A stretch of DNA of 30,084 nucleotides from a virus, in IMG/VR virus record IMGVR_UViG_3300030616_000002, positions 64,001-94,084 of that record; one strand, given 5' to 3'. Positions 1-30,084 of the stretch are shown piece after piece; the stretch's first letter is position 1; each line of letters opens with the position of its first letter. Position numbers and translations under genes: made by a program. The notes beneath the pieces were generated by a model. It searched no databases. It worked only from the letters and a program-made list of their open reading frames with translations, and was not told the DNA's origin.

Positions 1-1
1 T

Positions 2-202
2 GTAAAGGTGATGGATTGGCTGCGGGTTAACGCGCTAGCCTATCAGGGCGGAGATCACAAGTCGATTTGGTGGCCCCGGGCTTTGGTAGAGGCGCTACAG
101 GGCGCGGGCCTAAAGGCGAAGCAGTGGATCCGCGAACATCACGTCAACGCGACACACTGGCTACCGTGCTGCGAGGTCGCAGCGGTAGGGCTAAAGGAGT
201 AG
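2..202 (+). CDS. 3' end of unknown gene, cut by left edge
   Basis: The reading frame is open to the left edge of the window and ends at TAG, so this is most likely the C-terminal part of a longer gene. Internal GTG (8) and ATG (11) codons could start a 63-64 residue protein, but no well-spaced ribosome binding site precedes them. The visible residues include a basic, amphipathic stretch (LVEALQGAGLKAKQWIREHH) and two adjacent cysteines. I recognise no family. It lies 3 bases before the first methyltransferase gene, whose AAGGAG ribosome binding site sits inside its last codons, so it belongs to the same transcript. By position it may be another member of the sugar/methyl-transfer cassette; that is inference only. 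Confidence 0.5.
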   Translation, partial: VKVMDWLRVNALAYQGGDHKSIWWPRALVEALQGAGLKAKQWIREHHVNATHWLPCCEVAAVGLKE

Positions 203-205
203 GCT

Positions 206-787
206 ATGGGCGACTGGATTCGGGAAAGGGACACGAGATATACCTGGCTCGGCGATCATGTGCAGCAGTTGCCATCGGCGCTTCTGTGGTTCGATCGCCT
301 GATCACGGAATACAAGATCAGCAGCGTCCTGGAACTAGGGACCGGTGTCGGGACGCTGACCTGCCTCTTTGGTATGCGATGCCCCGGCGCTGTGGTTACC
401 GTGGATATTGAGGACAGGAGACGCCCGGCGACAAAGGATCTTTTCTCCGCGCTCGATATAGTCCGCCTCGGGATCGATCTGTCCGATGGCGGTACAATCG
501 AACGCTTGGCCGACAAGGCGCGGGCGCACAGGGTACCGGGCGAGCCCATGCTGCTATTTGTTGATAGCGGCGACTCGGAGAAAGAGCGGGAGTTCGCTGC
601 CTACACGAACCCGGAGAACGGGCTTTTAGAGAGCGGGGATCTCGTTGCGGTGCACGACTGCGGGAGCCAATTCTTTCCCGACTCGCCGGCCAATGTGAAA
701 GCCGCGCGTGTCGGTCGCCTGCGCCGTATCCTCTCCGCAGAACTAGACGCGGATAAAACGCGGCTTGCTGTTTATCAGGTGGGGTAG
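206..787 (+). CDS. class I SAM-dependent methyltransferase-like protein
   Basis: A 193-residue protein with a Rossmann-type SAM-binding motif I (VLELGTGVGTLT, about residues 42-53) followed by an acidic strand end (TVDIED, about 66-71) expected to hold the SAM ribose. A later strand FVDSGDS and the segment AVHDCGSQFF resemble the substrate side of O-methyltransferase / cephalosporin-hydroxylase-like (CmcI, Methyltransf_24) proteins. It probably methylates a small hydroxylated substrate such as a sugar, given the glycosyltransferases directly downstream. The ATG at 206 follows AAGGAG at a good distance, and the gene ends 3 bases before the next GTG start. The fold is fairly secure; substrate and target are not visible from sequence. 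Confidence 0.72.
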   Translation: MGDWIRERDTRYTWLGDHVQQLPSALLWFDRLITEYKISSVLELGTGVGTLTCLFGMRCPGAVVTVDIEDRRRPATKDLFSALDIVRLGIDLSDGGTIERLADKARAHRVPGEPMLLFVDSGDSEKEREFAAYTNPENGLLESGDLVAVHDCGSQFFPDSPANVKAARVGRLRRILSAELDADKTRLAVYQVG

Positions 788-790
788 GCC

Positions 791-1642
791 GTGGCGTCTT
801 GGACTACGTATTTGGACGCGAAGGTTGGCGGACGCTGCTACCTATCGCGCAACGCGTATCTGCGGGGCTGGCTAGCGGCGACCCGCCGTATAACCGAGGT
901 CGATCCGGATGTGCTCTACCTACAGGTAGGAACCGGCAGGGGCATACTGGAGAGCGTTGATCGGCGTTTGACCGTAGTGCAGTCGGTTACCTGCGTTGGC
1001 GAGGATATGGCGAGCAAAAGCGCTCTGTGTGCTCTAGAACTAGAGGCGACACGGAGATGGTGTCGTTTTGCAGACGTAGTTGTCGCGAACTCGACCATGC
1101 ACGCTACCGGGCTTATCGGTATTGGCGTCCCCGAGAGCAAAGTTGTCGTAGTGAGGCCAGCATCCGGTATGCCGTATCCGTGCGCGGGGAAAAGGGCGGC
1201 AGGGAGGCCGCTGGTCTGTGGCCACGCGGGGCAGGCGATCTGGTGGAAGCGGAAGAACCTCGCAGAGAGGGCGGCGCTGGGGATAAAGGCGGAGTTCAGA
1301 TCGGTAAACGATCTCCCGCACAATGAGATGCCAGGTTGGTACCGCTCCCTTGACCTTTTGCTCCTACCATCCGTAGGGGATTCGTGGGGGCTAGCGGCGA
1401 GCGAGGCTATTTCCTGCGGGGTGCCCGCCGTTGTTTCTCCAGGCGCTGGCGTAGCGGAGCAGATCGCCGAAACCGGGGCCGGCGTGGTAGCGCGGGGAAA
1501 CCAGCCGCAGCAGTTTTTGGATGCCGTACTGCGGGCGGTCGAGAATTTAGAGACAATCCGGGCTGCCGCTCGTGCCGCGCCGCTACGTACTATGTCGCAA
1601 TGGGCGCGGGATCTAATAGCGGTAGTGGAGGACGGGCTATGA
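791..1642 (+). CDS. GT-B glycosyltransferase (family 4-like)
   Basis: A 283-residue protein with the C-terminal half of a GT-B glycosyltransferase. It has a strand plus VVANSTMHA (end of the N-terminal domain), then the inter-domain segment VVVVRPASG, and a nucleotide-sugar-binding region with LLLPSVGDSWGLAASEAISC followed by GVPAVVSPG (about residues 192-220). The acidic residue in SEAISCG is the usual nucleotide-sugar contact of GT4 enzymes. The protein is shorter than a typical 350-400 residue GT4, because the N-terminal domain is compact, and the start is GTG. The stop overlaps the next ATG (ATGA), so the two are translationally coupled. The donor sugar and acceptor cannot be told; a virion protein, host glycan or modified DNA are all possible. 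Confidence 0.75.
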   Translation: MASWTTYLDAKVGGRCYLSRNAYLRGWLAATRRITEVDPDVLYLQVGTGRGILESVDRRLTVVQSVTCVGEDMASKSALCALELEATRRWCRFADVVVANSTMHATGLIGIGVPESKVVVVRPASGMPYPCAGKRAAGRPLVCGHAGQAIWWKRKNLAERAALGIKAEFRSVNDLPHNEMPGWYRSLDLLLLPSVGDSWGLAASEAISCGVPAVVSPGAGVAEQIAETGAGVVARGNQPQQFLDAVLRAVENLETIRAAARAAPLRTMSQWARDLIAVVEDGL

Positions 1643-2403
1643 ACGATAGAGCAGGCGCGATGCTTACTAGACGGGAGAGGGAGATCCTAGACCGCGTGAT
1701 CAAGCGCGTTGATTACGATGCGGATCGTTGGCTCCGAGAGATGGGCGAATATAACGATGACGAGAATGGCACAGAAGCAATGGCGAACAAGTGGTCAAAT
1801 GATTTGTCCGGAGTCGGTGTTGCGGACTGGTATCGCAGGCCCGATGTTTCAAGGGCAATGGTCCGGGAGCTTGCTGCGTGGCATGTGGGCGATCCTAATG
1901 TCTGGCGGCAAAACGCCGCGATCATCGCCTACGCGCAGGGGCCCCGTGTTCTTGACTACGGTGGCGGGATCGGTACGCTTGCGGTTGCCCTAGCCTTAGC
2001 TAGGCCAGAGTTGCAGGTTGACATCTTGGAGCCGGGGCCGTGGTGCCGGTCTTTTGCCGCGCACAGAGCATCAATGATGGGCGCGAATATCCGCATAGTT
2101 AAAAACGTAATGGCACGGCAGGAGTATAATACGATCATCGCAATGGATGTGATTGAACACTTGCCGCGGCCGGCAGCGTTTTTGGATATGGCGAAGCTCA
2201 ATCTAGCCGAGGGCGGGATCGTTGCGATCAACTGGATCTTCCACCGGGACGAAGGACATCCGCAGCATATCGCCGAGTGCACGCCGGAGGCCGTCGCGTT
2301 TCACAAGAGGCTCAAGGTGCTATTCGGCCCGAAACTGGAGGAAGCAGCGGTAACGCAGAACGGCTGGCCGAGTATCCATCAACGGAAGGGAGAGAACGAT
2401 TGA
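1639..2403 (+). CDS. class I SAM-dependent methyltransferase
   Basis: A 254-residue protein. After a charged N-terminal domain of about 95 residues comes SAM motif I (VLDYGGGIGTLAVALA), then DILEPG (ribose-binding acid), and a motif IV-like segment IIAMDVIEHLPRPAAF typical of Methyltransf_11/23 enzymes that act on small molecules, sugars or lipids. The ATG at 1639 overlaps the upstream stop as ATGA and is much better than the longer upstream frame, which would overlap the glycosyltransferase gene by over 250 bases. The end overlaps the next gene's TTG start by TTGA. The tight coupling on both sides places it in the same modification pathway as its neighbours. The N-terminal domain is unassigned. 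Confidence 0.78.
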   Translation: MNDRAGAMLTRREREILDRVIKRVDYDADRWLREMGEYNDDENGTEAMANKWSNDLSGVGVADWYRRPDVSRAMVRELAAWHVGDPNVWRQNAAIIAYAQGPRVLDYGGGIGTLAVALALARPELQVDILEPGPWCRSFAAHRASMMGANIRIVKNVMARQEYNTIIAMDVIEHLPRPAAFLDMAKLNLAEGGIVAINWIFHRDEGHPQHIAECTPEAVAFHKRLKVLFGPKLEEAAVTQNGWPSIHQRKGEND

Positions 2404-2960
2404 GCGAGCACAATCCACTGCAGGTCAAACATATCGTCGGGCTAGATGAGACCGGGGGCCCGCTAGAGCCGTGGCTGGTCCGCGGCGCAATCACTATGAT
2501 CGACGAGCATATCAGCGGGCTCGACAGGCCGGCGATAGCCCTGGAATTCGGCAGCGGCTCTAGCACGCCGTGGCTCTATGAGAAGTGCGGCTTTGTGGTA
2601 TCGGTTGAGCACTGCGAGCCGTGGGCAAAGCGCGTAGCCGAGGTCACGGGGCAAGAGGTGGAGTGGGCCGAGCGGGCAGACGGGGTGATACATCGCAGGG
2701 AGCTGGGCGAGGGATACGAGCAGACGGCCCGGTTCTATGCAGACGGGATTTTCGATCTCGTGCTCGTTGACGGACGAAGGCGGCGGCGCTGTATCAACGA
2801 GGCGCATAGCAAGGTCAGGCCGGGCGGGCTTCTAGTGCTAGACAATACGGAGCGGGATTATTACCGGTGCGCCTGCGACCTACTGGATGGGGCCGGGTGG
2901 GCGCGCAAGGACTTCAAGAATAGCGTCTGGGAAACAACCGTATGGAGAAAACCGGAGTAG
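2400..2960 (+). CDS. class I methyltransferase-like protein
   Basis: A 186-residue protein with a compact SAM-binding fold: ALEFGSGSSTPWL (motif I), VVSVEHCEPWAKRV (motif II with an acid), FDLVLVDGRRRRRC (motif IV) and GGLLVLDNTER (motif VI). This pattern is common in small methyltransferase-like proteins found in glycan loci. I chose TTG at 2400 because it overlaps the upstream stop (TTGA) and has GGAAGGGAG just before it; upstream in-frame starts would lie deep inside the preceding gene. It is the third methyltransferase-like gene in a row, and the sequences are clearly not recent duplicates of each other. It may be catalytic or a degenerate partner. Confidence 0.7.
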   Translation: MSEHNPLQVKHIVGLDETGGPLEPWLVRGAITMIDEHISGLDRPAIALEFGSGSSTPWLYEKCGFVVSVEHCEPWAKRVAEVTGQEVEWAERADGVIHRRELGEGYEQTARFYADGIFDLVLVDGRRRRRCINEAHSKVRPGGLLVLDNTERDYYRCACDLLDGAGWARKDFKNSVWETTVWRKPE

Positions 2961-2963
2961 CTT

Positions 2964-4082
2964 ATGGGCTTGTCCGTGGTAGTTACCAACTACGGGATCG
3001 GGGACAACTCGGTCCTAGTCGTCAACCGGGCGATCCTAGACGGCATGATCTTCAACGGGCTGCTAGCACGGAGCGGCAACCTCACCTACCAGGGCGACTC
3101 CAAGAAGCGCATGGCCTATACCGGGCTACCCGAGTATCAAGCGTTCGTTGAAAAGCACGGAGCCCCGGATGTCCTGATCGGGCAGGCGTCATTCGCGAAA
3201 AAGGTATTCCTCTGGGCCAAGGAGCACACGCCAGGGACCGTGCGTATTCTCCAGCGCGATTCTACGCACATGCGGACGTGGAAGGATCTGGTGGGCGCGG
3301 AGTACAAGCGGGTTGGCCTAGACCACGAGATCTCGGAGTCGCTGGTAAAGCACGAGGAGCACGAATACGAACTAGCCGACGCGATCACCGTGCTATCTCG
3401 CTGGGTAGAGCGCAGCTTTATAGACAGGGGGCTCGGGGACAAGACCTATTACGCCAGCCCGCAGACGATCATGCTGAATCGCTGGAAGCCGATGCCGCGG
3501 AAGAAAGACGGGATCCGGTTCCGGGTCATGGTCGCCGGGCAGTTCCGGGTAGCGAAGGGCACGCACCGAATCCTGAAAGCCTGGCGCGAGGTAAAGCCAG
3601 ACGCGGATCAGCAACTCGTGTTCTCCGGCGTGTATCCGGATCTCCCGCAGGACGAGCGCCAGTTCCTGGAGGCCGAGTACGAGGAGACCAGGAGAACCGC
3701 CAACACGAGGATCATCGGGTGGACTCCGGTAGAGCACATGTCTAACCGGTTTGCCGAGTGCGATTGCTACTGTCTGCCTAGCATCCAAGAAGGCTCCAGT
3801 ATGACCTGCGTCGAGGCGCTGACCTGCGGGCGGGCCCTGATAGCCTCTGACCGCTGCGGCTCGGATATCCTCGAAGAGAATGACGACTGCGGGCAGCTCG
3901 TATCCCTGGACGACGAACAGCACCTAAGGGATGCCCTTGAGCGCTACATGAGGAGCCCGAATTTAGTCAAGTTGCATGGGGAGCGCGGGCGAGAGCTGGC
4001 CCTGGAGTACGGCGGCATGGAGCGGTTCGGCCGAGACTATGCGACTACGGTCAAGCGAATATGGCACGACTTACGGTCCTAG
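2964..4082 (+). CDS. glycosyltransferase family 4-like protein
   Basis: A 372-residue GT-B glycosyltransferase of normal family length. The N-terminal Rossmann domain starts MGLSVVVTNYGIGDNSV. The domain junction (MVAGQFRVAKGTHRILKAW, about 190-208) carries the usual strand-glycine-lysine pattern, and the donor domain has CYCLPSIQEGSSMTCVEALT then CGRALIASD (about 268-297), where the E-x7-E-like pair and the following glycine contact the nucleotide-sugar in GT4 enzymes. It starts 3 bases after the upstream stop and overlaps the next gene by 22 bases. With the 791-1642 gene it makes two sugar transferases in one cassette with three methyltransferases, which suggests a methylated, at least disaccharide modification (inference). 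Confidence 0.83.
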   Translation: MGLSVVVTNYGIGDNSVLVVNRAILDGMIFNGLLARSGNLTYQGDSKKRMAYTGLPEYQAFVEKHGAPDVLIGQASFAKKVFLWAKEHTPGTVRILQRDSTHMRTWKDLVGAEYKRVGLDHEISESLVKHEEHEYELADAITVLSRWVERSFIDRGLGDKTYYASPQTIMLNRWKPMPRKKDGIRFRVMVAGQFRVAKGTHRILKAWREVKPDADQQLVFSGVYPDLPQDERQFLEAEYEETRRTANTRIIGWTPVEHMSNRFAECDCYCLPSIQEGSSMTCVEALTCGRALIASDRCGSDILEENDDCGQLVSLDDEQHLRDALERYMRSPNLVKLHGERGRELALEYGGMERFGRDYATTVKRIWHDLRS

Positions 4083-4378
4083 ATGCTCACCGGGCCGCGT
4101 GCTATCCAGACGCGTTCAAGATCGACCCGGTTAGCGGTGGGATCAAACTGTCGCTGGCCCCGGGTGTGTTCGGCGGATGGATCTGCTTGTCGAATATCCT
4201 GGCTAACGCGCACGCGCAAGCGATAGACAGCGGGGGGCGGTTAGAGGTTTCCGGCTCGCGCTTCCTGCGGGCCGTTTCGAGAACGATCCTGAAATCGGTT
4301 GGGGCGGTTCGGGTGAGCGGCGCTAGCGATAGCGGTACCGACGTTTACCGGACCTCGCGACCGGGGAGACTAGCATGA
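4061..4378 (+). CDS. small hypothetical protein, possible head-tail joining protein
   Basis: A 105-residue protein of no family I recognise. It begins MARLTVLDAHRAACYPDA and contains a glycine-rich hydrophobic stretch (PGVFGGWICLSNILANAHA) and a basic segment RFLRAVSRTILKSVGAVR. Its start lies inside the end of the glycosyltransferase gene (22-base overlap) and its stop overlaps the next ATG (ATGA). Overlap on both sides supports that it is translated. Its place directly before the head-closure-like gene is where many siphoviruses encode the connector/adaptor (SPP1 gp15-type) protein, but the sequence itself does not show that. It could instead be the last member of the sugar-modification cassette. 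Confidence 0.6.
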   Translation: MARLTVLDAHRAACYPDAFKIDPVSGGIKLSLAPGVFGGWICLSNILANAHAQAIDSGGRLEVSGSRFLRAVSRTILKSVGAVRVSGASDSGTDVYRTSRPGRLA

Positions 4379-4803
4379 GCGGCGGCATCGGGCAGGCGAG
4401 GATCGCAGCCAACTACAAGCTGGAGTGGGAGCGGGCTCGCGGGTTCCAGGGCAACGAGGTAGCGAGTATCGAGCGCTATACTGAGACCGGTGGCGATGAT
4501 GCCGCTGGGATCGAGCCTACGCGGACGCAGGTATCCGGTATCTCCGACCTGGCGGTCGTGGTTGACGATTTTACGGAGGATATCGCGAAGTCGCTGGGCC
4601 AGGACTGGCAATCGGGCCGCAAGGTGTTCCGCTTCATGCCCGACGCGACAAAGGAGAAGGTTCTGGACTCCGACTATATCCTCTGGACAAAGCAGAGCGA
4701 AACTACGCAGACTCGCTGGAAGCCAGAAAGCATACAGATTCACAATATAGATTCTAGTTACTCGATCTGTATCGTCGTAGCCAGCAGGGCTCCCCGCCCG
4801 TAG
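4375..4803 (+). CDS. putative head closure protein
   Basis: A 142-residue protein, mostly beta-rich in its second half, with features of the SPP1 gp16/HK97 head-closure group. These are an N-terminal helix, VASIERYTETGG, a central segment ending DSDYILWTKQS (the conserved 'D-x-I' strand that describes the barrel) and a final strand region SSYSICIVVASRAP. It lies one gene before an HK97 gp10-like protein, as expected for neck genes. The start ATG overlaps the upstream stop. The call depends mainly on size, predicted strands and order; a plain unknown neck protein is the alternative. After it come 69 non-coding bases with the GGAGGAG ribosome binding site of the next gene. Confidence 0.5.
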   Translation: MSGGIGQARIAANYKLEWERARGFQGNEVASIERYTETGGDDAAGIEPTRTQVSGISDLAVVVDDFTEDIAKSLGQDWQSGRKVFRFMPDATKEKVLDSDYILWTKQSETTQTRWKPESIQIHNIDSSYSICIVVASRAPRP

Positions 4804-4872
4804 CCTTACGTAAAAAGCGCGCATCGGAAACAACCCGCAACCGCTCGCGGTAATAAGCGGAGGAGTGCCCGT

Positions 4873-5505
4873 ATGCGTGCCGCGCTTAAGACCAACATCC
4901 CGTCCATAAAAAGCAGGATGGCCCGGGTGGCGTGGGCCGTCAATGCGGAGTTCAACCCGCAGATTACGGACGCCTTGGAGCGGTCGCGCGCCAACCTGAT
5001 ACTCACGACCCCTCGCAAGACAGGCAAGATGGCCGAGGGCTGGCTTGTTCGCGTTATCGGCGGTTCGGCCAAGGGGCGCACGCCGACATCGGGTTGGGTC
5101 TGGAACAAGTACGCCGAGGGATCTCGCTGGCGGTATCAGTCGAGGGCGTTCGTCGCCCGGGCTCGGGACATGAATACCGGGCACCTAATGACTCCGAAGG
5201 TATCAGAGGGCGGGACACGTACGGTCAAGACGGACGGCCGCACGGTTCTCCGGGTACTTGAGTTCGGGTCGCAGCCCCACACGATAAGGGCTGCGCACAT
5301 AACAAAAAAGGGATTGCCCGGGTCGCTTCATTTCGTTGGCGCGGGCGGTGAGGATGTTTTTGTCAAGAAGGTTGAGCACCCCGGAACAGACCCGCACAAC
5401 ATGATCCGAAACGAGCGCATCGCCCTCCGGATGCGGGTCAAGCGGATCCTCAAAAAAGTAGGCCGAGTCCCGCAGAAAGTCATGCGGGGAGAAATAAGGG
5501 GATAA
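4873..5505 (+). CDS. HK97 gp10-like tail completion / neck protein
   Basis: A 210-residue protein. The C-terminal half carries the hallmark pattern of the HK97 gp10 family: VLEFGSQPHTIRAAHI (about 130-145), a LHFVG strand, then VFVKKVEHPGTDPHNMIR (about 163-180), where H-P-G-T is the most conserved motif. The N-terminal half is basic and helical with an RKTGKMAEGW segment that resembles the 'tGxLr.s' start of the family. Such proteins join the head-tail interface or complete the tail in siphoviruses. It is longer than the usual 120-150 residues because of a 60-residue insertion rich in basic and aromatic residues (about 70-130). The ATG follows GGAGGAG closely. The next gene begins one base after its stop. 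Confidence 0.75.
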   Translation: MRAALKTNIPSIKSRMARVAWAVNAEFNPQITDALERSRANLILTTPRKTGKMAEGWLVRVIGGSAKGRTPTSGWVWNKYAEGSRWRYQSRAFVARARDMNTGHLMTPKVSEGGTRTVKTDGRTVLRVLEFGSQPHTIRAAHITKKGLPGSLHFVGAGGEDVFVKKVEHPGTDPHNMIRNERIALRMRVKRILKKVGRVPQKVMRGEIRG

Positions 5506-5506
5506 G

Positions 5507-6076
5507 ATGGCAGCACCGAACCCGAGCGCCAACGTGCCCAAGCCGCCGCCGCGGCTAGACTGCGGCGTCGATCCTGACGGGAACGTAATCCCAAAGGCAG
5601 TCGATGAGAACGGGCATACGATTGTCGATATCGAGGTAGCCGACGAGGTTGCGATCCAGCAGGCCAACGACGGCGCTGCTGATACGAACGTCTGGCACGA
5701 TGGCGCGGGGGGCGCTGCGGTGCTCGCCGCAGCCTATGCCTACGGTGACAACATCGCAATCGGCAACAAGGCTAACTGGACGCTCAAGTGCAACTTGTCA
5801 AATGCGGGCGCGGGGGTTACCCGGGTCGATATCATCGTCGAGGTAGCGTCGTCTGCTGCCGGTACGTTCTATCCGATCCAGGTACAGACGGTCGCTGGAA
5901 CCGGGGTAATTACGCTTACGGACGCGAGTTGGCGTAGGACAGTAGCATCCGCGGATCAGTGGGCCTTTGATATCGACGTCAAGGGCAACGCTATTTTCCG
6001 TGTCGGCGCGAGGGCCGGCGCGGGTGCGCCCGCGGGCTCCGCTTTCCTGATCACAGCACAGCCGGCGGGAGTGTAG
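5507..6076 (+). CDS. putative virion protein, unknown
   Basis: A 189-residue protein with a proline-rich N-terminus (KPPPRLDCGVDPDGNVIPKA), then an Ala/Gly-rich region and several predicted strands (TRVDIIVEVASSAAGTFYPI, WAFDIDVKGNAIFRVGARA). The overall look is a beta-sandwich accessory or decoration domain. No catalytic motif is seen and I cannot name a family. It lies between the gp10-like gene and the fibre-like gene, one base from each, so it is co-translated with structural genes. An adaptor for, or companion of, the fibre-like protein is a fair guess. Its high alanine and glycine content is typical of virion surface proteins. Confidence 0.6.
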   Translation: MAAPNPSANVPKPPPRLDCGVDPDGNVIPKAVDENGHTIVDIEVADEVAIQQANDGAADTNVWHDGAGGAAVLAAAYAYGDNIAIGNKANWTLKCNLSNAGAGVTRVDIIVEVASSAAGTFYPIQVQTVAGTGVITLTDASWRRTVASADQWAFDIDVKGNAIFRVGARAGAGAPAGSAFLITAQPAGV

Positions 6077-6077
6077 C

Positions 6078-8321
6078 ATGCACCGTAGCGGACTGGGAGC
6101 AGGGGGGCTTTCTCCGCACGCTATTACGCTGGGCGCTGTCCTGGCGGGCGGCAACGAGGCAGAAGGCTACGCTATCGAGGCGGCGGCGGGGTCCGCTGCG
6201 ACACCGAGCCTCTCTTGTGAGGATGACACCAACACCGGGTTTTTCTGGGATGCTTCCGACCGCCTCGCGTTCTCCAGCGACGGTGTAGCGCGGTGGTACG
6301 CGGATGAGGATCAGATCCGCAACCAGGTGGGGAGCGCGCTGCTACCCTCTTACTCGTTTACCGGCGATCCTAACACCGGGATCATGCACCCCGATGATGA
6401 TGAAGTAGGAGCGGTCGCGGCGGGGGTGCTGCGGGCCTCGATAGTCGCGCAGGGGATCCGCTCGGACCAGGCGGGGACGGCCGCGAATCCGAGCGTGTTC
6501 TGGACGGGAGATACGAATACCGGGCTCTACCACAGCGCAGCGGACGAGGTTAGTGTAGCTCTCGGCGGGGCGCAGGCGGCAGAGTTCACGGTCGGCGGTT
6601 TGCGCGTGCCGGATGGGGCGGTCGGCGCTCCCTCTTACAGTTTCTTGAACGAGACCAACACCGGCCTGTTCCGGAATGGCGGGGGAGGCGCGTGCCTCGC
6701 TGCGGGCGGTAATGCCAACCTGTATCTGCTAGCTGCCGGACCGCAGCTCGGGACCAATCTCGACTGCTACGGACACACCCTGACTAACCCCCGCGTGAGC
6801 ATCACCAGCACGGACACGAGTGGCACCGAGGTTAGCCTGGCCTCTACCCCCGGATCGAATCGATCCTCTGACCTCGTGCATTTTGAAGGCGTCGGCCCGA
6901 ACTTCACGGGGGGCGCGGTCCTCAATCTCAAGAGCAACGACGCCAACCAGTCGTTCCTTACGATGGATAACGGATCGGGGGACCTGTTCTCGTGGTCGCA
7001 GGCCGGCGTGATGACGTACGGCGAGGGGACGTATCGCACGGGATCGGCCACTGGAACAGACGCATCGGATGCGCTCCACGACTTCCGTGGAGATGTGAAT
7101 CAGAACGGAGTCGGCGGCTACAACTTCGCATCGTTCACGTGGACGCACACCGCAATCGGCACTGGCACCAAGCGCGGCATCTACGTCAACGCCCCTGCGG
7201 GGTTCACGGGCGACCTGATCAAGCTCGACGTGAACGGCGCGGAGAAGTTCGCGGTGAACCAGGCGGGGGCGGTGCAAGCGCAGAGCGTGATTGCAACGCC
7301 TAGCTATTTTTTGACGGACACAACGAGCGGTGCGTATTTCGTCTTTGGTGGAGGCGTATTCGGTTCGATTCGTGGGCAATCAGATGATGGGTTGCATTTT
7401 GTTTCATACGCTGTTGATGGGACGATGAACAACAATTGGATTTTCACAAACGCGGCTTCCGGCGCGCTCGCCCACGGCAACGCAACGCCATCTGCCACCC
7501 CTACGATCAAACTATATTCAGACGAGACTGTCAGCGTCTCCAACCAGGAGTGGGGCAGCATCACGCACGACGGCGAGGACTTCCTTCTCTCTACTGGTCC
7601 GATAACTGGCGTCGGAACTGCACCGACAACGATCAGGCAGAACATCTCCTTTGCTCCTGCGGGAACACAGCAGTTCTCGATGAGCCCGCAGGGATATTTC
7701 CGCTGCGCAGTCGAGCGCACGCTTGACAGTTTTGATCGGTGGAATGACGTAGGCTACGTTAACGCCTACGATACCGTTTCTGCAAAGGTCGGCGCTGGCT
7801 CCAATCTCGTATCAACGACTCCCTCGACGGCAACCCTCGTAACCGGGGTAAACGCTGCCGATGCCGAGGGAACGGTTACGTGGATGCCGGTGATTCTCCG
7901 CAGTAGACAGCCCCGCGCCGAGTGCGTGGTAGGGCTCGATTCGGTAGCCGATGGCGAGTTCTACTTCGGATACAACTTTGCAAATGACAATGGGCAAGCC
8001 GGCGGCGACGAGTACGTGCTTATCAAGTTCGATAAGTCAGCTAGCGGCAACTGGTTCTTGGTTGTGAACGATGGCGGGGGCGAGGACTCGCAGGATTCCG
8101 GCGTCGCTGCGACGACTGACAACACCACGCTTGAAATCTGGGTCGAGACGGACGGCACGGTTCACTGGTCAATCGACGGAACCGAGATCACCACCGCTGG
8201 CATCACGAACAAGATGACCGCAACGGCGCATTACGTCGTGATCCAGAACAAGGCCGAGGGCGGCGGCGCGCGTACTACCAGCGTAGAATACGTCGAACTC
8301 GAAAAGACAAAGGTGTACTAG
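6078..8321 (+). CDS. tail fibre-like protein with NTG repeats
   Basis: A 747-residue protein. Residues about 43-211 hold four repeats of about 47 residues with the pattern P-S-(Y/L/V)-x-(F/C)...(D/E)-x-N-T-G-(F/I/L), for example PSYSFTGDPNTGIMHPDDDE. This repeat is common in fibre and appendage proteins of marine and soil phages. A long beta-rich middle follows (about 250-540). The C-terminal ~200 residues (LDSFDRWNDVGYVNAYDTVS onward) resemble a jelly-roll, concanavalin-like domain with strands such as NWFLVVNDGG and LEIWVETDGTVHWSIDG, suited to glycan binding. The DNA around 7290-7450 is visibly AT-richer than its flanks, a sign of modular exchange. It lies upstream of the tail terminator instead of after the tape measure, so a capsid-attached fibre is possible. 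Start ATG follows TAG by one base. Confidence 0.65.
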   Translation: MHRSGLGAGGLSPHAITLGAVLAGGNEAEGYAIEAAAGSAATPSLSCEDDTNTGFFWDASDRLAFSSDGVARWYADEDQIRNQVGSALLPSYSFTGDPNTGIMHPDDDEVGAVAAGVLRASIVAQGIRSDQAGTAANPSVFWTGDTNTGLYHSAADEVSVALGGAQAAEFTVGGLRVPDGAVGAPSYSFLNETNTGLFRNGGGGACLAAGGNANLYLLAAGPQLGTNLDCYGHTLTNPRVSITSTDTSGTEVSLASTPGSNRSSDLVHFEGVGPNFTGGAVLNLKSNDANQSFLTMDNGSGDLFSWSQAGVMTYGEGTYRTGSATGTDASDALHDFRGDVNQNGVGGYNFASFTWTHTAIGTGTKRGIYVNAPAGFTGDLIKLDVNGAEKFAVNQAGAVQAQSVIATPSYFLTDTTSGAYFVFGGGVFGSIRGQSDDGLHFVSYAVDGTMNNNWIFTNAASGALAHGNATPSATPTIKLYSDETVSVSNQEWGSITHDGEDFLLSTGPITGVGTAPTTIRQNISFAPAGTQQFSMSPQGYFRCAVERTLDSFDRWNDVGYVNAYDTVSAKVGAGSNLVSTTPSTATLVTGVNAADAEGTVTWMPVILRSRQPRAECVVGLDSVADGEFYFGYNFANDNGQAGGDEYVLIKFDKSASGNWFLVVNDGGGEDSQDSGVAATTDNTTLEIWVETDGTVHWSIDGTEITTAGITNKMTATAHYVVIQNKAEGGGARTTSVEYVELEKTKVY
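6204..6710 (+). repeat. four tandem ~47-codon repeats in fibre-like gene
   Basis: Repeat units begin with the Pro codons at 6204, 6345, 6489 and 6630, so the spacing is 141, 144 and 141 bases. Each unit encodes P-S, then about 10 residues later N-T-G, then an Asp/Glu or Gly-rich turn and a short strand. The units are diverged at DNA level, so this is an old protein repeat and not a recent tandem duplication. Confidence 0.75.
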
Positions 8322-8322
8322 C

Positions 8323-8592
8323 ATGGCAACAATCACGATCACAGTCCCCGATGGACTCCGCGAGAAGGTAGAGACGGCATGGCCGGGGACGACTCTCGAA
8401 GAGCACGTCCAGGCGCGGCTGGATCCGGTATTCGCTCGCTGGGAGACCGAGGCACCGGCAGTGGTCAAGAAGGCGCGGCTGGACAAGTACGAGCGCTTGG
8501 AGCCCACGGACCAGGCCAAGGTGGACGCCCTGCTGGCGAAGGCCCCGGAGCCGGTCGAGGAAGAGGAAGAGATCAAACTGCCGGCCAAGTAG
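8323..8592 (+). CDS. small acidic-tailed hypothetical protein
   Basis: An 89-residue protein starting one base after the fibre-like gene stop (TAGCATG). It begins with a short strand (MATITITVPDGLREKVETAW), continues as charged helices and ends with an acidic run (PEPVEEEEEIKLPAK). No family is recognised. The size, helicity and position right after a fibre gene fit a small structural, accessory or chaperone role, but nothing in the sequence proves it. Downstream, a strong AAGGAGG ribosome binding site (about 8602-8608) serves the next gene. Confidence 0.6.
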   Translation: MATITITVPDGLREKVETAWPGTTLEEHVQARLDPVFARWETEAPAVVKKARLDKYERLEPTDQAKVDALLAKAPEPVEEEEEIKLPAK

Positions 8593-8613
8593 GTCGGCTT
8601 TCAAGGAGGACAC

Positions 8614-8883
8614 ATGGCCAAGAAGACCAAACCGACGCGGAAGGCACGGAAGCGGGCAGCGGAGAAAAAGGGAGTGCAGCAGGAGATCGATCTGCGGCTC
8701 CTGCCGGGTGACGCTCGCGACGTTCTGATGCTGATGAACAATGGCCGTTTCGATCTGCAGGGCAACATGACGGAGCGATTCTCCGTGCTCAAGGCGAAGC
8801 TAGCGAACTTCGCGCAGGGCGCACCGCCGGAGCCCAAGCCGGATCCGAAGCCGGAGGCCGACGACAAGGAAAAGGAAAAGTAG
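8614..8883 (+). CDS. small lysine-rich hypothetical protein
   Basis: An 89-residue protein with a very basic N-terminus (MAKKTKPTRKARKRAAEKKG), a helical middle (LRLLPGDARDVLMLMNNGRF) and a charged Pro/Lys/Asp/Glu tail (PEPKPDPKPEADDKEKEK). It has a well-placed AAGGAGG ribosome binding site. No family is recognised. The basic head could bind nucleic acid or a virion surface. It ends one base before the next ATG (TAGCATG), the same junction as its two upstream neighbours, which supports coupled translation of the small accessory genes in this block. Confidence 0.58.
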   Translation: MAKKTKPTRKARKRAAEKKGVQQEIDLRLLPGDARDVLMLMNNGRFDLQGNMTERFSVLKAKLANFAQGAPPEPKPDPKPEADDKEKEK

Positions 8884-8884
8884 C

Positions 8885-9307
8885 ATGGGCGAAACTGGCC
8901 TAGAGATGCCCGAGACCACCGACCGCACGAGTCTCGTCGTCATGGTGGCGAATCAACTAGGCCAGCATACCAAGGCGATAGAAACGCTAGAGGCTACCCA
9001 GCGCGAGACGAATCGGCACCTGAAGGATCTCGGCACCTACTTGTCGCAGACGGTCAGGCGCAAGGACTGCGAGCGGACCCGGGGAGAGATGAAGCGAGAG
9101 CTAAAGCGCAACGGGAACGGGAGCGGGCATAGCAGGATGGACGCGAGGGCGATCATCGCCCTTATCTCTGTCTGCCTTGTATTCCTGTTCGGCGTAGTCG
9201 GCGCGGTCTGGTTCGTCAGCGGGGAGATGTCGTCGCTCAAGACGGCGGTCGAGCAGGCGGCTCCGGTCAAGGTCGGCTCTTTGCCATACGGAGCCGAGGG
9301 CGGCTAG
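8885..9307 (+). CDS. coiled-coil membrane-anchored protein (XhlA-like)
   Basis: A 140-residue protein with a long N-terminal helical, charged region (about 15-75, likely coiled coil). One strong transmembrane segment follows (AIIALISVCLVFLFGVVGAV, about 88-107), then a short tail. The order coiled coil, membrane span, short C-terminus resembles hemolysin XhlA-type proteins found with phage lysis genes. Here the gene lies in the structural block, far from the lysis cassette at 21-22.7 kb, so a tail-associated or host-membrane role is also possible. The start ATG follows TAG by one base. The next gene starts at the GTG directly after its stop. Confidence 0.6.
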   Translation: MGETGLEMPETTDRTSLVVMVANQLGQHTKAIETLEATQRETNRHLKDLGTYLSQTVRRKDCERTRGEMKRELKRNGNGSGHSRMDARAIIALISVCLVFLFGVVGAVWFVSGEMSSLKTAVEQAAPVKVGSLPYGAEGG

Positions 9308-9847
9308 GTGGCCACTGCAGCCCAGCGCAAAGCAGCGAATCTCCGCCGCAGCCTGCAGAGGGCGATCAAGGACCGTATAGAGACGGACAACGTCGACCCT
9401 AACGGCCGTGCCTATAAGAGCGGGTGGATTGATTACGATTCAAACGCGTATGACAACTCTTCGCATAACCACTGGGCTCAAGTACTGATACTTAGCCCCG
9501 CTGGCCAGTTCGGCGTAATGCTCGTTCAGATCAACTGCTTCTCGCGGTACTCCGACAACAACAACCTCGGATTCGAGCTAGAGGAGATGATCGATCTGTT
9601 TCTGGACGCGATGAGAGAGAGTGACGCGCGGATCCAGATCTACGATTACTCCACGCCGGCAAGCCCGACAGCGATCGCCGGACGCTACCTTGTACCGCTC
9701 AACAGCAACGGCAAGTTCGGAGAGCCCGAGAGTATCGTCAATATCGAACCGCCTGAAGGCACGAAGGCCAAGGCGATTACGTATCACCTCAAGATCCACC
9801 CCGACGATTTCGTGCTCGACTCGCAGAGATACGATCCTAGCGTTTAA
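9308..9847 (+). CDS. putative tail terminator protein
   Basis: A 179-residue protein beginning at GTG immediately after the upstream stop. It has an N-terminal helix, then VLILSPAGQF, MLVQINCFSRYSDNNN, and a helix LEEMIDLFLDAMR, followed by strands including AIAGRYLVPLN and ITYHLKIHPDDF. This alpha/beta pattern (strand, strand, helix 'l..mid.l..a') and the size match tail terminator proteins of siphoviruses, which cap the tail tube and fix its length. Its position immediately before the major tail protein is the normal one. The ribosome binding site for the major tail gene (AAGGAGG) lies in the 48-base gap after it. Sequence identity to named families cannot be judged here. Confidence 0.6.
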   Translation: MATAAQRKAANLRRSLQRAIKDRIETDNVDPNGRAYKSGWIDYDSNAYDNSSHNHWAQVLILSPAGQFGVMLVQINCFSRYSDNNNLGFELEEMIDLFLDAMRESDARIQIYDYSTPASPTAIAGRYLVPLNSNGKFGEPESIVNIEPPEGTKAKAITYHLKIHPDDFVLDSQRYDPSV

Positions 9848-9895
9848 GAGCTAGGCCGCCCTACTTCTAAAAGCCCAAGACAAGGAGGCATCCCT

Positions 9896-10444
9896 ATGCC
9901 TAGCTTCACCCAGGAAGGCTCCTACCGCCCCAAGGCAGTGATCACTGGCGACTGGGCCGAGATCAAGGCAAAGCCGACCGGCGGCGCGTTCGTTCCTATC
10001 GGCAGCTCCCACAACGGCGTGCTGGCGATCGCCAAGGAAGTGGTTACCCACAAGGACACCTCGTTCCCGCGGCGCACGGACCAGCGCTGGACGATCAGCA
10101 TCAGCGCTACCTACGAGGGCGACCTTGCAGAACTGACCGCCGAGAATCTGGCGATGGCCATCGGCAAGGACTTCAGCTCTCCGGGCAACTACCTGTACCT
10201 CGGAGTGCAGGAGGCGGATACCTACTTCACGCTGCACGGCACCCGGCGACGCAAGGATCGCAAATGGTGCGAGTTCCACCTGTTCAAGTGCTCGGCGACC
10301 GGCAACGTCGATCTCGGCGGCGGGGACGAGGCGGTTACCGCGCACCTCGCAGCTGAGGCGCTGGACGACGAGGCAGGTACCTACGGCGGCTCCGCTGCGA
10401 TGCCGCTGGGATGGATCAACTTCCCGACCAACGCCGATAGCTAG
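9896..10444 (+). CDS. major tail (tube) protein
   Basis: A 182-residue protein with a strong AAGGAGG ribosome binding site and a hairpin terminator right after its stop, both usual for the highly expressed tail tube gene. The sequence is beta-rich with WTISISATYEGDLAEL, NYLYLGVQEADTYFTLHG and a long loop near EVVTHKDTSFPRRTDQR, consistent with the tail tube fold that polymerises as hexameric rings. It lies between the tail terminator and the chaperone pair, exactly where siphoviruses place it. Codon use is strongly GC-ending, more biased than in the distal tail genes, which fits high expression. Confidence 0.78.
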   Translation: MPSFTQEGSYRPKAVITGDWAEIKAKPTGGAFVPIGSSHNGVLAIAKEVVTHKDTSFPRRTDQRWTISISATYEGDLAELTAENLAMAIGKDFSSPGNYLYLGVQEADTYFTLHGTRRRKDRKWCEFHLFKCSATGNVDLGGGDEAVTAHLAAEALDDEAGTYGGSAAMPLGWINFPTNADS

Positions 10445-10455
10445 AAACTACCCCC

Positions 10456-10489
10456 GGGCGCACTGCGGATACCCGTGGTGCGCCCTTTT
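10456..10489 (+). terminator. rho-independent terminator after major tail gene
   Basis: Stem arms GGGCGCAC (10456-10463) and GTGCGCCC (10478-10485) pair perfectly. The loop can form an inner CGG/CCG hairpin, and TTTT (10486-10489) follows. It lies 12 bases after the major tail stop and would let that gene be made in excess over the chaperone and tape measure genes. Confidence 0.8.
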
Positions 10490-10512
10490 CCTTGTCACAG
10501 GGAGGACAACCC

Positions 10513-11043
10513 ATGACCGATGCAAATTTGCAAAACGACCTTGAGCCGCGCTCGCAGGAGCTTCCTTTCAAGCTGTGCGGCAAGAGCCTGATCGTGCGCG
10601 AGCTTCCGCTTTACCAGCGCAAGCGGGTAATCACGCTCTTGTGCTCCGCCGCTACCAAGCTCGCGGGAGTAGCGCAGCAAGCTAGCAAGGAATCCGTACT
10701 GGGCACCTTGGCCAGCGGTGACATGGATCAGATCGTCAAGACTTTGGCAGATGTTCTCGGCGATGCAGTGGGCGAGTTCGACGCGATTACCTACATGGTG
10801 CTCGCCTGCACCGAGAACGCGAAGGCCCTCGGCCTGATCGAGCAGGACGCGCTGTTCTGTCACGAGGACGCCGCTGCGAAATTAGCGGAAGCAGCGTCCT
10901 ATGAGATGACGACGCGGATGCAGCTAGAGACGCTCAAGGCGTACTTCGAAGTAGAGGGCCTGGGAGAACTCCTGGGAAACCTGCAAGCGCTGCCGGAGAA
11001 GGTAGAGAGCCTGGTCGGCAGCGAGACGGAGACGACGGACTAG
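10513..11043 (+). CDS. tail assembly chaperone, gpG-like
   Basis: A 176-residue, mostly helical acidic protein directly before the tape measure region. It has the features of lambda gpG-type tail assembly chaperones: an N-terminal strand pair (FKLCGKSLIVRELPLYQRKR), helices, and an acidic C-terminus. The ATG at 10513 follows GGGAGGAC and is preferred over the upstream in-frame TTG. Near its 3' end, GGGAAAC at 10974-10980 lies in the correct phase for -1 slippage, so a fraction of ribosomes should make a longer gpG-T-like fusion (10513-10980 then 10980-11330). Chaperones of this kind coat the tape measure protein during tail assembly and are absent from the virion. Confidence 0.78.
   Translation: MTDANLQNDLEPRSQELPFKLCGKSLIVRELPLYQRKRVITLLCSAATKLAGVAQQASKESVLGTLASGDMDQIVKTLADVLGDAVGEFDAITYMVLACTENAKALGLIEQDALFCHEDAAAKLAEAASYEMTTRMQLETLKAYFEVEGLGELLGNLQALPEKVESLVGSETETTD
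10974..11023 (+). promoter_or_regulatory. programmed -1 ribosomal frameshift signal
   Basis: Slippery heptamer G GGA AAC (10974-10980) is read in the chaperone frame as GGA-AAC. It is followed after 7 bases by a perfect 8-bp stem (CGCTGCCG 10988-10995 with CGGCAGCG 11016-11023, 20-base loop). Lambda uses GGGAAAG at the equivalent place. After slipping, the -1 frame stays open to TAA at 11328. Confidence 0.82.
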
Positions 11044-11330
11044 ACTTCACGCTGGCCGATGCGATCAGCGCCGCGTGCGAGGTCTCCGGCCTTCCCACCC
11101 CTGGCCATGTGATTCGAGTTCTCACCCCGAGGCAGATCGAGGCAATGGCCAGCTACGTGTTTAAAAAGCAAACCCTCACGTTCCGGCTAGTCAGCCGCGC
11201 GCTCGGCGCGGGCAAGCCGGAGTCTGCCCCAGCCCCGAGGCCCAACGATAACTGGCGGGCCAAGTACTTCTCTGGCGACCACCAGATCGTCGACTCGCAG
11301 GCCGAGTTAGACGCTTTCTTTCGGATGTAA
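10980..11330 (+). CDS. C-terminal extension of tail assembly chaperone (gpT-like)
   Basis: This is the -1 frame reached by slippage at 10974-10980. It adds 116 residues to the first 156 residues of the chaperone, giving a fusion of about 272 residues. The frame has no stop from before 10980 to 11328 and no good ATG, which argues that it is not an independent gene; GTG at 11109 is the only plausible internal start and has no ribosome binding site. The extension contains LADAISAACEVSGLP, VLTPRQIEAMASYVFKKQ and a polar C-terminus ending AELDAFFRM. In lambda-type systems this domain binds tape measure and tube proteins together. The tape measure gene starts 10 bases downstream. Confidence 0.78.
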   Translation, partial: PASAAGEGREPGRQRDGDDGLDFTLADAISAACEVSGLPTPGHVIRVLTPRQIEAMASYVFKKQTLTFRLVSRALGAGKPESAPAPRPNDNWRAKYFSGDHQIVDSQAELDAFFRM

Positions 11331-11339
11331 GGACAGAGG

Positions 11340-14300
11340 ATGGCAGAAGACACCCTTCGCGTATCCCTAGAGGCGGTTGACAAATCACTTACCAAGGTGA
11401 TGAAGGCCGCCGAGCGCGAAATGGAGAAGATGCGCAAGGGGGCGGTCACCACCTCAACCAGCGTTGACAAGTCGTTTAAGAGAATGGGCGCAAGCGCTGT
11501 GCGCGCATCAGCGATGATCTACGGCGGCGTCAAGCGGGTGATGCGCTCGCTCACCTCTCTCCAGGGCCTGCTGTTAGGGGGCGGGATAGTTATCGGCCTG
11601 AAGAAGGCGGTTACGGCATCCGTGAATTTCGAGAAGGGGCTGGCTGAGATCAGCACCCTACTCGACAACAAGGTCGGTCCGTCAATGCAGCGCTACGAGT
11701 CGGCGCTAAAGGAGATGGTCAAGACCTCTAGCCGTTCGCTGCAGGATCTAACCAAGGGTCTCTACCAGACGATCTCGGCGGGGATCACGGACTCGGGGAA
11801 GGCGCTCAAACTACTTGACGAGGCGCAGAAGGCGGCGGTCGCCGGCCTGACCGACGTGTCCGTTGCGGTGGACGCGGGGACAACGATTGTCAACGCGTTC
11901 GGCTTGGAAACCCACGAGGTAACACGCGCGTTTGACGTGCTCTTCCAAGTAGTTCGGAAGGGAAAAACCTGCGTAACGGGCGATACTAGGGTTCTGCTTG
12001 CTGACGGCAGATATGAGCGCATTGATAGTATGCGAGGAGAAAACGATATCGTTGCGTGGGATGGGCGCAACTTTACTCCAGCAACCGCCTCTTGGATTGC
12101 GATTGGAGAGAGAGAAACAGTTGCTCTGGTTACCAAGGGCGGCAGGAAGATCACAACCACACCAGACCACCCGTACTTGACCCAAGGGGGATGGAAAGAG
12201 GTAAGGGAATTAAAGCCAGGTGATAAGATCGCCGTGCCGGTTTCACTTTCGTTCTTTGGCACGGTCAATCCTGATGACGGCTGGCCGACACTCCTTGGGT
12301 ATTTGATCTCAGAGGGATCATTGCGCGACGGCAGTTCGCCTCGGTTTCATAACAAGGATGAGAAGGCGATCGAAGAGGTGCGCGACGCTGCGGAAAAACT
12401 CGGCGTCGAGATGCACATGGTTGTCGATAAGCCTAGTTGCAAGTCCTTTGATCTCGTAGCCCATGCCCGCGGGGGTAGATACCAGAACCCGATCATTGAG
12501 CGACTCCGGGAGTGCGGGTTGTGGGGCACCACGTGCGGTAACAAATTCATTCCTGCTGAGTGCTTTTCGTGGCGGCGTCAGCACATAGCCGAATTGCTGC
12601 GCACTCTATTCAACGGAGACGGCTGGCTTTGTCGTATGGGCAAAGCGGAGAGGGGCAATTCTCTTCTCCAGTTGGGATACGGGTCGAAGTCTGAGCAGCT
12701 TGTTAGAGATATTTCGCACCTGCTGACACGGTTTGGTATTTACGGGAGAGTAGAGAACCACAGGGGCTGGCGTTGGATTACGGCGCGCTACGTTGACATT
12801 AAGAGGTTCGTTGACTTCATTGATATAGATCGCCCATGCGCTGATTTGGTCAAGAACAACGAACTTGCAGATTGGACGCCGCGTGGATTCATTCGTAGTT
12901 CCGAGCGCAGTCCCAATAACCACAAGCAGTATCGCGGCATGCGCGATTTCAAATCTCCAGTTTACTATGATGCTATAAAGACTATCACCCCACGCGGCCC
13001 AGAAACAGTCTATGATCTAACTGTCCCGTCGCTGCACAACTTCGTTGCAAACGATATCGTTGCTCACAACACATTCGAGCCCCTCGCCGGAGCGATCGGC
13101 AAGGTAGCAACGATTGCCGCGCAGGCTGGAGTGAGCCTCGAAGAGGTTGGCGCGTCGATCTCGACGCTGACCAAGGCTGGACTCAATATCGATCTTGCGA
13201 CAACGTCGCTGCGGCAGCTCTTCGCTAATCTGCTGAAGCCGAGCAGGGAGGCAAAAGAGGCTCTTGTTGCTCTCGGCATCGGCTACGGCGACGCTGCTCT
13301 CCGCGGCGGAAACTTCACCAAGACGCTAAAGAAGATGCACGACGCCACTGGCGGCAACGCCGAGGCGCTCACGCACCTGATCCCCAACATCCGTGCGCTG
13401 CAAGCAGCGATGGTCCTGTCTGGCGATCAGATTGAAACCTATACCGCAGACCTCGACGCTATGAGCAAGTCGGCGGGCGTAGCCCACGAGGCGTTCCGCC
13501 GGATGTCCGAGACCTCGGCCGAGAAGCTCGCTATCCAGTGGCAACGGCTAGCGCTGGTCATGCAGGAGATAGGCGCGAAGCTGCTACCGGGTATCGTTGA
13601 CTGGCTAACCGAGTTCGCCGACTGGGCGGAGAATCACGGGCCGGAGATCGTTGAGGCGATCGATTCGATCCGTGGCGCGCTGGTTATGGTGTGGGATATT
13701 CTGACCGGAATCAAGAATACCGTTGTTGGCATTATCTCTGCTGCCATTGAATCGACTCCGGGCGGTCGTATTCTAATGCGACTGCTTGAGGGGCAGATGG
13801 AGACTGGTGCGTCGCACCGCGCGGCCGGGCGCGGCAGGGAGGCGGCGTTTGCTGCGCAGGTGCAACGAGAGGTACAGACCGCCACAATTCCGGTCGGTGG
13901 GTTTGAGGGCGCGCAGCGTAGGCTCTTGGGGGCGGGCAAGACCGGCAAGGAACGGCGCGCGGCCAAGGCGGGGGCTGTCGATGACTGGAAGTATCTGCAA
14001 CGGCTTGCGACTGAAAACCTCAAGTTTGCACAGACAACCGAGGACGCTGGCGAATCGCGTCTACACTGGGCCGTATCTGAAGCTATACAGCAGCAGGCAG
14101 ACGCGCTCAAGCACCTTATCGGCCAATATGAAACGCTAGGCGAGGTTGAGAAAAAGAATATGAAAGCCGCCCTTGATGCGGCGGAGGACAAGCTAGCGGC
14201 GCAGAAGAAACTCCGCGAGGATGCCAAAAAGACGTACGCGCGGACAATCAAATATCTCGATCGAGAACTAGGCAAGCGCGGCGACGTATTCGAGCAACTC

Positions 14301-15509
14301 GATAAGTGGTACCAGGACCTATACAAAATCGTTAAGAACAACCGCGAGGGTCTGGCCAAGCTAGATGAAGTGTACTTCGCGAAGCTAGAGGATCTCGTAG
14401 GGAAAGCCCAAGCGCTCCAGGAGAGGGCGGCAGAGAAGGTTACAGCCGCCTGGGCCAAGTTCCACAAGGAAGAGGAGGCATGGGCCAAGGGGCAGGCGGG
14501 GATCGGTACGTCGACGCTGCGTGAGCACGAAGAGGCTATAAGGACGGACAGGAGATTATCTGAAGCAGAAAAGAGGCGAGAGCTTATAGCCCTACGCAGC
14601 CGGGCGCGTGGTAGTCAAATGGGCGGCGAGATGCTGCGGGCTGGAGGGCCGGCCGTACAGGGGGCCGTTCAGGGTGGGGCAGCCGGCGGCGGGATAGGTG
14701 CTCTAATTGGGTTGATTGGCGCGATAGGCTTCACCGGCGGTGATACCAAAGAGGAGCAGGAAGAGAACCGCAAGAAGTTTGCCGACGACTGGGATAAGCG
14801 TACCGATAGGATGGGCGATGTAGCAGAGAATCTGACCAAGAATCTTACGCACATGCTCAACTCTACGCTGGAGAGATTGCCCGAAACGATTTCGAGGACA
14901 ATAGCAAAGCTTAACGTGGGCAAGATACTTGTGGATGGTGTATTTAGGGGTTTGGTTAAATTTTTCAAAAACTTTGGGAAAGAAATCGCCGACGCGTTCA
15001 AGGGTGGCGTGAAGAGCAAGGCAACCGGTATAGGGCTGGATCTACTAACTGGTATCCCTACCGGCGGGAAATTGCTCAAGTGGATCAAGAGTTGGCACGA
15101 AGGCGGAGTTATCGGGGCTCAGAGCTTCCACGATGGCGGCTCTGTGGGCCGGGCCGATGGCCTCGCCGCGGCCGTTATTCAGCGGGCGCACGACGGCATG
15201 GTAGCAAGAGCGAACGAACCGGTTGTCGGGCTTCGGCGTGATGAGGTTCCAATAATCGCCCAAGACGGAGAGGGCGTACTTTCTAGGCTGGGAATGCAGG
15301 CGCTCGGCGCTCTGAACGCTGGCAATATTCCGAGTGGACAGGTACCCGCGAGCAACGTCCAACTCAACTTCGGTGTAGTAACGACAGATGATGTTAGGGA
15401 GTGGGCCGACAGGGCTGTATCGGGTGCAATAAGCGAGGGTAACTTTACACCACCGGCGCTAGGCGGCCGGACGGGCCGGGTGCCCGGCCTGACTCGCAGG
15501 AGACGATAA
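11340..15509 (+). CDS. tail tape measure protein interrupted by an intein
   Basis: A 1389-residue precursor. Residues 211-577 are an intein; the spliced protein would be 1022 residues. The flanking parts form one phage-tail tape measure domain of the PhageMin_Tail (PF10145) type. Before the intein: FEKGLAEISTLLDN, LTKGLYQTISAGI, AVDAGTTIVNAFGL. After it: IGKVATIAAQAGVSLEEVGA and ISTLTKAGLNIDLATTSLRQ. Further on are a hydrophobic helical region (about 781-803), long charged helices likely to be coiled coil (about 890-1090), a glycine-rich hydrophobic span (GGGIGALIGLIGAIGF, about 1117-1132) and a C-terminal tail rich in Gly. Tape measure length sets tail length, so removing 367 residues matters for function. 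The ATG at 11340 follows GGACAGAGG. Confidence 0.9.
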   Translation: MAEDTLRVSLEAVDKSLTKVMKAAEREMEKMRKGAVTTSTSVDKSFKRMGASAVRASAMIYGGVKRVMRSLTSLQGLLLGGGIVIGLKKAVTASVNFEKGLAEISTLLDNKVGPSMQRYESALKEMVKTSSRSLQDLTKGLYQTISAGITDSGKALKLLDEAQKAAVAGLTDVSVAVDAGTTIVNAFGLETHEVTRAFDVLFQVVRKGKTCVTGDTRVLLADGRYERIDSMRGENDIVAWDGRNFTPATASWIAIGERETVALVTKGGRKITTTPDHPYLTQGGWKEVRELKPGDKIAVPVSLSFFGTVNPDDGWPTLLGYLISEGSLRDGSSPRFHNKDEKAIEEVRDAAEKLGVEMHMVVDKPSCKSFDLVAHARGGRYQNPIIERLRECGLWGTTCGNKFIPAECFSWRRQHIAELLRTLFNGDGWLCRMGKAERGNSLLQLGYGSKSEQLVRDISHLLTRFGIYGRVENHRGWRWITARYVDIKRFVDFIDIDRPCADLVKNNELADWTPRGFIRSSERSPNNHKQYRGMRDFKSPVYYDAIKTITPRGPETVYDLTVPSLHNFVANDIVAHNTFEPLAGAIGKVATIAAQAGVSLEEVGASISTLTKAGLNIDLATTSLRQLFANLLKPSREAKEALVALGIGYGDAALRGGNFTKTLKKMHDATGGNAEALTHLIPNIRALQAAMVLSGDQIETYTADLDAMSKSAGVAHEAFRRMSETSAEKLAIQWQRLALVMQEIGAKLLPGIVDWLTEFADWAENHGPEIVEAIDSIRGALVMVWDILTGIKNTVVGIISAAIESTPGGRILMRLLEGQMETGASHRAAGRGREAAFAAQVQREVQTATIPVGGFEGAQRRLLGAGKTGKERRAAKAGAVDDWKYLQRLATENLKFAQTTEDAGESRLHWAVSEAIQQQADALKHLIGQYETLGEVEKKNMKAALDAAEDKLAAQKKLREDAKKTYARTIKYLDRELGKRGDVFEQLDKWYQDLYKIVKNNREGLAKLDEVYFAKLEDLVGKAQALQERAAEKVTAAWAKFHKEEEAWAKGQAGIGTSTLREHEEAIRTDRRLSEAEKRRELIALRSRARGSQMGGEMLRAGGPAVQGAVQGGAAGGGIGALIGLIGAIGFTGGDTKEEQEENRKKFADDWDKRTDRMGDVAENLTKNLTHMLNSTLERLPETISRTIAKLNVGKILVDGVFRGLVKFFKNFGKEIADAFKGGVKSKATGIGLDLLTGIPTGGKLLKWIKSWHEGGVIGAQSFHDGGSVGRADGLAAAVIQRAHDGMVARANEPVVGLRRDEVPIIAQDGEGVLSRLGMQALGALNAGNIPSGQVPASNVQLNFGVVTTDDVREWADRAVSGAISEGNFTPPALGGRTGRVPGLTRRRR
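11970..13070 (+). mobile_element. intein with LAGLIDADG (DOD) homing endonuclease
   Basis: A 367-residue in-frame insert in the tape measure protein. Block A starts with Cys1 (CVTGDTRVLLADG). Block B has the T-x-x-H motif in TTTPDHPYLT (Thr64, His67), followed by LKPGDKIAVP. Two endonuclease motifs are seen: LLGYLISEGSL (108-118) and LLRTLFNGDGWL (209-220), each with the acidic residue expected for metal binding. The end is ETVYDLTVPSLHNFVANDIV then Ala-His-Asn, and the +1 extein residue is Thr. The splice junctions should be Lys-Thr|Cys and Asn|Thr. All catalytic splicing residues are present, so it should be active. Third-codon positions look less GC-rich than in the flanking tape measure sequence. 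Confidence 0.93.
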
Positions 15510-15510
15510 G

Positions 15511-18500
15511 ATGGCTCGACGTATAATGTGGGATCGTGCTGCTGACCCAACGCACGTTTACTCGGCGCTTGATAGCGGGGGAAATGCAGCAGAGGAAGGC
15601 GTCGAGGTTGATGCGCCTTCTGACTCCGCTGTTAGCGGTCTTATGGAAGTATTCGCTGGGGGCGCGCCAAGTGCGGCTGCAACGCGCAATCTAGACATCA
15701 TTCGTGGCGGCAACCTTGGCAGCGGCGAGTGGGGATGGAACAACGGCGGCACGCCGTTTTTTGGTGCGTGTGTGCCGTGGGTAATAGATAGGCCCGGCAG
15801 TTATGATAGGGATGCCGTTATCAATGTACCGCACAGGTTGCGTGGATACAGAGGCGCTAATACCGCGGCATCTATTTTTGTCCGTGATACAACAATCAGC
15901 TATAGACTTTATGTTCGCGGTACGGGTTGGACTGCGCGGTATGATATAGGTACCGTAGCAGCCGGATCGACGGCCGATTGCTTGGCATTTGAGGACACCC
16001 AAGAAATAATCGCATTTTGCGATGGCACTCTATATTCTACATTTGACCCAACTGACGCATCGTCTTGGGCGGTAAAGGGTACGACTGCGGGCTTTGCTGG
16101 TGGTGCTACAGATACACATATTGCGCTCGCTCACACCAGGGGGCAACTCGTATTGGCGTACATCAATGGCGCTAAAGTATATGTTAGGATTTCACACGAT
16201 CGTGGCGCAACGTGGGACGCCGCTGTATGTATTTCTGATAATTTCGAGGATGGGCTTTTAGGCGATGCAGATTCCTTGGATATGGCGATCAGCCCTACCG
16301 ATCAGAATTTTTATCTCTTAATTGAGGATGATACTACTGGCGCGGGGTCCGACGACAGGCTGGCGCTTTATAGATCAGCAGATGGTCTAGAGTGGGATCA
16401 ATTGAATAGCGACGTCGGTAACTGGAGCGTACTAAGTCGCGCGCTGCAAAATTGTTCATTACTGATGTTGGACGATGGTACGATGGTTGCCATTGTGATC
16501 GATGCCGACAACGGCACGGCGGCGGCCGCGTGGGTAGATAAAAACGGCCTGCAGCTAACAAGGACAGCTGGTGGCCAAGTAGAAACAACGGCGTGGCTGG
16601 GTGTGTCAAGCGATCTTTTGTGCGCTCCCGCGGTTAGTATGGGTCAAGAGATTTTGGCGTCGCCGATGATCGGCAATATCGGAGGATCTAATAAGGAGGT
16701 TCTTAATTCGGTTTTGTTGCGGTGGTGGTCGAACATCAGTGAGCAATATGGTTACGGGGGCATGTGTTGGCTCCCAAACGAGGAAGACGGGCCAGACTCG
16801 GGCTGGGGCTGGACTGCCAACGGGACCGGTACGGAAGGGCTGGCAACGGACAAGATTACGCTCTCTACTACAGACGCCAACAATCAACGATATTACAATC
16901 AGCAGTATGGGGCCGATGATGGCGATAAATTGAAATTCGGGGTTGAGTGCGTTTCCGATTGCGATAGGGCCAACAATAGGGTTGGGGTGAGAGTAGAGCG
17001 CCAAAACGCGGGCGGCTTTGGCTATGACTTCGGACTCTATTTTGATCAGAGCGGGGTTAGAATTTATGACCACGGCGCGGCGGCACAGTTAGCAGATATA
17101 ACGGCCGGCATGGATTTTTCGGTAATGAATGACGTGCTGGTTGACATTGATTTTGATGCCGCTGCCGGGGGGTGCGATATAAGCGTATGGGTACGAACCG
17201 AGAGCGATGGATATCCAGACGATGCGTGGGTGAACATCGCCAATGTGACGGCGGCAAACGCGGCCCCGCTTGTTGGCGCTGATTTCAGAATTGACTTTGG
17301 TAATTTTTCTTGGGTCGCTGGGCAGACGACTAGGAGCGTTTGGTACTATATGCTAATGGGCGTTATGGCTGAGGGGCTTAGCGCTACCTATGCGAATGCC
17401 GCAACAGACCACTCGGATCTTTACGGCCGCGCTTGCTCGTCTATGCCGCAAGAAATCACAGATAACATTTATGCGTGGTGGCGGGGTGCAGGCGGTGCCC
17501 CCGCGGACAGGTGGTCGCTTCCTACGCGGTACGTTTACGAGAAGGAAAACGTATTGCGCGCAGACCCAAAGCGGCAGTGGCGCAGTGACGATGACGAACA
17601 GATCGTTTACCTTGTATTCCATGACGATGACCTGAGGCCGTACCGCCCGGATTTTGTAGCTCTGTTTGGGATCAACTTTGAGAAGTTCTTTATAGATCTA
17701 GACGACGCGAGCACGTTTGATACCGGCGCAGGCAGCACGCCGGAGGTGACGATCCAAGTCGCGTGGGGTATGGCGGCCGGTGATGATGCTGTCGGCCTGT
17801 GCGCGCCAAATCTGAATGTTGATGTCGTTGCAGACGACTATATTCAGGTTGCGCCAGCAAACGCCCATGCTGCAGGCATGTGGAAGGGTCGATACGACAA
17901 GGACAAAAGCACTGGGCGGAAATTTTATCTGCGCATTCTTGACGGCAATAAGTCTGGAGAGGTTTACCGAATTGAATCAATCCAGAACCTAGATGATAAT
18001 GATAGAGCCAGCTGGCAGATACGGCTTGCGCCAAATGCTGACGGCAGTTATCCGGAACTTGTTGACGTATCTCCCGTGTCGATCAATGACAAGGTGGGGA
18101 TTTTCAGCGACGCTATAGCGGTCGAGATCCCGACCGCTTACTATCGGGCGAGCGGTTACAAGTATGTGCGTATCAGGATTCCGAGCCAGGAAACATGGGA
18201 GGGAGATTATCGCGCGGGCTATATTTGTTGGGGTATGAGCGTGCCGCTTGGCTTCCGTCCGCGAGCGGCTGGCCCCGAGCCTACGTTGCCGAAGATCGCC
18301 GACGCTGAATATGACTCATCTATAGATATTTCACCCAATATAGCGACCATAACCGCACCGGACGGCAGCGTAACCAAGCGACGCAATGGACGCGCGCCAA
18401 GAGTAGTTGCCTTGCGGTGGACGGGGCAGTACGGGCGTAGCGCATGGGATAGCGCGGTCAGGTCGATGCTTGAGGCGGCGGCGGGAGACGTACCCCTCGT

Positions 18501-18714
18501 GTTCATAGAAGATGATCATTTTCAGCACAACGGTCCAGAGGCACCGAGCGGAGATCCTGCGAAGGTTTGTTACGATCCGATCCTTGCTTATCTCGAAGGC
18601 GCGGTTAAAACAACCCAGCGCGGTTATCGTCTCTATACTCCAAACGAATGCGCAGTATCGCTGCGCGGCACATTTACCGATGTTGCCGGGATCGTAATGA
18701 AGGAGATCGTCTAA
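15511..18714 (+). CDS. large distal tail protein with BNR/Asp-box motifs
   Basis: A 1067-residue protein starting one base after the tape measure stop. Its first third has the look of a beta-propeller: Asp-box motifs SHDRGATW (residues 228-235) and SADGLEW (289-295) follow the S-x-D-x-G-x-x-W pattern, and strands such as THIALAHTRGQLVLAYI alternate with them. The middle resembles a carbohydrate-binding jelly roll (RYYNQQYGADDGDKLKFGVE). The C-terminal ~200 residues (SIDISPNIATITAPDGSVTK, then ALRWTGQYGRSAWDSAVRSM) look like a distal-tail/hub-type domain found directly after tape measure genes. Asp-boxes occur in sialidases and other glycan-facing propellers but do not prove enzyme activity. 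Role: distal tail or host-recognition protein. The stop overlaps the next ATG by one base. Confidence 0.7.
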   Translation: MARRIMWDRAADPTHVYSALDSGGNAAEEGVEVDAPSDSAVSGLMEVFAGGAPSAAATRNLDIIRGGNLGSGEWGWNNGGTPFFGACVPWVIDRPGSYDRDAVINVPHRLRGYRGANTAASIFVRDTTISYRLYVRGTGWTARYDIGTVAAGSTADCLAFEDTQEIIAFCDGTLYSTFDPTDASSWAVKGTTAGFAGGATDTHIALAHTRGQLVLAYINGAKVYVRISHDRGATWDAAVCISDNFEDGLLGDADSLDMAISPTDQNFYLLIEDDTTGAGSDDRLALYRSADGLEWDQLNSDVGNWSVLSRALQNCSLLMLDDGTMVAIVIDADNGTAAAAWVDKNGLQLTRTAGGQVETTAWLGVSSDLLCAPAVSMGQEILASPMIGNIGGSNKEVLNSVLLRWWSNISEQYGYGGMCWLPNEEDGPDSGWGWTANGTGTEGLATDKITLSTTDANNQRYYNQQYGADDGDKLKFGVECVSDCDRANNRVGVRVERQNAGGFGYDFGLYFDQSGVRIYDHGAAAQLADITAGMDFSVMNDVLVDIDFDAAAGGCDISVWVRTESDGYPDDAWVNIANVTAANAAPLVGADFRIDFGNFSWVAGQTTRSVWYYMLMGVMAEGLSATYANAATDHSDLYGRACSSMPQEITDNIYAWWRGAGGAPADRWSLPTRYVYEKENVLRADPKRQWRSDDDEQIVYLVFHDDDLRPYRPDFVALFGINFEKFFIDLDDASTFDTGAGSTPEVTIQVAWGMAAGDDAVGLCAPNLNVDVVADDYIQVAPANAHAAGMWKGRYDKDKSTGRKFYLRILDGNKSGEVYRIESIQNLDDNDRASWQIRLAPNADGSYPELVDVSPVSINDKVGIFSDAIAVEIPTAYYRASGYKYVRIRIPSQETWEGDYRAGYICWGMSVPLGFRPRAAGPEPTLPKIADAEYDSSIDISPNIATITAPDGSVTKRRNGRAPRVVALRWTGQYGRSAWDSAVRSMLEAAAGDVPLVFIEDDHFQHNGPEAPSGDPAKVCYDPILAYLEGAVKTTQRGYRLYTPNECAVSLRGTFTDVAGIVMKEIV

Positions 18715-20375
18715 TGCGATCGCGGGCTCTGACGGGGTGGAGCACTACGGCAGATAACCCGTCAGTTAGAACTGCATTCGTGGTAACTATTTCCGACCAA
18801 GATAAGTTTGAGGTTAGGTTTGCTACGAATACGGATTTTGAGAACGAAACTGACGGCGATTGGAAGTTGCGCCCCGGGTTGAAAACCGATCTTGACGGCC
18901 TGACCGTTGAGGTAGACCCGCGACAGCAGGGAGCCCCAATGCCTAGCATCCCGGAGATAAAAATAGACGCTGCGGCGATGCGCGAACTTTTCGGCGGATC
19001 GTTTTTGAAAAACCCGGGAGCGCTCAAGATTGAGATCTCGCTGATTTCCGAAAAAATAGCGTGGGCAAATCGTATTGTGATCGTTTCCGGCGTATATATC
19101 AACCCCAATTCTGTGTATTATAGCGATGGCGCGATGTCTTTCGGTGTAATGGATCCGCTAGATCGCGGCAAGGTATTACTACCACGAAAACTGATCGACG
19201 CAAGTAAGTTGCCGTGGACTGCTGATTACCTGCAACAGAATGTCACCGGGATGCCGTTCCCGATCTGCTACGGCAGCGTCTACAGAAGCGCGCCAATAAA
19301 GGCATACGATGACGGAGGTGCCGGAAACGCGGACCAAACGCAACCTATTCGGCGATATATATTGTGCGGGCATCAGTGCTCTGGCTCTAGCGCAACGGTA
19401 CATCGAACAAGCGCCGAGGTAGCCGCCCAATTTGGTGGCGGCTGGGCAGATATAAGTGAAACTATACTAACCGCAAAAACAACGGACGGGGTCGTTTTTT
19501 CATATATTGAGACAGATGGTGCGACCGGAGACGAAGATCCGACTGCAACGCCCCCTAAAGAATGTCATGCGATTAGCTTTGGTGCTACCAGTGGCGTCAA
19601 GGCAACGGCGGGTGGTGTGATTCGCGATCTGCTTGAGCGGTGGACCGATATTGAATTTGATGAAACGCTGGCGCGCGGCGTATCGCTTGTAGTAGAGGCT
19701 CTTGGGTCGCCCGTATCCGTAATCATCAACGGCGAGGGGCGTGATCGCGCAAGCATTAAGGAGCTGATCGATCAGAGGTTCGCGACGCAGTTTCGATTAC
19801 TGACCGCGCGGTTTGGCGGATCTATGTTTTTGTTTCCGCTTAATAAGATAATGAACGAGCCTGGCGTTGGCTATATGAAGCCAGCCGCGGTGCTGCCGCT
19901 TGGAGGCGAGTGCCACGTGCGTGGCGAGATTCGCGAGTCGGCCGATATAGGGAATTATTTTGAGGCCCGTTATGCACAGCGAGAAAGCGGTGGATTTGAC
20001 GGACTAGTGACGCTGGGCCCCGATTCCGACTTTGGCTGCGAGCGCAGCCGGAGCTACTACGGCCGGAGAGAATGGAGTTCGATTGAGTTGCCCGATGTAG
20101 CGGTCGGGGCAACCGCTGGCGCGATATTGTCTTATTTGCGCGGGGTCGCTTTGGAGCCCTGGTATGAAACGGAGATCTTCGCGCCCCTCAACTACTCGTA
20201 TCTTTCGGCGGCATTAAAGGTTCGATTGCTTTACGCGGATGAGAAAAAAATAGCCGATAACTGCCCGCGCTTTAGACACAACCTAGATCATGACACATCC
20301 GAGGAATGGCGGGATGCCTTGATAACCAAGATACGCTACACCAAGGCGGGGTTGTGGCTGTCGGTCGCGTTTTAG
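18714..20375 (+). CDS. minor tail / baseplate hub-like protein
   Basis: A 553-residue protein. The ATG at 18714 overlaps the upstream stop (TAATG) and replaces a longer in-frame start inside the upstream gene. Segments such as FVVTISDQDKFEVRFATN at the N-terminus, MPFPICYGSVYRSAPIKAY in the middle, and DLLERWTDIEFDETLARGVS with SIKELIDQRFATQFRLLTAR further on are typical of siphovirus tail proteins that follow the distal tail protein. The 'f..li...~q~~~~l~~~~g~l~l~P' pattern recalls hub proteins that carry the tail tip. No enzymatic motif is seen. Its stop overlaps the convergent lipoprotein gene by 4 bases, marking the end of the tail module. Codon use is more AT-ending than in the tube region. 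Confidence 0.62.
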   Translation: MRSRALTGWSTTADNPSVRTAFVVTISDQDKFEVRFATNTDFENETDGDWKLRPGLKTDLDGLTVEVDPRQQGAPMPSIPEIKIDAAAMRELFGGSFLKNPGALKIEISLISEKIAWANRIVIVSGVYINPNSVYYSDGAMSFGVMDPLDRGKVLLPRKLIDASKLPWTADYLQQNVTGMPFPICYGSVYRSAPIKAYDDGGAGNADQTQPIRRYILCGHQCSGSSATVHRTSAEVAAQFGGGWADISETILTAKTTDGVVFSYIETDGATGDEDPTATPPKECHAISFGATSGVKATAGGVIRDLLERWTDIEFDETLARGVSLVVEALGSPVSVIINGEGRDRASIKELIDQRFATQFRLLTARFGGSMFLFPLNKIMNEPGVGYMKPAAVLPLGGECHVRGEIRESADIGNYFEARYAQRESGGFDGLVTLGPDSDFGCERSRSYYGRREWSSIELPDVAVGATAGAILSYLRGVALEPWYETEIFAPLNYSYLSAALKVRLLYADEKKIADNCPRFRHNLDHDTSEEWRDALITKIRYTKAGLWLSVAF

Positions 20376-20737
20376 CAGGCGTCGTACCATGTTTCATCTA
20401 TCACCGAGCCTGCATCGTCATAGGTTACAAACAGACCGCATTTTTCTCCGTGCTCGTTCCACGACCCAGTTTGATGCGGCTGGCCGTCTGAATACCAATA
20501 GCGCCAGTATCCAGTTTTTGTGCCGTTTGTATATTGGCCCTCTGTTTTCAGTTGTCCGCTTTCCCACCACTCGCGATAGGGCCCGTGCCTAACCGTCTGA
20601 CCATCCGCATTTGTGGTGGCGCACCAATCCTCAACACCCTTGCTGCCGTAATAATCGGCCCCGCTCGGACAGTAGGAGTCATCGTTGCCGCACCCGATAG
20701 CACAAGTGACAAGCAATAGTGCAATCACTGTTTTCAT
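20372..20737 (-). CDS. MORN-repeat lipoprotein (phage moron)
   Basis: A 121-residue protein. The ATG at 20737 has a clear GGAGG five bases upstream. The N-terminus MKTVIALLLVTCAIGC is a short lipoprotein signal with a lipobox-like A-I-G-C, giving lipidated Cys16. The mature part has three MORN_2/YwqK-type repeats: HGPYREWWESGQLKTEG, TGYWRYWYSDGQPHQTGSW and CGLFVTYDDAGSV. Such repeats are common in bacterial surface and toxin-antidote (YwqK) proteins. It is the only leftward gene between the tail and lysis modules, has its own promoter candidate, and ends in a 4-base tail-to-tail overlap with the hub gene. This is the classic placement of a moron expressed outside the late programme. A receptor-blocking or superinfection-exclusion lipoprotein (as phage T5 Llp) is possible; that is inference. 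Confidence 0.78.
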   Translation of the reverse strand: MKTVIALLLVTCAIGCGNDDSYCPSGADYYGSKGVEDWCATTNADGQTVRHGPYREWWESGQLKTEGQYTNGTKTGYWRYWYSDGQPHQTGSWNEHGEKCGLFVTYDDAGSVIDETWYDAC

Positions 20738-20753
20738 AACAGCCTCCAAGCGT

Positions 20754-20782
20754 ATATTGACCGATATTGTTGCAAAAGTCAA
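20754..20782 (-). promoter_or_regulatory. promoter candidate for the lipoprotein gene
   Basis: On the reverse strand TTGACT (20782-20777) is a 5/6 match to the -35 consensus. A spacing of 17 leads to CAATAT, or slightly further on to AATATA/TATACG. The -10 match is weak. The 14 bases beginning with TTGACT recur with one change at 23664-23651, upstream of another leftward gene. Confidence 0.4.
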
Positions 20783-20783
20783 G

Positions 20784-20912
20784 CTAGCGATTGCATGCGC
20801 ACCCGCGGCCCTTGGAGCACGTCAGTTCGCACTTGATACAGGAGTCGCCGCAGGCGCAGCTCTTGGGCGGGTTACAGCCAAAGCGACATGTTCTTTGCTC
20901 GCAGCGCGCTGT
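20784..20912 (-). other. cysteine-rich 42-codon open stretch without a start codon
   Basis: In one reverse frame, 42 codons lie between a TAG (20915-20913) and the TAG at 20786-20784, and they include 10 Cys codons: about CRFGC, then CACGDSCIKCELTC, then GRGCACNR. The spacing of C-x-C, C-x2-C and C-x3-C pairs is like metallothionein or zinc-binding peptides. No ATG, GTG or TTG opens this frame; an out-of-frame ATG at 20890 yields only five codons. It may be a decayed gene, a frameshifted gene or chance. It sits directly upstream of the lipoprotein promoter candidate and otherwise fills the 252-base gap before the endolysin gene. Confidence 0.35.
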
Positions 20913-20942
20913 CTAGCCCTAACCTCAATATCTAGTTGCCCC

Positions 20943-20960
20943 TTTCACCGCGCGGTGAAA
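20943..20960. promoter_or_regulatory. 18-bp perfect palindrome before the lysis cassette
   Basis: TTTCACCGC followed directly by GCGGTGAAA. Flanking GCCC (20938-20941) and GGGC (20964-20967) can extend it into a longer bulged hairpin followed by TTT. It could be a terminator facing the endolysin gene or an operator 30 bases upstream of it. The T-run is short, so I cannot choose. Confidence 0.5.
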
Positions 20961-20989
20961 CGCGGGCTTTAAGCGAAACAGGAGAGCAC

Positions 20990-21589
20990 ATGCCAGAGCC
21001 ATACAGGCACGAGTGCCTGGTCGACGGGCTACCGTCTGCCGGGGTATGGAGCGAGCGGCCGTTAAGGCGGGTAGACTGCTTGCTGTTCCACAGGAATACG
21101 GTCGCGGATACGCCGATCCAGATCGCGCAGTGGTATATCAAGCACAAGCGCTGGCCCTCGATACCGTATCACTTTGGTGTCGATTGGCTAGACGGCGCCC
21201 CGATCGTGTACCAGACAGCGGCCCTGCGCGACATCGTGTACGGGGCCAAGCGATACAACGAGCGCGGGATCCATATCTACTTCAACGCGGATTACCGCGA
21301 GCGTCTACCGCACCCGGCGATGTTTGCCGCGGGGGCCTGCGTTGCGGCCGATCTCTTGTCCTGGTTTGCGTTCGAGCGAGGGCAGACAAAGGGCAAGGGA
21401 TCGATCAAGGTCCAGACGCATACCGAGGCGGCGCTAGCGATCTCGCCGAAGCGCTGGCTACCGGTCAAGCAGTGTCCGGGTAAATGCTTTAGGGCGGACG
21501 GCTTCCGGGAGATCGTAGGCCGTGCCCTGCACGAGATCAATCACGACATGCCTGTTACCACGGTCGGAAAGCCGTGGTGGAAGATCTGA
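20990..21589 (+). CDS. endolysin, N-acetylmuramoyl-L-alanine amidase (Amidase_2 type)
   Basis: A 199-residue enzyme expected to cut the amide bond between MurNAc and the peptide stem in peptidoglycan. Amidase_2/T7-lysozyme-like signs are CLLFHRNTV (first zinc His34), WPSIPYHFGVDW (the conserved 'YHf' strand, His61), GAPIVYQTA, NERGIHIYFNADY, KVQTHTEAAL (His144) and KQCPGKCF (Cys162 as third zinc ligand). The zinc set His-His-Cys matches that of T7 lysozyme. There is no separate wall-binding domain and no signal peptide, so release must use the holin downstream. The ATG at 20990 follows AGGAGAG; the longer frame lacks a ribosome binding site and crosses the palindrome. It is the first gene of the lysis cassette. 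Confidence 0.82.
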   Translation: MPEPYRHECLVDGLPSAGVWSERPLRRVDCLLFHRNTVADTPIQIAQWYIKHKRWPSIPYHFGVDWLDGAPIVYQTAALRDIVYGAKRYNERGIHIYFNADYRERLPHPAMFAAGACVAADLLSWFAFERGQTKGKGSIKVQTHTEAALAISPKRWLPVKQCPGKCFRADGFREIVGRALHEINHDMPVTTVGKPWWKI

Positions 21590-21605
21590 ACCGAAGGGAG
21601 AAAGC

Positions 21606-21938
21606 ATGGACTTGTCACTGTTTTTTGACTCCGTTGATATCGGGATCGTCGTAGCGGTACTCGTGCTACTGCAGCTCGTGCGCGAGACGCTGGCGGCAAA
21701 GAACATCGAAGTCCACAAGATGATCTGGCGCTGGGGCTCTGCCGTGTCGGGCGCGCTCGCGTCTCTGATCGTACCGTTGGCCAACGGCGGTATAGGCGAC
21801 TGGCGACAGTTCGCATCGCGGGCGCTTGTCTACGCTGCGGCTGTCGCCTTGGCCTACAATCTAATCAAGGATCCTACCGCCTATCTACGCAAGCGATTCG
21901 GCAAAGACGATGCTGTTGTCGGCAAGAGGCTGCGATGA
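21606..21938 (+). CDS. holin, three membrane spans
   Basis: A 110-residue protein with three hydrophobic segments: IGIVVAVLVLLQLV (about 13-26), WGSAVSGALASLIVPLA (about 43-59) and ALVYAAAVALAYNLI (about 70-84). A charged C-terminal tail follows (YLRKRFGKDDAVVGKRLR). Three spans, small size and position just after the amidase gene fit a class I-type holin that opens the inner membrane for the endolysin. The ATG at 21606 follows GAAGGGAG. The longer upstream frame overlaps the endolysin and is not needed. The stop overlaps the next ATG (ATGA). Confidence 0.75.
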   Translation: MDLSLFFDSVDIGIVVAVLVLLQLVRETLAAKNIEVHKMIWRWGSAVSGALASLIVPLANGGIGDWRQFASRALVYAAAVALAYNLIKDPTAYLRKRFGKDDAVVGKRLR

Positions 21939-22252
21939 TCAGAGCATGGGAGTGGTACAAACGGCGGCACTGGCTGGTTAAGGTAGCGCTAGCGATCCCG
22001 GTTCTGCTGGTCGCTGTGCTCGTGTTCGTAGTGCGGGGCAAGTCGTCGGATCCGGCGAGCGTCAAACTCGACGACGCTACGGACGCGATCGATCGTGTGG
22101 CCGGCGCGGCAGACGATGCAATCAAGACGATTGAAAGGGAGAACGATGCGATACAGAATCGCGCTGATGCTCGCGGCGATGCTACTACTGATGCCGCTAG
22201 CGAGCCGTGCGGACAGTTCGACAGCGCTGCGGATCTTTACTCTAAGCGTTGA
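21935..22252 (+). CDS. putative inner-membrane spanin-like protein
   Basis: A 105-residue protein with a basic N-terminus (MIRAWEWYKRRHWLVKVAL), one membrane span (VALAIPVLLVAVLVFVV) and a polar helical part with a heptad-like run (LDDATDAIDRVAGAADDAIK). This type II, N-in topology with a periplasmic coiled coil is that of Rz-like i-spanins, which help break the outer membrane in Gram-negative hosts. The next gene begins inside it in another frame, the layout of Rz/Rz1 pairs. It is shorter than many Rz proteins. The start overlaps the holin stop. Confidence 0.6.
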   Translation: MIRAWEWYKRRHWLVKVALAIPVLLVAVLVFVVRGKSSDPASVKLDDATDAIDRVAGAADDAIKTIERENDAIQNRADARGDATTDAASEPCGQFDSAADLYSKR

Positions 22253-22712
22253 GGACCGGGCCTGCTGCTTCAAGGCGGCATCTCCGTACCGTCTGCATCT
22301 GCACCAGCCTCCGGAGTATTGCGGGGTAGGCCGGTGGATTCCCGAACGGCTCTATCTCCAGCTATACGAGGACGCGCTACGCGGGCGAGACTGCGACAAG
22401 GACATCGCTTCCGAGGTAGCCAAAGTCCGCGCCGCTGCTGCCGTTGGCATGGCTGCGTGTGAGAGCAAGCTAGACCTAACGGCCACATCGTTGAAGGCGT
22501 GCGAGGCAGATCGCAACCCCTCTGTTTTCCGGCGCGTGCTTTGGATCGGCGCTGGTGGGCTCGCGGGGGCTGGCGTCGGCGTTGCCGGCGGTGCTGCGGC
22601 TGCTGCTTTTACGGATCTAGACTGGCGCGAGGGCCTCGGCGGCGGAGCTATACTAGGTCTCGTCGCCGGGGTTGTATCGGCTCTGATCGTTGATGCGTTG
22701 CAGCGGCACTAG
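22146..22712 (+). CDS. secreted/membrane protein overlapping the spanin-like gene
   Basis: A 188-residue protein. ATG 22146 follows AAGGGAG and lies 107 bases inside the preceding gene. It has a Sec signal peptide (MRYRIALMLAAMLLLMPLAS then R-A, likely cut before DSS) and a periplasmic part with cysteine pairs (RACC, EYC, RDC, AAC, KAC). Two C-terminal hydrophobic spans follow (GAGGLAGAGVGVAGGAAAAA and GGAILGLVAGVVSALIV). By position it is the partner of the i-spanin-like protein, but it has no lipobox, so it is not a standard Rz1 lipoprotein. It could be an unusual spanin partner or another lysis accessory protein. Its TAG lies inside a 31-bp inverted repeat. Confidence 0.62.
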   Translation: MRYRIALMLAAMLLLMPLASRADSSTALRIFTLSVEDRACCFKAASPYRLHLHQPPEYCGVGRWIPERLYLQLYEDALRGRDCDKDIASEVAKVRAAAAVGMAACESKLDLTATSLKACEADRNPSVFRRVLWIGAGGLAGAGVGVAGGAAAAAFTDLDWREGLGGGAILGLVAGVVSALIVDALQRH

Positions 22713-22736
22713 TTCACGGAATCCGTGAACTAGTGC
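22706..22736. terminator. 31-bp inverted repeat between convergent operons
   Basis: Perfect 15-bp arms (22706-22720 and 22722-22736; arm GCACTAGTTCACGGA) around a single A. It covers the stop codon of the lysis cassette's last gene and ends 10 bases before the stop of the convergent leftward operon. It is well placed for a bidirectional terminator, but there is no T-run and almost no loop, so a protein-binding or recombination site is possible. Confidence 0.5.
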
Positions 22737-22746
22737 GATCCCCCTG

Positions 22747-23004
22747 TTAGATCTCAAACCCGCCATCCATCAGTGCCTTCCTAATCTCGCCCTCCGTCTT
22801 CCTGAATCGTGTCCCCCACCTCGGTAGATCTCGCATGGCTGCGGCCGGGCTAGGGTAGGACTGCGCCCAGCGCCGCGCGGAGAGTACCACGTCTGCCCCT
22901 GCCTCGGTTACCGAGATGATCGGGAACGCGCTCAGGCAGGTAGCCGGGCAGAAAGTCTCATGCAGGAGTTGGCAGGCGGCCCGCACGTCGTCGATGGTGG
23001 TCAC
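22747..23004 (-). CDS. small hypothetical protein, last gene of leftward operon
   Basis: An 85-residue protein starting at GTG, which overlaps the TGA of the upstream gene (GTGA). It begins MTTIDDVRAACQLLHETFCP and ends with a helical, basic part (GTRFRKTEGEIRKALMDGGF). No family is recognised. The far longer in-frame extension upstream is a shadow of the neighbouring gene. Its end faces the lysis cassette with 34 bases between the stops, occupied mostly by the 31-bp inverted repeat. Confidence 0.6.
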   Translation of the reverse strand: MTTIDDVRAACQLLHETFCPATCLSAFPIISVTEAGADVVLSARRWAQSYPSPAAAMRDLPRWGTRFRKTEGEIRKALMDGGFEI

Positions 23005-23603
23005 GAGATCGCCTCCAGTGCCTTGATCGCCTGCTCGATACCGGCGATAGCGGCAGCGCGGAGAACGATCCCGGTCCTGCGCGTAGCGTGCCGACCCTTC
23101 ACCTTGGCGGCCGTCAACTCTGGGACCGCCACCCCGTACACGCGGCGGATAGATCCCCGCTCCACATGAGCAGGAGAGGGCAGGGCTTCTAGGGAGCGCT
23201 CGTGCCCGATCCGGGCGACCTCTGCTAGGAGGGCGCGGACGTTGGCTGGCCCCGCGTCTCGGAGCGTGGAGTGAACCTGATTCGGTACGCTCACGCAAAA
23301 AACAGGATCCTTGGATCTGCTTGTGCGCGGGCGCTTCCATTCGTCCGGATCGCGCTTTGAAAAATCAACTAGCTTTTTTGCGGCGATCTTCTCTCCGATA
23401 GCGGCGCGGAATTTAGCGGGAGCGCTCCAGGGCGGGATCGCTGTGATTCGATCTCCGAGCCGCAGTAACCCGCGGTCCGCGAGGGAGCGGGCGATCCGGA
23501 GTTCGTGCCCTGTAAGCTGCTGCTCCAGTACGCCCGAAGGGACGCGTGCGATCGATCTGTATAGCGTCGCCTGCGTTGGCGAGAGGCGATCCTTGCCTGC
23601 CAT
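23001..23603 (-). CDS. hypothetical protein with winged-helix-like N-terminus
   Basis: A 200-residue basic protein. ATG at 23603 follows GGGAGGACTC. The N-terminal 60 residues (LSPTQATLYRSIARVPSGVL, then HELRIARSLADRGLLRLGDR) have the helix-helix-wing rhythm of winged-helix DNA-binding domains. The middle is Lys/Arg-rich (FSKRDPDEWKRPRTSRSKDP) and the C-terminus is helical (AAAIAGIEQAIKALEAIS). It may be a DNA-binding protein, but no named family is recognised. It is preceded by a CTAG-array operator candidate (23612-23636) and a possible -35 element, so it probably heads its own transcript with the next small gene. Confidence 0.62.
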   Translation of the reverse strand: MAGKDRLSPTQATLYRSIARVPSGVLEQQLTGHELRIARSLADRGLLRLGDRITAIPPWSAPAKFRAAIGEKIAAKKLVDFSKRDPDEWKRPRTSRSKDPVFCVSVPNQVHSTLRDAGPANVRALLAEVARIGHERSLEALPSPAHVERGSIRRVYGVAVPELTAAKVKGRHATRRTGIVLRAAAIAGIEQAIKALEAIS

Positions 23604-23611
23604 GAGTCCTC

Positions 23612-23636
23612 CCTAGCCTAGCTAGCCCGACTAGCC
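23612..23636. promoter_or_regulatory. CTAG-array operator candidate (5-4-9 spacing)
   Basis: Four CTAG tetramers begin at 23613, 23618, 23622 and 23631. The same spacing (last unit CTGG) and 20 of 25 bases recur at 27814-27838. The site lies between the gene starting at 23603 (leftward) and a -35-like TTGACT at 23664-23659, where a repressor would block transcription. Confidence 0.6.
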
Positions 23637-23647
23637 AGAGTAGGGGC

Positions 23648-23965
23648 TCAGTCGCAAAAGTCAAGGAAAAGTTTGGGGCGTTTTTGTGGCCAGCACTGGG
23701 TGTCGATCGTGTGCGTTATGTCGCCATTCCAGAATTCGCGCTGTCGGTCGCTCGCCTCAAGGATGCCGACCAGAGCTTCTGCGTCGTCGCGGTCTCGGCA
23801 AAGGAACACCTCGGTTGTCTTGTCGGTGTAGTCATCGCACGTCCTGATTACCGAAACCGGGCCTCCGGGTGCGGTCAGCATGCGCTTGGCCAAGATGACC
23901 AAACAGCCCATCATGGGTTTCGTCCGGTCGTCAATGGCCTCGCGGATCTGTTCCTCAATGTTCAT
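23648..23965 (-). CDS. small hypothetical protein
   Basis: A 105-residue protein; ATG at 23965 follows TAGGAGGACAAG, a strong ribosome binding site. It begins MNIEEQIREAIDDRTKPM, has a short hydrophobic stretch (GCLVILAKRML), a strand-rich middle (VSVIRTCDDY, TEVFLCRDRDDAEALVGIL) and ends near QKRPKLFLDFC. No family is recognised. Its last codons contain the TTGACT that may act as a -35 element for the next leftward gene. Twenty-five bases separate it from the upstream gene stop. Confidence 0.65.
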   Translation of the reverse strand: MNIEEQIREAIDDRTKPMMGCLVILAKRMLTAPGGPVSVIRTCDDYTDKTTEVFLCRDRDDAEALVGILEASDRQREFWNGDITHTIDTQCWPQKRPKLFLDFCD

Positions 23966-23990
23966 CTTGTCCTCCTATCAGGCGTGCTCG

Positions 23991-24755
23991 CTATGGCTGT
24001 GCGAGCATACGCAGTCGGTGCTTTCGCGCAAGTTCACAGAGCGCGTCGATGTTTTTGCGTTCGGAGAATGGTGGCCAGTCGCGCGGATCGGGCGGCAGGC
24101 CGAGCAGATCGCAGGCCCTGGCGAATTGCTCGCGCTCGGCGCGCAGGCGCTCAAGGCCCTCGGCGGCAATGTCATCCCAGGACTTATCTTGCGGTGCTGG
24201 CTCGCCATCAACGACGTCGCCGCAGTGCGCGAGCCAGAGTCGCGGCACGGCCCAGCGCAGCGAGCGCCGGAGTTCCTTGCGCTCGTCCAGCAGCGCGAGG
24301 ATCGGTGCGATCTGCTCCGTGACCTTGCTAGCACCCTTCTCTCGGCCCCGCTCGCAGCAGTGGCGGAGCTGGCGGGCGTACTCGTCCTGGTCTCGTACGC
24401 TCGCTTTTATGTCCGGATCCTCGGTCTTCGTCTTGTCCCTGAACCCGGACGCCAGCAGCATGCGCTCCACGTCGCTGCACATCGGGGTGCGGTTGTTATC
24501 GCAGGCCTCGCGGAGCGCCCCCAGGAAGTCCGACGCGCGGTCGAGCAGCAGCATCCCGTCATCGAACAGCTCAAGGCGCAGCGCCGTCCCTCCTCCGAGT
24601 TCGTACCAGCGGATCGCGCCCTCGCCCGAACACCCGCCGTCCTCGTGATAGACGCCGAACATGATCTCGTCTATCACGCCGTTGGGCAGGGAATCCGCAG
24701 TGTGATAGTAGGAGCGCGAGTGCGTGTAAAACGCAAGGTGTCCGGTGTCAGCCAT
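23991..24755 (-). CDS. hypothetical protein, 254 residues
   Basis: ATG at 24755 follows GGAGGATACC and overlaps the upstream gene end by 8 bases. The N-terminal ~75 residues look like strands with aromatic residues (LAFYTHSRSYYHTADS, FGVYHEDGG, IRWYELGGGTALRLELF). The rest is helical and charged (ERGREKGASKVTEQIAPILA, WDDIAAEGLERLRAEREQFA). No motif of a known enzyme is seen. The long opposite-strand frames here are GC-driven shadows; ribosome binding sites and operon direction favour this strand. Function unknown; early-region accessory gene by position. Confidence 0.62.
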   Translation of the reverse strand: MADTGHLAFYTHSRSYYHTADSLPNGVIDEIMFGVYHEDGGCSGEGAIRWYELGGGTALRLELFDDGMLLLDRASDFLGALREACDNNRTPMCSDVERMLLASGFRDKTKTEDPDIKASVRDQDEYARQLRHCCERGREKGASKVTEQIAPILALLDERKELRRSLRWAVPRLWLAHCGDVVDGEPAPQDKSWDDIAAEGLERLRAEREQFARACDLLGLPPDPRDWPPFSERKNIDALCELARKHRLRMLAQP

Positions 24756-25020
24756 TGGTATCCTCCAGCGCCTCTCGAATGTCCTGAATCAGCGGCGTCG
24801 CGTCTAGCACTTCACCGGTCCCTCCGCAGACTGGGCAGGCGTGGGCCTGCGGCAACTTGCCGTAGTGCTCATCACCAGTGCCGCCGCAGTGCGCGCAGGG
24901 CGCTACCCGCTCCAGCAGATCAGATGCTAGTGTCCGCAGCGCCTCGCGGAGCTGGTCCCGCTCGGCCTTGAATCGATCTCGCTGCTTGAGTGCAGTTTCA
25001 AGCCCTGTCAGATCATCCAT
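24748..25020 (-). CDS. small zinc-finger protein with two CxxCGGTG motifs
   Basis: A 90-residue protein; ATG at 25020 follows GGAGGTAGC. The N-terminal half is a charged helix, likely coiled coil (LKQRDRFKAERDQLREALRT). The C-terminal half has two C-x-x-C-G-G-T-G motifs, CAHCGGTG and CPVCGGTG, about 23 residues apart. This is the DnaJ-type zinc module in miniature and should bind one zinc ion. Small phage proteins with this arrangement are common and mostly of unknown role. It overlaps the next gene by 8 bases and starts one base after the HNH gene stop, so all are co-transcribed. Confidence 0.7.
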   Translation of the reverse strand: MDDLTGLETALKQRDRFKAERDQLREALRTLASDLLERVAPCAHCGGTGDEHYGKLPQAHACPVCGGTGEVLDATPLIQDIREALEDTNG

Positions 25021-25021
25021 G

Positions 25022-25534
25022 CTACCTCCTGCGCGGAACATGCTTCCATGTGCGACCGCTTAAAATGCAATACACAGCGCCAGCGCCGACGCCAACAGTT
25101 TTGCATATCTCTTTATATGATGCGCCGTCAGCACGCATGCCGAGGATTCTCTTTACATCAGATTCGGTCATTGTGGCATTTGGGTTGCTTACTCCGACAT
25201 TCCCGGTATATCCGTGTACTGCCATCAATTCCGATCCATTGCGATAGTGATTCTTTCTGGATACCCATGAGATGTTTTCAAGTCTATTGTCTGACTTGAT
25301 CCCGTTTTTGTGATGGCACTCAAAGCCCGCTGGTGGTTCTCCAGCAAAGGCCAACAGCACCAACCTGTGCACGCCTATCTTTTCTTCCTTTTTGTTGTGG
25401 TGCAGACTCACGCGCATGTATCCATTTTTGTCAATCTGCGGTGCACGTTCTATGTTTCTGTGCAGCGACCAAACCCTTCCGTGATCGCTTGCGGCGTACA
25501 TCGGGAACCCTGGAATTATTTTCCACCTTTCCAT
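25022..25534 (-). CDS. HNH homing endonuclease (NUMOD4-HNH-HTH)
   Basis: A 170-residue protein. It has a NUMOD4 domain at the N-terminus (ERWKIIPGFPMYAASDHGRV), an HNH core (GVHRLVLLAFAGEPPAGFEC then HHKNGIKSDNRLENISWVS, about 55-92, with the His pair 74-75 and Asn86) and a C-terminal helix-turn-helix (TESDVKRILGMRADGASYKE, about 123-165). This is the usual build of free-standing phage HNH endonucleases that cut near their own insertion point. Its DNA is visibly AT-richer than its neighbours, which suggests recent arrival. ATG at 25534 lies two bases from the upstream TGA and has only a weak ribosome binding site, so it probably depends on coupling. It sits between two ordinary operon genes without obviously disrupting either. 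Confidence 0.9.
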   Translation of the reverse strand: MERWKIIPGFPMYAASDHGRVWSLHRNIERAPQIDKNGYMRVSLHHNKKEEKIGVHRLVLLAFAGEPPAGFECHHKNGIKSDNRLENISWVSRKNHYRNGSELMAVHGYTGNVGVSNPNATMTESDVKRILGMRADGASYKEICKTVGVGAGAVYCILSGRTWKHVPRRR

Positions 25535-25535
25535 T

Positions 25536-26273
25536 TCAGCGCACCTGCTTTCCCGCCTCGGCCGTCGCGAGTCGCCGCATGTACCGCCGCACCCAGCCCC
25601 AGCCAACCGTGCATGTCAGCGTGCTCGGGTGGCGGATGGTCGAGTAGCCGTACGCGTTGGGATGGGCCACCTCGGTCCGTCCGCTCGGCGTCGTGTAGTA
25701 CGCCTCGCGCCCGTCGTACTTCGGCTTTGCTGGCCCGCCGACCCTGATCACCAGCTCGCAGTCGCGTGACAGGCCGAGATGCCGCCGGATCGCTCTCTCC
25801 AGCCAATCGCTCGGCTCGCGTCCGAGGTCCTGCTGCTCGCTGATCAGCGCGTCCCGTCGCGCCGCGCGGCGCTGGCGTAGCGACTTCTCGCGCGCCTTCT
25901 CGCGTCGGGCCAGCTCGGCATTTCCGATGCGGATCGCCTGCTCGGCGTCCTCCAGCTCGGAGCGCACCTCGCGCAGCTCGCGCAGCGTCTTCGACAGCCG
26001 CTCCTCTGCGCTCTCGTAATAGCCGGCCCAGCGCTCTCCCTGCTCGGCCTTGCGCTCGGCATCGGTCAGCCGCGACAGCAGAGCCCGGCCCCATTCCTCG
26101 TCCTGCGCGATCTGGCTCTCCAGGCCATAGAGCCCGCCGATCTCCACCTGCAGGTTGCCGATCTCGGTCACTGCCGCCATGTGTTTCCCGCGCCACTTCT
26201 CGGCCCGCTCGCGCTGCCGCTCTGCCCTCACGCTCACCTGCTCCACGGTCTCGATCCTCGCCTCGGTCTCCAT
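25536..26273 (-). CDS. coiled-coil hypothetical protein
   Basis: A 245-residue protein; ATG at 26273 follows GAGGAGGATACG. Residues about 5-145 are a nearly unbroken charged helix (for example ARIETVEQVSVRAERQRERA and LSKTLRELREVRSELEDAEQ) expected to form coiled coil. The C-terminal part is Tyr/Pro/Arg-rich (YDGREAYYTTPSGRTEV, GWGWVRRYMRRLATAEAG). No family is recognised. A second reading frame over the same stretch is open but Arg/Gly-rich and lacks a ribosome binding site. The HNH gene begins two bases after the stop, so the endonuclease may have inserted right at this gene's 3' end. Confidence 0.65.
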   Translation of the reverse strand: METEARIETVEQVSVRAERQRERAEKWRGKHMAAVTEIGNLQVEIGGLYGLESQIAQDEEWGRALLSRLTDAERKAEQGERWAGYYESAEERLSKTLRELREVRSELEDAEQAIRIGNAELARREKAREKSLRQRRAARRDALISEQQDLGREPSDWLERAIRRHLGLSRDCELVIRVGGPAKPKYDGREAYYTTPSGRTEVAHPNAYGYSTIRHPSTLTCTVGWGWVRRYMRRLATAEAGKQVR

Positions 26274-26337
26274 CGTATCCTCCTCGGGCCTGTCGGCCCA
26301 GGTTGCGGCGGCCGGTCGGTCGCCTGCTGTTGCGTTC

Positions 26338-26592
26338 CTACTCGGCCAGTTCCATCGTCGGCTCGTATCCCCACACGTAGGAGCAGGGCTCCTCGTCTCC
26401 GTCCCAGAGCACGCTCACGGTGTTGCCCGTGGTGTCGCTGATGTCGGTCACGGTCCCGCAGTGCTCGCGCCCGTCCCTGATCTGGCAGGTCCGCACCCGG
26501 GTTCCCGCCGACAGCTTCTCGCGCAGCATCGCCTTCCACGCCTGCTCTTCCTTGATCGCGTGTATCCGGGTCCAGTCGATCTCGGTTGCCAT
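26338..26592 (-). CDS. small hypothetical protein, possible SH3-like barrel
   Basis: An 84-residue protein; ATG at 26592 follows AAGGGGGATC. A short helical N-terminus (ATEIDWTRIHAIKEEQAW) leads to strands with the rhythm of a small barrel: GTRVRTCQIRDGREHCGTVT, then NTVSVLWDGDEEPCSYVWG. The 'G-T-V-x-D-I ... V-x-V-x-W-D-G' pattern resembles SH3-like or KOW-like folds. This is a structural guess, not a family assignment. The 64 bases before the next gene hold that gene's ribosome binding site and nothing else I can identify. Confidence 0.6.
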   Translation of the reverse strand: MATEIDWTRIHAIKEEQAWKAMLREKLSAGTRVRTCQIRDGREHCGTVTDISDTTGNTVSVLWDGDEEPCSYVWGYEPTMELAE

Positions 26593-26603
26593 CTGATCCC
26601 CCT

Positions 26604-26852
26604 TTACGCTCTCCACTGATAGCGAGCGGTCTGCAGATTGCTGTACCGGTGTCCCCACCCGCGACCCGGGCGGTACACCGACCACGTGCCATCCGCATGC
26701 TCGGCCGCCATGTAGCAGCCACCGGCCGGATTGTCCGCGTAGTCCTGCCCCGTCCCGTTCTCGTCGCCGTGAGCATCCAGCGCATCGGCCCTGTCGTATC
26801 CCTCCTGCGTGCAGATGATCTCGTCTCCGTCCATGTAGTGTACCTTGGTCAT
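26604..26852 (-). CDS. small hypothetical protein
   Basis: An 82-residue acidic, aromatic-rich protein; ATG at 26852 follows GGAGGATTGAC. It begins MTKVHYMDGDEIICTQEGYD and has a Gly/Trp/Tyr-rich C-terminus (DGTWSVYRPGRGWGHRYSN). No family is recognised. Gaps to the neighbours are 11 bases downstream and 1 base upstream, so it is part of the leftward operon. Confidence 0.6.
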   Translation of the reverse strand: MTKVHYMDGDEIICTQEGYDRADALDAHGDENGTGQDYADNPAGGCYMAAEHADGTWSVYRPGRGWGHRYSNLQTARYQWRA

Positions 26853-26853
26853 G

Positions 26854-27132
26854 TCAATCCTCCGGATAGTTTTCGCGATAGGTCAATCCGCCGAACTGAT
26901 CGGTCAGCGTGTAGAGCAAGCCAGCCAGCACGAGCGGGCGAAGCCTCCGTTGGGCCGTCGCCCGAGTGATGCCCCATTCGCGCGCTGCGACCATTGCGGC
27001 GATGTGTCCGTTTTCCATGCGCGGAAATTCAGACACATCCGCAAGGTGCTGGTAGTCACGCGGTGTCAATTTTGCTCGCGCCGCACGCCTTTTTGCATTA
27101 TACTCGGCCATCTGTTCTTTTACAATGCTCAT
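26854..27132 (-). CDS. winged-helix-like DNA-binding protein
   Basis: A 92-residue basic protein. Residues about 43-85 read as a winged helix: GHIAAMVAAREWGITRATAQ (second and recognition helices), RRLRPLVLAGLLYTLTD and the wing FGGLTYREN. The N-terminus is a basic helix (EQMAEYNAKRRAARAKLTPR). It probably binds DNA as a small transcriptional regulator and is a candidate for acting on the nearby control region. ATG at 27132 lies two bases from the upstream TAG; no strong ribosome binding site is visible, so translation is likely coupled to the gene upstream. Confidence 0.66.
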   Translation of the reverse strand: MSIVKEQMAEYNAKRRAARAKLTPRDYQHLADVSEFPRMENGHIAAMVAAREWGITRATAQRRLRPLVLAGLLYTLTDQFGGLTYRENYPED

Positions 27133-27134
27133 GA

Positions 27135-27398
27135 CTAGTCCGCGACGTGCTCGGCGGCGACAGTGATGATGCGGCCCTCGTTGGAGGTGCCATATGCGAG
27201 GAGCTTGATCTTTGCGATGGGGTGGATGGGGGTGCCCCCGATGTATGCGGAGACAACCACGCCGACCTGGGAAGGGCCGACAGGGACAGCGCCGGAAACG
27301 GGCTCGGAGCCGCCGACCGCGTTGACCGCGACCGCCTTGCCAACGGTGACGGTGAAGCCATCTGCGAAGTTGACTGCGGTGCCTGCGTTGTAGTCCAT
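27135..27398 (-). CDS. small beta-rich hypothetical protein, first gene of leftward operon
   Basis: An 87-residue protein. I chose ATG at 27398 because GGAGGGACACGAG precedes it; an in-frame ATG at 27437 would add 13 residues but lacks a ribosome binding site. The protein is rich in Val, Gly and Ala with alternating strands (FADGFTVTVGKAVAVNAVGG, QVGVVVSAYIGGTPIHP, GRIITVAAEHVAD). This suggests a compact beta-barrel. No family is recognised. As the first gene after the divergent control region it may be the most highly expressed of the operon. Confidence 0.6.
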   Translation of the reverse strand: MDYNAGTAVNFADGFTVTVGKAVAVNAVGGSEPVSGAVPVGPSQVGVVVSAYIGGTPIHPIAKIKLLAYGTSNEGRIITVAAEHVAD

Positions 27399-27565
27399 CT
27401 CGTGTCCCTCCGTGCTCTGTGTCGTGTTCGTTTTCATGGTCTCTGGTAGTGCAACCACCGTGCCATCTAGGCTAGCAAGGCTAGCAAAAAAAGGCAAGTA
27501 ATTTCGCTGGCCAACGGGTGGTAAGATTTGCGTAAAATCGCAAAAACTAGCTAGCGACTCAGGAT

Positions 27566-27733
27566 CCTGAGACGAAAAGTTGACGGATTTCCGAAAACTT
27601 CAATGGCTAGCTAGGTTTGCTAGGCTATCAAGTATTTTATATTACCACCGAGGTAAGTGTCAGGTATTTGAGCCGCAGTTATCTATCTGTAGGCATTGCA
27701 GTTTTCCGGAAAACATCAGATTTTCGTCTCGGG
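27566..27733. repeat. ~44-bp imperfect inverted duplication
   Basis: The 44 bases 27566-27609 match the reverse complement of 27690-27733 at 34 positions without gaps. The outer 13 bases match at 12 positions and contain a perfect GAGACGAAAA / TTTTCGTCTC pair (27569-27578 and 27721-27730). The two copies face each other across about 80 bp of AT-rich DNA. Confidence 0.75.
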
Positions 27734-27813
27734 TTTTCGGCGCTTTGTGACAATATGGCAACTGTCCCCTCGCGAGGGCGAGCGCGCATCCGCGATATCA
27801 TTATATATTTTTC

Positions 27814-27838
27814 GCTAGCCTAGCTAGCCAAGCTGGCC
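27814..27838. promoter_or_regulatory. CTAG-array operator candidate (5-4-9 spacing)
   Basis: CTAG at 27815, 27820 and 27824, then CTGG at 27833: the same 5-4-9 phasing and 20 of 25 identical bases as the site at 23612-23636. It lies right after an AT-rich run (27801-27812) and 58 bases before the ATG of the rightward operon. Confidence 0.6.
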
Positions 27839-27896
27839 CGCCGATTGCAACCACTAGATTGCGATGAGGAACACGGATACAGGCACGGAGGGCACT

Positions 27897-28418
27897 ATGG
27901 CAATCGTAAAGTGCAGCGAAATTCTTGACATGGATCGTCGGTGGAAGCAGTGGGGCAAGGTCGTAGATGTTGACACCGTCGATCTCGATCAGAGCAACGG
28001 CTACTCCCTCGGCGGCCGCTGGGTGCGGTGGAATGAGGCCGCTGCGCTCAATGCTGACGAGTTCCTGGTAGTAGCGAGCGAGCAAGGCAGCCGCGCCCGC
28101 AAGGAGTACTACTACGCGCTGATCCGGGGAGGAGATACCGCGACCCTGCTGCACACCGATGACGGAGACTGCCACATGGCGGGCGAGGACGAGGAGGCAT
28201 ACCGCGACCTGCGCAAGCGCGCGTTGGCAGCAGCCCCCGAGGACCAGCAGGCGAAGGCGAGCAATAGCCAACTCTACGAGTACGCTCTGATCATCGCGCA
28301 CCTATCAGCGGACGCAGGCGTAGGCGCAGACACAGAGGCAGATGCTGGCCCGCTGTCTGGCGTGAGTACCGAGGATTTGCTGGCCGAGCTGCGACGGCGC
28401 GGCGCGCTGGAGGGATAG
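27897..28418 (+). CDS. hypothetical protein, first gene of rightward operon
   Basis: A 173-residue acidic protein. ATG 27897 follows CGGAGGGCACT and is preferred to the ATG at 27864, which lacks a ribosome binding site. It begins MAIVKCSEILDMDRRWKQWG and has a strand region (GYSLGGRWVRWNEAAAL, ARKEYYYALIRGGDTATLLH). A helical acidic part follows (DEEAYRDLRKRALAAAPEDQ) and it ends with a short LEM/SAP-like helix pair (GVSTEDLLAELRRRGALEG). That last segment is a common C-terminal docking motif in phage proteins. Function unknown; controlled from the divergent region with its CTAG-array operator. Confidence 0.66.
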   Translation: MAIVKCSEILDMDRRWKQWGKVVDVDTVDLDQSNGYSLGGRWVRWNEAAALNADEFLVVASEQGSRARKEYYYALIRGGDTATLLHTDDGDCHMAGEDEEAYRDLRKRALAAAPEDQQAKASNSQLYEYALIIAHLSADAGVGADTEADAGPLSGVSTEDLLAELRRRGALEG

Positions 28419-28422
28419 CGAG

Positions 28423-28650
28423 ATGGCCTACATGGGAGCAGGATGGACATGGCGCGAGGCAGAGGACGACCCTGCGGGCTTCATGCTCGCGTGCGAGGGC
28501 GAGTGCCCTTACTACGACGTTGACGAGTGCCCGCACCACTGCCGCACGAGGGAGCAGGTGGTCGACGCGGGCTGCGATGCCGCGAGCGAGTATCTGCACG
28601 CGACCTCCGAGACTGCGGGCGAGCTGCGAGCGGCTGGGCTGGACTGGTAG
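28423..28650 (+). CDS. small cysteine-containing hypothetical protein
   Basis: A 75-residue protein starting 4 bases after the upstream stop. It holds a Cys/His cluster, CEGECPYYDVDECPHHC (about residues 24-40), which could bind one metal ion, and a helical C-terminus (SEYLHATSETAGELRAAGLD). No family is recognised. The ribosome binding site is weak (GGAGGGATAGCG at a long spacing), so coupling to the upstream gene is likely. Confidence 0.58.
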   Translation: MAYMGAGWTWREAEDDPAGFMLACEGECPYYDVDECPHHCRTREQVVDAGCDAASEYLHATSETAGELRAAGLDW

Positions 28651-28659
28651 GGGTGTAGC

Positions 28660-28863
28660 ATGTTTGCCGACGACGACAGTTTCTTGATCGAGGCAGCCGA
28701 TGAGCAGTGCGAGGTAGGCCGCAAGATCGCGGATGAACTGATCCGCGCGTCCCTAGAAGCCGGGTGCTCGGCGGCGGAGATGATCGCAACCGTGCTCTGG
28801 GAGTGGACCTCAGACAGGATCCGCAACAGGGCTAGCCCGCCTATACCCAGCCACCCCAGCTAA
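28660..28863 (+). CDS. small acidic hypothetical protein
   Basis: A 67-residue protein 9 bases after the previous stop, with GGTAGGGG upstream of its ATG. It is helical and acidic (DDDSFLIEAADEQCEVGRKI, then SLEAGCSAAEMIATVLWEW) and ends in a Pro/Ser tail. No family is recognised. It is the last gene before a hairpin and may close the three-gene rightward transcript. Confidence 0.55.
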   Translation: MFADDDSFLIEAADEQCEVGRKIADELIRASLEAGCSAAEMIATVLWEWTSDRIRNRASPPIPSHPS

Positions 28864-28958
28864 ACAAAGATAATCGCTAGGCTATAACAAAAGCCTGACT
28901 AGCCATGCAAATATTGCTTGCCTACTGGTAAAAAACAAGGTGCGCTACCCTTCGTAGC

Positions 28959-28978
28959 CCCCGCCAATGGTGGCGGGG
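28959..28978 (+). terminator. strong hairpin between small-gene operon and regulator gene
   Basis: Perfect 8-bp stem CCCCGCCA (28959-28966) with TGGCGGGG (28971-28978) and an ATGG loop. It is followed by TATT rather than a clear T-run, so termination is plausible but unproven. The rest of the gap 28864-29016 holds CTAG at 28877 and 28899 with a CTAT at 28882, and an A-run at 28929-28935. Confidence 0.5.
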
Positions 28979-29016
28979 TATTGATCCCAACTATACTTAC
29001 CGGCAGTTCTGGGTAG

Positions 29017-29310
29017 ATGCGCTACGGCGGGAGATCAGGCGGCAGGAAAAACGCTACAACGGCGGCAACGAGATCCCGCAGCGGAGGCAGCGCCGTGCGC
29101 GCGCCAGATGAGATCACGCTGAAGAGGATCTCCGTTGCGCTCCCCAAAACTTTGGTCGACAAGGCGCGGCGCGTGGTCAACACGATGCAGATCCACGACG
29201 AGAACTACAGCCTACGGACGCTGTTCACCCATGCGCTCCAGGCCGAGTTCCATCGGCTAGCCAAGATTACGAAAGAGGGAGCTACGATCCTACGGATGAT
29301 CCGCGACTAG
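29017..29310 (+). CDS. ribbon-helix-helix DNA-binding protein
   Basis: A 97-residue basic protein. The N-terminal ~30 residues are Gly/Arg/Ser-rich and likely disordered. Residues 36-82 read as a ribbon-helix-helix domain: strand KRISVALPK, helix TLVDKARRVVNTM, then the YSLRTLFTHALQAEFHRLA helix. CopG/MetJ/ParG-type proteins of this build dimerise and bind short palindromes in tandem through the strand. Arrays of the 4-bp palindrome CTAG nearby are natural candidates for its sites (inference). The start at 29017 has only a weak GGGTAG ribosome binding site; a shorter product from an internal GTG is possible. It overlaps the convergent gene by 21 bases. Confidence 0.68.
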   Translation: MRYGGRSGGRKNATTAATRSRSGGSAVRAPDEITLKRISVALPKTLVDKARRVVNTMQIHDENYSLRTLFTHALQAEFHRLAKITKEGATILRMIRD

Positions 29311-29682
29311 CGTCCCGGATGGCTCGGGCGAGAGGTGGACATGTGCGAAGTCGCCGATGTACGATCGCCTGCGCTTTGAACAGCGGATTTTGCGCAAACC
29401 GATTTCTTCTATCTGCCTGATGCGTTCCCGCGTGCGATTGTAATATCGCGCGATCTCCTCTAGCGTTGTGCCGCCGCGATCCGCTATGTCTAGGGCGCAC
29501 GTCTCCTCTAGCTCCCACGGCTCACAATTTGGGTGCGTTAGATTCACCGCCCCCGTCTCCGGGCTGACGGATAGGTAGAGGTGGTATCTGCAGCCGACCC
29601 ACGGGCAGGGGCGCGGGCCATCAATGCAGTCGGCCCGGGTACGCGGGCGCCTGAGATACGGGGGGATCGTTTTCGTGGTCAT
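29290..29682 (-). CDS. sigma-70 region 4-like DNA-binding protein
   Basis: A 130-residue protein; ATG at 29682 follows GGAGGTGCTCC and overlaps the upstream stop (ATGA). Residues about 72-100 match sigma-70 region 4.2: [20 protein letters not shown] followed by EEIGLRKIR, the helix-turn-helix that reads -35 elements. The N-terminal part has a C-x4-C pair in [15 protein letters not shown] and further Cys ([12 protein letters not shown]), possibly metal-binding. No region 2 is present, so it is not a complete sigma factor. It may be a regulator or an appropriator-like factor that steers host RNA polymerase. The glycine-rich longer frame upstream is a shadow of the alanine-rich gene. Confidence 0.72.
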
Positions 29683-30083
29683 TGGAGCACCTCCAATGCT
29701 TCGACCACGACGCCGAGCTGCCAGGCGTGCTCCGCTTCCCACGCCGCATCCGCCGCCTCCGCCGCCCGAGCCGCCGCCTCCGCCGCCCGAGCCGCCGCCT
29801 CCGCCGCCCGAGCCGCCGCCGCCTCCGCCCGAGCCGCCCACGCCGCCGCCCGAGCCGCCGCATCCGTCGCCCACGCCGCCGCCTCCGCCGCCGCCCGAGC
29901 CGCCGCCCACGCCGCCGCCCACGCCGCCGCCTCCGCCGCCGCCCGAGCCGCCGCCCACGCCGCCGCCTCGCTCCGATCCTCGCCGGACAGCCAACGCCGA
30001 GCCCACCGCTCCACCGCGGACACGCCGCAGTGCAGCGCGTGATTCCGCACGGCGCGATCCGCGATCTGGCCCAACACCGGCTT
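29679..30083 (-). CDS. alanine-rich repeat protein (Imm5-like), 5' end cut by right edge
   Basis: The frame is open to the right edge; if it starts inside the window, GTG at 30077 gives 132 residues. After QIADRAVRNHALHCGVSAVE and WARRWLSGEDRSE come about 75 residues of Ala-rich helix with regularly placed Trp, Arg and Glu (AAAWAAARAAAEAAAWAAAW), then a normal ending [18 protein letters not shown]. Proteins with an ADRAV-type head and an A-A-x-A-A-x tail are often listed as Imm5-like putative immunity proteins. In phages their role is unknown. The other two reverse frames give Gly-rich or Arg-rich nonsense. Coupling (ATGA) to the sigma-like gene supports this frame. Confidence 0.62.
   Translation of the reverse strand, partial: KPVLGQIADRAVRNHALHCGVSAVERWARRWLSGEDRSEAAAWAAARAAAEAAAWAAAWAAARAAAEAAAWATDAAARAAAWAARAEAAAARAAEAAARAAEAAARAAEAADAAWEAEHAWQLGVVVEALEVLQ
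29740..29975. repeat. GC-rich triplet/hexamer repeat in the alanine-rich gene
   Basis: Nearly the whole stretch is built from GCCGCC, TCCGCC, CGAGCC and CACGCC hexamers on the top strand. Several 15- to 30-base blocks are repeated exactly. Such DNA is prone to slippage, so the length of the encoded Ala-rich helix may vary between isolates, and assembly errors here are possible. Confidence 0.75.
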
Positions 30084-30084
30084 G

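Follow-up and report, generated by a model that had tools for sequence, protein, structure and literature searches.

A class 1 intein with a putative homing endonuclease interrupts the tail tape measure gene of uncultured viruses

Introduction

Inteins favour the most conserved motifs of their host proteins, and the Walker A motif (P-loop) is a classic hotspot for them. The locus described here raises the question of what such an element is doing in a gene for the tail tape measure protein (TMP): is it a mobile element in an unexpected place, or a device with which the phage controls tail assembly? The DNA analysed (the window) comprises 30,084 nucleotides, which are bases 64001-94084 of the 94,084-base metagenomic virus record IMGVR_UViG_3300030616_000002 in IMG/VR. 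A preliminary description had placed an endonuclease-bearing intein within the tape measure gene and had proposed that its splicing could gate virion formation. Our analysis indicates that this is an ordinary mobile intein whose host is an unusual, essential structural gene. From sequence comparison, we consider it very probable that the insert is a mobile class 1 intein with a probably active homing endonuclease, and that it would splice to give a TMP of 1022 aa.

The intein and its host gene

The features of the interrupted gene are as follows.

11340..15509, plus strand: TMP precursor, 1389 aa (PF10145, TIGR01760 and many PHROG families)
11340..11969, plus strand: N-extein, ending ...FQVVRKGKT (aligns without gaps to homologues with and without the intein)
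11970..13070, plus strand: class 1 intein (Cys1...His-Asn), 367 aa (Pfam, NCBIfam and PDB matches, AlphaFold/Foldseek)
11970..12266, plus strand, inner border approximate: Hint N-terminal part, blocks A and B, with C1 and T64-x-x-H67 (TIGR01445, precursor residues 211-281; PDB DnaB and RecA inteins)
12267..12950, plus strand, borders approximate: LAGLIDADG homing endonuclease part (PF14528; AlphaFold model, Foldseek)
12291..12317, plus strand: LAGLIDADG motif 1, LLGYLISEG, acidic residue E115 (Gly110, Glu115 and Gly116 invariant in 14 inteins)
12594..12623, plus strand: LAGLIDADG motif 2, LLRTLFNGDG, acidic residue D217 (Gly216, Asp217 and Gly218 invariant in 14 inteins)
12951..13070, plus strand: Hint C-terminal part, blocks F and G, VYDLTVPSLHNFVANDIVAHN (TIGR01443; PDB Npu DnaB intein C-terminus)
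13071..15509, plus strand: C-extein, starting with the +1 Thr, TFEPLAG... (matches to TIGR01760 and PF10145 continue from residues 577-578)

The host gene is identified by tape_meas_TP901 (TIGR01760, 1.1e-25, NCBIfam), by PhageMin_Tail (PF10145, 8.4e-22, Pfam) and by many tape measure matches among the PHROGs. PF10145 matches in two pieces, the second of which starts from profile position 91 directly after the intein, and the PhageMin_Tail/TP901 domain becomes continuous once the insert is omitted; the earlier observation that this domain is split is thus borne out. The length of 1022 aa without the intein is computed from the ORF. Two ORFs lie directly after the TMP gene (15511-18714, 1067 aa; 18648-20375, 575 aa), for which neither a Pfam match nor a significant PHROG match was found. 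Upstream of the tail genes there is a group of glycosyltransferase/methyltransferase-type genes (791-1642, 2964-4082, 206-787 and 2277-2960), comprising two glycosyltransferases of group 1, an RMNT_CmcI-like methyltransferase (6.3e-6) and a weak Methyltransf_24 match, which may form a sugar-decoration cluster of the phage. An ORF on the minus strand (29290-30006, 238 aa) matches sigma-70 region 4 (1.8e-7) and is possibly a phage sigma-like factor. No terminase was detected in the record with the two Pfam families searched.

The insert begins with C1-V-T-G-D-T-R, its Cys1 codon being at 11970, and ends with H-N, the terminal Asn codon closing at 13070, after which the extein resumes with T-F-E-P. 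The residues of a class 1 intein are complete (Cys1, T64-x-x-H67, H366-N367 and the +1 Thr), block B reading T64-P-D-H67. Profile searches of the TMP ORF gave Intein_splicing (PF14890, 7.4e-20) and LAGLIDADG_3 (PF14528, 1.2e-11) in Pfam, together with intein_Nterm (8.4e-9, from residue 211) and intein_Cterm (9.9e-7) in NCBIfam, and both ends match DnaB and RecA inteins among solved structures. A chance match is excluded because of these E-values and the independent homologues described below. The borders, the length and the splicing motifs given in the preliminary description therefore stand exactly as they were, and so do its two LAGLIDADG motifs, both of which are intact. C1, T64, H67, E115, D217, H366 and N367 are invariant in all 14 distinct complete inteins, that of the window included. 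The AlphaFold model of the intein (pLDDT 82.5, pTM 0.83) has a Hint and an endonuclease fold; its best Foldseek match is TliVMA (1.3e-22), followed by PhoVMA, PI-PfuI and PI-SceI, each of which is a complete intein with an endonuclease, and matches to DnaB inteins further support the Hint fold. The endonuclease is probably active. The GC content of the intein is 52.6% as against 58.7-59.2% in the exteins (57% versus 66-76% at third positions), and it is the sole intein match in the 94,084-base record.

Empty sites and the register of insertion

Using the joined exteins as query, we retrieved 80 TMP homologues as an empty-site set. All 80 lack the insert, which rules out the 367 residues as a conserved virion domain. 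The site motif is GKTTF in 46 of these intein-less proteins and starts with GKT in 65, so the joined sequence that the earlier account had anticipated in homologues does exist; the window TMP after excision would likewise read GKTTF. The best intein-less relative of the window TMP is 42% identical, and no close one was found. A much closer pair is found elsewhere, where locus L024 bears the intein and L077, with an extein protein 89% identical, is a clean empty site in which GAGGGTAAA is directly followed by ACTAATTTC.

The extein alignment is ungapped at the insertion site. In the relatives the intein separates Lys from the first Thr (GK^TTF, GK^TDF and once GQ^TDF, where ^ marks the insertion point), while in the window it separates the two Thr (GKT^TF) and lies one codon downstream. 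GK^TTF and GKT^TF are both predicted to restore GKTTF on splicing, an indication that exact splicing has been selected for. The shift may have arisen by a slip at the tandem Thr codons during homing repair. Since the register of the window intein is unique, splicing efficiency is not transferable to it from the relatives.

The motif GK^T resembles Walker A. We considered whether the TMP is a P-loop ATPase and rejected this, as no ATPase family matched in Pfam, NCBIfam or PHROGs and the GKTT domain is all-helical. In the model of an intein-less homologous domain (L053, pLDDT 96.4), GKTT occupies residues 119-122, within the loop that links helix 102-118 to helix 123-129, and a fold search of the PDB with the TMP domain gave no significant match. 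Gly119 does not vary among 43 homologues, and Lys120 and Thr122 hardly do. A location in this highly conserved loop fits the preference of inteins for conserved motifs.

Distribution of the intein

IMG/VR was scanned with three queries, namely the single protein, an alignment and a DNA pattern matching the conserved N-terminus. This revealed at least 17 further uncultured viral contigs, several of them nearly identical, whose tape measure gene is interrupted at that motif by a related intein (loci L003-L010, L022, L025-L029, L033, L036, L037 and L039). The site in these relatives is GK^T, once GQ^T, the reading frames are kept on both sides, and their inteins are 43-53% identical to that of the window. 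Pfam confirms both domains in nine of these contigs, and all 14 matches of the DNA pattern are tape measure contigs already in the set. In the intein tree the 14 distinct complete TMP inteins form one clade (support 100/100), whose position among the inteins of DnaB, TerL, AAA_24 and dCTP deaminase is without branch support, so that the tree singles out no P-loop intein as their source.

A scan of prokaryotes (one genome per species, about 85,000 species) yielded 36 loci, which include no TMP intein and have other junctions, such as DnaB, DnaE, RecA and dCTP deaminase. None of the 51 intein matches in isolated phages is annotated as TMP, most being terminase, portal or helicase, and the unannotated matches H41 and H44 sit in terminase-like sequence; on plasmids, none of seven intein matches is annotated as TMP. 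The words tail, tape and virion are absent from the main text of a survey of mycobacteriophage inteins (PMC5050341), and we found no description of a TMP intein in the open PMC literature. The earlier view that a tape measure gene is an unusual host for an intein thus holds, with caution, and on the scope of that search we make no claim of priority.

Some other inteins were observed besides. In one viral contig (L034, 4860-6725) an AAA_24 P-loop ATPase is interrupted at GK^TT by an intein that belongs to the same length class (355 aa) and is 31% identical to the window intein. Proteobacterial inteins occur at LGK^STYARCG (L141, L144, L154, L156 and L168, with L156 a dCTP deaminase by Pfam). 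A terminase-like ORF (L013, 4-4356) seemingly has two intein-like inserts in one protein, and DnaB of an Abditibacterium MAG (L142, 3945-7937) has two inteins in one gene.

Horizontal spread and selection

On the TMP tree (94 rows), the presence of the intein requires seven changes, at least six of which are forced by well-supported branches. Dividing intein by extein tree distances gives a ratio of about 0.85 for near pairs and of 0.32 for far ones; the near-pair value shows that the intein does not merely evolve more slowly. For L026 and L028, for example, the distance is 4.96 in the extein and 0.96 in the intein, deep extein distances being near saturation, and the raw identity is 33% and 59%, respectively. 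A formal test of topological conflict between intein and extein is only suggestive (p 0.084), so that horizontal spread is argued here from branch lengths, from raw identities and from where the intein is present or absent. Taken in this way, the sequence data indicate that the TMP intein spreads horizontally among phage tail genes. Moreover, dN/dS between L030 and L032 is 0.059 in the intein, 0.053 in its endonuclease part and 0.052-0.058 in the exteins, which implies that a functional endonuclease is being maintained, in this lineage at any rate.

Proposed mechanism and alternative explanations

We propose that the whole gene would be translated as a single chain of 1389 aa, from which the Hint domain would excise itself by standard splicing, with Cys1 and the +1 Thr as nucleophiles and cyclisation of Asn367, to yield the 1022-aa TMP with GKTTF restored. 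When phage genomes share a cell, the endonuclease would cut intein-less TMP genes at the conserved GKTT codons, and repair would copy the intein into the cut gene; we infer this homing step because of the sporadic distribution, the horizontal spread and the purifying selection. The intein would then be retained because, in an essential gene and within so highly conserved a loop, only exact loss is tolerated; a benefit to the phage would not be required.

That splicing precedes tail assembly, as the preliminary description held, is plausible, as a folded insert of 367 aa should not fit the tail tube, and a globular insert of this size, placed in a TMP-domain loop, should hinder assembly until it is excised. 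This would suit a regulated switch, in which splicing conditional on redox state, phage stage or a chaperone delays tail assembly, and passages in PMC6195587 and PMC5790916 describe conditional splicing for other inteins, including those of helicase and RadA. However, all 80 scanned related TMPs do without the intein, close relatives differ in its presence, and no regulatory feature was found, while the horizontal movement and the purifying selection on the endonuclease are what is expected of a selfish element. We therefore regard such a switch as highly improbable, and think it scarcely more likely that slow or conditional splicing of the TMP serves as a timer or checkpoint for which the phage has recruited a parasitic intein; splicing as a gate on virion formation is thus unlikely. 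Distribution and selection together form the pattern of a selfish element, for which no regulatory role is called for.

It might also be supposed that the intein is dead, leaving either a defective phage or an insert kept as a virion domain. The window is unique in its one-codon offset, which places Thr rather than Lys at position -1, and this speaks for a dead intein, whereas the splicing residues are all intact within a single open frame, either register restores GKTTF, the homologues have no insert and related inteins show a dN/dS of about 0.06; we hold it to be extremely unlikely. The probability of an assembly chimera is close to negligible, for although the record is a metagenomic contig, the arrangement recurs at this site, in frame on both sides, in 17 independent contigs. 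The evidence thus favours a splicing, mobile intein.

Significance and comparison with known systems

The gene of a virion tail protein is hereby added as a host and a site for inteins, with a polymorphic family of which complete examples occur at one site. The insertion motif suggests that a Walker A-like GK^T sequence is sufficient for an endonuclease to become established in a non-ATPase. The shift by one codon, which leaves the mature protein unchanged, offers a natural experiment on the movement of an insertion site. Furthermore, an annotation that ignores the intein overestimates the length of the tape measure, and hence the predicted tail length, by 367 residues.

The mycobacteriophage terminase inteins TerL1-a and TerL1-b, which lie one residue apart at a GKT motif (PMC5050341), are likewise found in an essential phage gene and show an offset like that of GK^TTF and GKT^TF. 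TerL, however, is an ATPase with a true Walker A motif, whereas the TMP is an all-helical structural protein with GKTT in an inter-helix loop, and the phage TerL inteins are only about 22-25% identical to the window intein. TliVMA and PhoVMA (PDB 7qsu, 7qss and 7qst; PMC8966425), inserted at the VMA-b site in the P-loop of the V-type ATPase A subunit, and PI-SceI have the same architecture of a Hint domain and a two-motif LAGLIDADG endonuclease, but they are 14-18% identical to the window intein and reside in an unrelated protein of archaeal or yeast hosts. The dCTP deaminase inteins, one of which, from cyanophage CL131, excises in E. coli (PMC6293099), form a separate clade in a metabolic enzyme rather than a virion protein; they resemble the TMP inteins in having a GK^S(T) site in a non-P-loop protein, a likeness seen in the bacterial loci L156, L168 and their kin. 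A parallel in host gene is phage ICP1, in which a homing element also interrupts the tape measure gene, but there it is an HNH endonuclease removed by splicing of the transcript, with no intein (PMC10448857), whereas the element described here would be removed from the protein itself.
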